Of a stretch of 57,702 nucleotides of DNA, positions 1 to 57,702 are shown piece after piece. The translations under genes were made by a program, and so were the position numbers. Origin of the DNA: Sharpea azabuensis DSM 18934 (GTDB lineage Bacteria > Bacillota_I > Bacilli_A > Erysipelotrichales > Coprobacillaceae); contig NZ_JNKU01000012.1 in assembly GCF_000702165.1 (NCBI RefSeq), positions 1 through 57,702 on the forward strand, written 5' to 3'. The number at the start of each line of letters is the position of its first letter. The stretch's first letter is position 1. The notes under the pieces were generated by a model. That model was not told the DNA's origin and did not search any database. It was given only the letters and a program-made list of their open reading frames with translations.

Positions 1-210
1 TTCTTCATATTTTTCCTGGGCTTTTACAGGAAAATATCTATCATGCTCTTTGAAATTGCTCCGGGCACGGTATGAATTCCTTTTTATCTCTCGGGAAATG
101 GTGGAAGGGCTTCTATGAAGTGCCTTTGCAATCCCACGTATACTCATGCCCAGACCGAGAAATTGATAGATGCAGGAACGCTCATTTATGTTAATATGGT
201 TATAGTTCAT
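1..210 (-). CDS. IS30-family transposase, N-terminal part (cut by window edge)
   Basis: This is the first 70 residues of an IS30-type transposase, read on the minus strand from an ATG at 208-210 with GGAGAT upstream. I translated it by hand because it runs off the window. It contains the family's N-terminal helix-turn-helix, with the signature GMSIRGIAKALHRSPSTISR followed by EIKRN. IS30 transposases act by DDE chemistry; the catalytic part lies outside the window, so I cannot tell whether the copy is intact. The element's outer end probably lies in the 210-314 stretch before the ilvB terminator (inferred). Confidence 0.85.
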   Translation of the reverse strand, partial: MNYNHININERSCIYQFLGLGMSIRGIAKALHRSPSTISREIKRNSYRARSNFKEHDRYFPVKAQEKYEE

Positions 211-314
211 AGGCTTATCTCCATTCTATGTTTTTTTGGTCACTCACATAGTAGCATAGATAATTCCTATGAACTTTTCATATGTTGCACTTGTTATGAT
301 AATTTATCTGTTTT

Positions 315-348
315 AAAAAGCAATGTCACAATGTGGCATTGCTTTTTT
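315..348. terminator. Bidirectional rho-independent terminator after ilvB
   Basis: The arms AAAAGCAATG and CATTGCTTTT flank a short loop, with a T run on either strand. It starts directly at the ilvB stop codon. It closes the leu-ilv operon and would also stop transcription coming from the IS30 side. Confidence 0.85.
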
Positions 349-2033
349 TACTGTTTTTGTTTTGCCAAGTCATCAGCATCAAAGACTTTAGAGATAGCTG
401 CACCAGGTGCTACCATTGGGAAGACTTTATCATCCTGATCAATATGACAATCAAGGACAATTGGTCCATTAGCCTCAAGGGCATGCTTAATCGCTGGCAC
501 AACCTCTTCTTTTGTACGTACGGAAATGGCTTCACAACCAAGTCCTTCAGCTGTTTTCACAAAATCAACTTTATCTGTTAGGACGGTATTGGAATAACGC
601 TTACCATAGAATAATGTCTGCCACTGTCTAACCATGCCTAATACCTGGTTGTTGATGACAACCTGGATAATTGGGACATTATATCTTGATGCTGTCGCAA
701 GCTCATTCAAATTCATTCTGAAGCAACCATCACCAGCAATATTGAAGACTGGTTTGTTTGGTGCGCCATATTTTGCACCAATAGCCGCTCCTAAGCCATA
801 ACCCATTGTACCAAGACCACCTGAAGTCAGGAACTGACGGGGATGTCTGAAGTGATAATACTGTGCTGTCCACATCTGATGCTGTCCTACATCTGTAGAG
901 ATAATCGCTTCTGAATCTGTCAGTAAGTCTATTTGTTCAATGATATATGGGCAAGTTAATTTATCCGTATCATATTTTAATGGGAAACGGTCTTTATATT
1001 CACGAATCTTCTTCATCCAGGCAGGATGATTCTGCTGTGTCATCTTGTCAGTGATAGCACGTAAGATATGCTTGGCATCACCAACTAATCCAAGATTGAC
1101 ATGAATATTCTTGTTGATTTCAGCATCATCAATGTCTAACTGAATAATCTTTGCATCCTTCGCAAATGTCTTTGTATTGCCAGTCACACGATCACTAAAG
1201 CGAGCCCCAATAACCACCAGCAAGTCACATTTAGAAACGCCCAAGTTACTTGCCTTCGTACCATGCATGCCAAGCATGCCGCAATAGCGAGGAGAAAGGC
1301 CATCAAAAGCACCTTTACCCATCAAACTATCACAAACGGGGGCATCGATCTTTTCGACAAATGCTCTTAATTCGGTAGAACATTCTGAAGCAATAGCGCC
1401 ACCACCGACAAAGACAAATGGCTTCTCAGCTTCATTGATCATTTTAATAGCTTTATCAATCTGGCTATCCGTATATTCATCAAAGTTTGCTGTTACTGGA
1501 TTTGGCTTTTTTGATTCATATTCAGCTGATTCAATAGTTGCATTCTTTGTGATATCGATCAAGACAGGGCCTGGTCTTCCTTCTTTCGCAATTTCGAAAG
1601 CACGTCTAATTGTTGGTGCAATGTCTTTCGCTCTTTTGACAATATAATTATGTTTCGTAATAGGAATAGTGACTCCCTTGATATCAATTTCCTGGAAACC
1701 ATCCTTACCTAAGCTGCTTGCGGCAACATTGGCAGTAATGAAAACAACTGGTATAGAGTCCATGTAGGCAGTCGCAATACCAGTTACGAGGTTTGTCGCA
1801 CCAGGTCCAGATGTCGCCATTGCCACACCGACTTTACCTGTCACTCTTGCATAACCATCGGCGGCATGAGCTGCCCCTTGTTCATGGGATGTGAGTACAT
1901 GATTGATTTTATCCTGATATTTATAGAGTGAGTCATAGACTTCAAGGATTGTTCCTCCTGGATAGCCAAAGACTGTATCAACGCCCTGTTCAAGCAAGCA
2001 TTCAACAACGATATCAGATCCTTTTAACTTCAA
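348..2033 (-). CDS. ilvB: Acetolactate synthase, large (catalytic) subunit
   Basis: ThDP- and FAD-dependent enzyme that condenses two pyruvates to acetolactate, or pyruvate with 2-ketobutyrate to acetohydroxybutyrate: the first common step to Val, Leu and Ile. The N-terminal half has the catalytic glutamate in TSHEQGAAHAADGYAR near residue 50. The C-terminal half has the ThDP/metal motif GDGCFRMNLNEL...INN. Length of about 561 residues is normal. I take TTG at 2031-2033 as the start: GGAGGA lies 7 bases upstream, and the longer reading frame would begin inside that ribosome-binding site. It is the last gene of the operon. Its regulatory subunit ilvN is encoded five genes upstream instead of next to it. 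Confidence 0.95.
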   Translation of the reverse strand: MKLKGSDIVVECLLEQGVDTVFGYPGGTILEVYDSLYKYQDKINHVLTSHEQGAAHAADGYARVTGKVGVAMATSGPGATNLVTGIATAYMDSIPVVFITANVAASSLGKDGFQEIDIKGVTIPITKHNYIVKRAKDIAPTIRRAFEIAKEGRPGPVLIDITKNATIESAEYESKKPNPVTANFDEYTDSQIDKAIKMINEAEKPFVFVGGGAIASECSTELRAFVEKIDAPVCDSLMGKGAFDGLSPRYCGMLGMHGTKASNLGVSKCDLLVVIGARFSDRVTGNTKTFAKDAKIIQLDIDDAEINKNIHVNLGLVGDAKHILRAITDKMTQQNHPAWMKKIREYKDRFPLKYDTDKLTCPYIIEQIDLLTDSEAIISTDVGQHQMWTAQYYHFRHPRQFLTSGGLGTMGYGLGAAIGAKYGAPNKPVFNIAGDGCFRMNLNELATASRYNVPIIQVVINNQVLGMVRQWQTLFYGKRYSNTVLTDKVDFVKTAEGLGCEAISVRTKEEVVPAIKHALEANGPIVLDCHIDQDDKVFPMVAPGAAISKVFDADDLAKQKQ

Positions 2034-2054
2034 TGCGTATTCCTCCAATCTTCA

Positions 2055-3731
2055 TTAATCTTCGTTATCTACTTTTAATACTGCCCCTGTATTTGCACTT
2101 GTAACCATGGCTGCATATTTCTTAAGATAACCTGTATTGATTTTAGGTGTTCTTGGCTGCCATTTTTCTTTACGTGCTGCTAATGTCGCATCGTCGACAA
2201 GGACATTAATCTTATTATTAGGAATATCAATAGAGATGATATCGCCTTCTTCAACTAAGGCAATAGGTCCACCAACAGCTGCTTCTGGAGAAATATGACC
2301 GATTGAAGCACCACGTGTAGCACCTGAGAAACGACCATCAGTAATTAAAGCAACATCCTTATCAAGTCCCATGCCAGCAATTTCACTTGTTGGTGAAAGC
2401 ATTTCACGCATACCTGGACCACCCTTAGGACCTTCATAACGGATGACAACGACATCACCTTTGACAATCTTGCCACCACGAATAGCCTTGATGGCATCTT
2501 CTTCACAATCAAAGACTCTTGCAGGACCTTCATGTGTCATCATTTCAGGAGCCACTGCTGACTGTTTTACAACACAGCTATCTGGTGCTAAATTACCACG
2601 TAATACGGCAATACCACCTGTCTTTGAATATGGATTATCAACCGGTCTGATGATTTCTGGATTTCTATTCACACAACCAGCAATATTTTCTTTGATTGTC
2701 TTGCCTGTACATGTGATGCCATCGGTTTCAAGAATGCCTAGTGAATCCAATTCATTCATCACGGCATAAACACCACCCGCTAAATCAAGATCTTCCATGA
2801 ATGTATCACCAGCTGGTGCTAAGTGGCATAAGTTAGGTGTTTTCTTGCTGATCTCATTGGCAATATCAAGATTCAATTCAACGCCTGCTTCATGAGCAAT
2901 AGCTGGTAAATGCAACATAGAGTTTGTTGAACAGCCAAGTGCCATATCAACAGCCATTGCATTTCTAAATGCCTTTTCGTTCATGATATCTCTTGGACGA
3001 ATATCTTCTTCAATTAATTTCATGATCTGCATACCAGCATGTTTTGCCAAGCGAATACGTGCTGAATAAACAGCTGGAATCGTACCATTGCCCTTTAAGC
3101 CCATGCCAAGTGCTTCGGTCAAGCAGTTCATTGAGTTTGCAGTATACATCCCTGAACATGATCCACATGTTGGACATGATACTTTTTCGGCATATTCCAA
3201 TTCATCAGCAGAAATCTTGCCTGCATTATACTGACCAACTCTTTCAAAGAGTGTTGATAAGCATGTTCTCTTGCCATCAATTTCAGCTCCTGCCAACATT
3301 GGCCCACCAGAGACAAAGATTGTTGGAATATTGATACGTGCTGCCGCCATCAATAAGCCTGGGACATTCTTATCACAGTTAGGAATCATGACGAGACCAT
3401 CAAACTGATGTGCCGTTGCTAGACATTCTGTTGAATCAGCAATTAATTCACGTGTGACAAGGGAATATTTCATACCTGTATGGTTCATGGCAATACCATC
3501 ACATACGGCAATGGCAGGCACTTCTACTGGAACACCACCAGCTAAATAAACGCCCTTTTTCACAGCCTCACTGATTTTATCCAAGTTCATATGGCCAGGG
3601 ACAATTTCATTATAAGAAGATACAACACCAATTAATGGTCTCTTCATTTCTTCTTCAGTAAAACCTAATGCATTAAATAATGAACGATGTGGTGCTCTTT
3701 CAACACCCTTTTTGACATTATCACTTTTCAT
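2055..3731 (-). CDS. ilvD: Dihydroxy-acid dehydratase
   Basis: Fe-S enzyme that dehydrates 2,3-dihydroxy-isovalerate and -methylvalerate to the 2-oxo acids preceding Val/Leu and Ile. The IlvD/Edd family cysteine motifs are present: NCDKNVPG (about residue 120) and [17 protein letters not shown] (about residue 195), as is [14 protein letters not shown] near the C-terminus. I place the start at ATG 3729-3731, because GGAGGGG stands 7 bases before it and overlaps the leuB stop codon; a frame open to 3761 would add ten unlikely residues. About 558 residues, normal for the family. Twenty-one bases separate it from ilvB. Confidence 0.96.
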
Positions 3732-3744
3732 AACATGACCCCTC

Positions 3745-4827
3745 CTATACTCTTGATGCAATCAAGTCTCCCATTTCACTTGTTGAAACTTTCTTGTCAC
3801 CATCTTTATAAATATCAACTGTGCGATAGCCTTCTTTTAAGACATCACGAACAGCTTGTTCAATCGCATCTGCTTCTTTATTCAAATCAAATGAATAACG
3901 TAACATCATCGCGCCTGAGAGAATTGTTGCAATGGGATTAGCGACATTCTTGCCAGCAATATCCGGTGCGGATCCGCCACTTGGTTCATAGAGACCAAAC
4001 TTGTCTTCTCTAAGCGATGCACTTGAAAGCATTCCAATCGAACCTGTAATCATACTTGCTTCATCACTTAAGATATCACCAAACATATTCTCAGTTAAGA
4101 CAACATCAAACTGTGATGGGTTGGCAACTAACTGCATAGCTGAGTTATCCACCAACATATGTTCCACTTCAACATCTGGATAATCCTTTGCCACTTCATT
4201 GACAACTTTACGCCATAAGCGTGATGAATCAAGGACATTGGCCTTATCCACAGAAGTGATTTTCTTTCTTCTCACTCTTGCGATTTCAAAAGCCTTAATC
4301 GCAATACGTCTAATTTCACTTTCTGAATAAATCAAGTTGTCATGAGCGACAAGTTCACCATTGACTTCTTTTGTCGAACGTTCGCCAAAATAAAGACCTC
4401 CAGTTAACTCTCTGACAATAATCATATCAAAGCCTTTAGCGCTTGTTGCTTCTTTAAGTGGACAGGCATCAGCTAGTTCAGGATAGAGATAAGCTGGTCT
4501 TAAGTTCGCAAATAAGCCAAGCTCTTTTCTAATCTTCAATAGCCCTGCTTCTGGTCTTTTATCTGGAGGAAGCTTATACCATGGCGAAGTAGATGTATTG
4601 CCCCCAATGGAACCTAATAATACAGCATCACTGCTTTTCGCAATCGCAAGCGCCTCATCTGTTAGTGGTTCACCATAGGCATCAATCGAACATCCACCCA
4701 TTAAGATCTGTGTGTAATGGAACTGATGGTTGTATTTTTGACCAACTGCATCTAAGACCTTCATTGTCTCACTGACAACTTCTGGACCAATTCCATCACC
4801 TTTAATAACTGCAATATTCTTTTCCAT
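3745..4827 (-). CDS. leuB: 3-isopropylmalate dehydrogenase
   Basis: NAD-dependent oxidative decarboxylation of 3-isopropylmalate to 2-oxoisocaproate, third step of leucine synthesis. The 360-residue protein shows the isocitrate/isopropylmalate dehydrogenase pattern: [10 protein letters not shown] at the N-terminus, the substrate arginines in RPAYLYPEL, the metal-site region [21 protein letters not shown], and the NAD-loop [17 protein letters not shown] near the C-terminus. It starts four bases after leuD. Its TAG stop lies within the ilvD ribosome-binding site, so translation of the two is probably coupled. Confidence 0.96.
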
Positions 4828-4831
4828 AATC

Positions 4832-5320
4832 CTACTCCTGATTATTCAGATAATTCACTAAACCACCTTCAGTAATAATTTTCTGAATGAAAGGTGGAAA
4901 TGGCTGTGCCTGATATGTCTTATGCGTTGTTACATCAGTAATCACACCCGTATCATAATCAACCTTCACTTCATCGCCTTCAGAAATCTCAGCGACAGCT
5001 TCAGGACATTCACAAATAGCTAAGCCAATATTGATGGCATTACGATAGAAGATTCTTGCAAAGCTATCAGCAATAATACAAGATACACCAGCTGTCTTTA
5101 AGGCAAGAGGAGCATGTTCACGTGATGAACCACAGCCAAAATTCTTACCGGCAACAATCAAATCACCATCATTGACTCTTTCAACGAAAGTAGGATCAAT
5201 ATCAACCATTGCATGACTTGCCAGTTCTTTCGCATCAAAAGAATTTAAATAACGTGCGGGAATAATCACATCAGTATCAACATTATCCCCATATTTCAAT
5301 ACTTTTCCATGTGCCTGCAT
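4832..5320 (-). CDS. leuD: 3-isopropylmalate dehydratase, small subunit
   Basis: The 162-residue swivelling subunit of isopropylmalate isomerase, paired with LeuC. It has the short archaeal/clostridial-type architecture, with [13 protein letters not shown] and the substrate-binding loop [18 protein letters not shown] around residue 60. Its ATG overlaps the leuC TAA by one base (TAATG), with AGGAGG upstream, which argues for coupled translation and 1:1 output of the two subunits. Confidence 0.95.
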
Positions 5321-6597
5321 TAGTTTTCTCCTCCTACTTTTTCTGGATTAGCGATATAGCCAGCAATTGCACTTGCTGCAGCTACTTCAGGTGAAGCTAA
5401 ATAAATAAGCGCTTGTGTATCACCCATACGACCAACGAAGTTTCTATTTGTTGTTGAAACACACTTTTCGCCCTTTGCCAGAACGCCCATATGACCACCC
5501 ATGCAAGGACCACAGCTTGGTGTATTAAAAGCACAGCCGGCTTTCACGAAGATATCAACTAAGCCATTATCAACACACTGTAAAAAGATCTTCTGAGTCG
5601 CTGGGACAACCATCACACGGACATTATCAGCAACCGTATGACCTTTAAGAATCTTGGCTGCTTTTTCTAAATCAGAATAACGACCATTTGTACAAGATCC
5701 AATGACAACCTGATCAATATAAATCTTATCAGCTGCCTCAACCTCATCAATAGTATGAGCATTACCTGGTAAATGTGGGAAGGCGACTGTTGGACGTACG
5801 TCAGAAAGATTGACTTCTACTGTCTCTACGTATTGGGCATCTTCATCTGCTTCATATTCCACCCATTCACTTACGCCAGCATTACGCATATATTCACGCG
5901 CCTTGTCATCAACTGGGAAAATGGCATTCTTACCACCTGCTTCAATACCCATATTACAGATGGTAAAACGATCATCCATCGATAATTCCTGGACACCTTC
6001 ACCAGTAAATTCCATTGACTGATATAAAGCCCCATCAACACCGATACGGCCAATAATATGAAGGATAACATCCTTGCCACTCACATATGGTGGAAGTTTT
6101 CCTGTTAAATGTATTTTAATAGCGGAAGGAACTTTGAACCAGGCAATCCCCTTAGCCATGCCTGCTGCAATATCCGTTGTTCCAACGCCTGTCGAGAAAG
6201 CACCCAATGCACCATAAGTACATGTATGGCTATCCGCACCAATAACTGCCTGTCCTGCATAAACAAGCCCGCGTTCAGGAAGAATCGCATGTTCAACGCC
6301 ATTCTTACCCTGCACCATAATATGCGTCAGACCTTCGTCCAATGAGAACTTCAAGATTGCTCTAGCATTCTCAGCCGACTTGATGTCTTTATTTGGGGTG
6401 AAGTGATCAGGGACAAATACAACTTTATCCTTATCAAATACATGACCACCCATCTTCTTGATAATTGGTAAAGCCATTGGACCAGTAATATCATTAGCCA
6501 TCACTAAATCAAGCTTGGCCTCAATTAATTCTCCAGGTGCAACATGATCTTTACCTGCATGCGCAGCTAAGATCTTTTGCGTCATTGTCATTGCCAT
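5320..6597 (-). CDS. leuC: 3-isopropylmalate dehydratase, large subunit
   Basis: Aconitase-superfamily subunit that carries the [4Fe-4S] cluster and isomerises 2-isopropylmalate to 3-isopropylmalate. The three cluster cysteines are visible in IGSCTNGR (about residue 300) and [10 protein letters not shown] (about residue 360). The 425-residue length matches the shorter archaeal/clostridial-type LeuC (about 420) and not the 460-470-residue proteobacterial form, consistent with the short LeuD. AAAGGAGG precedes the ATG. About 100 bases with two hairpins separate it from ilvC. Confidence 0.95.
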
Positions 6598-6643
6598 ATA
6601 TCTATTCCTCCTTTTATACGCATCATTTATCCGTTGTCATAAA

Positions 6644-6689
6644 GGAGTCAATACTGACTCCCTTAGGACAACACACAAGTGTGTGTTGT
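6644..6689 (-). other. Two tandem hairpins between ilvC and leuC
   Basis: Two perfect inverted repeats lie in the only sizeable gap of the operon. At 6668-6689 the arms are ACAACACACA/TGTGTGTTGT; at 6644-6661 they are GGAGTCA/TGACTCC around ATAC. Neither has a strong U tract on the minus strand. I therefore read them as mRNA stabilising, processing or partial-attenuation elements and not as a full terminator (inference). Confidence 0.6.
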
Positions 6690-6696
6690 TGAATAA

Positions 6697-7725
<1,029 letters not shown>

Positions 7726-8238
7726 TTATCTAGCTTTAATCTTTTCTTTATCTTCGTCACGTAAACCCCTACCGATACCTGCAATACCAGTACGTACGAT
7801 CTCCGTGACGTTGAAGTCTGTCATCATTGCCAGCAAGCCATCGATTTTTGACTGTGTCCCAGTGATTTCAATAACCATGGAATCAGGAGAGACATCGACA
7901 ATCTTGCCACGATAAATATCTACAATCGATACAATATCAACACGTTCCTTATGTGAACATTCCACTTTAATAAGGACAAGTTCACGATAGACGGAATTTG
8001 TATCCTCCAACTTAAAGACCTCTTTCACATCTTCAAGTTTTCTCACTTGTTTTTCAATTTGTTCTAGGGTTTCAGCATCACCTGTAGAGACAACAGTCAT
8101 TCTTGAAATATGGGGATCATTCGTTTCCCCAACAGTCAAGGAATCAATGTTGTAGCTACGTCTAGAGAATAGTCCTGCAACTCTATTCAATACCCCCGGT
8201 GTATTATCAACCAGGATTGAGAGTACCAATCGCTCCAT
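7726..8238 (-). CDS. ilvN: Acetolactate synthase, small (regulatory) subunit
   Basis: Activates IlvB and gives valine feedback sensitivity. The 170-residue protein has the N-terminal ACT domain beginning LSILVDNTPGVLNRVAGLFS with the valine-site region YNIDSL, followed by a C-terminal ALS_ss domain. It starts one base after the leuA stop, with GGAGGG upstream. It sits far from ilvB but in the same transcript. Confidence 0.95.
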   Translation of the reverse strand: MERLVLSILVDNTPGVLNRVAGLFSRRSYNIDSLTVGETNDPHISRMTVVSTGDAETLEQIEKQVRKLEDVKEVFKLEDTNSVYRELVLIKVECSHKERVDIVSIVDIYRGKIVDVSPDSMVIEITGTQSKIDGLLAMMTDFNVTEIVRTGIAGIGRGLRDEDKEKIKAR

Positions 8239-8239
8239 T

Positions 8240-9931
8240 CTAGCCCTCCTTATTTCTTAAATCTCGATGAATTCTATTCAAACCAGAAATCATTGCTTTA
8301 ATGGTAGCTGTCGTGATATTGGCATGTACACCAACACCCCATTCTGCACTCTGCATGCCCTCACCTTGCATTTCAACATAAGAAGCAGCTTTTGAAGAAG
8401 AGCCAGATGTTAAAGCATGTTCTGAATAATCAAGTAATGTGAAGTGAACATTGGAACCACTATTTAATGCATCTCTTACAGCATCAATTGGACCATTACC
8501 ATGTCCAACCAATGTTTTCTCTTCACCATGATCAATAATCTTTAAGATAACCTTACGATCGAAGTCATTAGTAGGATCTTCACTTTCATCAATTAGTTTC
8601 TGACTGATGAATTTATATGGTTCTTCCATATCAATATATTCTTTAGTGAATGTGTCAAAGATACGTTCTGGTGAGACTTCACCTTCCGCTTCAGAAATAT
8701 TCTGAACGACTTTTGCGAAGTTTGCCTGCATTGCTTTAGGAATATGATAGCCGAAGACTGTATCCATTACAAAGGCTACGCCACCCTTACCTGACTGTGA
8801 GTTAATACGAACGATAGGTTCATATTGACGATTTAAATCAGCAGGGTCAATTGGTAAGTAAGGTACTTCCCATTGCTTATTGTCACGTTCACGATATTTA
8901 TGCATACCTTTATTAATTGCATCCTGGTGACTGCCAGAGAAAGCTGTAAAGACAAGCTGTCCAGCATATGGCTGACGAGGTGGCACTTCCATCTTTGTCA
9001 CGCGTTCATACATTTTCTTGATGTCATTAATATGCGAGAAGTCAAGCTTAGGATCAACTCCATGTGTATACATATTCAAAGCAACCGTCACAAGATCAAC
9101 ATTACCAGTTCTTTCACCATTACCAAATAATGTACCTTCAACACGATCAGCCCCAGCTAATAAGCCAAGCTCCGTTGCAGCTACGCCTGTGCCTCTATCA
9201 TTATGTGGATGAAGAGAAAGAATGACACGTTCACGATCTTTGAAATGTCTGCCGATCCATTCAATCTGGTCCGCATAGACATTAGGCGTATCCATTTCGA
9301 CGGTTGCTGGTAAGTTAATGATGACTTTATTGTCCTTGCTAGCACCCCAGACATCCATGACTGCATCACATACTTCAACAGCATAATCCATTTCTGTACC
9401 CGTAAATGATTCAGGTGAATATTCAAGAATCACTTTGCCATCAAATTCCGAACAAAGGTCTTTCACTAACTGACATCCATCAGTTGCAATCTTTTTGATT
9501 TCTTCTTTGTTTTTATTAAAAACCACATCTCTTTGAAGAACTGAAGTGGAATTATAAATATGAACAATGGCTTTATCGAGTCCCTTTAATGACTCAAAAG
9601 TTCTTCTAATTAAATGTTCACGGCATTGTGTTAAGACCTGCAAAGTGACATCATCAGGAACTAAATGATCATCAATAAGTTTTCTAATAAAATCATATTC
9701 AATCTGGCTGGCAGATGGGAAACCTACTTCGATTTCCTTGAATCCAAGTTCTACAAGCTTCTGAAACATCTCAACTTTTTCATCAATATTCATTGGTGTA
9801 ACGAGCGCCTGGTTACCATCACGTAAGTCAACTGAACACCAAGTTGGTGCTTTTTCAATATGGCGATCTGGCCAAGTACGATCAGGTAAGCTAATTGTTT
9901 CAAATCTCTTGTACTTCTGGTAATTCATCAT
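8240..9931 (-). CDS. leuA: 2-isopropylmalate synthase (long, yeast/actinobacterial type)
   Basis: Condenses acetyl-CoA with 2-oxoisovalerate, the committed step to leucine. The TIM-barrel motifs DLRDGNQAL (about residue 36) and SLHPHNDRGTGVAATE (about residue 240, metal-binding histidines) are clear. A C-terminal regulatory domain of about 120 residues follows. The N-terminus (KYKRFETISLPDRTWPDR) and the 563-residue length match the type found in yeast and actinobacteria and not the roughly 510-residue LeuA of Bacillus. AAGGAG precedes the first of two adjacent ATGs. It is the first gene after the T-box leader. Confidence 0.95.
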   Translation of the reverse strand: MMNYQKYKRFETISLPDRTWPDRHIEKAPTWCSVDLRDGNQALVTPMNIDEKVEMFQKLVELGFKEIEVGFPSASQIEYDFIRKLIDDHLVPDDVTLQVLTQCREHLIRRTFESLKGLDKAIVHIYNSTSVLQRDVVFNKNKEEIKKIATDGCQLVKDLCSEFDGKVILEYSPESFTGTEMDYAVEVCDAVMDVWGASKDNKVIINLPATVEMDTPNVYADQIEWIGRHFKDRERVILSLHPHNDRGTGVAATELGLLAGADRVEGTLFGNGERTGNVDLVTVALNMYTHGVDPKLDFSHINDIKKMYERVTKMEVPPRQPYAGQLVFTAFSGSHQDAINKGMHKYRERDNKQWEVPYLPIDPADLNRQYEPIVRINSQSGKGGVAFVMDTVFGYHIPKAMQANFAKVVQNISEAEGEVSPERIFDTFTKEYIDMEEPYKFISQKLIDESEDPTNDFDRKVILKIIDHGEEKTLVGHGNGPIDAVRDALNSGSNVHFTLLDYSEHALTSGSSSKAASYVEMQGEGMQSAEWGVGVHANITTATIKAMISGLNRIHRDLRNKEG

Positions 9932-9959
9932 TTCTTTATTCTCCTTTCCAACCTTTAAT

Positions 9960-10235
9960 AAAAAACTCCCGTCTCATGCATGTAGCGCAAGAGGACGAGA
10001 GTCTAAACTTCGTGGTTCCACCTCAATTTATTGACACCTCACGATGCCAACCTTTTCGAGTACTAACATACTCTAGCACGATAACGGGTGCGGGATCCGT
10101 AGCTACTTACTATGATTTCAGCGCTCCACTCTAGGATGAGTTCAGAATGTCATAAGTACCTTTTTCACCAACCAAGGTCTCTCTCAGCTTATTACCACTC
10201 TTACTATTTCCTTTCAACGTCTTTGTTTACTTCGG
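9960..10235 (-). promoter_or_regulatory. Leucine T-box leader (tRNA-sensing riboswitch)
   Basis: Untranslated leader of the leu-ilv operon. The T-box sequence AGGTGGAACCACG lies at 10011-10023 (minus strand) in the antiterminator. The competing terminator is at 9960-10002, with arms ACTCTCGTC/GACGGGAGT followed by T6. Stem I runs from about 10230, with AGAGAG and GGTTGGTG motifs. The likely specifier is CTC (leucine) at 10138-10140, in GAACTCATCC. An overlapping ATC would read isoleucine, but CTC is followed by the expected purine. Uncharged tRNA-Leu should favour antitermination. Confidence 0.9.
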
Positions 10236-10246
10236 TTGTTGACCAT

Positions 10247-10275
10247 ATATTATTCTATTAGCCCTCTTAAGTCAA
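10247..10275 (-). promoter_or_regulatory. Promoter of the leu-ilv operon
   Basis: TTGACT, 17 bases, TAATAT on the minus strand: a near-consensus vegetative promoter, about 12 bases before the T-box RNA begins. Confidence 0.85.
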
Positions 10276-10436
10276 CATATTTTTTCTAATAATTTTACGC
10301 AAATACAAACATCTTTCATACATTTTAGGATATTTAGAAATATTGTTCTAAAGTATATACAATTCATCTTTATCACCATTATACGTCCCTTAAATCAAAT
10401 AAGCACGTATTTTAGCGAAAATATTGAAAACTTACT

Positions 10437-10448
10437 ATTGTATACAAT
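10437..10448. promoter_or_regulatory. Operator-like palindrome ATTGTATACAAT
   Basis: A perfect 12-base palindrome about 165 bases upstream of the leu-ilv -35 box. A second copy of the TGTATACAAT core is centred 50 bases away, and a third lies in the promoter in front of the HAD-hisC genes. Such symmetry fits a dimeric repressor of GntR type, but the regulator is unknown. Confidence 0.5.
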
Positions 10449-10486
10449 GGATATGACTATTTCTTCACAAGTTATGAAGTGCTTAC

Positions 10487-10500
10487 AGTGTATACAATTT
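10487..10500. promoter_or_regulatory. Operator-like palindrome TGTATACA, second copy
   Basis: AGTGTATACAATTT shares an 11-base GTGTATACAAT core with the site in the HAD-hisC promoter (minus strand there). It is centred 50 bases, about five helical turns, from the first copy. Confidence 0.45.
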
Positions 10501-10591
10501 CGTTTCATACGAATTCTCAAAAAAAACTTATTTTTTCGTATGATTTCTCTTTTTGGTGTGATAGATTCGTATTTTCATAAATATCGACAAT

Positions 10592-10620
10592 AAAAAAAGA
10601 TTTCCAAGAAGGAAATCTTT
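10592..10620 (-). terminator. Terminator after ddl
   Basis: On the minus strand the stem AAAGATTTCC/GGAAATCTTT with a TTCTT loop is followed by a T run. It overlaps the ddl stop codon and closes the rapZ-to-ddl unit. Confidence 0.9.
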
Positions 10621-11650
10621 AGCGTTCTAAGGCGAGTTGAATTAAACGATCAACAAGCTCTGTTGTGGAAATGCCTGCATCCGCCATCAACATTGGATAC
10701 ATAGAAATATTGGTGAAGCCTGGTAATGTATTGATTTCATTCAAATAAACATCACCAGTATTGTTATCTAAGAAGAAATCACAGCGGGCAAGACCATGGC
10801 CATCAACAGCCTTGAAGGCAATTGGTGCCATTTTACGGATATAATCCTGAACACTTTGATCAACACGGGCAGGAATACAAGTTGCTGACTGTTCATCTTC
10901 ATATTTGCTTTCAAATGTATAGAATTCACCATGTGGTAGAATCTGGCCCACTCTTGATACAACAAGATCATCATTGCCAAGTACTGCACATTCTAATTCT
11001 GTCGCATCAATCGCTTTTTCAATAAGAACCTTGCGATCATACTGTCCTGCTTCTTTTAAGCGAGGGAGAATGTCTTCTTCGTTAGACACTTTATAACAGC
11101 CTACTGATGAGCCAGAACGACTGGCTTTAATAAATACAGGTAAGCCAAGATCATGTTTGACTCTTTCGACAATCTGGCGATCTTCGCTTGTATCATCATT
11201 AATGATGACAAATTCTCCATCATAACGCTTGAAGGCGTAAAGCGATGGAACCTGCTTAATGCCAGCTGCATTAAATAGTTTTTTCGCTACAACCTTATCC
11301 ATTGCTGCTGCTGAATCAATAACACGACAACCAACATAAGGGACATTGCACATTTCAAGAATACCCTGAATTGTACCATCTTCTCCATAAAGGCCATGTA
11401 AGGCTGGGAAGACAACATCGAATGATTTGAGATAAGCAAAATTGTCCTTGATTTCTTTTGCTCCTTCTAGCCATGCATCACTCGCATAATCACGTACTTC
11501 ATCGGCAAGCTTATACCAAGCGCCTTCTCTTGTGATTCCCATAACCTCAACATCAATCTCATCCTTGACATATTTACGAATATTTGTACAAGACATTCGT
11601 GAGATACTATGTTCTGTTGACTGACCACCACATATTAATAATAATTTCAT
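10619..11650 (-). CDS. ddl: D-alanine--D-alanine ligase
   Basis: ATP-grasp enzyme making D-Ala-D-Ala for peptidoglycan. The 343-residue protein has the N-terminal CGGQSTEHSIS motif, the glycine-rich ATP loop SRSGSSVGC (about residue 180), and the C-terminal metal/substrate motif NEINTLPGFTNISMYP (about residue 310). The motif Y-x-F-x-S-K-Y (FYTFESKYED) with a normal omega-loop suggests a D-Ala product. Its ATG overlaps the murF stop (ATGA), so D-Ala-D-Ala synthesis and its addition by MurF are translationally coupled. Confidence 0.95.
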   Translation of the reverse strand: MKLLLICGGQSTEHSISRMSCTNIRKYVKDEIDVEVMGITREGAWYKLADEVRDYASDAWLEGAKEIKDNFAYLKSFDVVFPALHGLYGEDGTIQGILEMCNVPYVGCRVIDSAAAMDKVVAKKLFNAAGIKQVPSLYAFKRYDGEFVIINDDTSEDRQIVERVKHDLGLPVFIKASRSGSSVGCYKVSNEEDILPRLKEAGQYDRKVLIEKAIDATELECAVLGNDDLVVSRVGQILPHGEFYTFESKYEDEQSATCIPARVDQSVQDYIRKMAPIAFKAVDGHGLARCDFFLDNNTGDVYLNEINTLPGFTNISMYPMLMADAGISTTELVDRLIQLALER

Positions 11651-12996
11651 GCTTCTTTCTCCTTAAGTGCACTAATAACTTCTTTAAGCTTCATACCATT
11701 GCTGCCCTTGACAAGAATGACATCGCCTTCTTGCAAGTTAGGCAATAAATATTGTACGAGAGCATTATTATCCTCAAAATGCTTTGTGTCAATACCATTT
11801 GTCTTACAGACATCACTGATGTAGTTTGCGGCCTTGCCAACTGTCAAAACAACATCAAGATGTTTGTCACAACAATACTGCCCCACTTCACGATGTAGCT
11901 TTTCTTCATAATCTCCTAGTTCAAGCATATCTGCCAAAACAGCAATCTTTCTACCCTGATATTGGGCAAGAACATCAATACTGGCTTTCATCGAATCTAA
12001 GTTGGCATTATAAGTGCCATCAAAGACTTTAATGCCACCTTTTAATGTAAACATATCGGCTCGGTTTTTTGTCAGTTCAAAAGTCGCAATACCTCTCCTG
12101 ATTTTTTCAACTGGGATATTAAGACTTAAACCAACGGCAATTGCACTTAAGGCATTATAGATAAAATGCTTACCTGGTTCATTAACGACAAATGTTTCAT
12201 CTTGTCCATTAATATCCGCCTTAAACACGGAGCCAGCTTCATTTAAAGCAATATCATAGGCCTTTAAATCAACATCACCATCAATACCCACTTTATAGAC
12301 TTCATAATCGTTGGTGCTATTGACTCTCGATAGCATGTCATTATCCCCATTGACAATTAAGCGGCCACCCTTCTTAAGACCATGGGTAATTTCCATTTTG
12401 GCCTTAAGAATGTTTTCTCTTGAACCGACTTCACCAATGTGGGCAGTTCCTACATTCGTAATCACAGCAACATCGGGCATGGCAATATGTGTAAGATAAT
12501 CAATCTCACCTAAATGGTTCATTCCCATTTCAATAACCATGGCTTCTTCATGCTGGTAATTGAAGATTGTAAGAGGTACGCCAATATCATTATTAAAGTT
12601 ACCCTGTGTCTTCAATGTTGTATAGCTTTGTGCGACAACTGAAGCAATCATATCCTTCGTGCTTGTTTTCCCAACAGAGCCAGTTACGCCAACAACCAAT
12701 GCCTGTGATTTTTCTCTCATATAACGAGCAATATCACCCATAGCCTGATGTGTATCTTGAACTAAGATGAGATTATGGTGCATATCTTCAATTGGATGAT
12801 TTGTAAGTGAAGCAATTGCTCCTTTTTCAAAAGCTTGTGGAATAAAATCATGTCCATCACGTTTGCCCATCAATGGGATATAAAGATAACCTGGATTTAC
12901 ATGACGTGTATCCTGTGTAATTCCAGTCACTTCATCATTTTCATTTCCACTTAATAACTGTCCCTTTGTCGCTTTGACAATTTCCTCAATTTTCAT
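11647..12996 (-). CDS. murF: UDP-N-acetylmuramoyl-tripeptide--D-alanyl-D-alanine ligase
   Basis: Adds D-Ala-D-Ala to the UDP-MurNAc-tripeptide. Three Mur-ligase domains can be seen in 449 residues: an N-terminal UDP-binding domain, a central ATPase with the P-loop VTGSVGKTSTKDMI (about residue 108) and the downstream EMGMNHLGEI, and a C-terminal domain after FDGTYNANLDSM. GGGGAAAA precedes the ATG. It lies nine bases after a zinc-ribbon membrane protein of unknown role and overlaps ddl by four bases. Confidence 0.95.
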   Translation of the reverse strand: MKIEEIVKATKGQLLSGNENDEVTGITQDTRHVNPGYLYIPLMGKRDGHDFIPQAFEKGAIASLTNHPIEDMHHNLILVQDTHQAMGDIARYMREKSQALVVGVTGSVGKTSTKDMIASVVAQSYTTLKTQGNFNNDIGVPLTIFNYQHEEAMVIEMGMNHLGEIDYLTHIAMPDVAVITNVGTAHIGEVGSRENILKAKMEITHGLKKGGRLIVNGDNDMLSRVNSTNDYEVYKVGIDGDVDLKAYDIALNEAGSVFKADINGQDETFVVNEPGKHFIYNALSAIAVGLSLNIPVEKIRRGIATFELTKNRADMFTLKGGIKVFDGTYNANLDSMKASIDVLAQYQGRKIAVLADMLELGDYEEKLHREVGQYCCDKHLDVVLTVGKAANYISDVCKTNGIDTKHFEDNNALVQYLLPNLQEGDVILVKGSNGMKLKEVISALKEKEA

Positions 12997-13005
12997 AATT
13001 TTCCC

Positions 13006-14244
13006 CTATTTAAATAAACGTCCTTTTTTATGATTTGTCGTATTGACAGAGACCCAATGGCCATTTTCTTTTACAATTAAGTTGTTGCCAATAATACTAT
13101 AATCATAGTAACCGGCAATCATGCCTTTATAGACATATTCCTGTTTCTTGTCACTTAAAGAAATTCTCACTATACCTTTACCACCAACATAGCTATAGGC
13201 ATATTGATCATTAATAAGTGCACTGCCCATTAAGCCTGAGGCAATTGTATCACTTGTCTTGTTCTTTAAATCAAGAACAATCAAACTGCCATTATCATCC
13301 ACATAGTAAAGACACTCTTTATTGTAGACAAGAGTATGGGCATGGGTTTGTTTGATGAGGGCAATCTGTCCTGATTTTGTATCATAGGCACAAATAGCAT
13401 TCTTTGTTGTATAGTAGATTAGATCACCCACAGGATTAATACAATAGACATGATCATTAACGAGCTTCTTCGAGACACCTGAAGCTATATCATAGGCATA
13501 TAAAGATTCCTGATCACTGTCATTTTGATAATAGATGACATCCTTTGTTGCAACAACATAATAACTATTATTTGTGACAATCGTTCTTTTTTCTTTTGTC
13601 TTCAGGTTATATGAACAAATCTGATGTGATGCATTTGTATAAAAAAGATAATCCCCAACAGCATTAATATAATTCACTGGCTCGGTAGTGATTTCTGTTT
13701 GATGCTTAAAGTTCTCATCAACACGAATGAGATAGCCCGTATCATCCGTCATATAAATATATTTCCCACTCTTCGCAATCAAGCCACTGCCAGAGAGATT
13801 GGATAATCGCTCTGCTTCATTCATCTTGCTAGCCTTAAATGTAGAAGCAATTGTCACACCATCTTCATTTGCCAGAGCAATCTTAGGTGAAGTTGCCAGG
13901 TAGTAGTAACTTGCCCCCCAGGCAAGAATCATGACAAGAAAGGCAATGATGACCTTCTTCCAGTGAATTGTATGATCGATATTGGGATCATCCACAACCA
14001 TATCATCATTGATCTCTTCACGATCAACAGCTTCCCCTTCATAGAGGTCCCTGACAGGCTGATAGTGATAGGGTGACTGATATTGAGGTGTATCAACCTT
14101 AAGCTTATGTCCACAATGCTGACAGAAGTTCGCTTCTTCCAAATTAGGTGCATGGCACTCAGGGCAGCGAATAATCTTCATACCACAATGAGGACAAAAG
14201 TTTGCATTCTCGTCAAGCTCATAATGACATCTTGGACACTGCAT
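13006..14244 (-). CDS. Zinc-ribbon membrane protein with DUF5050-like extracellular domain
   Basis: Function unknown. The 412-residue protein opens with two zinc ribbons (CPRC...CPHCG, residues 3-22; CPEC...CQHCG, residues 27-46). A polar linker follows, then one membrane segment (VIIAFLVMILAWGASYYYLA, about residues 93-112). The remaining 300 residues are outside and repeat units of the kind YYV/YYTT-x-LYAYDI, as in beta-propeller/DUF5050 proteins. The ribbon would be cytoplasmic. Its place directly before murF-ddl hints at cell-envelope work (inferred from context only). A second, shorter protein of the same plan lies at 19170-19958. Confidence 0.8.
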   Translation of the reverse strand: MQCPRCHYELDENANFCPHCGMKIIRCPECHAPNLEEANFCQHCGHKLKVDTPQYQSPYHYQPVRDLYEGEAVDREEINDDMVVDDPNIDHTIHWKKVIIAFLVMILAWGASYYYLATSPKIALANEDGVTIASTFKASKMNEAERLSNLSGSGLIAKSGKYIYMTDDTGYLIRVDENFKHQTEITTEPVNYINAVGDYLFYTNASHQICSYNLKTKEKRTIVTNNSYYVVATKDVIYYQNDSDQESLYAYDIASGVSKKLVNDHVYCINPVGDLIYYTTKNAICAYDTKSGQIALIKQTHAHTLVYNKECLYYVDDNGSLIVLDLKNKTSDTIASGLMGSALINDQYAYSYVGGKGIVRISLSDKKQEYVYKGMIAGYYDYSIIGNNLIVKENGHWVSVNTTNHKKGRLFK

Positions 14245-14492
14245 TACTTGTCACCTTCTCTCTTTTCATCAACCACCTTATAATCCACATCAATAACATT
14301 AGGATCATCATTTGACGTTTGTGATGAGTTCATTGTATCATCATTCTTCTTGTCCTTTTTAAAAGCACTGACAATCGCATAGATAATAGCTGCAACAAGC
14401 ACAATTGGCCAAATGACAATAAATACGCGAAAGAATAATCCTAAGATTGCGAGTATGATAATCACAACTGCAATCAATACCAAAATATCCAT
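14244..14492 (-). CDS. Small membrane protein, unknown
   Basis: An 82-residue protein with a very hydrophobic first 45 residues, probably two membrane segments (from ILVLIAVVIIILAILGLFF and from IVIWPIVLVAAIIYAIVSAF). An acidic, Asn/Asp-rich soluble tail follows. The start overlaps the next gene's stop arrangement by one base (TAATG), so it is co-translated with the zinc-ribbon protein. I do not recognise the family. Confidence 0.75.
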   Translation of the reverse strand: MDILVLIAVVIIILAILGLFFRVFIVIWPIVLVAAIIYAIVSAFKKDKKNDDTMNSSQTSNDDPNVIDVDYKVVDEKREGDK

Positions 14493-14501
14493 AGTATCCT
14501 C

Positions 14502-14720
14502 CTAATAGCGAAATAGTTCAATAAGATTGACATTGAGCCCATGGGCAAACTTCTCAATTGCTTTAAGACTGACATTACGCCGTCCTCTTTCAACATCTGA
14601 GACATAGTTTTTCGAAAGCTGGCAACGAAAAGCAAGCTCTTCCTGGGACATATGCTGGAGATTACGCAATTCTCTAATGCGCATCCCAAATCTTTCTTCA
14701 ATCGTAATACTTTTTTCCAT
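14502..14720 (-). CDS. XRE-family helix-turn-helix regulator
   Basis: A small single-domain Cro/C1-type DNA-binding protein of about 72 residues. The helix-turn-helix is in MSQEELAFRCQLSKNYVSDV, followed by ERGRRNVSLKAIEKFAHGL. I choose the second ATG (14718-14720), because GGAG stands 8 bases before it but only 2 bases before the ATG at 14726. It overlaps or abuts the whiA stop and is nine bases from the small membrane protein. It may control these membrane genes or its own operon (inference). Confidence 0.85.
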   Translation of the reverse strand: MEKSITIEERFGMRIRELRNLQHMSQEELAFRCQLSKNYVSDVERGRRNVSLKAIEKFAHGLNVNLIELFRY

Positions 14721-14722
14721 AA

Positions 14723-15664
14723 TCATGACTCCAACTGTCTTAATCGTTCTGCTTCATCGCTTATTTTCTTAAAACGATGATGAAGACCGGATTTACTAAT
14801 TGTCTGTCCTGTTTCATCAAAATAGACATCCGTTAATTCACTCAACGTGAGTTCAGGATTGGCAAGACGGATTTTGGCTACAATCTGCGTTTTTGAATCC
14901 AGAATCTCAATGCCTGCCTTATCAATGACATAGGCAATATCATTAATTTGTTTCTGGCTTGCACTCATTGCTTTCATCTCATTAGCAATATCACAATTAT
15001 TCCAGCGATTGACAGTATTGGCCATTGAACGATCAATTCGGGTTGTTTCAAATTCCATGACGGAATTACTTGCCCCAATAGCTCTTAAGAAGTCACCAAT
15101 CTTTTCTGCCGACTTCAGATAAATGACATATTTACTGCGCCTTTTTATGACTTTCGCATTGAGCTCATATTCATTCATAAGCTGCATAATATAGTGTGCT
15201 TGTTGTTCACTATCCGCACTCATTTCAAGATGATAGTTTGATGTATCAGGATTGTTGACTGAGCCTGATGCAAGAAACATGCCAGCGAGATAGGCACGTT
15301 TTGTGTCGGGGGTATTGATGATGGCATCACTTGGCACTTCAGGAAAACCAAGGCCGTCCATGAGATGGAGATCATCAAGTATGACTTTTGCCTTTGAGAC
15401 ACGTAAAACATAAATATTATTTTTTGCAAGCTTCATCTTACGTGAAACCATGAATTCAATACTTGGATGATAAAGTTCTTTTAAGAGCTTATGGACAAAA
15501 CTTGCAACCTTGGCATTTTCTGTACGAATCGTTAAGCTCATGCCATTGCCTAAATGTAATGTCCCTGTCACCTTGATCAAAGCTGTCAGCAAGGCTTTAG
15601 AACAGGGGATATCAAAGTCATTAAAGACAATTTCTTCTTTGACTTTTCTTGAAAAAGAGAGCAT
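14723..15664 (-). CDS. whiA: WhiA family DNA-binding protein
   Basis: A 313-residue protein with the usual WhiA plan: an N-terminal LAGLIDADG-like fold with LSFSRKVKEEI and RAYLAGMFLASGSVNNP, and a C-terminal helix-turn-helix with LRLANPELTLSELTDVY-type sequence and SKSGLHHRFKKI. In Bacillus WhiA (YvcL) influences cell division and chromosome segregation; in actinobacteria it is a sporulation regulator. It follows rapZ by 14 bases. The yvcK gene that usually lies between the two is absent. Confidence 0.94.
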   Translation of the reverse strand: MLSFSRKVKEEIVFNDFDIPCSKALLTALIKVTGTLHLGNGMSLTIRTENAKVASFVHKLLKELYHPSIEFMVSRKMKLAKNNIYVLRVSKAKVILDDLHLMDGLGFPEVPSDAIINTPDTKRAYLAGMFLASGSVNNPDTSNYHLEMSADSEQQAHYIMQLMNEYELNAKVIKRRSKYVIYLKSAEKIGDFLRAIGASNSVMEFETTRIDRSMANTVNRWNNCDIANEMKAMSASQKQINDIAYVIDKAGIEILDSKTQIVAKIRLANPELTLSELTDVYFDETGQTISKSGLHHRFKKISDEAERLRQLES

Positions 15665-15678
15665 GAATAATCTCCTTT

Positions 15679-16542
15679 CTAATGATCGGCATCACGGTGC
15701 CATTTATAAACCTGGTAGAATTGTGAATAGTAGTCATAGAGATAATTGGTCAAAGAAACAGAACGATGCTGTCCACCTGTACATCCAATACCTACAATAA
15801 CCTGCATTTTACCTTCTTTTTCATATTCTTTTAATAAGTAATTATAATAAGTTGTTGTTTTCTTGATGAATTCCTGTGTTTCTGGCTTATCGATGACATA
15901 GTCATAGACCTCTTTGTCATTACCCGTTTTATGTCTTAATTCTTCTACATAGAATGGATTAGGCAAGAAACGTACATCAAGAACAATATCTGCGTCTTTA
16001 GGAACACCATATTTATATCCAAAAGATACAAAGCTGACTCTAAAGACTTCTTGAGCAGTATCATTGAATGATGATTCTAAGACTTGTTGCAATGTTGTAG
16101 GCTTTAGGAGTGTTGTATCTATGATTCTATTGGCACTTGATGAGATTTGTTCAAAAATCTTGCGTTCAAGTTCAATGGCTTCTGTCAGTGAACTTGCCTT
16201 ATTACGGATAATAAGCGGATGAGAACGTCTTGTCTGTTTATAGCGATGAATAAGCTTACCATCGGCACAATCAAGAAAGACAATATAGAGATTAATCCAG
16301 TCTAGGTTATCAAGCACACGGATAGCCTGCATGGCATCATTTAATGAGACTGCCATGGCAATCTTCTGATAAGGTGAATGTCTAAGATAGTCACCAAAAG
16401 CTTCTAATAAATCAACCGGATAGTTATCAATACAATAATATTGCATATTTTCAAAAACAGCCATGGCCTGTGTTTTGCCTGCTCCAGACATACCTGTTAC
16501 AAGCACAACATCAGTTTTATGAATATCTGTACGCTTTTCCAT
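15679..16542 (-). CDS. rapZ: RNase adapter/nucleotide-binding protein RapZ (YvcJ)
   Basis: P-loop protein of 287 residues with the Walker A VTGMSGAGKTQAM (about residue 15). The C-terminal RapZ domain has the conserved GIGCTGGQHRSVSL, where RapZ of E. coli binds glucosamine-6-phosphate and small RNAs. In Firmicutes the role is less defined (competence and nucleotide hydrolysis reported for YvcJ). It is the first gene of the unit that continues through whiA to ddl, with AAAGGAGG before its ATG and a near-consensus promoter upstream. Confidence 0.94.
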   Translation of the reverse strand: MEKRTDIHKTDVVLVTGMSGAGKTQAMAVFENMQYYCIDNYPVDLLEAFGDYLRHSPYQKIAMAVSLNDAMQAIRVLDNLDWINLYIVFLDCADGKLIHRYKQTRRSHPLIIRNKASSLTEAIELERKIFEQISSSANRIIDTTLLKPTTLQQVLESSFNDTAQEVFRVSFVSFGYKYGVPKDADIVLDVRFLPNPFYVEELRHKTGNDKEVYDYVIDKPETQEFIKKTTTYYNYLLKEYEKEGKMQVIVGIGCTGGQHRSVSLTNYLYDYYSQFYQVYKWHRDADH

Positions 16543-16567
16543 AACGAAGCCTCCTTTTAGTCACCAC

Positions 16568-16596
16568 ATTATAGCATCTATTCCACTATTTTCCAA
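16568..16596 (-). promoter_or_regulatory. Promoter of the rapZ-whiA-...-ddl unit
   Basis: TTGGAA, 17 bases, TATAAT on the minus strand, 25 bases before the rapZ start codon. Confidence 0.8.
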
Positions 16597-16615
16597 TTAT
16601 AAGTGTACATATCCT

Positions 16616-16643
16616 AAAGAAAAAAGATAGGTTGCCCTATCTT
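16616..16643 (-). terminator. Terminator after hisC
   Basis: The stem AAGATAGG/CCTATCTT with a GCAA tetraloop is followed by a T run on the minus strand. It overlaps the hisC stop. Confidence 0.9.
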
Positions 16644-17692
16644 GAAAGAATTTCTTTCACTCCTGCCATGAAGGCATCCATTTGTTCATCAGTGCCAATT
16701 GATACACGCAAATAGTTATTAATACGATTGGCATTGAAATAGCGCACAATAATCCCTTTTTTACGTAATTCCTTAAAGAGATATTCAGCTTTGACTTCTG
16801 GATGAGAAATAAAAATGAAGTTGGCATAGCTTTCAGGAATCATAAAGCCAAGCTCTCTAAGTTCAGCACTTATACGTTCACGTGTAGCCATGACCTTTTT
16901 AGCATTCTCCTCGATATATGCACTATCGGCAACACTTGCTTCACCAATAGCCTGATTGAGAGCATCGATTGGATAGGAGTTGAAGGAATTCTTCACATCA
17001 TAGAGATGGGAAATCAGTTCCTTATTCCCATAAGCTGCACCAAGACGGCTGCCAGCTAAGCTTCTGAATTTTGAGAATGTCTTGATGATCAGTAAATTCT
17101 CATAATCATCCAATAAGCTTAGACAGCTTGTCCCCCCAAAATCAATATAAGCTTCATCAATCACAACCACAGCATCGCGATTATGATCTAAGATATCCTT
17201 AATATCATCAACACTTAACAACAAGCCTGTTGGGGCATTTGGATTAGGGAAGATGACTCCCCCATTATCACCATAATAGTCTTCTTTATTGATTGTGAAA
17301 TCATCACATAAAGGAACTTTATGATAGTCAATCTGATAGAGTTCACAATATACAGGATAGAAAGAGTAAGTAATATCAGGGAAGAGAATAGGTTTCTCGC
17401 CATTAAAACATGTCAAAAATGTCAGAGCAAGAACTTCATCACTACCATTACCAATAAAGACCTGTTCATCTTCTAAATGATGATAGCTCGCTAAAGCATG
17501 TCTTAAATTCTCGGCATCCGCATTAGGATAGAGTCTTAGACGGTTGGCATCAAATCTTTGTATAGCCTCTCTAACCTTTTCTCCAGGATCATAGGGATTT
17601 TCATTTGTATTCAGTTTAATTAGATTCTTCATTTTAGGCTGTTCCCCAGCAACATAGGGTTCAACCTGTCTTAAATTATCTCTCCAGCTCAT
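16637..17692 (-). CDS. hisC: Histidinol-phosphate aminotransferase
   Basis: PLP-dependent fold-type I aminotransferase of 351 residues. It has LNTNENPYDPGEKVREAI at the N-terminus, VVIDEAYIDFG, and the Schiff-base lysine in TFSKFRSLAGSRLGAAYG (about residue 210). HisC enzymes make histidinol phosphate and in some bacteria also transaminate phenylpyruvate or prephenate. No other his genes are in this window, so an aromatic role cannot be excluded. It overlaps the preceding HAD gene by 17 bases; AGGAGGG precedes its ATG. Confidence 0.92.
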   Translation of the reverse strand: MSWRDNLRQVEPYVAGEQPKMKNLIKLNTNENPYDPGEKVREAIQRFDANRLRLYPNADAENLRHALASYHHLEDEQVFIGNGSDEVLALTFLTCFNGEKPILFPDITYSFYPVYCELYQIDYHKVPLCDDFTINKEDYYGDNGGVIFPNPNAPTGLLLSVDDIKDILDHNRDAVVVIDEAYIDFGGTSCLSLLDDYENLLIIKTFSKFRSLAGSRLGAAYGNKELISHLYDVKNSFNSYPIDALNQAIGEASVADSAYIEENAKKVMATRERISAELRELGFMIPESYANFIFISHPEVKAEYLFKELRKKGIIVRYFNANRINNYLRVSIGTDEQMDAFMAGVKEILSR

Positions 17693-18458
17693 AATACCCT
17701 CCTAAGATATCATCAATAAATTCATAAACGTAGCTATAGCTTTTTTGCGCTTTTTCTTTAATACTTAGATCACTAAGATGAAATGTTGCCCCAACATCAC
17801 ACATCTCAATCATTGATAGATCGTTGTAAGAATCACCAATGCCAAAAGTCCGATGCTTATCACCTAAATAATGCACAAGATCTTTAATGCCTGTTCCCTT
17901 AGAACAATGGGCTGGTACGATATCGAGGAAGATTTCATTACGATGGGCAGTAGCTTCATCCCTATAGTTTTCATTAATGATATCCATATATTTCTGTGTA
18001 ATAGAGAAATCATCAGTATCCTGATGTGTACAAAGAATGGTAAAACCATGAGAACGATGATATTCATCAATGAAATCTAGATCTGTTGGTTTATGGGAAG
18101 GGAAGTAGGCACACTTGCCTTGATAATAGGACAGCTGTTCATCATCATTCGCAAAATAGCTATATAAATGCTTCTCTTTCACAAGCATATCCAGAATTTC
18201 TACACCTGCTTTTTGACTTATACGATGTTCAATAATAGCTTTTTCACCATCATAGATTTCCCCACCATTATTAAGAATCATATAATTATATGGCAGTCCT
18301 TGTTCAATTGCCGGAACGACTTCAAATTTGCTTCTTCCCGTGCAGATTGCCACAATGCCTCCAGCATCTTGAAATTGATGTAAGGCATCAATATCTTTTT
18401 GTGTCTTGACTTTACCATTTTCAAGTAAAGTACCATCTAAATCGGTAAAGAGAATCAC
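17676..18458 (-). CDS. HAD-superfamily (Cof-type) phosphatase
   Basis: A 260-residue class IIB HAD hydrolase. The nucleophile motif DLDGTLL is at residues 6-12, ICTGRS marks motif II, and GIGDSYNDLSMIE (about residue 215) marks motif IV. Substrates of this family are sugar phosphates, nucleotides and cofactors; none can be assigned here. The start is GTG (18456-18458), with GGAGG 7 bases upstream. The overlap with hisC suggests a joint transcript; a histidinol-phosphatase role is conceivable from position but not shown by motifs. Confidence 0.88.
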   Translation of the reverse strand: MILFTDLDGTLLENGKVKTQKDIDALHQFQDAGGIVAICTGRSKFEVVPAIEQGLPYNYMILNNGGEIYDGEKAIIEHRISQKAGVEILDMLVKEKHLYSYFANDDEQLSYYQGKCAYFPSHKPTDLDFIDEYHRSHGFTILCTHQDTDDFSITQKYMDIINENYRDEATAHRNEIFLDIVPAHCSKGTGIKDLVHYLGDKHRTFGIGDSYNDLSMIEMCDVGATFHLSDLSIKEKAQKSYSYVYEFIDDILGGYYELER

Positions 18459-18486
18459 ATCAGCACCTCCCTATCTCTTTTCCCCT

Positions 18487-18515
18487 ATTATATACATTGT
18501 ATACACTTATGCCAA
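18487..18515 (-). promoter_or_regulatory. Promoter of HAD-hisC with embedded palindrome
   Basis: TTGGCA, 17 bases, TATAAT on the minus strand. The spacer holds GTGTATACAAT, the same core as the palindromes upstream of the leu-ilv promoter, placed where a bound repressor would block RNA polymerase. Confidence 0.75.
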
Positions 18516-18526
18516 ACAACTTTTAC

Positions 18527-18552
18527 AAAAAAAAGAAGCCACAAAGACTTCT
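18527..18552 (-). terminator. Terminator after the DUF2798 gene
   Basis: The stem AGAAGTC/GGCTTCT is followed by eight T residues on the minus strand. Confidence 0.85.
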
Positions 18553-18561
18553 TCATCGTGC

Positions 18562-19047
18562 TTATTCACATTCTAATACAACATTCGATTTCCTTTCAAA
18601 AATTAAACGGAAAATCCATCTTACTAAAGGTCCCCCAAAGAAAATTTGCCATGCGAGTGCCATCGGGAAATTAAGAGCTGAAACCTGTAACCAAGTTCCA
18701 ATCATTCCTGCTTGTGCATAGTCTTTAAACAATAATGTTGCGACAAAGCTCATTGTTGGACACATCAGGCATACAGTTAAACTCGAACGAATAAGGATCA
18801 TCCATAATAAAGGCATATGATCATCAATAAGTCTTTCAAAAAAATAAATAACAACTCTTTCTAAGACAAAGACTTCTAAGACAAAGGCAATTGGCCACAT
18901 CAGTTTTAATTCGCCTAAAGCCATGATGAAGACTTCATTGGTCATCCCACCGATATTTAAAGCAATGTTGTAACAAATCATGGCATAAACCATAATAAAA
19001 GTCATCATTAGGGCGAATACAATATTTTGGAATTTTGTTTTTGGCAT
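18562..19047 (-). CDS. DUF2798 family membrane protein
   Basis: A protein of about 161 residues with four likely membrane segments arranged as two related halves, the usual plan of DUF2798. The first half holds FALMMTFIMVYAMICYN; the second holds SFVATLLF and LNFPMALAWQIFFGGPL. Role unknown. I choose the ATG at 19045-19047, since AGGAG lies 7 bases before it and would be only one base before the ATG at 19053. It is a single gene between two terminators. Confidence 0.82.
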   Translation of the reverse strand: MPKTKFQNIVFALMMTFIMVYAMICYNIALNIGGMTNEVFIMALGELKLMWPIAFVLEVFVLERVVIYFFERLIDDHMPLLWMILIRSSLTVCLMCPTMSFVATLLFKDYAQAGMIGTWLQVSALNFPMALAWQIFFGGPLVRWIFRLIFERKSNVVLECE

Positions 19048-19151
19048 TTTCATACTCCTTTTCTATATTTACGTGTTGTTCATACCACATTGTATGTTGC
19101 CAATTTTACCGCATTGATAGGACTATAACATAAAAGTTGTATTTATGTAAG

Positions 19152-19177
19152 AAAAAAAGATAGAATTAACTATCTTT
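19152..19177 (-). terminator. Terminator after the 262-residue zinc-ribbon gene
   Basis: The stem AAAGATAG/CTATCTTT with a TTAATT loop is followed by a T run on the minus strand. It overlaps the stop codon. Confidence 0.88.
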
Positions 19178-19958
19178 TTAGAGAATGATTCCCATTTGTC
19201 ATTACACGCAGAGTGCTCTTATAGTACTCACCATCTTGATAGATAACCAAAGATGCATCTTTATTGTAAGCACCAATCCCATAATGGCCAATCTTGTCTT
19301 TCTTGTCTTCGAAGACATCTTTTTGTTTCAAGAGCTTATTTACTAATGCATCATAAGTTTGAACAGGAACAAACGTACTGATCTTTTCACGTTCATCTTT
19401 CAATGTCAGTTCATCAAAATGAGAAAGATGGCTCTTTGTGTATGAAGTTGTGATCTCATCATCTTGCTTACGGTCATAACTACGGTTGATGGTCAGAAAT
19501 TCGTTGTTGGATAAATGTGCTTTCTCAACTAGATTGATATGCACATCATAATCAGAGTAGATGACAAAGCTCGCCTGTGCATCAAATTGTGTTTGATACT
19601 GACTATTGAGGGCTGTTGTATAGTTGTTTATGGGCTCTAGAAATACATCAGCGTTGCTGACATTCTTTTTAAAGGATGCGATAGAATCAAAGCTATAGAG
19701 CTTCGTTCTTGTTTTGCTTTCTTCAACAGGCTTGATGGAAAATGTTGCGTCATTCCCTAGATCATCTTGTAAGATATTGACTGTTGAATAAATCGATGAG
19801 GCTATCGGCAATACAACAACTAAGAAGACTATCAGCAAGAGTGGAAAGAGCGGATATTGAAATGGTGTAATCTTGGCACTTTTTATGAGATCATAACCGC
19901 AATAGGGGCAAAAATGGTCTTCTTGACGCACGTCATGATGACAACGTGGACATTTCAT
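19170..19958 (-). CDS. Zinc-ribbon single-pass membrane protein, unknown
   Basis: A 262-residue protein with one zinc ribbon (CPRCHHDVRQEDHFCPYCG, residues 3-21), a membrane segment (FPLLLIVFLVVVLPIASSIY, about residues 38-57) and about 200 residues outside with no family I recognise. The plan matches the 13006-14244 protein, which has two ribbons and a longer outer part. It starts one base after the stop of the thioredoxin-like lipoprotein, so the two are probably made together and may act together at the outer face of the membrane (inference). Confidence 0.78.
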   Translation of the reverse strand: MKCPRCHHDVRQEDHFCPYCGYDLIKSAKITPFQYPLFPLLLIVFLVVVLPIASSIYSTVNILQDDLGNDATFSIKPVEESKTRTKLYSFDSIASFKKNVSNADVFLEPINNYTTALNSQYQTQFDAQASFVIYSDYDVHINLVEKAHLSNNEFLTINRSYDRKQDDEITTSYTKSHLSHFDELTLKDEREKISTFVPVQTYDALVNKLLKQKDVFEDKKDKIGHYGIGAYNKDASLVIYQDGEYYKSTLRVMTNGNHSLKR

Positions 19959-19959
19959 A

Positions 19960-20472
19960 TTATCCCTCCTTGTAATAATCTTTCATAAAGTCTCTGAACT
20001 CTTGTTCAAATTCTTTTCGCTTCTGAATTTGTTTAGCACGATCCTTGATTTCATAATACTCTTCATCAAGATATTTATACTGTTTGCCAACTTTGCCATT
20101 GGTAATGACTTCGAGTGTTGGTGTCCAGTTAAATTTCAGTTTCTTTTGAAGATTTTCATAAAAGGCGATATCCTTCTTTGAAGCATTCTCCTGCTTAGCT
20201 TTAGCACGATATGTCTTGGTGTTGATATAATAGACCCCTTCATTCTTGTGCTTATTTAAGTAATCTTTGAGTAATGGTTCAAATTGCTGACAATCACCAC
20301 AGTCTGGACGACCAATATAAAGAATAAATTGTTTATCTTCTTTCATCAGGCTCATGAGCTTATCATAGCTGACTTCTTCGATTCCTTTAACTTGTACACG
20401 GGTTGTTTTTGTTTCTGATGCACAGCCTGCTAGAAACAATGCTGATAGAATAATAAGAAAAATCTTTTTCAT
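19960..20472 (-). CDS. Thioredoxin-like lipoprotein
   Basis: A 170-residue protein with a lipoprotein signal peptide ending in the lipobox LAGC (cleavage before Cys 17). The thioredoxin-fold domain has the active-site motif RPDCGDCQQF, a CxxC of the type seen in bacteriocin-transport accessory proteins (PedC/BrcD group). It should sit on the outer face of the membrane and act on thiols or disulfides there. GGAGGGG precedes the ATG. It is the first gene of a two-gene unit with the zinc-ribbon membrane protein. Confidence 0.85.
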   Translation of the reverse strand: MKKIFLIILSALFLAGCASETKTTRVQVKGIEEVSYDKLMSLMKEDKQFILYIGRPDCGDCQQFEPLLKDYLNKHKNEGVYYINTKTYRAKAKQENASKKDIAFYENLQKKLKFNWTPTLEVITNGKVGKQYKYLDEEYYEIKDRAKQIQKRKEFEQEFRDFMKDYYKEG

Positions 20473-20526
20473 ATAACCCCTCCTTCATATGCCTCCTATT
20501 CTAACATATGTCGTTCTAAAGACAAA

Positions 20527-20553
20527 GAAAAAAGCCTAGGTATTCCTAGGCTT
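20527..20553 (-). terminator. Terminator after gpmI
   Basis: The stem AAGCCTAGG/CCTAGGCTT with an AATA loop is followed by a T run on the minus strand. Confidence 0.92.
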
Positions 20554-20559
20554 GAAATC

Positions 20560-22107
20560 TTACTGAAGACTTTCTGGATCATTTTCAATTAAGACATTAC
20601 CTGTCATTTCTTCTGGTACTGGCTGTCCTAATAATGTCAAGATAGTTGGTGCTAAGTCACCTAACTTACCGCCTTCTTTTAATGCGATATGTGAATTTGT
20701 CACAATTAATGGAACTGGGTTTGTTGTATGAGCTGTGAATGGGTTACCCTCTTCATCAAGTTCTCTTTCAGCATTACCATGGTCAGCAGTAATTAACATT
20801 GTACCGCCCATTTCTAATACCTTTTCATAAACTTCACCAACAACTTCATCAACTGTTTCAACAGCGCTAATAGCAGCAGGGATGATACCTGTATGACCAA
20901 CCATGTCACAGTTAGCGAAGTTCACAACAACAACATCAAATTCACCAGAATCTAATTCTTCGATTAATTTATCCTTAACAAGATATGCTGACATTTCTGG
21001 CTGTAAATCGTATGTAGCAACCTTTGGTGAAGCGATCAAGTCACGTTTAGCACCTTCGATTTCCTTATCAACACCACCATCAAAGAAGAATGTGACATGG
21101 GCATATTTTTCAGTTTCCGCAATTCTTAACTGCTTTAAGCCTCTTTCTGCTAAGTAATCACCTAATGTATTGCTTAAAATCTGTGGCTTGAAGGCAATAT
21201 GACCCTTAACGCTATCAGCATATTTCATCATTGATACAAAGTAAACATTAGATAACTTTGTAGCAGGTGTATAACCCTTATCTGCATAGAATTCTGGGTT
21301 AGTGATTAATGTAGCCATCTGGATAGCTCTGTCTGGACGGAAGTTAGCGAAGATGACTGCATCATCATTAGCGATTGTGCCTTCAACAGTGCTGTTATAG
21401 CCTGGTACTACGAATTCATCAAATACATCTTCCTTATAAGAATCTCTTACAAACTGAACTGGATCTGTGAATGATTTACCAGCATGGTCAACCATTGCAG
21501 TATAAGCAAGATCAACACGATCAAATCTCTTATCACGGTCCATTGCATAATATCTACCAGAGATAGAAGCGATAGAACCAACACCAATCTTCTTGATCTG
21601 TTCTTCTAATTCAGCAACGAAATCCTTACCTGAATCAGGAGCAACATCACGGCCATCAAGGAATGCATGAACATAAACATTTTCCACACCCTGAGCTTTT
21701 GCAAGTTTCAATAAAGCATAGATATGTTCATTTGATGAATGAACACCACCTGATGAAAGTAAGCCCATGATATGTAATTTACTATTATGCTTTTTCGCAT
21801 GGTCAATTGCTGCTAAGAATTCTTCATTCTTATTGAATTCTCCATCACTAACAGCCTTATTAATTAATGTTAGAGACTGATAAACAACTCTACCTGCACC
21901 AATGTTCATATGGCCAACTTCTGAGTTACCCATCTGTCCTTCTGGTAAACCAACAGCATTACCAGATGCCTGGATTGTAGTTGTTGGATACATTGCCATT
22001 AAGTCATCTAAATTTGGAGTGTTAGCAAGCTTTACAGCATTGCCATCAACACGATCAGTTAATCCATAACCGTCTAAGATACATAAAACGATAGGTCTTT
22101 TTTTCAT
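20560..22107 (-). CDS. gpmI: Phosphoglycerate mutase, 2,3-bisphosphoglycerate-independent
   Basis: Interconverts 3- and 2-phosphoglycerate in glycolysis; Mn2+-dependent, alkaline-phosphatase superfamily. It has the N-terminal metal motif CILDGYGL, the phosphoserine site in GQMGNSEVGHMNIGAGR (about residue 60) and the C-terminal metal motif ITADHGNAE. I choose ATG 22105-22107 (MKKRPIVL) with AAAGGAAG upstream, giving 515 residues, the usual length. A frame open to 22146 would add 13 unlikely residues. It is transcribed alone. Confidence 0.95.
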   Translation of the reverse strand: MKKRPIVLCILDGYGLTDRVDGNAVKLANTPNLDDLMAMYPTTTIQASGNAVGLPEGQMGNSEVGHMNIGAGRVVYQSLTLINKAVSDGEFNKNEEFLAAIDHAKKHNSKLHIMGLLSSGGVHSSNEHIYALLKLAKAQGVENVYVHAFLDGRDVAPDSGKDFVAELEEQIKKIGVGSIASISGRYYAMDRDKRFDRVDLAYTAMVDHAGKSFTDPVQFVRDSYKEDVFDEFVVPGYNSTVEGTIANDDAVIFANFRPDRAIQMATLITNPEFYADKGYTPATKLSNVYFVSMMKYADSVKGHIAFKPQILSNTLGDYLAERGLKQLRIAETEKYAHVTFFFDGGVDKEIEGAKRDLIASPKVATYDLQPEMSAYLVKDKLIEELDSGEFDVVVVNFANCDMVGHTGIIPAAISAVETVDEVVGEVYEKVLEMGGTMLITADHGNAERELDEEGNPFTAHTTNPVPLIVTNSHIALKEGGKLGDLAPTILTLLGQPVPEEMTGNVLIENDPESLQ

Positions 22108-22194
22108 AGTTATTTTCTTCCTTTCTAAACATTGAAATTTTAACATTATTGCCTTTTAAAAACAATATAGACGCAAAAAAAGAAATAAACCTAA

Positions 22195-22243
22195 CAAAAA
22201 AGGTATGCCTCTAGTACATATTTTGTTACTAGAGTTCATACCT
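22195..22243 (-). terminator. Long-stem terminator after the ftsE-ftsX-pgsA unit
   Basis: On the minus strand AGGTATG(A)ACTCTAGTA pairs with TACTAGAG(G)CATACCT, followed by six T residues. The 16-base-pair stem is longer than most in the window. Confidence 0.88.
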
Positions 22244-22251
22244 CAGTCTTC

Positions 22252-22641
22252 TTAATCAATAGATTGAAGAATTGATCGTCCAAAATCTAAAAGATTATTG
22301 AGATCAACATCTTCTCTTCCTCTTGCTGAATAGACGATGATTTCATCATCATAATACTCAAAGCGATTAGAATGAATGATGGAATTGATATCCATTCTAA
22401 TAGCATCAGAATAAGAAATAAAATGATTTTCCTGCATCTTTCTTAAAAGAATACAATATGTTGATAGTGCTAATTCTAAGGAAAGAATAGTCTTAATACG
22501 ATCTTTTCTTAAAATATGCATGGCTACAACCTTATTCTCATCGGATAAGCGTTCTAGATGATTTTCAATCATCTCAACATTCGTAATCGCATCCTCAAGC
22601 GCTTCAATATAGACATGTTCTTTTAAATCACGACTAGCCAT
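22252..22641 (-). CDS. Hypothetical protein, 129 residues
   Basis: I do not recognise a family. The protein is soluble, acidic and mostly helical by eye, with no membrane segment, signal or cysteine cluster (one Cys). The central part has the pattern HILRKDRIKTILSLELALST. I take the ATG at 22639-22641 over an upstream TTG, because GGAAAGG lies about 9 bases before it. The start lies inside the end of pgsA (8-base overlap), so it is co-translated with the phospholipid enzyme. Confidence 0.7.
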   Translation of the reverse strand: MASRDLKEHVYIEALEDAITNVEMIENHLERLSDENKVVAMHILRKDRIKTILSLELALSTYCILLRKMQENHFISYSDAIRMDINSIIHSNRFEYYDDEIIVYSARGREDVDLNNLLDFGRSILQSID

Positions 22642-23215
22642 TTCCAATTGCCTTTCCTTGTTTATAATAGTTAAAAAGCTCTAAGCCATAGCTCATACAA
22701 GCATAGGCCATCAGAATAGTCATCATGGCAATCATTATTGTGGAAACTATTGAGCCAGTTAAATCAAAGGCAGCGAGGAAAATCGTAAAGACAAAATAGA
22801 CAGCACTGGCAATTTTTCCTGGCATCTTGGCTTGTGGAATATGGCGTTGATATTGCGCATAGACATAATAGCCAAAAAACAAGAGCATCGCATCTTCAAT
22901 TGCCATAATTGCAATCACTATTCCCATTAAAGGATAATGATACATAAGAACAGCTGCTAATGTAAATTGATAGATTTTATCAGCAATCGGATCAAGTATC
23001 TTGCCTAAATCCGTGATCATATTAAAGCTGCGCGCTATCTTACCATCAAGAAAATCACTGATCGATGCAAAAGCAAGAATACAAGTAGAAATAAGATGGA
23101 ATGATGCAGTTTCGACATTTAAATAGACATGCACGAAGATAGGAATCAAAGCAAGTCTAATATAGCTTAAAATATTAGGAATACTGAAGATTTCTTTTTT
23201 CGAATAACGCATCAT
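22634..23215 (-). CDS. pgsA: CDP-alcohol phosphatidyltransferase, probably phosphatidylglycerophosphate synthase
   Basis: Integral membrane enzyme of about 193 residues. It carries the complete CDP-alcohol phosphotransferase signature D-G-x2-A-R-x8-G-x3-D-x3-D, here DGKIAR, DLGKILD and IAD, around residues 62-85. Several membrane segments follow. The N-terminus SIPNILSYIRLALIPIF is typical of PgsA, which transfers glycerol-3-phosphate to CDP-diacylglycerol. Start among GTG 23221, ATG 23215 and ATG 23212 is uncertain; AAGGGG favours the two ATGs. Confidence 0.9.
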   Translation of the reverse strand: MMRYSKKEIFSIPNILSYIRLALIPIFVHVYLNVETASFHLISTCILAFASISDFLDGKIARSFNMITDLGKILDPIADKIYQFTLAAVLMYHYPLMGIVIAIMAIEDAMLLFFGYYVYAQYQRHIPQAKMPGKIASAVYFVFTIFLAAFDLTGSIVSTIMIAMMTILMAYACMSYGLELFNYYKQGKAIGNG

Positions 23216-23227
23216 TCTCACCCCTTG

Positions 23228-24136
23228 CTATAATTTTAAGAACTTTCTTACTGAGAAGAAGGCACCAATCAAACCAACGCCTGCTCCAAGCAATAAGAGA
23301 ATTCCACTCAACTGGTAGACAAATGGGAATGGTGAAACAAAGGCAACAAGCCCAGCTCCCATCATTTGTGTTAATTGTTCATAGGCAAATGTATAGCCAT
23401 AACGTAATGCCACAATTGGAATGATTGCTCCAAATAATCCAATAAATGCCCCTTCAAGCATGAATGGAATACGGATATACCAGTTGGAAGCACCAACCAT
23501 TCTCATAATGGCAATTTCTGTTGATCTTGCTGTAATGGCCATCTTAATAGTATTGGCAATCATAAAGAGTACCACAATAACCAATGCAACAACGAAGATT
23601 GCCCCACCATTACGGATATTTTCAAGAATTTTTACAAGTTTGTTTGTTGAAGAGCCACCATATGTCACTTCGTTGACATATTGAATGTTCTCAATCTTTT
23701 TTGCAACCTTATCAAGAGTCTTGACGTCTTTTACTTCAACCGTATAAGCATCCCCAAGTGGGTTATCATTACGATAATTCTCAAATAACTTCTTGTTGTT
23801 TTTATCCTGAGAAGCAATCAGTTTATTTAATTCCTGATCTTTTGATGAGAATTTAACATCCTTCACACCCTTTAAGGCTTTTAGCTGTGGTTCAATCGCT
23901 TTGGACTGCTCAGCCGTTGCCGCACGGTCTACTTTGACATAGATTGTTAAGCTGTTTTCAATATTCACAGTAATCTTATTGACATTTAAGGCAATTGTCA
24001 TAACTACAGCAATCAAGAGTAGAGTAATTGTTACTGCAAAGATGGATGAGAATGACATGACGCCATTACGCCAGATTGAAACAAGCGCAGTTTTACAATG
24101 TTTAGGGAAGTTCTTAATCCCACGTACAATCATCAT
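23228..24136 (-). CDS. ftsX: Cell division protein FtsX
   Basis: A 302-residue permease-like partner of FtsE. It has an N-terminal cytoplasmic stretch, membrane segment 1 (SIFAVTITLLLIAVVMTIAL), an extracellular domain of about 120 residues, and three C-terminal segments starting at AIFVVALVIVVLFMIANTIK with the FtsX motif AIMRMVGASNWYIRIPFMLEG. FtsEX uses ATP hydrolysis to activate peptidoglycan hydrolases outside. The ATG overlaps the ftsE TGA (ATATGATG), with GGAGG 9 bases upstream. Confidence 0.95.
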   Translation of the reverse strand: MMIVRGIKNFPKHCKTALVSIWRNGVMSFSSIFAVTITLLLIAVVMTIALNVNKITVNIENSLTIYVKVDRAATAEQSKAIEPQLKALKGVKDVKFSSKDQELNKLIASQDKNNKKLFENYRNDNPLGDAYTVEVKDVKTLDKVAKKIENIQYVNEVTYGGSSTNKLVKILENIRNGGAIFVVALVIVVLFMIANTIKMAITARSTEIAIMRMVGASNWYIRIPFMLEGAFIGLFGAIIPIVALRYGYTFAYEQLTQMMGAGLVAFVSPFPFVYQLSGILLLLGAGVGLIGAFFSVRKFLKL

Positions 24137-24816
24137 ATGTTATAACCTCCTAAACTTGTATCAGTCTTAATACAACCATCTTCAATTCTAATTGTACGTT
24201 TCTTGTACTTTTGAACGATATCACGGTCATGGGTTACAACAAGCACTGTTGTTTTATTCACTTCATTAATTTTTTCAAGCAATTCAATAATTTCCTTTGA
24301 TGTATCAGGGTCAAGGTTACCTGTTGGTTCATCGGCAATAAGCACTTTTGGATTATTGACAATAGCTCTTGCAATGGCAACACGCTGCTGCTGCCCACCT
24401 GATAATTCATGTGGAAAAGCATTGGCCTTATCTTCTAGGCCGACAAGTTCCAAGACTCTTCTTACTTTCTTACGGATTTCTACTTTTGGTGTATCCGTAA
24501 CTTCTAAGGCAAAGGCAATATTTTCAAATACTGTCTTCTTAGGTAATAGACGATAGTTCTGGAAAACAACGCCAATCTTTCTTCTAAAATAAGGAACTTT
24601 CCAGTTCTTTATCTTTTTAACATCCTGTCCATCGACAAAGACTTTACCACTCGTGGCAACTTCTTCACGATAAAGCAATTTAATGAAAGTGGACTTACCA
24701 GCACCAGTAGGTCCAATGACGTAAACAAATTCTCCAGGAGCTATATCTAGGCTGACGTCATTTAATGCACGAACGCCAGTTTTGTAAACTTTCGTTACAT
24801 TTTCAAGTTTAATCAT
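24133..24816 (-). CDS. ftsE: Cell division ATP-binding protein FtsE
   Basis: ABC ATPase of 227 residues with Walker A GPTGAGKST (about residue 35), signature LSGGQQQRVAIARA and Walker B VLIADEPTGNLD. I choose ATG 24814-24816 (MIKLENVTKVY), the canonical FtsE start and length; the frame stays open to 24867, but the extra 17 residues are not protein-like. A possible promoter upstream on the minus strand is TGAACT, 17 bases, TATGAT (about 24863-24891). It heads ftsE-ftsX-pgsA-unknown. Confidence 0.95.
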   Translation of the reverse strand: MIKLENVTKVYKTGVRALNDVSLDIAPGEFVYVIGPTGAGKSTFIKLLYREEVATSGKVFVDGQDVKKIKNWKVPYFRRKIGVVFQNYRLLPKKTVFENIAFALEVTDTPKVEIRKKVRRVLELVGLEDKANAFPHELSGGQQQRVAIARAIVNNPKVLIADEPTGNLDPDTSKEIIELLEKINEVNKTTVLVVTHDRDIVQKYKKRTIRIEDGCIKTDTSLGGYNI

Positions 24817-24962
24817 TTCTTTCACACTCCCTAAAGCATTATAACACATTACAATAATATGTATCATATTTTTTAAATTTCACATAGTTCACCAAAATTC
24901 ACATTTCAACTTCTTTCCTTTTATCATTTATGTTATGATACCAAGTAAAGGAGTGTTTCACC

Positions 24963-25163
24963 ATGCGAAAATGTCCAATATGTCACAAAGAAATGCATGA
25001 AGATGCATATCTTATTAATAAGGCCAATTTTCTTAACGATTTATATATTGTTAGACGTGATGAGAATTTTGTAAAACATGAAGCTCCCGTTGAAGCAGCT
25101 TTTTGTCCTCATTGTGGTCACATCGAGCTCTTCTATAATCCTATTAAATACCATTTAAATTAG
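24963..25163 (+). CDS. Small zinc-ribbon protein, 66 residues
   Basis: The only plus-strand gene between 0.3 and 52.5 kb. It has two CxxC knuckles, CPICHK (residues 4-9) and CPHCGH (about 48-53), separated by a charged 38-residue stretch, which fits one zinc site with a long insertion. It has no membrane segment. AAAGGAG stands before the ATG, a TATGAT-like -10 lies at 24934-24939, and a good terminator follows. Function unknown. Confidence 0.78.
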   Translation: MRKCPICHKEMHEDAYLINKANFLNDLYIVRRDENFVKHEAPVEAAFCPHCGHIELFYNPIKYHLN

Positions 25164-25189
25164 ACAGGCAAGTATGCCTGTCTTTTTTT
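25163..25189 (+). terminator. Terminator after the 66-residue zinc-ribbon gene
   Basis: The stem GACAGGCA/TGCCTGTC is followed by T7 on the plus strand. It touches the end of the convergent YitT-family gene. Confidence 0.9.
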
Positions 25190-26066
25190 ATAAATCTATG
25201 CTTGGAAGCGTAAATCCTCTTCCTTTTACTGAATGGACCTCATTCGTAATGACAAAGGCATTCGGATCAATTTTCTGGATACGTTCTTGCAGTTTAGTCA
25301 CCTGTCTTCTCGAACATACAACCATGACAGCTTTGGTATCTTTTTTAAAATAGCCTGTTGTAATATTCAAATACGTTGCTCCACGATCAATCTCATTAAA
25401 GATCATATCGACAAGTTCTTCAGGCTTAGTGGATATAATTGTCACCTGAATATTGCTTTCACCAATCATCATCGCCTTGTCAATACAGTATCCTGAAATA
25501 ATCGCATTGATAATACCATAAAGAATCCCTTCCATATTCACAAAAGGAATCTGGGCTAGGAGAATAATGATATCAACGATATAAACAACTGTTCCAACGG
25601 GAATGCTTGTATATTTGTTGATGATTAAAGGTGGGATATCTAGACCACCAGTTGAATAACCAACACGGAAAACAATGCCCACACCAATACCTTGCAAAGC
25701 CCCGGCAAACATCGCAGCTAAGAGGCGATCATTGGTCAGATTGTTTAAAGAGGGTGTCTTGGCGACAAATTCCAAAAACAATGGGAAGGCAAAGGTGGAC
25801 ACAATGGTGCCCACGATAAAACGTTTGCCCAAGAAAATCAAGCCAAGAATTAAGGCAACAATATTAATCACTAAAACACTATAAGAAAGAGACACAGGAA
25901 TAAAATGTCCGATGACAATCGACATACCTGATGCCCCACCGACAATAATCTTAGCTGGAATCGCAAAACTCTGCACCCCGATTGCCAGAAGAAAATTACC
26001 AGTCAATACGATAATGGCATGCATGATTAATCGTAATATACGATTTTGTCTCAACTGATTATACAT
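25188..26066 (-). CDS. YitT family membrane protein
   Basis: A 292-residue protein with five or six membrane segments (YitT/DUF161; conserved GGASGMSIVIGHF, VGYSTGGLDIPPLII and GIINAIISGYCID) and a C-terminal soluble DUF2179 domain from about residue 205 (SRRQVTKLQERIQKIDPNAF). Transport has been suggested for the family, but no substrate is established. The start overlaps the prfB stop by 8 bases, so it is the last gene of secA-prfB-yitT. Confidence 0.9.
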   Translation of the reverse strand: MYNQLRQNRILRLIMHAIIVLTGNFLLAIGVQSFAIPAKIIVGGASGMSIVIGHFIPVSLSYSVLVINIVALILGLIFLGKRFIVGTIVSTFAFPLFLEFVAKTPSLNNLTNDRLLAAMFAGALQGIGVGIVFRVGYSTGGLDIPPLIINKYTSIPVGTVVYIVDIIILLAQIPFVNMEGILYGIINAIISGYCIDKAMMIGESNIQVTIISTKPEELVDMIFNEIDRGATYLNITTGYFKKDTKAVMVVCSRRQVTKLQERIQKIDPNAFVITNEVHSVKGRGFTLPSIDL

Positions 26067-27180
26067 TTTCTTCGCCTCTTTTTTTCACATATGCTTTTAA
26101 ATAGGCATAAATCATATCATCAAGATTGCCATCAAGGATCGCCTGAGGGTCATGGGATTCATAACCCGAGCGATTATCTTTGACGAGAGAATAGGGATGA
26201 AGGACATAGGAACGAATCTGTGAGCCCCATTCAATAGCCTTCTTTTCTCCCTGAATCTCAGATAACTCCTTGGCATGAGCTTCTTGCATCAAGAGATATA
26301 AACGACTCTTCAACATACGCATGGCTTCTTCCTTGTTTTGAAGCTGACTGCGCTGTGACTGACAAGTGACAACAGTATTGGTAGGAATATGGGTAATACG
26401 AACAGCAGAATCTGTTTTATTGATATGCTGTCCACCAGCACCACTGGCACGGTAAGTATCAATGCGTAAATCACCTGGATTAATATTCACTTCAATATCA
26501 TCATCAATCTCGGGCATTACATCAACAGAAGCAAAAGATGTATGACGTCTTTTAGAAGAATCGAATGGTGAAATACGTACAAGGCGATGAACACCCTTTT
26601 CACTCTTCAGGAGGCCATAGGCATTCTTGCCGCTAAAACGCAATGTCACACTTTTCACACCGGCTTCTTCACCAGCGAGATAATCAACAACTTCTATCTT
26701 CCAGCCCTTCTTTTCACCATAACGCATATACATACGCATCAGCATTTGAGCCCAATCCTGTGATTCTGTTCCACCAGCACCAGGATGTATATCCAATAAC
26801 GCATTATTATGATCATATTCTTCATCGAAAAGAAGTGTTTTTTCATACTCATCAAGACTTTTCTCAAAAGTCATATAGTCATTTTCAAGTGATTCTCTAA
26901 AATCCGCATCATCAGTATCCTTGACATAGTCATAAATCTCCTGAAGTTCATCAAAACTATTCTTTAATGCCTCATAGCCATCAACAATAGCTTTCATATC
27001 ATTCATTTTGCGATAGATTTTTGTAGCCCGTTTCTGATCATCCCAGAAATCCGGTGCTTCACTTTTGACTGTTAATCCTTCTATTTCTCTTTTTAATATT
27101 TCTATATTTGCAGAAACAAACAATTCATCCAATAAAGAGCGAGCTTTTTCAAGCCCGCTTCTGATTTCATATAATTCCAT
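26059..27180 (-). CDS. prfB: Peptide chain release factor 2
   Basis: Recognises UGA and UAA and releases the peptide. The 373-residue protein has the codon-recognition tripeptide SPF in RISPFDSSKRRHTSF (about residue 210) and the catalytic GGQ in GAGGQHINKTDSAVR (about residue 252). The N-terminus MELYEIRSGLEKARSLL reads straight into the family's second segment in one frame. There is no in-frame UGA and no CTTTGA slippery site, so the autoregulatory +1 frameshift found in most prfB genes is absent. Its ATG overlaps the secA TAA by one base. Confidence 0.95.
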   Translation of the reverse strand: MELYEIRSGLEKARSLLDELFVSANIEILKREIEGLTVKSEAPDFWDDQKRATKIYRKMNDMKAIVDGYEALKNSFDELQEIYDYVKDTDDADFRESLENDYMTFEKSLDEYEKTLLFDEEYDHNNALLDIHPGAGGTESQDWAQMLMRMYMRYGEKKGWKIEVVDYLAGEEAGVKSVTLRFSGKNAYGLLKSEKGVHRLVRISPFDSSKRRHTSFASVDVMPEIDDDIEVNINPGDLRIDTYRASGAGGQHINKTDSAVRITHIPTNTVVTCQSQRSQLQNKEEAMRMLKSRLYLLMQEAHAKELSEIQGEKKAIEWGSQIRSYVLHPYSLVKDNRSGYESHDPQAILDGNLDDMIYAYLKAYVKKRGEENV

Positions 27181-29822
27181 TATTTAAATTCAAGCTCTAC
27201 CTTGATCTGTGGAATGTTCATTTCTGCTTCTGTACCTGGACGAATACCCATATGTACAATTGTCTTAGAGATATCTTGAGAAATAGATTTAGTCATCTCT
27301 TCGAACATATAGAAACCTTCTTCAGTATATTCCTGAAGTGGATCACGCTGTGCATAGGCTCTTAAATAGATGCCATTTCTTAACTTACTCATTGCATCAA
27401 TGTGATTGATCCAAGTGTGGTCAATAACGCCAAGGAGTACACGGCGTTCATAGTCTAACTTAATTTCATCAGGCAAGTCCTTATTAAATCTGTTTTCATA
27501 TTGAATAGAACAGATTTCACTTAAGGCATTGACGATCTTGGCAGGCTCATGTTCAACAGCTTCGATATTAGAAGGTACGATTGTTGATAAAAGCATATAG
27601 TTCTTAGCAACATGATCAACTAAGTTCTTGACATCAACAACTGGTTTCTTACCAGAGTTATCTGTGTACTTCTTAATATCTTCTTCAATGGCTGTCTTGA
27701 ACATACCTTTGATGATATCAGTTAAGTCTTTTGATAACATAATATCATCACGTTCCTTGTACATGATTTCACGCTGCTGACGCATGATATCATCATATTC
27801 AAGAAGCTGCTTACGGATATCGAAGTTTTGACCTTCAACACGCTTCTGAGCAGATTCGATAGAACGAGAAACCATCTTTGATTCAATGACATCATCACCA
27901 AGGAATGAATCCGTGAAGGCCTTAACACGTTCATTGGCAAAACGCTGCATCAATTCATCTTCGAATGATACATAGAATACTGAGCAGCCTGGGTCACCCT
28001 GACGACCAGAACGTCCACGCAACTGGTTATCAATACGGCGTGATTCATGTCTTTCACTACCAATAACCATTAAACCACCAATTTCAGGAACACCTTCACC
28101 TAGCTTAATATCGGTACCACGACCAGCCATGTTTGTCGCGATAGTAACGGCACCCATAACACCAGCGTTAGCAATAATCTGTGCTTCCTTGGCATGGTTT
28201 TTCGCGTTCAGGACGTTATGCTTAATACCTTCTTTTCTTAATAAGTTGCTTAATAATTCAGATGTTTCTACCGCAACTGTACCAAGCAAAATTGGCTGAC
28301 CATAGGCATGACGTCTTTTCACTTCTTCAATAATAGCCTTGTATTTCGCACTCTTTGATGAATAGACACGATCAGGCATATCATCTCTGATAACTGGCTT
28401 GTTTGTTGGAATTTCAACAACACGCATGTTGTAGATTAAGCGGAATTCTTCTTCTTCAGTCTTAGCTGTACCAGTCATACCGGCAAGTTTATCGAATAAG
28501 CGGAAGAAGTTCTGATATGTAATTGTAGCAAGTGTAACAGTCTCTTCCTTGATTGGTACACCTTCCTTAGCTTCAATGGCCTGATGTAAGCCATCAGAAT
28601 AAGCACGACCTGGCATTACACGACCAGTAAACTGGTCAATGATCATGATCTGGGCATTACGAATATCATGGGTACCATCATCAGTTGCCACCATGTATTC
28701 AACATCTTTTGTCATTGTATAGTTGGCTTTTAAAGCCTGGTTAATGTAATGAACTAAAGCTGTATTCTTTGGATCATAAAGGTTTTCAACCTTAAATGCT
28801 TGTTCAGCTTTGTTGATACCTTCATTAGTAAGAGTAACTGTCTTACTTTCTACATCTACTTCATAGTCTTCTTCATTCTTTAAGCTCTTCGCAAAGTGAT
28901 CTGCTGAGACATACATACTTGCCGTATGCATCTTACCACCAGAAATAATCAATGGTGTTCTTGATTCATCAATTAAGATTGAGTCAACTTCGTCGACTAA
29001 AGCATAATGTAATGGTCTTAAAACTTTTTCTTCATAGCTTGTAACCATGTTATCACGTAAGTAATCAAAACCAAGTTCAGCATTTGTCGTATAAGTGACA
29101 TCACAGGCATGCTGTTTTCGCTTGTCATCAGCATCAAGTTCACGCTTATTAAGACCAGTAGTAAGTCCTAAGAAACGGAAAACCTTACCATTCTGTGTAC
29201 AGTCACGTTCACTTAAGTATTCATTGACCGTAATAACATGCACACCTTTGCCTTCAAGGGCATTTAAGTATACAGGGAAGATACCTGTTAGGGTTTTACC
29301 TTCACCAGTTTTCATTTCAGCGATATCACCATTATGTAAGGCAATACCACCCATCAACTGCACCTTGAATGCCTTTAAGCCAAGTACACGATAAGTTGCT
29401 TCACGCACAACAGCAAAGGCTTCAACAAGAATATCATCCAATGTTTCACCTTTCGCTAAACGTTCTTTAAAGAATGTTGTCTGCGCAGCCAGTTCTTCAT
29501 CAGATAATGCAGCTACCTGATCCTCCATTGCAAGAATTTCATCAGCCTGCTTAGCAAGCTTTCTAACGATTAAACGGTCCTGGGAAAAAGTATATTTTAC
29601 TTTTCCAAAGAATCCAGGATGTTCATCCTGAGGTTTTGTAGAAAAAGGCAATGGTTTCGCCTTTGTCTTAATATCATCAAATGTCTCAACAACAATATCA
29701 TCACCACGGTTATCGCCAAGATCGACGATATCGGCCTGCTGGTTCAGTTCTTGATGTTCAGCACCTTCTTTTGCGACTTTCTTTTTATACTGTTTCTTTA
29801 TTTCAGCTTTCTTTTTAGGCAT
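27180..29822 (-). CDS. secA: Protein translocase ATPase SecA, with N-terminal extension
   Basis: The motor of Sec secretion: couples ATP hydrolysis to preprotein passage through SecYEG. It has Walker A MKTGEGKT, the DEAD-type LVDEVDSILIDESRTPLI, MAGRGTDIKLG and GRSGRQGDPGCS. Two oddities. About 70 residues precede the normal SecA start (which I place near HPGFFGKVKYTFSQDRL); they are Lys-rich at first (MPKKKAEIKKQYKKK), then acidic. The protein also ends at KVELEFK, without the C-terminal cysteine zinc motif seen in many SecAs. GGGAGG precedes the ATG. Confidence 0.95.
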   Translation of the reverse strand: MPKKKAEIKKQYKKKVAKEGAEHQELNQQADIVDLGDNRGDDIVVETFDDIKTKAKPLPFSTKPQDEHPGFFGKVKYTFSQDRLIVRKLAKQADEILAMEDQVAALSDEELAAQTTFFKERLAKGETLDDILVEAFAVVREATYRVLGLKAFKVQLMGGIALHNGDIAEMKTGEGKTLTGIFPVYLNALEGKGVHVITVNEYLSERDCTQNGKVFRFLGLTTGLNKRELDADDKRKQHACDVTYTTNAELGFDYLRDNMVTSYEEKVLRPLHYALVDEVDSILIDESRTPLIISGGKMHTASMYVSADHFAKSLKNEEDYEVDVESKTVTLTNEGINKAEQAFKVENLYDPKNTALVHYINQALKANYTMTKDVEYMVATDDGTHDIRNAQIMIIDQFTGRVMPGRAYSDGLHQAIEAKEGVPIKEETVTLATITYQNFFRLFDKLAGMTGTAKTEEEEFRLIYNMRVVEIPTNKPVIRDDMPDRVYSSKSAKYKAIIEEVKRRHAYGQPILLGTVAVETSELLSNLLRKEGIKHNVLNAKNHAKEAQIIANAGVMGAVTIATNMAGRGTDIKLGEGVPEIGGLMVIGSERHESRRIDNQLRGRSGRQGDPGCSVFYVSFEDELMQRFANERVKAFTDSFLGDDVIESKMVSRSIESAQKRVEGQNFDIRKQLLEYDDIMRQQREIMYKERDDIMLSKDLTDIIKGMFKTAIEEDIKKYTDNSGKKPVVDVKNLVDHVAKNYMLLSTIVPSNIEAVEHEPAKIVNALSEICSIQYENRFNKDLPDEIKLDYERRVLLGVIDHTWINHIDAMSKLRNGIYLRAYAQRDPLQEYTEEGFYMFEEMTKSISQDISKTIVHMGIRPGTEAEMNIPQIKVELEFK

Positions 29823-29852
29823 AGTTAACCTCCCATTTGCAAAAACACAATC

Positions 29853-29881
29853 ATTATAGCATAAGCAATCACAAAGGACAA
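29853..29881 (-). promoter_or_regulatory. Promoter of secA-prfB-yitT
   Basis: TTGTCC, 17 bases, TATAAT on the minus strand, about 30 bases before the secA start codon. Confidence 0.78.
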
Positions 29882-29950
29882 ACTTATATACTACGAAAGA
29901 ATATCAAATATTCGCTAATATTCAAGTCTTTCTTTATTATTTTATACAAA

Positions 29951-30601
29951 TCAAATGTTTTTTTCTAAATGGTAGGAACGTGTTGCAAGAATGACAATTT
30001 CTATCGATGCAGGATGATAATGACAGACAAGATCAAGACATTTTTCGAGAGTCGATCCTGATGTAATGACATCATCAAAAAGCAGCACTTTTTTCTTTCT
30101 CAAGACTTCACCATTCTTAATATCTATGACATCTTTAATCTTCTGACGACCTTCAAAGCTTTGTTCAGCCTGTTTAAAGGGTGATTTTTTATAAAGCCCA
30201 GTAAATATATTGGAAGAAAAAGAAGAGGCAATACCAGCTGTTGGTATGAAGCCTCTCTTTTTGTTGGCAATATCATCACTTGGTGCTACAACAATGACAT
30301 GTGATCGATAATAGTCAGAGAGGAAACGTTGATCACTTACAATAAAGGCATTACGAAGCTCGTAATCATATTGCCCCTTATAACGAAATAATAATGTCTG
30401 AAAGAATGCATTATAGCGATAGAGAATTGTCAATTTCACATCATGGAAGCTTCCCACATAATGTAATGGTTCAAATTGCGCTAAACAGGAAGCACATATG
30501 GGTGAATCATAAACTAAGGTAAAGAGACTCGGCTCTTTTCTTATCGGCTTGTGGCAGATGAGACAGAGAGGTTGTTGAGATAATGGATTGTGGATATGCA
30601 T
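29951..30601 (-). CDS. comFC: ComF-type phosphoribosyltransferase-like protein (ComFC)
   Basis: A 216-residue protein with an N-terminal zinc finger (CLICHKPI, then CASC about 25 residues later). A type I phosphoribosyltransferase fold ends in the PRPP loop VLLFDDVITSGSTLEKCLD (about residue 175). ComFC is needed for DNA uptake in naturally competent Firmicutes; its reaction is not settled. Its ATG, with AGGAG 8 bases upstream, lies inside comFA, so 61 bases encode both proteins in different frames. The first cysteine falls at residue 13, so a later start is unlikely. Confidence 0.9.
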   Translation of the reverse strand: MHIHNPLSQQPLCLICHKPIRKEPSLFTLVYDSPICASCLAQFEPLHYVGSFHDVKLTILYRYNAFFQTLLFRYKGQYDYELRNAFIVSDQRFLSDYYRSHVIVVAPSDDIANKKRGFIPTAGIASSFSSNIFTGLYKKSPFKQAEQSFEGRQKIKDVIDIKNGEVLRKKKVLLFDDVITSGSTLEKCLDLVCHYHPASIEIVILATRSYHLEKNI

Positions 30602-31692
30602 TTTTTCATCTCCTGACTGATTGTTTCGGCAATAAAGATCACTTCACCATCATAATGTTCCATCGAACGCCCTACTCTGCCTTCTATCTGCATGAGTGTA
30701 CGTTCATCAAAGATCGGATGGGAGGCATTCATGACAATGACCTGCACATCATCCACAGTGATACCACGTTCTAATATTGTTGTTGTAAAAAGGACATCAA
30801 GCTGATGATTTCTCAGTTTATCAATAAGTTGATTGATATGTGGGGTAGAAGATGAAACGCAGGCACTTCTGACATGTTTAAGTTTATGTTGATAATAGTG
30901 AAGATCTTCCACTCTAGGCACATAGATCAAAGCCACTTTACCTTGTTGTATAAAGAGATGTACAATTCGTTTCATTAGCAGCCAGTCACATATTTTAGGA
31001 CATCTTTTTATTGTTGGTAAAGGGAGATTATGTTGATGATAGCGTCGATTCATAATAAGGACATCTTCTTGGTGAATGTCACTTGAGACGAGTGTTGCAC
31101 TCATCTTAATAAAACAACGACTATAACATCTATGAAAAATATGATTAAGCACTTCATCGCCATAGAACGGAAAGGCATCAGCTTCATCCATCAATAATAA
31201 AGCAAAAGGCTTGTCACAATAGCGATACAATTGGTGAGCTGTACAAATGATAAGAGGGGCATCTTCATTAATCTTTTTTCCGCCATAAAGACAACCTATT
31301 GCAATACCTTGAATAGCTTGCAACATACGTTCATAAAGTTCTTCTACAAGGGCTTTTCGTGGCAAGGCAAAACAGACCCGTTTACCCGCGTTAATCACAT
31401 GACAAATCACTTGATATGTGATTTCCGTTTTTCCTGAACCACAAACAGCCATGACAAGCGTATTGACCTTTCGTTCATAATTCGTGACAAGAGCATCAGA
31501 GATTTCTTGTTGCCTTTTCGATAATGTAAACTTCAGTGAATAAGAAGCATGAATCTGTGAGATATTCGTCTCTTCTCTTTGATCTTCATCAATAAATACA
31601 CGATTAAACTGGATACATTTACGGCAATAAATGCGTCCATGCATTTGTGCAAAGTAACGCGGATCCTGGTTACCACAACGAGGACATTTCAT
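30541..31692 (-). CDS. comFA: ComFA, DNA-uptake helicase/translocase
   Basis: Superfamily 2 ATPase associated with pulling transforming DNA into the cell. It has an N-terminal four-cysteine zinc site (CPRCGNQDPRYF...CRKC, residues 3-25), Walker A AVCGSGKTE (about residue 90), the DEAD box LLLMDEADAFPF (about residue 180), SATL (motif III) and the C-terminal TTTILERGITVDDV and QIEGRVGRS. I choose ATG 31690-31692 (MKCPRCGN). About 383 residues, short for ComFA (often 420-460). Confidence 0.9.
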   Translation of the reverse strand: MKCPRCGNQDPRYFAQMHGRIYCRKCIQFNRVFIDEDQREETNISQIHASYSLKFTLSKRQQEISDALVTNYERKVNTLVMAVCGSGKTEITYQVICHVINAGKRVCFALPRKALVEELYERMLQAIQGIAIGCLYGGKKINEDAPLIICTAHQLYRYCDKPFALLLMDEADAFPFYGDEVLNHIFHRCYSRCFIKMSATLVSSDIHQEDVLIMNRRYHQHNLPLPTIKRCPKICDWLLMKRIVHLFIQQGKVALIYVPRVEDLHYYQHKLKHVRSACVSSSTPHINQLIDKLRNHQLDVLFTTTILERGITVDDVQVIVMNASHPIFDERTLMQIEGRVGRSMEHYDGEVIFIAETISQEMKKCISTIHYLNNLSVSSATSR

Positions 31693-31718
31693 TTCTACCA
31701 CCCAGCTACATGATAACT

Positions 31719-31741
31719 TAAAAAGACCTCTTGAGAGTCTC
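31719..31741 (-). terminator. Terminator-like hairpin 28 bases before comFA
   Basis: On the minus strand AGAC(T)CTC pairs with GAGGTCT, followed by T5. It could end the upstream ROK-gene transcript or attenuate comFA. The third TTTGAGAC repeat forms part of its left arm. Confidence 0.6.
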
Positions 31742-31769
31742 AAAGTTGTCTCAAAAAGGTCTCAAATAA
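31737..31769 (-). repeat. Three TTTGAGAC direct repeats with 11-base period
   Basis: On the minus strand TTTGAGACCTT, TTTGAGACAAC and TTTGAGACTCT follow each other without a gap, just upstream of comFA. The period is one helical turn, as for tandem binding sites on one DNA face. No known box that I recognise matches. Confidence 0.75.
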
Positions 31770-31782
31770 GTGTCAGGCACTT
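31768..31782. repeat. Palindrome AAGTGTCAGGCACTT
   Basis: Arms AAGTG/CACTT around five bases, between the ROK-gene stop codon and the TTTGAGAC repeats. Similar GTGCCTGACAC-type palindromes occur as dispersed intergenic repeats in other Firmicutes (from memory). Role unknown. Confidence 0.5.
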
Positions 31783-31787
31783 TCATA

Positions 31788-32681
31788 TTATTTGGATGTC
31801 AGATGCTGATATAAAGCACCAATAAGATTGGCATCATTATTAAACTGACAAGTTACAAGTTCTACCTTCGCACATGGGAAAGCATATTGTTGATAATAGG
31901 AATAAATATCATCATAGTTCTTTTGAATCAGTTCAAGCAATAATGGCTGAACAGAAATACCGCCACCAATAGCTACACGTTCTAAGTCGACAATAGTATT
32001 TATATTGATAATCTGAATAGCGACTTCTCGCGCAAAGGCATCAATCCCGGCAATGACTTTTTCATCACCATTATTCGCACGGTCAAAGATTTCAATGCCA
32101 GAAAGCTCAACTTCCTCGCCAAGTGCCTCCTGAACATGTTTTAACAAGCCATAAATACCACAGCGCATTGCCCATAATTCCTTCATGTTTTTAGGATCAT
32201 GATAATCTGTGATCAGATTGCTGACTTCACCTGAGGCAAAATGCTTACCAGGCACAACTTTGTGATTCATAACAAGACACCCACCAATACCTGTACCAAG
32301 AACAATCACATAAGCATCATCCACATCTTTTAAAGCGCCATAGCCCACTTCAGCATTCGCCGCACATTTTGCATCATTGCCAATTGTAATAGGGACAGGG
32401 ATATAAGCACTTAATTCTTTCACGAATTCTGTGTTGTTGTAATAGCCTAAGGCACCGGATGTATATGTATAGCCTCTTTCTGGATCAATCGCCCCAGGCA
32501 TGGAGAGAGCCACCCCAGCAACATCTTCATAGTGCTGATAAATAGATGTCAATGCTTGATAAAGCTCACCCAAGCTTTTGGGTGTATCAATTTTGCCTTT
32601 ATCAAGAAAATGATGTTCTTCATCCAATAAGCCATACTTGATACTACTTCCACCAATATCACATACTACATACTTCTTCAT
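31788..32681 (-). CDS. ROK family sugar kinase
   Basis: A 297-residue ROK protein without a DNA-binding domain. It has the N-terminal phosphate loop CDIGGSSIKYGLLD, VALSMPGAIDPERG, the catalytic region PITIGNDAKCAANAE (Asp near residue 104) and LGTGIGGCLV. The usual CxCGxxGCxE zinc motif is not present; the region reads HFASGEVSNLITDYH. Next to a PTS, a GH1 glycosidase and an RpiR regulator, it may phosphorylate beta-glucosides or free glucose (inferred). It follows the RpiR gene by 15 bases. Confidence 0.88.
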   Translation of the reverse strand: MKKYVVCDIGGSSIKYGLLDEEHHFLDKGKIDTPKSLGELYQALTSIYQHYEDVAGVALSMPGAIDPERGYTYTSGALGYYNNTEFVKELSAYIPVPITIGNDAKCAANAEVGYGALKDVDDAYVIVLGTGIGGCLVMNHKVVPGKHFASGEVSNLITDYHDPKNMKELWAMRCGIYGLLKHVQEALGEEVELSGIEIFDRANNGDEKVIAGIDAFAREVAIQIININTIVDLERVAIGGGISVQPLLLELIQKNYDDIYSYYQQYAFPCAKVELVTCQFNNDANLIGALYQHLTSK

Positions 32682-32696
32682 AAATTTCCTCCACTT

Positions 32697-33413
32697 TTAA
32701 TCAATTCCATATTGTTTAAGCTCATTCGCTATAGCTTCTAAATAATAAATCACTGGGACCTGCGTTGCATTTGAAAAGAAATGTTGATCACGCATATTAG
32801 GCATATAGTAACATAAAGCTTTATCACTGCTTCTTGCCGCTAATGATGTTGCAAGATTCGTAATGGCGACTGTCTGGATATGTCTCTCTTTCAACAATGT
32901 AAGAACCTGTATCATTTCCGGTGTCTCACCAGATACCGTCAGCACAATAGCCACATCATCTTGATGAAAGACATCGATGCGACTTGAAAAATCCTCAACG
33001 TGAATAGCATTCTTTCCATGGCGATTAAAGAGCATCGCTCCAGCCTTGGCAATACCATCAGAAATACCCAAGCCATAGAACAAAATAGTATCCCCTTGAG
33101 CTACCATCTTTCCTACTTCTCTCACATCTTCATCAAACTCACCATCATTGACACGTTGAAAGAAGTCCATGATGTAGTTAAGATTGGACTCATTGGGTTT
33201 GATATATTCGTTGTTGTCAATCTTCAAGGCAATCTTCCACTCCGTAAAGCCAGCATATCCAAGTTTCTTCGCAACTCTTGAAATCATTGCCGGAGAGACA
33301 TGAAGGATGGCTGACAACTCTTTCATCTTCATTTTGGTGATCGTGTCTTTGTGGGCTATGACATAATGATAGATTTCTAACTCTAAATTACTTAAGTATT
33401 TAATATTATCCAT
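32697..33413 (-). CDS. RpiR (MurR/RpiR) family transcriptional regulator
   Basis: A 238-residue regulator with an N-terminal helix-turn-helix (MKELSAILHVSPAMISRVAK KLGYAGF pattern, residues 28-54). A C-terminal SIS sugar-phosphate-binding domain holds ILFYGLGISDGIAKAGAML and VLTVSGETPEM. It likely senses a sugar phosphate from the neighbouring beta-glucoside genes and shares a transcript with the ROK kinase. AGGAG stands before the ATG. Confidence 0.92.
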   Translation of the reverse strand: MDNIKYLSNLELEIYHYVIAHKDTITKMKMKELSAILHVSPAMISRVAKKLGYAGFTEWKIALKIDNNEYIKPNESNLNYIMDFFQRVNDGEFDEDVREVGKMVAQGDTILFYGLGISDGIAKAGAMLFNRHGKNAIHVEDFSSRIDVFHQDDVAIVLTVSGETPEMIQVLTLLKERHIQTVAITNLATSLAARSSDKALCYYMPNMRDQHFFSNATQVPVIYYLEAIANELKQYGID

Positions 33414-33432
33414 GAATAATACTCCTATTTAC

Positions 33433-33453
33433 TAAAAAGGACCTGCTAGGTCC
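33433..33453 (-). terminator. Terminator after the RDD-family gene
   Basis: The stem GGACCT/AGGTCC with a short loop is followed by T5 on the minus strand. It separates the celB-GH1-RDD unit from the RpiR-ROK unit. Confidence 0.8.
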
Positions 33454-33456
33454 ATT

Positions 33457-34098
33457 TTACCAGGATATACATTTTTTCATACGTTTTTTCTGTTTTTGTA
33501 ATTGAATAAGCTGATTTTGATATTCAGTTGATGCCGTATCTACGACAAGCGTATGACAAACAAGATCATGTAAGGACTGGTGAGACTTTGTGATAACCAA
33601 AAGGACAATGGAGAGAATGGTGATTACAAGTCCAACAGCAGTATAAATCTTTGTGAATGCTGCTCCTGAATAGAGTTGTAAAAGCTGGTGAAGAGTTGCA
33701 GTTGAGGCATAGATGCTGCCTTCTACAAGCATCATCATCACTACTTGTCGAAGCAGCAATGTCTTTTTGGATAATGTACTATAGTCTTCATTGACAATCT
33801 TAAGCTTTAAGAGCTTTTTTCCTAGCGTCTGCCCATCATATTTATAAGGGATGAAGACATAATAGAAGAATGTCACAACAAAACAAAGCAAAGCTACAAT
33901 TATATTCATTGGATAATCAAAGAGTGTTATTTGATTAGGAATGATTTTGACATGATCATGCATCATATAATAAGTAACCATCAAAGGAAGTGACGCAAGT
34001 ACTGATCCTAAATACCAGTCAATACCATAAGCGATAAGACGCTTAATGAGTGATGTATGATTTGCTTGTTTATGGAAAATCTTCTTTATTGTCTTCAT
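33457..34098 (-). CDS. RDD family membrane protein
   Basis: A 213-residue protein. The RDD signature is seen as KRLIAYGIDWYLGS (Arg and Asp near residues 20-28), and YKYDGQTLGKKLLKLKIV in the loop after the second membrane segment. Four membrane segments are likely. RDD proteins are poorly understood; some are linked to ion exchange. It follows the glycosidase by 14 bases and probably shares its transcript. Confidence 0.85.
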   Translation of the reverse strand: MKTIKKIFHKQANHTSLIKRLIAYGIDWYLGSVLASLPLMVTYYMMHDHVKIIPNQITLFDYPMNIIVALLCFVVTFFYYVFIPYKYDGQTLGKKLLKLKIVNEDYSTLSKKTLLLRQVVMMMLVEGSIYASTATLHQLLQLYSGAAFTKIYTAVGLVITILSIVLLVITKSHQSLHDLVCHTLVVDTASTEYQNQLIQLQKQKKRMKKCISW

Positions 34099-34112
34099 TG
34101 TATACTCCTTAT

Positions 34113-36852
<2,740 letters not shown>

Positions 36853-36875
36853 AATTAATTTCCTTCTTCTTTCTT

Positions 36876-36889
36876 TGAAAACGTTTTCT
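36876..36889. promoter_or_regulatory. Catabolite-responsive element (cre-like)
   Basis: TGAAAACGTTTTCT closely matches the CcpA operator consensus TGWAANCGNTNWCA. It lies between a TATAAT (36907-36912, minus strand) and the celB start, where bound CcpA would act as a block to transcription. Confidence 0.75.
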
Positions 36890-36920
36890 TTTTATCGACA
36901 AATCCCATTATATTTATATA

Positions 36921-36952
36921 CAAAGAAAAAGGAAGAGCTTCAGCCCTTCCTT
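36921..36952 (-). terminator. Terminator between the small-protein genes and celB
   Basis: On the minus strand GGAAGGGC pairs with GCTCTTCC around TGAA, followed by a T-rich run. It isolates celB from the genes at 37.0-37.8 kb. Confidence 0.85.
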
Positions 36953-37022
36953 AAATGCCTTCACTTTCTTTAAAAAGATGACATTTTTGTAACAGTTTGT
37001 AACATGTAGAACGAACAACACA

Positions 37023-37196
37023 TTATTCCTTCATTTTCTGATAGAATACCTTTATTTGATAGATTAAAGCAAATGGTCCTAATATCGCAAAGAAGATATT
37101 CACAAAATCATAGTTAAACATCTGTGTCAAAATTCTTGTCATTGTAACAACATTCCAGATGGCAGTATTGAATAGCCAAAATATGCGGATTGCCAT
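37023..37196 (-). CDS. Small hydrophobic protein, 57 residues
   Basis: Two likely membrane segments (from MAIRIFWLFNTAIWNVVTMT and from DFVNIFFAILGPFALIYQIK) and a basic end. I choose ATG 37194-37196, two bases after the stop of the secreted protein upstream and with AGAGG about 10 bases before it. The size, topology and position recall immunity proteins encoded beside bacteriocins. This is inference; I do not recognise the family. Confidence 0.6.
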   Translation of the reverse strand: MAIRIFWLFNTAIWNVVTMTRILTQMFNYDFVNIFFAILGPFALIYQIKVFYQKMKE

Positions 37197-37198
37197 AA

Positions 37199-37782
37199 CT
37201 AAGTAGCCTCTATTTCTGTTCGCCAATATGCGTATGGTGGTGCATTACACTGCTGCGAATTTGGTGGGTAAGGACAAGTCAGTTTTTCAACATAGCGAAC
37301 AACATTAAATTTCTTCCTTGTTCTTGATTTCACTAAACTTTTTATAACTTCTTTAGAGACATATCCACATGCATCAATTCCTGAAACACCCTTAATTATT
37401 TTACAACCTGTTTTTATGTCTCCACCAATAGAATAAGCATTATATAACCATACCAAAATTTTATAAATAACTTTTTTCATACCTCTTCTTTTTCCACTTT
37501 GAGCATTTTCATTCTCTCCTGCGGTTTGTGAAGTAAGTATTGTCACAGATAGATCTGAATTAACAATTGAAATTGAAGTCGTTCCGTCTCCATTATATTG
37601 AATAAAAACATTTTCATCATGTCTAGATATATTATATTGATTATCAATCATGGAAATAAAAATTTCATCACCACTTTCTCTTGGAATTGTACACATTGAC
37701 TCATTAGTAGAAGGAGTCTCAACAGCTTTAACAGTTGAAATGGATGCAGAAAAAAATGTACTAAAACAATAAATATTTTCAT
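37199..37782 (-). CDS. Secreted cysteine-containing protein, signal peptide out of frame by one base
   Basis: Family not recognised. From about residue 20 the frame to 37199 is protein-like: a beta-rich stretch (ENVFIQYNGDGTTSISIV), a basic turn GKRRGMKK, an amphipathic part (IYKILVWLYNAYSIGGDIKT), and five cysteines with CPYPPNSQQCNAPPYAYW at the end. A good signal peptide, MKIFIVLVHF then FSASISTVKA, is encoded from ATG 37780-37782 but is one base out of frame. One more T in the T7 run (37750-37756) would join them. AAAGGAGAGG lies upstream, before a five-codon mini-frame whose TGA overlaps this ATG. A switched-off secreted toxin or bacteriocin-like protein, or a sequencing error, would fit. 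Confidence 0.55.
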
Positions 37783-37862
37783 AGTTTTGTTGGCATTTTT
37801 TATATACCTCTCCTTTCAATAAAATTGTGTCAAAAAAAGTCTTCAAAGATAACTTTGGAGAC

Positions 37863-38573
37863 TTAGGACAATGTTTTTATAAGATAAGTAAGTTTTTCAA
37901 TAATCGCCACAGTGACAAGCTGGGAAGTACTGATAAACTGCTGATCACGTTTGATTGTGAGTGGATATGCAATAGTCCAGTCACATAGCTTAGCCAGATC
38001 ACTCGATAAATTAGCTGTGATGGCTATGGAAAATTGTCCACTTTCATTATCTTTGGAAACAAGTGTTGCTAGATCTAGTATTTCTTTTGTATTTCCACTT
38101 ATTGATAGAAAGATATCTGCTCTTTGTTTAACCATGGAAGCATTGATGAAGAAGGGGTCACTTGATGAAAAGGCAAAGAGCCCAGCTTCTGCTAGCTTTC
38201 TTGCCCCATAAGCTGCGATTGAGGCCGAAGCCCCAATGCCATGAAAGATAATCGCATTTGTTTCTTTCAAGAGCCCTGCAATCTCATAGAGCTTCTCTTC
38301 ATAATAATCATCTTCAAGATGCTTTAGGGCTTTGATGATTTCAGTCAGATCATATGAAAGATCAACAGACTCATCTTCTTTTAAAGAAAATTTGTATTCC
38401 TGAAAGCTTTTATAACCCATTTTTGTGATTAGTCTTAAGATTGTCGCGGTTGAGATATGTGTTTGTTTTGCGATATCTCTTAGTGACATATAGCTAATGA
38501 GTTGTTGATGGGTATTGAGAAATTGATAAGCTTCTCGTTCTTTGTTTGTAAGCTTCGAAAGATCAGGATGCAT
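37863..38573 (-). CDS. RpiR family transcriptional regulator, second copy
   Basis: A regulator of about 236 residues with an N-terminal helix-turn-helix (SLRDIAKQTHISTATILRLI) and a C-terminal SIS domain (IIFHGIGASASIAAYGARKL and IFLSISGNTKEILDLA). It is a distant relative of the 32697-33413 regulator. I choose ATG 38571-38573 with GAGG upstream; it lies inside the end of the Gx-transporter gene (11-base overlap). It closes the overlapping unit from the alpha/beta hydrolase onward. The sugar-phosphate effector is unknown. Confidence 0.88.
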   Translation of the reverse strand: MHPDLSKLTNKEREAYQFLNTHQQLISYMSLRDIAKQTHISTATILRLITKMGYKSFQEYKFSLKEDESVDLSYDLTEIIKALKHLEDDYYEEKLYEIAGLLKETNAIIFHGIGASASIAAYGARKLAEAGLFAFSSSDPFFINASMVKQRADIFLSISGNTKEILDLATLVSKDNESGQFSIAITANLSSDLAKLCDWTIAYPLTIKRDQQFISTSQLVTVAIIEKLTYLIKTLS

Positions 38574-39060
38574 GATGAATACCTCGCTTAAGTCTCTTTG
38601 TCGCAATTTCACTGACTTTGCCAGTCAAAATACCAGTGATGATGGACATGATAATCATGATGCCTAAATAAGGCATGAAGGCCGATGATGTCAAGAAGAA
38701 TGAGAGAACAAGAATTTGCCCCACACTATGAGCGATAGCACACATGACGCCAGTAAACATGAAGGAACTATGTTTATAAACCGTCATCAACATGAGACTT
38801 GATAAAGTCACACCCCCAACACTCATCCACCAGGGATAGCTAAGAATAATCCCAGAAAGAAGTCCTGAGACAACAACCCTCAAGAAATTCACAAAAAGCA
38901 TTTCCTTCACACCATAGATATGCACAACAATCAAAGCCATAATATTAGCCATACCGATACGAACACCTAAAGGCAAAGCAAGCATATTTTCAATCATATT
39001 CAAAACAATCGCCATGGCTGAAAGCATGGCGAGAAAACTCATTGATCGTGTTTTATTCAT
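38563..39060 (-). CDS. Gx transporter family protein (heptaprenyl diphosphate synthase component I-like)
   Basis: A 165-residue protein of the Hpre_diP_synt_I family, an ECF-S-component-like membrane protein with about five membrane segments. Visible parts are the N-terminal MLSAMAIVLNMIENMLALPL, GVRIGMANIMALIVVHIYG and FVNFLRVVVSGLLSGIILSY. Despite the old name, these proteins are now thought to be substrate-binding membrane subunits. No flavin-transferase ApbE or NusG-like partner is present here. It overlaps the HD gene by 8 bases. Confidence 0.88.
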   Translation of the reverse strand: MNKTRSMSFLAMLSAMAIVLNMIENMLALPLGVRIGMANIMALIVVHIYGVKEMLFVNFLRVVVSGLLSGIILSYPWWMSVGGVTLSSLMLMTVYKHSSFMFTGVMCAIAHSVGQILVLSFFLTSSAFMPYLGIMIIMSIITGILTGKVSEIATKRLKRGIHHAS

Positions 39061-39817
39061 GAATGTAACGTAATGCTTCCTGTCTTAATGCTTCATATTT
39101 CTGTCTAACGTCTTCTCTTGCAGGAGTAAGTCGGTTGAATGAACGATTGATATAATCATTTTCTAAGACATATTGCTTGCTTTCAGGAAAGTTAAAGTCA
39201 TAAATAAAGGCAACGAGGGAAACCCACATATCAATATGACTCTGACGATCAGGGCCATAGATAAGATGATGATGCATAAAATCATCATAGACTTTATCAG
39301 TAATATCTTCTTGAAGAATGGTATCAAGAGGGGCATGCAATAATGTTTCTACTTTTTCTGTTTCTTTGACCCTGAAGTTATCAAGCTTATCCGTATCACG
39401 GATGAGCTTGATATAAAACATTGTATGATCATCATAGGATGAACTGACTTGAAATTTATTGTGCTGTTCGATGGCATGACGAATGATATCATCATATTGA
39501 TCATCTTCTACAAATGAGCGTATAAGTCCATCCTTAAAGAGTATATCACTACCTAGCTGAGCATGATCAATGGTCTGATAGTCAATATAGCTGCCATAAC
39601 GGACAAACTGTTCAAAGCGTCCAATATCATGCAATAAGGCAATCAGTTCACCAAGAGCTTTGTCATCACCTTTTATATGACGCTTGTCACAAATATAATC
39701 AGTAAGCTTGATGACTTCATAGGTATGAACAATCTTCAAACGAATTTCATCTACATGCACATCATAATGTCCAACATAGTCTTTAAAGGCGACTCTAGCC
39801 TTCTGCATATCAATCAC
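39053..39817 (-). CDS. HD-domain phosphohydrolase
   Basis: A 254-residue metal-dependent HD protein. The metal ligands are seen as His in VHTYEVIKLTDYI, the HD pair in IALLHDIGRFEQF (about residue 90), and downstream histidines in DDIIRHAIEQHNKF with Asp in LIRDTDKLDN. Substrates in this group are nucleotides or cyclic nucleotides; none can be assigned. The start is GTG (39815-39817) with GGAG 7 bases upstream, overlapping the aroD stop. Confidence 0.87.
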   Translation of the reverse strand: MIDMQKARVAFKDYVGHYDVHVDEIRLKIVHTYEVIKLTDYICDKRHIKGDDKALGELIALLHDIGRFEQFVRYGSYIDYQTIDHAQLGSDILFKDGLIRSFVEDDQYDDIIRHAIEQHNKFQVSSSYDDHTMFYIKLIRDTDKLDNFRVKETEKVETLLHAPLDTILQEDITDKVYDDFMHHHLIYGPDRQSHIDMWVSLVAFIYDFNFPESKQYVLENDYINRSFNRLTPAREDVRQKYEALRQEALRYIHE

Positions 39818-40583
39818 AATGAAGCTCCTTCAAGAACTGATAAAGTTCATCAAGTGCAATCTGTCCTGGTGCACTCGCTTTGCCAGCAGTCCCAAAAGTC
39901 ATCACGGATCCAGTTATTTCCCCGGAAATTCGCGATATCTTGCCCAAGTCACCCATGCTCATAGTAATCAGTGGACGGTTAATACGTTGACTCATTTCTG
40001 TCGTTACTTTCATAAGACGCATCACATCAATACGATCATGGGGCATAACAGCTAGCTTCAAGATATCCCCACCTAGGACATGCATTGTTGAAAGCATTTC
40101 ACGCATATCATCATTGCTTGGTGTTTCTTCAAAGTTATGGGATGAAATAATGGATACAACATCATGCTCTTCACATAAATCACAAAGACTCAAGACTACT
40201 CCATGACTATGACTTGCTTCAATATCAACTAGGTCGGCTGTATGACTGGTGATAATGGATGTTAAGGCTAATGAATAATGATCATCATCAAGATCCACTT
40301 CTCCCCCTTCTTGTCGAGTGCGAATTGTGGCAAGAATTGGACGTGTTGTCTCATGTCTGATTTTTCCTAACAATTCTACAGAATCCCCAAAGGCAAGCCC
40401 TTCATAATAATCCAAGCGCACTTCGAGTATATCCCAGTTTGAAAGACTTTCGTAGTGTTCTACTGTTTGTAGGATTTCTTCTTCTGTTTTCCCCACGACA
40501 GGTAAACAGATTTTTGGCATCCCTTCACCTAAGATGACATCTTTGACTTGAACAACGGGATGATTAGTTTTGATGACTTGCAT
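39810..40583 (-). CDS. aroD: 3-dehydroquinate dehydratase, type I
   Basis: Class I, Schiff-base enzyme of the shikimate pathway, 257 residues. It has EVRLDYYEG, PILATIRTRQEGGE, the catalytic His in SSHNFEETP (about residue 146), the Schiff-base Lys in DILKLAVMPH (about residue 172) and MSMGDLGKISRISGEITGSV with FGTAGKASAPGQ at the end. It sits among genes unrelated to aromatic synthesis. It starts within the end of the upstream hydrolase gene (20-base overlap). Confidence 0.95.
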   Translation of the reverse strand: MQVIKTNHPVVQVKDVILGEGMPKICLPVVGKTEEEILQTVEHYESLSNWDILEVRLDYYEGLAFGDSVELLGKIRHETTRPILATIRTRQEGGEVDLDDDHYSLALTSIITSHTADLVDIEASHSHGVVLSLCDLCEEHDVVSIISSHNFEETPSNDDMREMLSTMHVLGGDILKLAVMPHDRIDVMRLMKVTTEMSQRINRPLITMSMGDLGKISRISGEITGSVMTFGTAGKASAPGQIALDELYQFLKELHCD

Positions 40584-41247
40584 ATAGGAACCCCCTGATT
40601 TCTTTTAATACATTGTTATAAGCATCTTCGAGTAGAAAATGTGAAGAATTCTCCATCACATGACTGACACAATAAGGCAGACTTTCCCCAATAAAACGGA
40701 TATCACTTGCTTTAATCATGTCATTTTCGCCTGACATAAGTAAAGCAGGTATCTTTAAGCTATGTAAATAATCATAGTCAAAATGTGGTTCTTTCAACAT
40801 GAACTGAGTCAGCTTAAACATGCGTCTAGCCTTCTTATTATAAATCATAAAAATAGGTAAAAGAATGAGCTGAGAAATCATTCCAATACGATAAATAGCC
40901 TTAATACCTTTTGGTGTACTATTGGGTGAAAGCAAGATCATACTCTTCATGCGTTCATCCATGCCAGCAAGTGTTAAGGCTATATTAGCCCCATCACTAA
41001 AACCAATTACATCATAAGCTTTTAAATGTAATTCATCCGCTACATTTTTCACGTCCAAGGCAAACTGATTCAAGCTCACTTCTCCACTCTTGATCGATTT
41101 ACCATGATATCTTGTATCAATCGCAATAAGACGATATTGATTTTCTAGATCACCAATCAGTCGATCATAGATTTTTCGATTTTCTTGATTGCCATGTAAA
41201 AGCAGAATAGGAAAGCCTTTGCCATGGTCTTCATAATAAATTTCCAT
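40564..41247 (-). CDS. Alpha/beta hydrolase
   Basis: A 227-residue alpha/beta-fold hydrolase. It has the oxyanion HG in PILLLHGNQENRKI (about residue 20) and IDTRYHGKS. The nucleophile elbow reads GFSDGAN (Ser near residue 86), with Asp in LLMSGENDMIKAS and His in VMENSSHFLLED. The elbow GxSxG is intact as G-F-S-D-G. Substrate unknown. It is the first gene of the overlapping unit with aroD, HD, Gx transporter and RpiR. Confidence 0.88.
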   Translation of the reverse strand: MEIYYEDHGKGFPILLLHGNQENRKIYDRLIGDLENQYRLIAIDTRYHGKSIKSGEVSLNQFALDVKNVADELHLKAYDVIGFSDGANIALTLAGMDERMKSMILLSPNSTPKGIKAIYRIGMISQLILLPIFMIYNKKARRMFKLTQFMLKEPHFDYDYLHSLKIPALLMSGENDMIKASDIRFIGESLPYCVSHVMENSSHFLLEDAYNNVLKEIRGFLYASHQN

Positions 41248-41314
41248 TCTATCACCTTATGTGTATTGTACATTTCTTTGTGCCTATAGACAAGTTCTCT
41301 CTTCTCTCCCCAAC

Positions 41315-41340
41315 CAAAAAAATCAGCACTAAGGCTGATT
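41315..41340 (-). terminator. Terminator after the Pr6Pr pseudogene
   Basis: The stem AATCAGC/GCTGATT with a CTTAGT loop is followed by T7 on the minus strand. Confidence 0.88.
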
Positions 41341-41341
41341 C

Positions 41342-41892
41342 TTATTTCATCTTGACAAAGCGCATAATATACCCCAGTCCCACATAACATATGGTAATAA
41401 TCCCAACGTGAGTCAAAAGACTCAACCAGCCATTTTGACTCACATTTAAGAAGAAATAAGGAAATGGTGACGCTTTTTCGTGAGGAATAGCCATTGACTC
41501 AATTCTGCAAACACGCTGAGTATACAATAGACCATGGGAAAGATAGCCCAAATCAGTGGATCACGTTGACGATAGTACGTCTTATCATCAAATATCAGCC
41601 AATCAAAAATCACCATTAAAGGAATGATTTCATGCATGACCAGATTTCTTATTTGAAAGATCTGATGGGTTGTTTGTTGGGGCAGTAATAAGAGATTGTA
41701 GATCACAAAAGTTAATGTGATGGCAATTATCACACCTGTTTTAATGCGTAGTTCACGATTTGTAAGGGGCTTATTCTTTAGGACAAGATAAGCATAAAAA
41801 CCCATCACAACGAAATTGGGTAAATAGGTATAATAGCGTAAATGATAAAAATCACTGGGAAATAAAGCCACTAACCCAATAAAACCAAGCAA
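41342..41892 (-). pseudogene. Pr6Pr family membrane protein, frameshifted
   Basis: Two overlapping frames together make one Pr6Pr protein. The first (to 41446) ends after the family motif RNLVMHEIIPLMVIFDWLIF with RQRDPLIWAIFPMVY. The second (to 41342) resumes with PFPYFFLNVSQNGWLSLL and the last membrane segment. The break lies near 41490-41520. There is also no clear ATG and ribosome site at the 5' end: the frame is open to about 41930 with only a TTG at 41892. Likely a decayed gene, with its terminator still in place. Confidence 0.8.
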
Positions 41893-41983
41893 TACGAAAA
41901 TCCAGCGATAAATATATTCTTTGATATTTATAATGTCTTCCCAGGCTATTCTAGCACAAACATTATGAATATCTAAGTCAGTA

Positions 41984-42014
41984 TAAAAAAAAGAAAGAGC
42001 TATTGTGCTCTTTC
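41984..42014 (-). terminator. Terminator after the V-ATPase operon
   Basis: The stem GAAAGAGC/GCTCTTTC is followed by a T-rich run on the minus strand. It overlaps the end of ntpD. Confidence 0.9.
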
Positions 42015-42617
42015 CTTCTGTGATTTGATGACTTTTTGTACTGAGAAACTTTCTCTTTCCTTTTCTTCAAGCGATTCAGAAATCATCTTAACGGTCTTTT
42101 CGAATTGTGGAATGGAAATATTCTTTAAGGCATTAGATCTTGTCGATGTCTGACGAATAGCATTGGCTAGACGGTAAACTGAGTTTTCAATTTCTGCTAG
42201 CTTGACAGTTAATTCTTTGACATCGCTAAAACATTTATAAGCATAGTCTACTTTAGAGTTGGCCTGCTCAAATCCATAGTCTAAATTTAATTTACTTTCC
42301 TCATAATCAATACGAGGTAATTCCACACCCATAACCGAACGATATTTGACATGAATGCCATAATCCACTGGTACATCTTCAACAATATCCGAAATAATAC
42401 CGAGTGAAATATTGGCTTCCTGAAGAGCATGATAGGCAAGATTATATTTATCCGTAATCTGATCACGGATCAGTTTCACATCATCTAGTAATCCCATCAT
42501 TTCCTTAATCAAAACATTTCTCTTCTTATCAAGAAGATTATAACCCATCTTGGCAAGAGCCAGAGATTTCTGGGTTGCCATTAAGTTGGATTTTGTAGGT
42601 GTTACATTCTGTGCCAT
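42000..42617 (-). CDS. ntpD: V-type ATPase subunit D
   Basis: Central-stalk (rotor) subunit of the V/A-type ATPase, a 205-residue long coiled-coil protein. The N-terminus VTPTKSNLMATQKSLALAKMGYNLLDKKRNVL and the C-terminal helix with RQTSTRSNALKNISIPQFEKTVKMI are typical. It couples rotation of the membrane ring to the A3B3 head. Its start codon shares a base with the ntpB stop. It is the last gene of the operon; no ntpH/J genes follow. Confidence 0.93.
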   Translation of the reverse strand: MAQNVTPTKSNLMATQKSLALAKMGYNLLDKKRNVLIKEMMGLLDDVKLIRDQITDKYNLAYHALQEANISLGIISDIVEDVPVDYGIHVKYRSVMGVELPRIDYEESKLNLDYGFEQANSKVDYAYKCFSDVKELTVKLAEIENSVYRLANAIRQTSTRSNALKNISIPQFEKTVKMISESLEEKERESFSVQKVIKSQKERAQ

Positions 42618-44056
42618 TATTTAACTGCTTCCTGTAGTTCTTTGATGACACCATCTTCTTGAAGATTAAAGCTGCGAACAGCCTTATCATGATCATAGAA
42701 CTGATCAAGAACCTTGTCATCAACACGGTCTAAGGCATTTCTTGGAAGTACGGAAAGTAGATTCCAGCCTAGATCCAATGTTTCTTCAATACTACGATTG
42801 GCTTCAAATCCCTGATTAAGGAAATATTCTTCGAATAAACGACCAAATTCCATGAACTTCTTATCTGTTGCACTTAATTCATCTTCACCAATAACGGAAG
42901 TAAGCGAACGGACTTCCTGGACATGGGCATAAGCCGCAAATAACTGGTTGGCAACATCCTGGTGGTCTTTTCTTGTATAACCTTCACCAATACCATCCTT
43001 CATCAAACGAGAAAGAGATGGAAGAACATCAACAGGTGGGAAAATACCCTTCTGGTTAAGTTCTGGTGATAATGAAATCTGACCCTCAGTAATATATCCT
43101 GTTAAGTCAGGTACTGGGTGGGTAATATCATTATTAGGCATTGTCAAAATTGGAATCTGAGTTACTGAGCCCTTGGCATCAGCTGAAATACCAGCTCTTT
43201 CATAAAGTGAAGCTAAGTCAGAGTAGAGGTAACCTGGGTAACCTTTACGTGAAGGGATTTCACCTTTAGAAGATGAGAATTCACGAATAGCTTCACAATA
43301 AGAAGTCACATCCGTATAAATAACAAGAACATGATAATTCTTTTCAAAAGCAAGATATTCTGCTGCTGTCAAAGCACAACGAGGTGTTAAGATACGTTCG
43401 ATAATTGGATCATTAGCCAAGTTTAAGAACATGACAACATGATCCATGATACCAGCTTCTTCAAATGATTTTCTGAAGTAGTTGGCAACGTCATTTGTGA
43501 CACCCATTGCCGCAAAAACAACCGCAAAGCCCTGGTTCTTATCGGTAATCTGGGCTTGTTTGACAATCTGAACAGCTAACTGGTTATGAGGTAAACCTGA
43601 GCCTGAGAAGATTGGTAATTTCTGCCCACGAATCAATGTCATTAAGGCATCAATTGAAGAAATACCTGTATTAATGTAGTTTCTTGGATAAACACGGGCA
43701 ACTGGATTCAATGGCTGACCATTGATGTCCTTGCTTTCTTCGGCATAGATTTCACCCATGCCATCAATTGGCTTACCGGCCCCAGAGAATACTCTTCCAA
43801 GCATTTCCATTGAGACTGGTAATTCCATTGGATGACCTAAAAGTCTCGTTCTTGTATTCTTAAGTGAAAGGGCATTTGTCCCTTCAAAGACCTGAATAAC
43901 AACTCTTTCCCCTTCAACTTGAACGATACGTCCAGATCTTGTCGTACCATTTTCTAACTGTAGTTCGACCATTTCATCGTAATGTGCATCTTTGACATGA
44001 TCCAATACGACTAATGAGCCATTAATATCATCTAATCCGATATACTGTAAAGCCAT
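42617..44056 (-). CDS. ntpB: V-type ATPase subunit B (non-catalytic nucleotide-binding)
   Basis: Regulatory B subunit of the A3B3 head, about 479 residues. It has the PINPVARVYPRNYI-like NPVARVYPRNYINTGISSID, SGSGLPHNQLA in place of a Walker A, and the C-terminal LDLGWNLLSVLPRN. I choose ATG 44054-44056 (MALQYIGLDD) with AGGAGG upstream; the longer frame would run into the end of ntpA. About 20 residues longer than the E. hirae subunit. Confidence 0.94.
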   Translation of the reverse strand: MALQYIGLDDINGSLVVLDHVKDAHYDEMVELQLENGTTRSGRIVQVEGERVVIQVFEGTNALSLKNTRTRLLGHPMELPVSMEMLGRVFSGAGKPIDGMGEIYAEESKDINGQPLNPVARVYPRNYINTGISSIDALMTLIRGQKLPIFSGSGLPHNQLAVQIVKQAQITDKNQGFAVVFAAMGVTNDVANYFRKSFEEAGIMDHVVMFLNLANDPIIERILTPRCALTAAEYLAFEKNYHVLVIYTDVTSYCEAIREFSSSKGEIPSRKGYPGYLYSDLASLYERAGISADAKGSVTQIPILTMPNNDITHPVPDLTGYITEGQISLSPELNQKGIFPPVDVLPSLSRLMKDGIGEGYTRKDHQDVANQLFAAYAHVQEVRSLTSVIGEDELSATDKKFMEFGRLFEEYFLNQGFEANRSIEETLDLGWNLLSVLPRNALDRVDDKVLDQFYDHDKAVRSFNLQEDGVIKELQEAVK

Positions 44057-44066
44057 ATTATTCCTC

Positions 44067-45818
44067 CTATTCAATGGATGCACAGATCTTGTCGATCTTT
44101 GTATAGTAATTATCAAAGAGTGCTAAATTATCATTTGGCACATCATATTTCATCTTTGTGACTTCATCAAAGATACCTGTTTCAACAACTTCACGAATTG
44201 GCTTGCCTTCATCAACAACTTCCTTAGCCTTCTTATAGAGGTAAAGAATAACTTCCATCATCTTGAACTGTTTTTCAAGAGGTACGAATGTATCATCCTT
44301 ATGGAAGGCATTCTGCTGAAGGTAACCAACACGAACAACTCTCGCAATTTCAATCATCAGCTTCTGATCATCTGGTAAGACATCAGAACCCATTAACTGG
44401 ACGATTTCCATCAATCTTGCTTCTTCAGCAAGAATTCTTTGGAGTTCCTGACGATCACGCATGAACTCAGGATCGACATTCTTGGCATACCATCTTTCGA
44501 CATCAGGGATATATTCTGAATAGCTCTGTGTCCAGTTGATGGCAAAATAGTGACGCGCATAAGCAAGAGCCTTATCTAGAGCCCAGAATGTACGTACGAA
44601 ACGCTTTGTATTCTGAGTAACTGGTTCGGAGAAGTCGCCGCCCTGTGGTGAAACGGCACCGATAATTGTAACGGAACCATTTGTACCATTGAGATTTTCC
44701 ACATAACCTGCACGTTCATAGAACTGCGCTAGACGTGATGGTAAGTAAGCTGGGAAACCTTCTTCAGCAGGCATTTCTTCTAGACGACCAGAGATTTCAC
44801 GAAGCGCTTCAGCCCAACGTGAAGTCGAGTCAGCCATGATGGCAACATGATAACCCATATCACGGTAATATTCCGCAAGTGTTACACCTGTATAAATAGA
44901 TGCTTCACGGGCTGCAACTGGCATATTGGATGTATTCGCAATAAGAACAGTACGGTCTACTAATGGATGACCACTCTTAGGGTCAATCAGTTCCTGGAAT
45001 TCTTCAAGAACCTGAGTCATTTCATTTCCACGTTCACCACAACCAATATAAACAATGATATCGGCATCACACCATTTGGCAATCTGGTGCTGTGTCATTG
45101 TCTTACCAGTACCAAATCCACCTGGGATGGCTGCTGCACCACCCTTGGCAATTGGGAAGAGTGTATCAAGAACACGCTGACCTGTTACAAGAGGCATTGA
45201 GATTGGTAGTCTCTTATTGACAGGACGACTTGTCTTAATTGGCCATTTTTGACAAAGTGTTAATTCTTTATCACCATCTTCAGTTTCAAGAACAACAACT
45301 GTATCATGAATACGATACATGCCATTTTCTTTAACTGATTTAACAGTACCTTTCATATAAGGAGGTACCATTAACTTATGCGTAATCAATCCTGTTTCAG
45401 GAACAGTCGCATAGACATCCCCACCAACAAGATGATCACCGGGCTTAACTGTTAAAGTCACATCCCATAACTTCTTAACATCCAATGGATCAACAGCACT
45501 ACCAGTAGGAATAAAAGCCCCACTGCTTTCACGAATAGCCTGTAATGGTCTTTCAATACCATCATAGATATTCTTTAAGATACCAGGACCCAATGTTAAG
45601 GAAATAGGTTCACCCGTTCCTTCCACAGGTTCTCCAGGCTGAAGCATACTTGTCTCTTCATAGACCTGGATTGTTGTTTCATCACGGCTGACAGAAATAA
45701 CTTCCCCCATCAGCTTCTTCTTACCAACATAAACCATTTCCATCATTGAAAATGATTTTGTATTTCTAACCTTGACAACGGGTCCGTTAATTGAATAGAT
45801 GACATCTTGATTATTCAT
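44067..45818 (-). CDS. ntpA: V-type ATPase subunit A (catalytic)
   Basis: Catalytic subunit, 583 residues, hydrolysing or making ATP. It has the P-loop [12 protein letters not shown] (about residue 235), [15 protein letters not shown] with the catalytic glutamate, and [27 protein letters not shown]. The non-homologous insert of about 80 residues typical of V/A-type A subunits precedes the P-loop. GGGGG stands before the ATG. Confidence 0.96.
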
Positions 45819-45831
45819 TCGTTACCCCCTT

Positions 45832-46425
45832 CTACTTAATGACAAGTCCAGAATTTTTATTAAACCATTCATGCTGAGCTTTTAAAGCTTCATCCAATGT
45901 TTCATTGACAACTAAAGCAGAAAGCTTGTCTTCAACAATCAAACCACCTAATTGAATACGATCTGATGCTTTCACTTCAATCTGCTTGCCATAAGCTTTT
46001 ACTAATTGATCAGCTAATTTGAGATCAGCATCGCGGACATACATCACAGCTTCTTCAAACTGTGCCTCACTTGCCTGCTTAGCTTTCTTTTCTAAATAAG
46101 TAACATATTCATCTGATTCAACAAAAGCATGTAATTGATCTTCTACAGTCTTAAAGATTGTATTGACATATTCATCACGCTTTTCAATCAGTTTTTTCAT
46201 TCTTTCGCTATTAACCTGAGAAATTTCTGTAGCTGCTTCAGAATGCATTTCTTCAAGTTCCTGTTTTAAACGTAAATCAGCATTCTTCTTAGCTTCTTGC
46301 TGCATTGTGACCAAAGCATCATCTTCAGACTTCTTGACATCTGCTAAGATGGCATTGACTTCTTCTTTTGATTCTTCAGCAATTTCCTTCTTCATGTCAG
46401 CGAAGATTCTTTCTATATCTTGCAT
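45832..46425 (-). CDS. ntpE: V-type ATPase subunit E
   Basis: Peripheral-stalk subunit of 197 residues. A long charged N-terminal helix (from about 1-100, rich in Lys/Glu) pairs with the small NtpF-type subunit. The C-terminal globular part ends in GGLIVEDKLSALVVNETLDEAL, the usual E-subunit signature. GGAGA precedes the ATG. Confidence 0.88.
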   Translation of the reverse strand: MQDIERIFADMKKEIAEESKEEVNAILADVKKSEDDALVTMQQEAKKNADLRLKQELEEMHSEAATEISQVNSERMKKLIEKRDEYVNTIFKTVEDQLHAFVESDEYVTYLEKKAKQASEAQFEEAVMYVRDADLKLADQLVKAYGKQIEVKASDRIQLGGLIVEDKLSALVVNETLDEALKAQHEWFNKNSGLVIK

Positions 46426-46435
46426 TTCACATCTC

Positions 46436-46744
46436 CTATAGTTTTACACCAATCGCTTCAGATACATAACCATCAATAGCTTCACCAATCTTGCTTTCAC
46501 CATGACGGTCAGGGATTTCTGTAATAAGCGGTTTAGGCTGTTTCAATTTGATTTCAGAGATAACATCGGGTGCCAATTCAATCAGTTTGGTCGTAACAAG
46601 AATGATTGCGATATCTTTTTCCTGCATTTTCTCTTTTAATAAATTCAGGAAATCATGTCTCGTATGGACAACCTGCCCTTCGATACCAACCAATCGCATA
46701 CCTGTTAAGGTATCGATGTTATCACTGATTAAATAGAACTTCAA
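46436..46744 (-). CDS. ntpG: V-type ATPase subunit F
   Basis: A 102-residue central-stalk subunit (NtpG in Enterococcus naming). It has the Rossmann-like fold seen in LISDNIDTLTGMRLVGIEG and IAIILVTTKLIELAPDVI, ending in GYVSEAIGVKL. Start is TTG (46742-46744) with GAGGGG upstream, an uncommon start that may lower its output relative to its neighbours. Confidence 0.88.
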   Translation of the reverse strand: MKFYLISDNIDTLTGMRLVGIEGQVVHTRHDFLNLLKEKMQEKDIAIILVTTKLIELAPDVISEIKLKQPKPLITEIPDRHGESKIGEAIDGYVSEAIGVKL

Positions 46745-46756
46745 TTTAATCCCCTC

Positions 46757-47179
46757 TTATAACTGGTTGATAATCAAGATAGAAATTAATAGACCATAGA
46801 TGGCAACACCTTCACCTAAGGCAACGAAGATTAATGAACGACCGAAGTTTTCAGCATTTTCAGAGAATGCACCAATAGCAGCAGGGGCAGCAGCAGCAAC
46901 GGCAATACCAGCACCAAGAGCTGACATACCAGTAGCTAAAGCAGCAGCTAAGAAACCAAGACCCTGAGCAATTGTACCAGTGATAGCTGAACCAGCAGCG
47001 AATACTGGTGCATTCGCAACACCTAAGAATAATACTAAAGCAGCAGCACCAACAACACCTGAGATATGTAAGTCAAGTCTCTTCTTCGCACTATTGACAC
47101 TTGCTTCTCCTTTGAACACCTTGATTAATGGTAATGATAATGCAACAACAACGATTGCAGGTAAAATAAATGTTAACAT
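46757..47179 (-). CDS. ntpK: V-type ATPase subunit K (membrane rotor proteolipid)
   Basis: A 140-residue ring subunit with four membrane segments. The third and fourth (GLGFLAAALATGMSALGAGI and FVALGEGVAIYGLLISILII) form the functional hairpin, with the ion-binding Glu in ALGEGVAIYG. The first two segments lack the matching acidic residue and the glycine-rich pattern. The Enterococcus protein is slightly longer, with a better-conserved first hairpin. Ion choice (Na+ or H+) is not settled by sequence alone. Confidence 0.92.
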   Translation of the reverse strand: MLTFILPAIVVVALSLPLIKVFKGEASVNSAKKRLDLHISGVVGAAALVLFLGVANAPVFAAGSAITGTIAQGLGFLAAALATGMSALGAGIAVAAAAPAAIGAFSENAENFGRSLIFVALGEGVAIYGLLISILIINQL

Positions 47180-47203
47180 GTTTTTCTCTCCTCTTTTTCC
47201 TTT

Positions 47204-49105
47204 TTATTTGGCTTTATCTAAAGCCTCTTTCATACTTTCAAATGGTCTTCCGCCACCTTCATAGTAACGTGAGAACATTTCATAGAATTCTAATCGTAGA
47301 ACCTGAATACCAACGATCATACCTTCAAGCACCATGACAAAGATATTGCCTAGCACAAGAACAATCCAGTAGCCAAAGCCACCCACCATTCCGGCTAATG
47401 TATAAACAACTAGCATCATGCCCGCATGGGACAATACGAAGCCACCCACACGAAGATAAGATACTGTATTGGTAATAAATGTAAGAAGGACATCAAAGAG
47501 TTCAAAGAATCCTTCTGTAAAGAATGCCCCAAATCCATCTGGGAACATTGGATAACCACCAATCTTTCTTGTCAGTGGTTCTTTTAAGAACATCAATAAT
47601 ATTGGTACAACAATGAAGAAGACCACAAATGGACGACCTAATGGTAAATGTAAACCAGCAATCATATTAATAATTAAGGCAATCACTGCTAAATAGAATA
47701 CCAAACCAGCGAGACCATTTTGTGAGAAAAGGAATTCGCCCCAATTCTTCTTCTTGCCATTCATATAAGTATTAAAGCTAATCGTAATTATGATGAGGAC
47801 AGCCCCAATCGCAACTGCTGTTCCCAGTAGTGTCATAGTATTGGAAGCTTTAAGTGGGACGAAGAATGGTTTAATCAAGGTTTCACTACCAAAGACTGAA
47901 CCAAAGATAATCCCCATAATAATGGAGAAGATCCCAATTCTTACCCCAACTTCACCAAGCTTGAAGCCTTTGAACTTACTCATCAAATAACCAAAGAGAA
48001 TCAACATTGCCCCTTGGCCAACATCACCAAACATGATGCCAAAAAGAATACAATAAGTTAAAGCCACGAAGTTCGTCGGATCCATATCCGTATAATTAGG
48101 TACACCATACATTTCTACGAACATACCAAACGGTTTCGCAAACCAGTGGTTGACAAGCTTTGTAGGTGGTTTGAGTCGATAATCACTCATTGGTGGTGTT
48201 AAATCAACACGCACACGGTCCATCTTTTCATATTCTTCTTTAATCACATTGGCATCTTTGACAGTCGCAAAGCCATAAATAGCAGCACTCTTACCAAAGA
48301 TCACCACATATTTCTTCGCTTCGGTAATACGGTTGAGTTCGCGTGCTGATGCGTAAAGCTTTGAAAGATGGGCTTTGTTTTCTTCAATAAAGTTCGCTCT
48401 TCTTGCTTTTAATTCTTCAAGATAGGCTGTTGCTGTATTGGTTTCTTCATCCAGTTTCACAATTGCATCTTCAACTGAGCCATGGACGAATTCTGGAATA
48501 CGCACACGTTTGAAGAATAATGTCGAGAAAATATTATCAATTTCAGGTGCCTTATTACGGGTTGTAATATACATGATATAACATTCTTGAGTATCTTCTT
48601 CAAAGACCTTATAAAGGAATTCCTGATTTTCATAATATTCAAGCTTTGTCAGCGAAGAACTTGGCATGTGGCCAATTCTAATTTGTAGATAGTGGGAATC
48701 GAACAAATAGTCGAAGTTAATGCCGGAATTCACCATGTGACTGATTTCTTTCTTAACAGCCGCATTCTCATCCATCATTTCTAAAAGCTGACGTTTTGTT
48801 TCATCGAAGTCATCAAACTTCTTCACAAAATCATTGAGAAATTGCACTTCTTTTTCAACATCGATTTCTTCTGTACGCGCTTCATCAAGTTCAAGATGAT
48901 GGTTCTTACAGGCATCTTCAATACGATGGGCGATATCCCCATATGGGTTATCGACATTCATCACAGTGATGTCTCTTACGCCATCAGCAAACTTGCTGGC
49001 AAGCTCTGGATGAAATGTTGTTGAATCAACAAGCTTATCCAATATAACATCAACATTTTCGACAGGGAATTCGATTTCAAGTAATTTCAGTTTTGCAATA
49101 GCCAT
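47204..49105 (-). CDS. ntpI: V-type ATPase subunit I (a-subunit)
   Basis: The stator channel subunit, 633 residues. A cytoplasmic N-terminal half contains a long coiled coil. A membrane C-terminal half has seven or eight segments, with TYCILFGIMFGDVGQGAMLIL (about residue 365) and TNTVSYLRVGGFVLSHAGMM with the essential Arg in segment 7. The end GLQVLRLEFYEMFSRYYEGGGRPF-type sequence is conserved. Confidence 0.94.
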   Translation of the reverse strand: MAIAKLKLLEIEFPVENVDVILDKLVDSTTFHPELASKFADGVRDITVMNVDNPYGDIAHRIEDACKNHHLELDEARTEEIDVEKEVQFLNDFVKKFDDFDETKRQLLEMMDENAAVKKEISHMVNSGINFDYLFDSHYLQIRIGHMPSSSLTKLEYYENQEFLYKVFEEDTQECYIMYITTRNKAPEIDNIFSTLFFKRVRIPEFVHGSVEDAIVKLDEETNTATAYLEELKARRANFIEENKAHLSKLYASARELNRITEAKKYVVIFGKSAAIYGFATVKDANVIKEEYEKMDRVRVDLTPPMSDYRLKPPTKLVNHWFAKPFGMFVEMYGVPNYTDMDPTNFVALTYCILFGIMFGDVGQGAMLILFGYLMSKFKGFKLGEVGVRIGIFSIIMGIIFGSVFGSETLIKPFFVPLKASNTMTLLGTAVAIGAVLIIITISFNTYMNGKKKNWGEFLFSQNGLAGLVFYLAVIALIINMIAGLHLPLGRPFVVFFIVVPILLMFLKEPLTRKIGGYPMFPDGFGAFFTEGFFELFDVLLTFITNTVSYLRVGGFVLSHAGMMLVVYTLAGMVGGFGYWIVLVLGNIFVMVLEGMIVGIQVLRLEFYEMFSRYYEGGGRPFESMKEALDKAK

Positions 49106-49125
49106 GCTTCAATATTCCCTCCCTT

Positions 49126-50160
49126 TTATTGAATGATTAGTTTGCGAATACTATCTGCATCTTGATTATATCTAACCCCTTCAACAATATGTTTGAGATT
49201 TTCAATTTCAAGATTATGCACAATAACATAAGTCATGAAGACAAGTGGTGCACTTGTTGAAAACATCATATATTTCTTAGCAAGGTTATATTCAATACGC
49301 TGTGTATAGTATTCAATATAAACATAATCATGATCACCAACATCAATCTTATAGGCTGATGTTGATAATTTCGCAAGCATATCATCAGCATCTTTGGCAT
49401 TGATGAGTTCTTTCATCATGCGCTTAGAGATTCTTGTATGATCCAAAAGCAAGAGTTCTGTAATGTCGACAGGTGATGCATTGAAGTATTTCTTTAAACG
49501 ATAGATCTTTGTGATATTGTCTAATTCAACACTTGTATCAAGCATCTTGAGAAGTTCCTGCTGTGTTTTCCCTTTATATAACGACTTTACAGTTTCTTCA
49601 TAGTGATCATAGTATGCTCGCTTTAATTCTAGTTCAATCTTGTTTACGTTGATTCTCTTACCTCTTTCAGGCAAGCAAGATGAAATGACCTTGGCATAAT
49701 CTGTCTTTTCGATTAATTTCATCAGGTCATCAATGTTATGCACATTTAATAGCCCATTGATATCAAATGTCGTATAACCTTTCAAGTAGGATGGTAGGAT
49801 GACTTTGAGATCCTCTAAACGATCAGCGTTGATGAGTCTGAGGACATGGAGAAGAATATTGATCTCACGCCCCATAATATTCAACATATAGAAATCTCTT
49901 TCTTTACCTACACCATAGCGTGCCAGTCTTGAAATACGCATGAATGTTTCTTCACTCAAGAGTGCTTCAAGCTGTCCACGATGGACATCATTTTCACGAA
50001 TATCTCCAAACACACTGCTATAGGCAGTATTGTTTTTGAGATAATTCACAACTTCACTAACAGACTTTAAAGATAATAAAGCCTCATAATCTGATGAAGT
50101 GAGATGTCCTCCATACATCGATCTTGCTTTCGCAAGAATCGCATTAGAAGCAAATGCCAT
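49126..50160 (-). CDS. ntpC: V-type ATPase subunit C
   Basis: A 344-residue helical subunit (archaeal C/eukaryotic d type) connecting the central stalk to the rotor ring. Seen are LAKARSMYGGHLTSSDYEALLSL at the N-terminus and the repeated three-domain helical pattern with NIMGREINILLHVLRLI. It lies two bases after the small coiled-coil gene. Confidence 0.9.
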   Translation of the reverse strand: MAFASNAILAKARSMYGGHLTSSDYEALLSLKSVSEVVNYLKNNTAYSSVFGDIRENDVHRGQLEALLSEETFMRISRLARYGVGKERDFYMLNIMGREINILLHVLRLINADRLEDLKVILPSYLKGYTTFDINGLLNVHNIDDLMKLIEKTDYAKVISSCLPERGKRINVNKIELELKRAYYDHYEETVKSLYKGKTQQELLKMLDTSVELDNITKIYRLKKYFNASPVDITELLLLDHTRISKRMMKELINAKDADDMLAKLSTSAYKIDVGDHDYVYIEYYTQRIEYNLAKKYMMFSTSAPLVFMTYVIVHNLEIENLKHIVEGVRYNQDADSIRKLIIQ

Positions 50161-50162
50161 TT

Positions 50163-50471
50163 TTACTCCTTACAAGCGGCAACCATTTTGGCAATCCATT
50201 CATCTTTATGGGCTTCAAAATAGGAAGAAAGTGAACTTAACTGCTGCATATAGTGTTCATCATTCTCTTTCTTCGTTGCTTCAATAGAAGCTTTTAATTC
50301 TTTCTTCTTTTCATCGAGAGTCTTCTGATATTCATTAACGAATTGATCATAGACCTCTTTTTTACGTGCGTTCATGTTCGTAGAACTAAGAGCACGCTGA
50401 TGTTTGGCATCTTCTACTGATGCTGCACATTCATGGTCAAAATTAATGATATCTTGTATCAGTTTATCCAT
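50163..50471 (-). CDS. ntpF: V-type ATPase small coiled-coil subunit (G/H-type, peripheral stalk)
   Basis: A 102-residue, highly charged, almost wholly helical protein (Lys/Glu-rich, for example EKKKELKASIEATKKENDEH). It fits the peripheral-stalk subunit called NtpF or AhaH that pairs with subunit E. Sequence identity in this family is low, so the call leans on size, heptad character and its place at the head of the operon. AGGAGT precedes the ATG. Confidence 0.78.
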   Translation of the reverse strand: MDKLIQDIINFDHECAASVEDAKHQRALSSTNMNARKKEVYDQFVNEYQKTLDEKKKELKASIEATKKENDEHYMQQLSSLSSYFEAHKDEWIAKMVAACKE

Positions 50472-50571
50472 GTTATCACTCCTATCAATATCGAATATAT
50501 GTTACTCTTCACAAAATCAAAATTCAAGTTCTTGAAGAGCCAAAAAAGCCTTATATAACGCCACTTTTTAG

Positions 50572-50580
50572 ATTATACCA
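50572..50580 (-). promoter_or_regulatory. Extended -10 promoter of the V-ATPase operon
   Basis: TGGTATAAT on the minus strand (TG-N-TATAAT), about 100 bases before ntpF. No good -35 box is visible. Confidence 0.55.
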
Positions 50581-50670
50581 AAAAAGTATAGTTTCTATTT
50601 ATCCTAAATATAGTTCACTACATAAGAGCTTTCTATAGCTATTTTATCACGATTTCATCGCGTTTTTTTG

Positions 50671-50702
50671 AAAAAAAGAAAAAATGCATGAAAATCATGC
50701 AT
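50671..50702 (-). terminator. Terminator after the HAD phosphatase gene
   Basis: The stem ATGCATGA/TCATGCAT is followed by a T-rich run on the minus strand. Confidence 0.88.
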
Positions 50703-51507
50703 GAAAAAAATACTTTTCGATAAATTTTGCCACACCATTTCTATTGGCATCGTCTTCTGTTATCATATTTGCCACCTTTTTTACATCATTCATGGCATTC
50801 TTCATCGCAACACCTAAACCTGCATCCTGAATCATCGATAAATCATTATCCCCATCACCAAAAGCTACAACCTCACTCATCTTGATCCCTTGCGTATCAA
50901 GATAGGATTGAATGCCACTGCTTTTTGATGTATCAGCATCCTGTATTTCAAATAGGAAATTGACAGACTTGGTTGCAGAAAGGTTATGAGGCAGATATTT
51001 TGATACAAGCTGATCTAATTGTGCACTGTCTGCTAAATAATGTGCCACAACAATCTTATGAAAGGTATGTTGTTCTAAATCCTGTGTTGAAATCATATGA
51101 ACTTCATTTGCGTTCGCTTGAGCCATGAAGAAATCAAGAACATCACGATCACCAACACCATAAGGTTTGCCTTTTTCATTGAAGAAGGCAGCGGTTGTCA
51201 CTACGCTTAGTTTCTGATAGAAGTTGGCGAACTGTTGGCTATCAACTGGTTTACTTATCAATGTTTCTTTGTTTGTATGTAAATCTATGAAATGTGTGCC
51301 GTTTTCCTCAACGATAAAATCCATCAGATTCGCAAGATCTTGATAGTGTGTGGCAATATGGGCATAATCACGCCCACTCGCAATGCCCAAAAGCATGCCC
51401 GTCTCTTTAAGAGACTTTAAAGCTTTTAGATTCTGTTGAGAGACTTGACTCTGATTGTTGAAAAGTGTGCCATCTAGATCAAATACAGCGACTTTATAGT
51501 GATTCAT
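50695..51507 (-). CDS. HAD-superfamily (Cof-type) phosphatase
   Basis: A 270-residue class IIB HAD hydrolase. Motif I is FDLDGTLFN (residues 9-17), motif II IASGRD, and motif IV FGDGDNDLSMIQDAG (about residue 218). Substrate unknown. It starts within the last 14 bases of the AraC-type regulator, so the two are co-translated; the regulator may sense a sugar or sugar phosphate that this enzyme acts on (inference). GGAGGG precedes the ATG. Confidence 0.9.
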   Translation of the reverse strand: MNHYKVAVFDLDGTLFNNQSQVSQQNLKALKSLKETGMLLGIASGRDYAHIATHYQDLANLMDFIVEENGTHFIDLHTNKETLISKPVDSQQFANFYQKLSVVTTAAFFNEKGKPYGVGDRDVLDFFMAQANANEVHMISTQDLEQHTFHKIVVAHYLADSAQLDQLVSKYLPHNLSATKSVNFLFEIQDADTSKSSGIQSYLDTQGIKMSEVVAFGDGDNDLSMIQDAGLGVAMKNAMNDVKKVANMITEDDANRNGVAKFIEKYFFHA

Positions 51508-52474
51508 GCTTGCCCTCCTGCTTTTTCTTATAGGCCATTGGTGTCATATGATATTGCTTCTTGAAGGTCTTATAGAAATAGGATTCATTTTCATAACCTA
51601 CTTCATTAATAATTCTCTCAATGGAATAAGATGAATATTCCATGAGTTCAGTAGCTTTCTTAAAACGCATATCTTTGAGTAATTGAATGAAGGTTGTCCC
51701 CGTCATTTTCTTAATGAATTTAGAGAGCTGATAGTCTTTCATATGGACCATTTCACCAAGCTCACTAAGTGAGGCATTGTTGTAATTAAGAGTGATGTAT
51801 TTATAGATTGTGCTCATTAAGACCTTATCATAAGTACTCTTTGTATAGGACTGTATGGCTTCAGGATGATTCATCAGTTCACTCATCAAGAGTCCCATTA
51901 ATAGCTTTAATTCAATCTTGTTGTTGAGGGTTGGTTCATAGAGATGGGTAATAATAGCCTCAACATAGGAGGTGACCAAGTCATTCTTCTCTAAGTCAAA
52001 GATCAGATATTCCCCGATATTCTCCGATGAATAAAGTGAATGAAAGATAAAATCATTAAGCTTATATTCACTGCCCATTACACTTGATAAGAAGGAAAGC
52101 ATTTCCTGCTTAATGATAAAGTTAAAGATAATATCATTCTCCCCACTAGGAGCAATGGAATGTTCAATCGCTTGATTGACAAGAAGCAACTGACCGGTCT
52201 TTAAGTGAATATCATGATCATCAATTGTCGTTGTCATCGTACCACTATAGACATACATCAGCTCAATATAATTATGTTTATGAGCGGGATAGGACATAAA
52301 GCGAGTATGCTTTCTGACACCAATAAGGGCACCTTCATCAAGAATCTTTCTTGCATCAATCGTTTCTTCATCGTCAAGGTAAATACTGCGATCAATATTC
52401 ACCTTACCATTAAGGGCATCAATCTCTTCATCACTAAATGCCAGCAACTTCTCTAAAATAGCCTGACTCAGCAT
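51494..52474 (-). CDS. AraC-family transcriptional regulator
   Basis: A protein of about 326 residues. The N-terminal cupin domain holds HKHNYIELMYVYSGTMTTTI and LLLVNQAIEHSI, the sugar-sensing pattern. The C-terminal AraC double helix-turn-helix has SLSELGEMVHMKDYQLSKFI and IERIINEVGYENESYFYKTF KKQY. I choose ATG 52472-52474 (MLSQAIL) with GGAGG 8 bases upstream. It lies back to back with a plus-strand HAD gene, with only about 105 bases between the two starts. Confidence 0.92.
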   Translation of the reverse strand: MLSQAILEKLLAFSDEEIDALNGKVNIDRSIYLDDEETIDARKILDEGALIGVRKHTRFMSYPAHKHNYIELMYVYSGTMTTTIDDHDIHLKTGQLLLVNQAIEHSIAPSGENDIIFNFIIKQEMLSFLSSVMGSEYKLNDFIFHSLYSSENIGEYLIFDLEKNDLVTSYVEAIITHLYEPTLNNKIELKLLMGLLMSELMNHPEAIQSYTKSTYDKVLMSTIYKYITLNYNNASLSELGEMVHMKDYQLSKFIKKMTGTTFIQLLKDMRFKKATELMEYSSYSIERIINEVGYENESYFYKTFKKQYHMTPMAYKKKQEGKHESL

Positions 52475-52579
52475 CTCGTTATCCTCCCTTCTTCTCATAT
52501 TTTATTGTTTTTTCTCTTGTTCGTCCACTTTCATAATAGAGAATTTATGATATTCTATAATAGTGATGGAGGTAATGTT

Positions 52580-53326
52580 GTGATTCTTGCAAGTGATTTT
52601 GATAATACATTATATTTTAGAGGGCATTTTAAAAAAGATGACCTTAAAGCCATAAAAGCCTTCCAAGAAGCTGGTGGTAAGTTTGGTGTCTGTACGGGTA
52701 GACCATTACTTGGGATTGTGGCACCAACACTGGGTAAAATCAAATATGATTTCTATATTTGTAATAGTGGTGGAGCGATTTATGATCAGAATAGAGATGT
52801 GCTGATGATGAAGAAAATCCCCCTTGATTTAGCGCGTGAACTGATTAGTAAAGTACATGTGGATGTATCGATTATTCATAATGAAAAGATGTTATTTTAT
52901 TATTATAAGAAGATTCCGAAGATCCTTCATCCCCACCAACGCGTCTTAAAATCATTCGATAGTATAGATGATGACTTTATTATGGGAATGAGTTTTCATT
53001 TTCCTAAAGGACAGCTAGCAGAGGCAAAGGCATGTACTGATATGATTAATGAACAATACTTTGATCATATGAGTGCTTTCCAGAATAATGAACATGTAGA
53101 TATTTGTGCGAACGGTTGCTCTAAGGGTGCAGGGTTAAAGTTTATTGAAGATTATTTTAATACCCCTCATCATAAAGTTGGGGCGATTGGTGATAGCTTC
53201 AATGACATTAGCTTGCTTCAAGCAGGTGGGGTTAGCTTTACTTTTGACTATGGGCCAGACGATTTAAAGAAGGAAGCTGATTACATCGTTGGAAGTGTCG
53301 GAGAATCTCTAAAGTATCTCTTATAA
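52580..53326 (+). CDS. HAD-superfamily (Cof-type) phosphatase
   Basis: A class IIB HAD hydrolase of about 248 residues with motif I ASDFDNTLYF at the very N-terminus, VCTGRP and motif IV AIGDSFNDISLLQAG (about residue 205). I choose GTG 52580-52582, because GGAGG stands 7 bases before it and motif I then falls at its usual place; the frame is open to 52505, but that stretch is not protein-like. A TATAAT lies at 52556-52561. Divergent from the AraC-type gene, which may regulate it (inference). Confidence 0.87.
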   Translation: MILASDFDNTLYFRGHFKKDDLKAIKAFQEAGGKFGVCTGRPLLGIVAPTLGKIKYDFYICNSGGAIYDQNRDVLMMKKIPLDLARELISKVHVDVSIIHNEKMLFYYYKKIPKILHPHQRVLKSFDSIDDDFIMGMSFHFPKGQLAEAKACTDMINEQYFDHMSAFQNNEHVDICANGCSKGAGLKFIEDYFNTPHHKVGAIGDSFNDISLLQAGGVSFTFDYGPDDLKKEADYIVGSVGESLKYLL

Positions 53327-53390
53327 AAATAGCTATTTTCTAAATTAATATATTCACATTTTATTTATTCATAAATATATGTGTTAAAAA

Positions 53391-53419
53391 TTGACTTTTA
53401 AGAGTATGTTTGTTAAGGT
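53391..53419 (+). promoter_or_regulatory. Possible promoter of hom-lysC-asd
   Basis: TTGACT, 17 bases, TAAGGT. The -35 is good and the -10 poor, so the start site is uncertain. Confidence 0.35.
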
Positions 53420-53504
53420 GATAAAAATATTGAAAGAAGGGAGAAGCGAGTTTAAGCAATTGATGAAAAAAGGCAATGTGAAAACTGGCTTCTTTTTGTA
53501 TTAA
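53406..53504 (+). CDS. Short leader frame upstream of hom (32 codons, or 13 from an inner ATG)
   Basis: An open frame reading MFVKVIKILKEGRSEFKQLM, then KKGNVKTGFFLY and stop, ends directly before the hom ribosome-binding site. From the inner ATG (53463) it is a 13-residue peptide whose last codons lie in the right arm of the attenuator-like hairpin. Neither ATG has a convincing ribosome site, so translation is uncertain. Confidence 0.35.
   Translation: MFVKVIKILKEGRSEFKQLMKKGNVKTGFFLY
53442..53497 (+). promoter_or_regulatory. Attenuator-like terminator in the hom leader
   Basis: AGAAGC(G)AGTTT pairs with AAACT(G)GCTTCT across a 29-base loop and is followed by TTTT, 21 bases before the hom start. 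It looks like a conditional terminator. No T-box motif or lysine-riboswitch core is visible. Confidence 0.5.
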
Positions 53505-53517
53505 AGGAGGATAACTT

Positions 53518-54669
53518 ATGATTATTGGCGTTGTGGGCCTTGGTACTGTTGGCTTTGGTACTGTTGATATTCTTGTCAAAGAAAAAGCACGTCTTGAAAA
53601 AGAGATTGGTGAAGAAGTAAAAGTGAAATATGGCTGTTCTCTTGAAGATGTTGATTTGCCTGAGGGCATTATTTATACCAGAGATTTCAATGATATCATT
53701 AATGATGAAGAAGTTGATGTTGTTGTTGAACTCATTGGTGGGGTCACGATAGCTAAAAAGATTATTCTTGAAGCCTTGAAGAAAGGTAAACATGTTGTTA
53801 CTGCTAATAAAGCTCTATTAGCCCATGATGGTGAAGAGCTCTTCAAATGTGCAACAGAAAACAATGTCAATTTATACTATGAAGCAGCTGTTGGTGGTGG
53901 TATTCCTGTTGTTGTTCCAGCTAAAGAATCTTTAATCGCAAATAACATCTATAAGATTGAAGGGATTCTGAATGGTACCACTAACTTTATTCTGACATTA
54001 ATGGAAAAAGAAAATCTTGATTTTAATGAAGCTCTCACAATTGCTGATGATCAGGGCTTTGTGGAAGCCGATGCTTCACTTGACTTAGATGGCTATGATG
54101 CTGCCCATAAGATTAAGCTGCTTGCCATGAATGCCTTCCATATCTTCTTTGACTTTGACAAAATTCAGCTTGAAGGTATTCGTAATGTCACAAAGAAAGA
54201 TATGGACTATGCCAAGAAGCTTGGTTATCGTATTAAGCTTATTGCCCAGGCAAAAAAGCTCGAACATGGCTATGGCCTAGATGTCGCTCCTACCCTCGTC
54301 CCTATAAATGATATTGTCGGAAATGTCATGGAGGCATATAATGTAGTGGAGATTACCTCAGATTACCTAGAAAACGTCTTATTCTATGGCAAGGGTGCAG
54401 GCCGCTATGTTACGGCTAGTGCGGTTGTAAGTGATATTATCAAATGTCATGATGATAAGAAATGGACATATCATTATGAACATACAGATGAAATCTATCC
54501 TATTACTTATAGTAGTTATTATATCCGTACAAATAAGCCTATTGATGTTGATTATGATCAATATCTTACTCTTGGTAATGATCATATCTATATCACAAGA
54601 GCCTATGAAAAAGACGAACTATTAAACAAACTAGGAGATCAGGAATATCATTTGTTTAAAGTGAGATAG
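53518..54669 (+). CDS. hom: Homoserine dehydrogenase
   Basis: Reduces aspartate semialdehyde to homoserine, the branch to threonine and methionine. The N-terminal Rossmann motif is GVVGLGTVGFGTVDIL (residues 3-18). The catalytic part has AAVGGGIPVVVPAKESL, the family signature GILNGTTNFILTLME, and ADASLDLDGYDAAHKIKLLA (about residues 180-200). At 383 residues it lacks the C-terminal ACT domain of the 430-residue feedback-inhibited form. AAAGGAGG precedes the ATG; lysC follows after three bases. Confidence 0.95.
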   Translation: MIIGVVGLGTVGFGTVDILVKEKARLEKEIGEEVKVKYGCSLEDVDLPEGIIYTRDFNDIINDEEVDVVVELIGGVTIAKKIILEALKKGKHVVTANKALLAHDGEELFKCATENNVNLYYEAAVGGGIPVVVPAKESLIANNIYKIEGILNGTTNFILTLMEKENLDFNEALTIADDQGFVEADASLDLDGYDAAHKIKLLAMNAFHIFFDFDKIQLEGIRNVTKKDMDYAKKLGYRIKLIAQAKKLEHGYGLDVAPTLVPINDIVGNVMEAYNVVEITSDYLENVLFYGKGAGRYVTASAVVSDIIKCHDDKKWTYHYEHTDEIYPITYSSYYIRTNKPIDVDYDQYLTLGNDHIYITRAYEKDELLNKLGDQEYHLFKVR

Positions 54670-54672
54670 GAT

Positions 54673-55911
54673 ATGCGTATTATTGTTCAAAAATATGGTG
54701 GGACTTCAACACGTAACAGAGAAACACGTTCAATGATGTATGACAATATCATTGATGTGGTTAATGCAAAAAACAAGGCTGTTGTTGTCGTAAGTGCCAT
54801 GGGTCGCTATGATGACCCTTATGCAACTGATACTCTTTTATCAGTTGTTAGAAAAAAATACTTGAATGACGAAGAAATTGACCGTCTTTCAAGTATCGGT
54901 GAAACCTTAGCAACGCTCGTAATTAAAAGTGAACTTGCTTCACTAGGGTACCGTGTTGCTTCTGTTTCAAATGAAGAATTAGGTATTATGACTGATGACT
55001 CTTTCACATGTGCTTCAATTGAAGCAGCTGAGGGTGAAGCCATCTTGAAGAAGCTTGAAGAGGCTGATATTGTCATTGCTCCTGGCTTCCAAGGCCACAA
55101 CAAAGATCATGTCATTACGACGCTTGGTCGTGGTGGTTCTGATTTATCAGCTGTAGCGATAGGAGCCGCCATTGGTGCAAGTGAAGTCGAAATCTACAGT
55201 GATGTCGATGGCATCTATACGGCTGATCCACGTATTGTACCAAGAGCTATGCGCCTAGATATGGTGAGCTATGAAGAAATGCTTGAACTTTCCAACAATG
55301 GTGCGAAAGTACTTAATCATCGTTGTGTCGTGCTCGCGGCAAAGACGGGCATTAAGATTCATTGTTGTTCATCATTTCGTCCTGGCAGAGGGACTTATGT
55401 GGTAGGAGAAGAAGATATGAAAGATGTCAATAAATTCGCAATTAGCGGCATTACAGGCACTCAGAATGAAGCACGATTTACTTTAGTGGGTGTGGAAATT
55501 AAAAATAATGTTGCGGGAAATTTGTTTAAGAAAATCAGTGAAGCCGGTGTTAATGTCAATGTCTATAATCAAGCACTGACAGGTGGAGGACATATGGATA
55601 TCTCCATTATTACCCAGCAAGAAGATATTGATACTGTTTTAGAAGTGATAAACAGTATGAAACAAGAATTACAGCCTAAGCGAACGATTGTGCGTGGCAA
55701 TATTGGGAAAGTAGCCGTCGTAGGAATAGGCATCCGCAATCGTCAAGGTATGTTTGAAAAAGTCTATAATACATTAGAAAGCAATGGCATTCATGTGGAA
55801 ATGGCAAGCTGTTCAGAAATCAATATCAGCTGTTATATTGACCGCAATGATGTCAATGATGCACAAGTATTATTACATGAAGCATTCATAGAAAATAATG
55901 AGGAGGAATAA
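54673..55911 (+). CDS. lysC: Aspartate kinase
   Basis: Phosphorylates aspartate, the first step to lysine, threonine and methionine. The 412-residue single-function kinase has VQKYGGTSTRN at the N-terminus, VITTLGRGGSDLSAVAIGAA (about residue 150) and SDVDGIYTADPRIV. Two C-terminal ACT regions are visible (FTLVGVEIKNNVAGNLFKKI and VAVVGIGIRNRQGMFEKVY), so it is probably feedback-regulated by lysine or threonine. It starts three bases after hom. Confidence 0.95.
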   Translation: MRIIVQKYGGTSTRNRETRSMMYDNIIDVVNAKNKAVVVVSAMGRYDDPYATDTLLSVVRKKYLNDEEIDRLSSIGETLATLVIKSELASLGYRVASVSNEELGIMTDDSFTCASIEAAEGEAILKKLEEADIVIAPGFQGHNKDHVITTLGRGGSDLSAVAIGAAIGASEVEIYSDVDGIYTADPRIVPRAMRLDMVSYEEMLELSNNGAKVLNHRCVVLAAKTGIKIHCCSSFRPGRGTYVVGEEDMKDVNKFAISGITGTQNEARFTLVGVEIKNNVAGNLFKKISEAGVNVNVYNQALTGGGHMDISIITQQEDIDTVLEVINSMKQELQPKRTIVRGNIGKVAVVGIGIRNRQGMFEKVYNTLESNGIHVEMASCSEINISCYIDRNDVNDAQVLLHEAFIENNEEE

Positions 55912-55915
55912 TTTC

Positions 55916-57013
55916 ATGAGTGATAAATTAAGAGTTGGTATTCTTGGTGCAACTGGTATGGTTGGCCAGCGTTTTATAGCTTTACTGGAGAATCATCCAT
56001 GGTTTGAAGTAACTACAGTTGCTGCATCACCACGTTCTGCAGGCAAGACATATGAAGAAGCAGTTGGCAGCCGTTGGAAGATGGACACACCTATTCCCGA
56101 AAGCGTCAAGAATCTTGTTGTTCATAACGTTAATGAAGTTGAAGAAGTCGCAAGTCATGTTGATTTTGTCTTCTCAGCTGTTGATATGAGTAAGGATGAA
56201 ATTAAAGCAATTGAAGAAGCCTATGCCAAGACAGAAACACCTGTTGTTTCTAATAACTCAGCGCATCGCTGGACACCTGATGTCCCAATGATCATCCCTG
56301 AAATCAATCCAGAAGCAACCGATGTTATCAAATACCAAAAAGAAAGATTAGGCACTAAGCGTGGTTTTATTGCCGTTAAACCAAACTGTTCAATTCAGTC
56401 TTATACACCAGTCTTAACAGCCTGGAAAGAATTTGAACCTTATGAAGTTGTTGTTACAACTTATCAGGCTATTTCAGGGGCTGGTAAAAACTTTAAGGAA
56501 TGGCCAGAAATGGTTGGCAATATTATTCCTTTCATTGGTGGCGAAGAAGAAAAGAGTGAAAGAGAACCATTACGTGTATGGGGCCATGTTGATGATGAAA
56601 AGAAAGCCATTGTACCTTTAGGTGAAGATACAATCACTATTACTTCACAATGTATTCGTGTTCCTGTTCTTTATGGTCATACTGCTGCTGTCTTTGTCAA
56701 ATTCAGAAAGAATCCTACAAAGCAACAATTAATTGATGCCATGACTTCATTCTCAGGTGAACCACAGAGATTGCAGTTACCAAATGCCCCAAAACAGTTC
56801 ATTCAGTATCTTGAAGAAGATAACCGTCCACAGGTCACATTAGATGTCAACTATGAAAATGGCTTTGGTGTATCTGTTGGCCGTTTAAGAGAAGATAAGG
56901 TTTATGACTGGAAGTTTGTGGGACTTTCTCATAATACAATCCGCGGCGCTGCTGGTGGCGGTGTACTTTGTGCTGAACTGCTGAAGGCGAAAGGTTTCAT
57001 TACAAAAAAATAA
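55916..57013 (+). CDS. asd: Aspartate-semialdehyde dehydrogenase
   Basis: NADPH-dependent reduction of aspartyl phosphate, linking LysC and Hom. The protein of about 365 residues has the NADP loop GILGATGMVGQRF (about residues 7-19), the catalytic Cys in VKPNCSIQSYTP and the His in SQCIRVPVLYGHTAAV. This is the longer archaeal/fungal-type ASADH. I choose ATG 55916 with GAGGAGG upstream; the lysC stop lies just before it. An IS3-type element begins about 24 bases after the stop. Confidence 0.95.
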   Translation: MSDKLRVGILGATGMVGQRFIALLENHPWFEVTTVAASPRSAGKTYEEAVGSRWKMDTPIPESVKNLVVHNVNEVEEVASHVDFVFSAVDMSKDEIKAIEEAYAKTETPVVSNNSAHRWTPDVPMIIPEINPEATDVIKYQKERLGTKRGFIAVKPNCSIQSYTPVLTAWKEFEPYEVVVTTYQAISGAGKNFKEWPEMVGNIIPFIGGEEEKSEREPLRVWGHVDDEKKAIVPLGEDTITITSQCIRVPVLYGHTAAVFVKFRKNPTKQQLIDAMTSFSGEPQRLQLPNAPKQFIQYLEEDNRPQVTLDVNYENGFGVSVGRLREDKVYDWKFVGLSHNTIRGAAGGGVLCAELLKAKGFITKK

Positions 57014-57037
57014 TCTTCTAAGATAGCGTATCTGATA

Positions 57038-57058
57038 TGACCCCTGTCAAGTAGACAG
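57038..57058. mobile_element. Probable terminal inverted repeat of the IS3-type element
   Basis: TGACCCCTGTCAAGTAGACA resembles the ends of IS3-family elements as I remember them. It marks the likely left boundary of the insertion; the other end is outside the window. Confidence 0.6.
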
Positions 57059-57084
57059 AGAAAATATCCAAAACAACTACCAAG

Positions 57085-57115
57085 CAAGGTCAATTAGATT
57101 TGGCCTTGTTTTTTT
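57085..57115 (+). terminator. Terminator between asd and the IS3-type transposase
   Basis: CAAGGTC/GGCCTTG is followed by T7 on the plus strand. It lies inside the putative element and so probably now serves as the terminator of hom-lysC-asd while shielding the IS from read-through. Confidence 0.85.
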
Positions 57116-57702
57116 ATTGTTGTGCTTGCTCCTGGTGTTTTGCTTTGCTCTTTTGAATCTTTTCCCAGAATCGTTCTATTCTTCTGTTTGGTGCAATCGG
57201 ATACTGTTCCGGTGTAACTGCAGCCAGTGCTTCCTGTCTTACATGATTTGCAGTCTTCCCATGAAAACGTTTCTGTGGATATCTGTAGATATAGTATTCA
57301 TATGTCCGGTATATGATCTCTGCAGCTTCCTCATACGTATGCGCCTTGCCAAACAGAACCTTGGCCATATCCTTGATGAACCCCTGAAAGGATTCTACTG
57401 GCCCGTTATCGATACAGTGGCCAACCCGTGACATGGATTGTGTCAGTCCGTCATTCTCAAGCATCCCGGAAAATACCTCGCGTGTGTACTGAAATCCTCT
57501 GTCGCTGTGCAGGAGCGGAGTAGCTCCCTGATTCAAGGTGATGGCCATGAAGTATGTATCATTGACCAGTTTGGTATCGTTTCTTCTGCTGACGACAACG
57601 CCAACCGGATATCGGTCATACAGGTCAAGGATCGTGCTGACATATAATTTATCACCAGCGTATTTCAGTTCGGTTATGTCGGTGCCCCATTTCAGATTCG
57701 GT
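57114..57702 (-). CDS. IS3-family transposase (OrfB), C-terminal part (cut by window edge)
   Basis: An rve-type integrase core read on the minus strand. The frame stays open to the window edge beyond a nominal start at 57548. The DDE residues are visible: first Asp in KWGTDITEL (hand-translated from 57660-57700), second Asp in LLHSDRGFQY, and Glu in NGPVESFQGFIKDM. The C-terminus is basic and Gln-rich (KSKAKHQEQAQQ). The GC content looks higher than in neighbouring genes, which fits an acquired element. The N-terminal OrfA/HTH part is outside the window. Confidence 0.9.
   Translation of the reverse strand, partial: PNLKWGTDITELKYAGDKLYVSTILDLYDRYPVGVVVSRRNDTKLVNDTYFMAITLNQGATPLLHSDRGFQYTREVFSGMLENDGLTQSMSRVGHCIDNGPVESFQGFIKDMAKVLFGKAHTYEEAAEIIYRTYEYYIYRYPQKRFHGKTANHVRQEALAAVTPEQYPIAPNRRIERFWEKIQKSKAKHQEQAQQ

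Follow-up and report, generated by a model that had tools for sequence, protein, structure and literature searches.

An array of 11-bp direct repeats in front of comFA of Sharpea azabuensis, a candidate operator of an activator-dependent promoter conserved across the family

In Sharpea azabuensis, three perfect copies of TTTGAGAC, spaced 11 + 11 bp and on the same strand as comFA, precede this DNA-uptake gene and, as judged from sequence comparison, the array is real, part of the comFA promoter and probably an on-switch shared family-wide. That the array serves as an operator appears almost certain, and on balance comFA, with comFC behind it, is probably transcribed from a promoter that depends on an activator bound to this array, possibly one of the OmpR/PhoB type. 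The window, by which the whole analysed stretch of 57,702 nucleotides is meant, shows the following features at this site:

29951..30601, minus strand: comFC-like phosphoribosyltransferase gene, next gene after comFA
30541..31692, minus strand: comFA, DNA-uptake helicase, with the ATG at 31690-31692; the listed open reading frame starts at an upstream TTG
31693..31709, minus strand: very short leader that carries the ribosome-binding site (GGGTGGTAG)
31710..31715, minus strand: -10 element TATCAT, 21 bp past the last unit, with an equal gap in relatives
31719..31763, minus strand: hairpin with T-run within array and spacer, probable ROK terminator, genus-specific
31737..31744, minus strand: proximal unit 3, TTTGAGAC, of all units the best conserved family-wide
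31748..31755, minus strand: unit 2, TTTGAGAC, 11 bp downstream of unit 1
31759..31766, minus strand: distal unit 1, TTTGAGAC
31788..32681, minus strand: ROK-family sugar kinase gene, with its stop just upstream of the array

Read along the minus strand, the order is ROK kinase, array, comFA and comFC-like gene, and several homologs of ComFA start their alignment at the ATG at 31690-31692 or about one residue off. The first-pass annotation had described three perfect eight-base repeats 11 bp apart, which both the coordinates and the shuffles confirm. The octamer alone is not rare (four copies in the window versus 2.95 expected); but nowhere else in the window is an octamer composed of three or more different letters repeated three times with a constant spacing between 9 and 25 bp, and such a triplet appeared in none of 20 dinucleotide-shuffled windows. 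Even with two mismatches allowed, the two-unit pattern has no second occurrence in the 2.41-Mb host genome. A palindrome, AAGTGCCTGACACTT, lies at 31769-31783 just after the ROK stop; as it is single-copy in the host genome and lost in the close relative G001, it was rejected as part of the element and placed outside it.

Conservation was assessed in 37 genomes of the family (G000-G036), 36 of which possess comFA, and all 36 upstream regions were scored. Compared with dinucleotide shuffles, a two-unit array together with the -10 element reaches p<0.01 in 27/36 and p<0.05 in 29/36 comFA regions, leaving seven of the 36 above p=0.05. G035 and G033 are borderline cases, with p=0.06 and p=0.083, and G009, G010, G016, G017 and G025 lack an array at comFA as well as any genome-wide match to the pattern that contains the -10. 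The sister family of the order shows array plus -10 in none of 16 comFA regions, these having been taken from 21 full-length comFA matches. Absence of the repeats from a close relative with the same gene order would, according to the first-pass annotation, count against a control element; G001, in which the same gene end lies upstream, retains all three units, the -10 and nearly all spacer bases unchanged, and the stretch just upstream has diverged.

The host layout reads TTTGAGAC, 21 bp, TATCAT, 17 bp, ATG. When the array was placed by its units alone, with the -10 unused, 29/36 comFA regions reached the score limit, and the match to the -10 in these peaks at a gap of 21 bp, with a mean of 4.62/6 and at least 5/6 in 22/29 regions, compared with means of 0.62-3.24 at all other gaps between 8 and 33 bp. 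TGAGAC-like hexamers pair at distances of 11 bp (29 pairs), 22 bp (18) and 33 bp (12), against fewer than 0.1 per spacing in mononucleotide shuffles; the genomes of one family being related, counts across them are not independent and overstate independence. The 11-bp period before comFA across the family supports the earlier proposal that the units lie on one face of the DNA. The proximal units hold more information than the distal ones, and a fourth unit is present in trace. Matches to a -35 element at 16-18 bp do not exceed those in shuffles, 2/33 regions reaching 4/6 where about five are expected. Chance as the origin of the array is ruled out by the shuffles, by its uniqueness in the host genome, by conservation in the family and by the hexamer spacing. 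A mobile or phage-borne repeat was likewise rejected, as the pattern was without match in viral contigs and blastn against phages returned short pieces only.

Other genes stand behind the same pattern. Including the -10, it gives 103 matches in 43 family genomes versus 3 for the reversed pattern, with at least one match in 29/43, and 39 matches versus 1 for the reversed control in 60 relatives. Target genes, taken from loci of both searches and 40 further stretches and thus covering part of all matches, were named by domains where proteins had been scanned and otherwise from reading translations; they comprise comFA, ruvA, rlmB, genes of Rpn-type PD-(D/E)XK proteins and peptides of about 31-37 amino acids with one membrane stretch, and further DUF4250 with a PLP enzyme, hisS and a HAD hydrolase. 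Counting only genomes whose gene start was located by script, the array reaches p<0.01 at ruvA in 13/34 (the one of G025 among them is weak) and at rlmB in 22/37 genomes. At 27 comEC loci the upstream frame is mostly the end of RuvB, followed by ComEA and ComEC, with this order partly visible in some (G004); as ruvB, comEA and comEC run on directly, transcription from a ruvA promoter probably extends to comEA and comEC. Behind rlmB lies a gene with a sigma-70-like domain. Only about 17 bp separate the rlmB arrays (L257-L298) from the ATG, which places the expected -10 within the reading frame, and a promoter there could serve the downstream sigma gene and not RlmB; the rlmB site may thus work otherwise than the comFA site. 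Genes of Rpn-type (PD-(D/E)XK, YhgA-like) nucleases carry the array often several times per genome (L037, L052, L058, L087-L091, L100 and L126, the last by Pfam). The tiny one-helix membrane peptides (xxVAGIxxYYICKWLD) behind arrays (L040, L044, L047, L048, L055, L104, L111) have strong ribosome-binding sites and a weak holin match, and are possibly type I toxins or holin-like.

The array is not common to all com genes. Within the host, ruvA, rlmB and dprA are without array and comFA alone carries the site. A scan at a threshold of 18/22, at which 18/36 comFA regions score, found no array in 19 comGA-type loci, 30 dprA loci or the comEC loci examined; one match fell in the loosely fetched locus L082 and all others in loci chosen by the pattern itself, and comGA showed none by eye. 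The suggestion to look before other com genes thus yielded the ruvA-ruvB-comEA-comEC cluster in part of the family, with comGA and dprA negative; the wider proposal of a control element for DNA-uptake genes is supported, family-wide at comFA and at that cluster in part of the family. The comGA loci (L158-L176) show a conserved promoter-like stretch of another kind, for example GAAAAAT..AAAAATGCGTATATATAATAGGAGG (or GAGCGAATAA, TATCGTAA); the sigma-H-like factor may act on this stretch.

As the best explanation, a putative DNA-binding protein would line up head to tail, one monomer per 11-bp unit of the consensus AAAyTTGAGAC, over arrays of two to four units. Bound on one face of the helix just upstream of the would-be -35 position and replacing a -35, it would recruit RNA polymerase to the -10, which lies two turns of the helix beyond the last unit. 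A small regulon in Coprobacillaceae would depend on this one protein and would link comFA, ruvAB-comEA-comEC, the sigma-H-like gene behind rlmB, Rpn-type nucleases and the small membrane peptides. Both hexamer direct repeats at about 11 bp and an array in front of a -10 without a proper -35, as expected of OmpR/PhoB-type operators, are found at comFA, and the 6-N5-6 arrangement of the repeats suggests that the reader may be a response regulator of this type, an assignment that we regard as nearly evenly balanced. The WalR/VicR regulator of this class recognizes TGTWAH-N5-TGTWAH, and its known targets concern the cell wall. The comFA array shares with it the 6-N5-6 form of direct repeat at a distance of one turn (PMC4168254 describes hexamers separated by 5 bp) but differs in sequence and targets. 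The CiaR box of streptococci, likewise OmpR-type, is TTTAAG-N5-TTTAAG placed 10 bp from the -10; according to PMC3091779, its hexamers are directly repeated across 5 bp, the -10 is activator-dependent, and the CiaR system affects competence. In contrast to that box, the hexamer at comFA is TTGAGA, up to four units occur and the -10 follows 22 bp after the last TTGAGA, one turn further than the 10 bp in CiaR. OmpR-type DNA-binding domains are present in 43/43 genomes with 5-28 matches each, which is necessary and yet insufficient for an assignment. Among the 30 OmpR-type and 8 LytTR regulator loci examined none shows an array at 18/22, which gives no clue from autoregulation.

Whether the bound protein would activate or repress decides between the leading reading and the first of its rivals, as the position of the site alone fits both. 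A direct-repeat binder, CtsR-like or other, could block polymerase at comFA until released on a signal; direct-repeat operators of repressors do exist, as for CtsR with its direct heptads of the pattern GGTCAAA-N3-GGTCAAA. However, with no -35 visible the bare promoter would be weak, the site always keeps the same distance to the -10 downstream of it, as is usual for activators, and the CtsR pattern occurs in 0/36 comFA regions. A repressor is thus unlikely here, and activation can be held with good, if not full, confidence. Regulators of the LytTR type such as ComE and AgrA bind direct repeats with a period of 21-22 bp and control competence in streptococci. Such a protein might use units 1 and 3, two turns apart, as these are better preserved than unit 2 in some comFA regions, AAAyTTGAG within the unit (with its TTGAG) resembles the ComE box, and in genus g12 (G012:C1, G024:C54, G033:C72, G061:C2) comFA is immediately preceded by a LytTR gene. 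Tandem units with an 11-bp period are nevertheless the rule, and G005 and G014 (96% and 97% complete) retain the comFA array without any LytTR match at E<=0.001, which makes this regulator highly improbable. The ComK box, AAAA-N5-TTTT, is missing from the host comFA region and present in 5/36 comFA regions overall.

Promoters of the spoII type, with a long distance between -35 and -10, are activated by Spo0A, and a diverged Spo0A might read TTTGTCTCAAA, the opposite strand of the unit, which has the TGTC core in common with the 0A box TGTCGAA (PMC3485338). The same source links Spo0A to competence control in B. subtilis and to binding upstream of sigH in C. difficile, so that competence and sigH offer a further likeness. 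On the other hand, TGTCGAA is found in 0/36 comFA regions on both strands, the unit lacks the contacted G5 (PMC3485338), and the target genes read included none recognisable as a sporulation gene; control by Spo0A is unlikely. An alternative sigma factor, for instance the sigma-H-like protein encoded behind rlmB, is a further candidate, as the array lies upstream of rlmB and this gene; Lactobacillus sakei transcribes com genes with sigma-H, and its sigH has surroundings conserved in Firmicutes (PMC3364868). With the known control of late com genes by sigma-H/ComX the array shares a sigma-H-like gene among its targets. But two to four equal 11-bp units with a sigma-A-like -10 are unlike a -35/-10 pair or any sigma promoter, a 22-bp spacer exceeds what such a pair would have, and comGA, a usual late gene, is without array, its own conserved element being the better-fitting sigma target; a sigma promoter is accordingly very unlikely.

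The hairpin that overlaps the array had been read by the first-pass annotation as part of a switch in which alternative RNA folds of repeats and hairpin control read-through into comFA. Part of this description stands: a full hairpin with T-run exists in the host, its pairs lying within about 31723-31763 (MFE -14.9 kcal/mol, z -1.9, equalled by 9/200 shuffles), and GAGACC of the first unit does pair with GGTCT of the 3' arm in the folded structure. Its T-run reaches as far as 31719, which leaves about 27 bases to the comFA ATG. The shorter hairpin formed from the third unit alone is no better than chance (z 0.3), and a terminator scan with a loop limit of 8 did not list the hairpin. As for the proposed control by alternative pairing, the hairpin is found in G000 (the host) and G001 only, and the other genomes retain array and -10 without it. 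As the predicted comFA transcript start lies downstream of the hairpin, the latter would act on ROK transcripts and not on transcripts from the comFA promoter, and it is probably the terminator of the upstream ROK gene laid over the promoter rather than an attenuator. Rfam matches no family at the site of array and hairpin, and a terminator/antiterminator switch, like an attenuator or riboswitch before comFA, appears extremely improbable. A T-box leader is present elsewhere in the window, at 9988-10226 (Rfam RF00230).

Returning to an activator on the array, it is conceivable, though we lean towards doubt, that a lineage-specific competence regulon exists in which one regulator on 11-bp TTTGAGAC arrays would drive comFA, comEA, comEC, ruvAB, a sigma-H-like factor, through which comG would in turn be driven, as well as recombination-promoting nucleases. 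If true, gut Coprobacillaceae would possess a competence circuit separate from ComK, ComE and ComR. An operator with a fixed promoter layout is a handle that names target genes and predicts transcript starts, and the array could be used as bait for the regulator and hence lead to the conditions for natural transformation in these common gut bacteria, which are hard to manipulate genetically.

The accessible open-access literature yielded no report on competence control in Coprobacillaceae, Erysipelotrichaceae or Thomasclavelia and, for the octamer TTTGAGAC or comFA promoter motifs, none of such an element, the octamer matches listed there being off-subject. For Bulleidia of the sister family a comG locus has been reported, and a word search of the available text found neither ComK nor ComX (PMC12786226). 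Searched in 84,980 species genomes, the exact pattern occurs in eight stretches (the record of the window itself possibly being left out): named matches are Candidatus Stoquefichus, Eggerthia, Faecalibacillus (two) and Thomasclavelia, followed by an Erysipelotrichaceae MAG and a Bacillota MAG, with match positions equal to those of G061 and G029, and by one Defluviitaleaceae MAG, which may be a chance match. Nearly all named matches belong to Coprobacillaceae, where NCBI places Eggerthia and Faecalibacillus, and we infer that the whole family f1 is Coprobacillaceae. In the sister family, ssb of locus L050 (G055) carries a four-unit array with a TATACT -10, the sole such match there in the search of 60 relatives.

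What the first reader, a model, noticed from the sequence alone, without database searches (positions are those of the whole stretch)
37199..37800. Secreted protein switched out of frame at a T7 run in its signal peptide
A good signal peptide from ATG 37780-37782 and a protein-like mature part ending at 37199 are in different frames. Adding one T to the T7 run at 37750-37756 joins them exactly at the A-x-A-like cleavage region. A five-codon mini-frame (MPTKL, stop) under the strong ribosome site ends with a TGA that overlaps this ATG, suggesting coupled re-initiation. The mature part has five cysteines, and a 57-residue hydrophobic protein follows immediately. Phase variation of a bacteriocin-like or surface protein would explain this; decay or a sequencing error is also possible.
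Basis: partly seen in the sequence, partly recalled or inferred. Interest (0 to 1): 0.62.

Follow-up and report, generated by a model that had tools for sequence, protein, structure and literature searches.

The report
Broken secreted toxin-like gene, partner kept
A gut-type bacterium carries a recently broken gene for a secreted, probably bacteria-killing protein, next to an intact small membrane protein that probably protects against it; a sister species has lost the first gene altogether but still keeps the second, which fits loss of a weapon with the shield retained better than an on/off switch.

Summary
In detail: start ATG, signal peptide and mature protein lie in three different frames, with a T7 run (37750-37756) between the last two. 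The protein belongs to an unnamed secreted family. I found 15 apparently intact and about 10 broken copies, all within one bacterial order (Faecalicoccus among them). They share a signal peptide, a variable middle and a Cys-rich C-terminal end. In most, a 50-98-residue hydrophobic protein follows within a few bases, the layout of a secreted bacteriocin and its immunity protein.

Phase variation is the weaker reading. The only start with normal ribosome-site spacing (ATG 37796) runs into the 5-codon dead end, so frame is probably lost twice. T7 is short. Broken copies recur in the family, at different sites. The sister species has deleted the secreted gene at the same locus but keeps the 57-residue gene under purifying selection (dN 0.11, dS 1.02). 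Homologues of the small gene also stand alone in three other genera.

Best explanation: an inactivated bacteriocin-like toxin with retained ('orphan') immunity. The killing function is inferred, not shown. Read-level or strain-level length of the T run could not be checked.

The parts
37834..37866 (-). Intrinsic terminator of the upstream RpiR-type regulator gene; the secreted-protein gene begins directly after its T tract
   Evidence: RNA fold -13.4 kcal/mol, z -4.0; stem visibly conserved in the sister species G001
37807..37816 (-). Ribosome-binding site AAAGGAGAGG
   Evidence: Sequence; 10 nt before ATG 37796, 24 nt before ATG 37782
37779..37796 (-). Five-codon frame MPTKL-stop; TGA overlaps the signal-peptide ATG (ATGA). 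Probably the original start of the gene, now out of frame
   Evidence: Sequence and spacing comparison with intact members
37648..37782 (-). Frame holding the signal-peptide start (MKIFIVLVHFF...), 44 codons, ends out of frame with the mature part
37750..37756 (-). T7 run between signal-peptide h-region frame and mature frame
   Evidence: the only A/T run of 7 or more in the gene
37199..37762 (-). Mature frame of the secreted, five-Cys, bacteriocin-like protein (187 codons plus stop), probably inactivated
   Evidence: Family of 15 apparently intact homologues with signal peptides; 55% identical to L009/L046
37023..37196 (-). 57-residue hydrophobic protein, probable immunity protein, intact
   Evidence: Homologue in the same position beside L009 (E about 1e-8); kept in G001 with dN 0.11, dS 1.02 although the secreted gene is deleted there; stand-alone homologues in G145, G062, G282

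Best explanation
The locus is a two-gene secreted toxin / immunity module of bacteriocin type. The first gene encodes a Sec-exported precursor: signal peptide, variable N-terminal half, then a C-terminal domain with four conserved cysteines, possibly two disulfide loops. The second gene, usually starting 2-6 nt after the first one's stop and so probably translationally coupled, encodes a small membrane protein that most likely protects the producer. In this genome the first gene has been inactivated by frame loss near its start, one break most likely by slippage at T7 and probably one between the true start ATG 37796 and the signal peptide. The immunity gene stays intact because it still protects against related toxins made by neighbours. 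Shown: family, operon layout, frame breaks, absence of the first gene and purifying selection on the second in the sister species. Inferred: antibacterial activity, immunity function, processing, and that the breaks are fixed rather than switchable.
For: Intact homologues carry signal peptides. At least 11 of 15 are followed immediately by a small hydrophobic frame, with starts 2-6 nt after the stop in most. The partner of the nearest homologue is homologous to the window's 57-residue protein. In sister species G001 the flanks align (88-91%) and 650 nt holding the secreted gene are replaced by 101 nt, but the small gene is intact, 47/57 identical, with 21 of 33 differences at third positions, dN 0.11, dS 1.02, and has an AGGAGG site before its ATG. 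Homologues of the small gene stand alone in three genera where the secreted family was not found. About ten broken copies with different lesions occur (the window's, L010, L013, L008, L014, L031, L038, L039, L043, L040), most with the small gene intact. Spacing points to a second frame break in the window. A/T runs of 6 or more are 4.3 times denser in signal-peptide coding DNA than in the rest of intact members (Fisher p 0.001), so slippage mutations are expected there.
Against: No killing or protection was tested, and no library names the family. The mature frame carries no further visible lesion, so the break is recent or the gene is sometimes expressed. A few members lack an adjacent downstream partner (L011, L045 and L028; L021 doubtful). 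Each genome represents one species, so strain polymorphism at T7 is unknown. In the window the frame breaks should weaken coupled translation of the small gene, which sits awkwardly with its retention unless it has its own initiation.
Confidence: 0.6

Rival explanations
1. Phase variation: slipped-strand changes at T7 switch the secreted protein on and off in the population, with re-initiation at ATG 37782 through the ATGA overlap.
For: The T7 run sits exactly at the frame transition. Poly-A/T of 7 nt or more near a frame transition is a criterion used for phase variation, and secreted or surface proteins are typical targets (PMC3711429). A second member (L010, Faecalicoccus pleomorphus) is also broken at a homopolymer (A8) in its signal peptide.
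Against: Seven is short and not rare: five other A/T runs of 7 lie inside open genes of the window. The properly spaced start is out of frame as well. L010's partner gene is cut short, with a transposase gene just beyond, which suggests decay. Other copies are broken by stops, deletions or indels elsewhere. The sister species lacks the gene.
Confidence: 0.17
2. Recoding: RNA polymerase or ribosome slippage on the T7 run makes a small, constant amount of full-length secreted protein, so the gene is functional as it stands.
For: Mature frame intact and protein-like; A/T runs are slippery (PMC1088944).
Against: Selection against transcriptional slippage is usually evident at nine A/T (PMC1088944). 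The run is not conserved: intact members are in frame without it. The mis-spaced start remains.
Confidence: 0.05
3. Sequencing or assembly error in the T7 run; the gene is intact.
For: Homopolymers are error-prone on some platforms, and one other genome in the set (G060) shows an apparent error of this kind (L042 against L029).
Against: Five other A/T runs of 7 lie in open genes of the window. The only other broken gene I found, a membrane-protein gene at 41345-41892, is broken in the sister species too. It would not cure the start-codon mismatch.
Confidence: 0.08
4. The secreted protein is not a toxin but a surface, adhesion or signalling protein, and the small membrane protein is its anchor, receptor or processing partner. 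(This rival concerns function and overlaps with the frame-break rivals above.)
For: No similarity to any named bacteriocin family, no fold match, no activity data.
Against: A partner that outlives loss of the secreted gene and occurs alone in other genera fits immunity better than an anchor; frequent turnover and one-sided decay are typical of toxin/immunity genes.
Confidence: 0.25

Closest known systems
Closticin 574 (Clostridium tyrobutyricum) and closticin-like bacteriocins
   Same: Sec-type signal peptide on a long precursor whose C-terminal part is the active protein (309 aa precursor, 27 aa signal, 82 aa mature; PMC10888436)
   Different: Precursor here is 174-208 aa; the closticin 574 sequence itself was not compared; no curated family in Pfam or NCBIfam matched; C-terminal cleavage not shown
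Toxin/immunity pairs with retained orphan immunity genes (bacteriocins, type VI effectors, contact-dependent inhibition)
   Same: Toxin lost or broken, immunity gene kept and under selection; orphan immunity genes are described in several systems (papers listed)
   Different: Here the partner is a 50-98 residue membrane protein in a Gram-positive-type order, and the toxin function is unproven
Phase-variable secreted/surface genes switched by slippage at homopolymers
   Same: Homopolymer at the frame transition in a secreted-protein gene (criteria in PMC3711429)
   Different: Short tract, not conserved across the family, probable second frame break at the start, gene absent in the sister species

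Membership tests
Sec-secreted bacteriocin with immunity protein | N-terminal signal peptide | tested here: met
   Seen by eye in the intact homologues; no signal-peptide predictor was available; in the window it is split between frames
Sec-secreted bacteriocin with immunity protein | Adjacent small membrane protein, homologous between loci | tested here: met
   At least 11 of 15 intact loci have one; window versus L009 partner E about 1e-8, L020 versus L030 partner E about 1e-17; partners of more distant members are not detectably similar
Sec-secreted bacteriocin with immunity protein | Partner persists without the toxin (orphan immunity) | tested here: met
   G001 same locus, dN 0.11, dS 1.02; L061, L062, L064
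Sec-secreted bacteriocin with immunity protein | Kills related bacteria and partner protects | not testable with these tools
   Needs expression and growth assays
Named bacteriocin or secreted-toxin families in Pfam / NCBIfam | Match above curated cut-off | tested here: not met
   No match above cut-off for the window protein or 17 members
Closticin 574-like bacteriocins | Sequence similarity of the C-terminal part | not tested
   The closticin sequence was not at hand; only the precursor layout was compared
Phase-variable gene | Repeat tract at the frame transition | tested here: met
   T7 at 37750-37756, but short
Phase-variable gene | Tract variable in length between strains, no other disabling change | tested here: inconclusive
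   No second strain held; sister species lacks the gene; a second frame break at the start is likely

The most novel reading that the evidence does not exclude
An undescribed family of secreted antibacterial proteins with two conserved Cys pairs, apparently limited to one order of gut bacteria, in which toxin genes are repeatedly lost, often first in the A/T-rich signal-peptide coding stretch, while the small immunity gene is retained as a shield; slippage in the signal peptide could act as a reversible producer/non-producer switch.
Probability: 0.2. Interest if true: 0.65.

Novelty: new member of a known kind. Interest (0 to 1): 0.38.

Why it matters
If the toxin/immunity reading is right, this is an uncharacterised family of secreted antibacterial proteins in gut Erysipelotrichales, with a clear natural experiment (a sister species that has lost the weapon but kept the shield) and intact homologues ready to test. 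It also shows why a single homopolymer frame break should not be read as phase variation without strain data.

Tried and rejected
Pfam, NCBIfam and PADLOC scans gave no usable match (PHROGs was not scanned); the sub-threshold hits (CFSR, DUF4179, Cj0814 family) are chance-level. Plasmid and phage tblastn: nothing. PDB sequence profile: nothing. Two AlphaFold models (pLDDT 65.8 and 75.8) gave no significant fold match in PDB or the viral library (best VIA Z 3.9 and 4.6, Foldseek E about 0.1); this is no evidence of a new fold. First genome contigs attempt failed for lack of a conserved stretch, the second gave two Faecalicoccus records. Promoter scan found no sigma-70-like site between the terminator and the start on the coding strand, too weak to use as evidence. 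Considered that lesions are concentrated in the signal peptide (window, L010, L013, L008, against L014 in the body); the counts are small and the search favours intact bodies, so no claim is made.

Full report
Observation. On the minus strand a ribosome site (37816-37807) precedes ATG 37796, which reads MPTKL and stops; that TGA overlaps ATG 37782, which starts a signal-peptide-like frame; the mature protein lies in the third frame and ends at 37199. A T7 run (37756-37750) is the only A/T run of 7 or more in the gene. The mature frame is real: 187 open codons never arose in 5000 Markov sequences, and homologues exist.

Family. Searching related genomes found homologues. I count 15 apparently intact and about 10 broken copies, all in one order; none was seen outside it in samples of 392 phylum-wide and 395 class-wide genomes. 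Two hits are named: Faecalicoccus pleomorphus DSM 20574 and an uncultured Faecalicoccus, which places the order as Erysipelotrichales (own knowledge). The organism of the window itself is not named by any tool. The family has a signal peptide, a variable N-terminal half and a conserved C-terminal part, in most members C...GxDxC...CxPxxSxxC. No curated family matches, and structure models found no relative.

Partner gene. At least 11 of the 15 intact copies are followed at once by a 50-98-residue hydrophobic frame, starting 2-6 nt after the stop in most. The window's 57-residue protein and the partner of its nearest homologue (L009, secreted proteins 55% identical) are themselves homologous (28% over 53 residues, E about 1e-8). 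This is the layout of a secreted bacteriocin with its immunity protein; the function is inferred.

Sister species. G001, the only other species held for the genus, is collinear with the window on both sides (88 and 91% identity). The 650 nt that hold the secreted gene are replaced by 101 nt, but the 57-residue gene is intact, 47 of 57 residues identical, with 21 of 33 differences at third codon positions (dN 0.11, dS 1.02; flanking genes dS 0.42-0.77). It is therefore under purifying selection although the secreted gene is absent in one of the two lineages. That this is a loss in G001 rather than a gain in the window is inferred from the paired layout in other genera. Homologues of the small gene stand alone in G145, G062 and G282, where the secreted family was not detected.

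Frame breaks. In intact members with a recognisable ribosome site the start lies 5-10 nt from it. In the window this fits ATG 37796 (10 nt) and not ATG 37782 (24 nt). So the reading frame is probably lost twice: between the start and the signal peptide, and at T7. A/T runs of 6 or more are 4.3 times denser in the signal-peptide coding part of intact members than in the rest (10 in 1260 nt against 13 in 6969 nt, p 0.001), so slippage mutations are expected just there. L010 (F. pleomorphus) is broken at A8 in its signal peptide, and its partner gene is cut short with a transposase gene just beyond. Other copies are broken by a stop (L008), an indel in the body (L014), small deletions (L013) or large deletions that leave a stub plus an intact partner (L031, L038, L039, L043).

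Alternatives. Phase variation needs a tract that changes length reversibly; seven A/T is the lower limit used in one survey (PMC3711429) and is not rare here (five other A/T runs of 7 lie inside open genes of the window). Selection against transcriptional slippage usually becomes evident at about nine (PMC1088944). A sequencing error is unlikely but untested; the one other broken gene I found, at 41345-41892, is broken in the sister species too.

Verdict. An ordinary inactivated gene at face value, but of an undescribed secreted toxin/immunity-like family with good evidence that the small partner is kept when the secreted gene is lost. Antibacterial activity and strain-level variation at T7 remain to be tested.

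Noticed in passing
window 41345-41892 (-): An integral membrane protein gene is frameshifted near its end; the sister species G001 carries a damaged copy with an additional stop, while G026 has an intact homologue of about 200 residues. Probably an old pseudogene of the genus.
   Followed up: partly
L057 5483-5585 (G001 contig C7): The 101 nt that replace the secreted gene in the sister species contain an AGGAGG site and a weak promoter-like match (TTGTCT-17-TATAGT with TG) just upstream of the orphan small gene.
   Followed up: partly
L031, L038, L039, L043 (genomes G053, G054): Stubs of the secreted gene, some in frame from signal peptide to C-terminal end after a large internal deletion, each followed by an intact small hydrophobic gene.
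   Followed up: partly
L042 against L029 (genome G060): Two near-identical stretches at distant places of a single-contig genome differ by small indels, including a frame break in the family member; probably an assembly or long-read error.
   Followed up: no
L012 2494-3341 and L040 (genome G287): Next to family members lie other small secreted-protein plus hydrophobic-protein pairs, possibly further families of the same kind.
   Followed up: no
L011 956-1216 and L045: In two divergent members a small hydrophobic gene lies upstream of the secreted gene instead of downstream.
   Followed up: no
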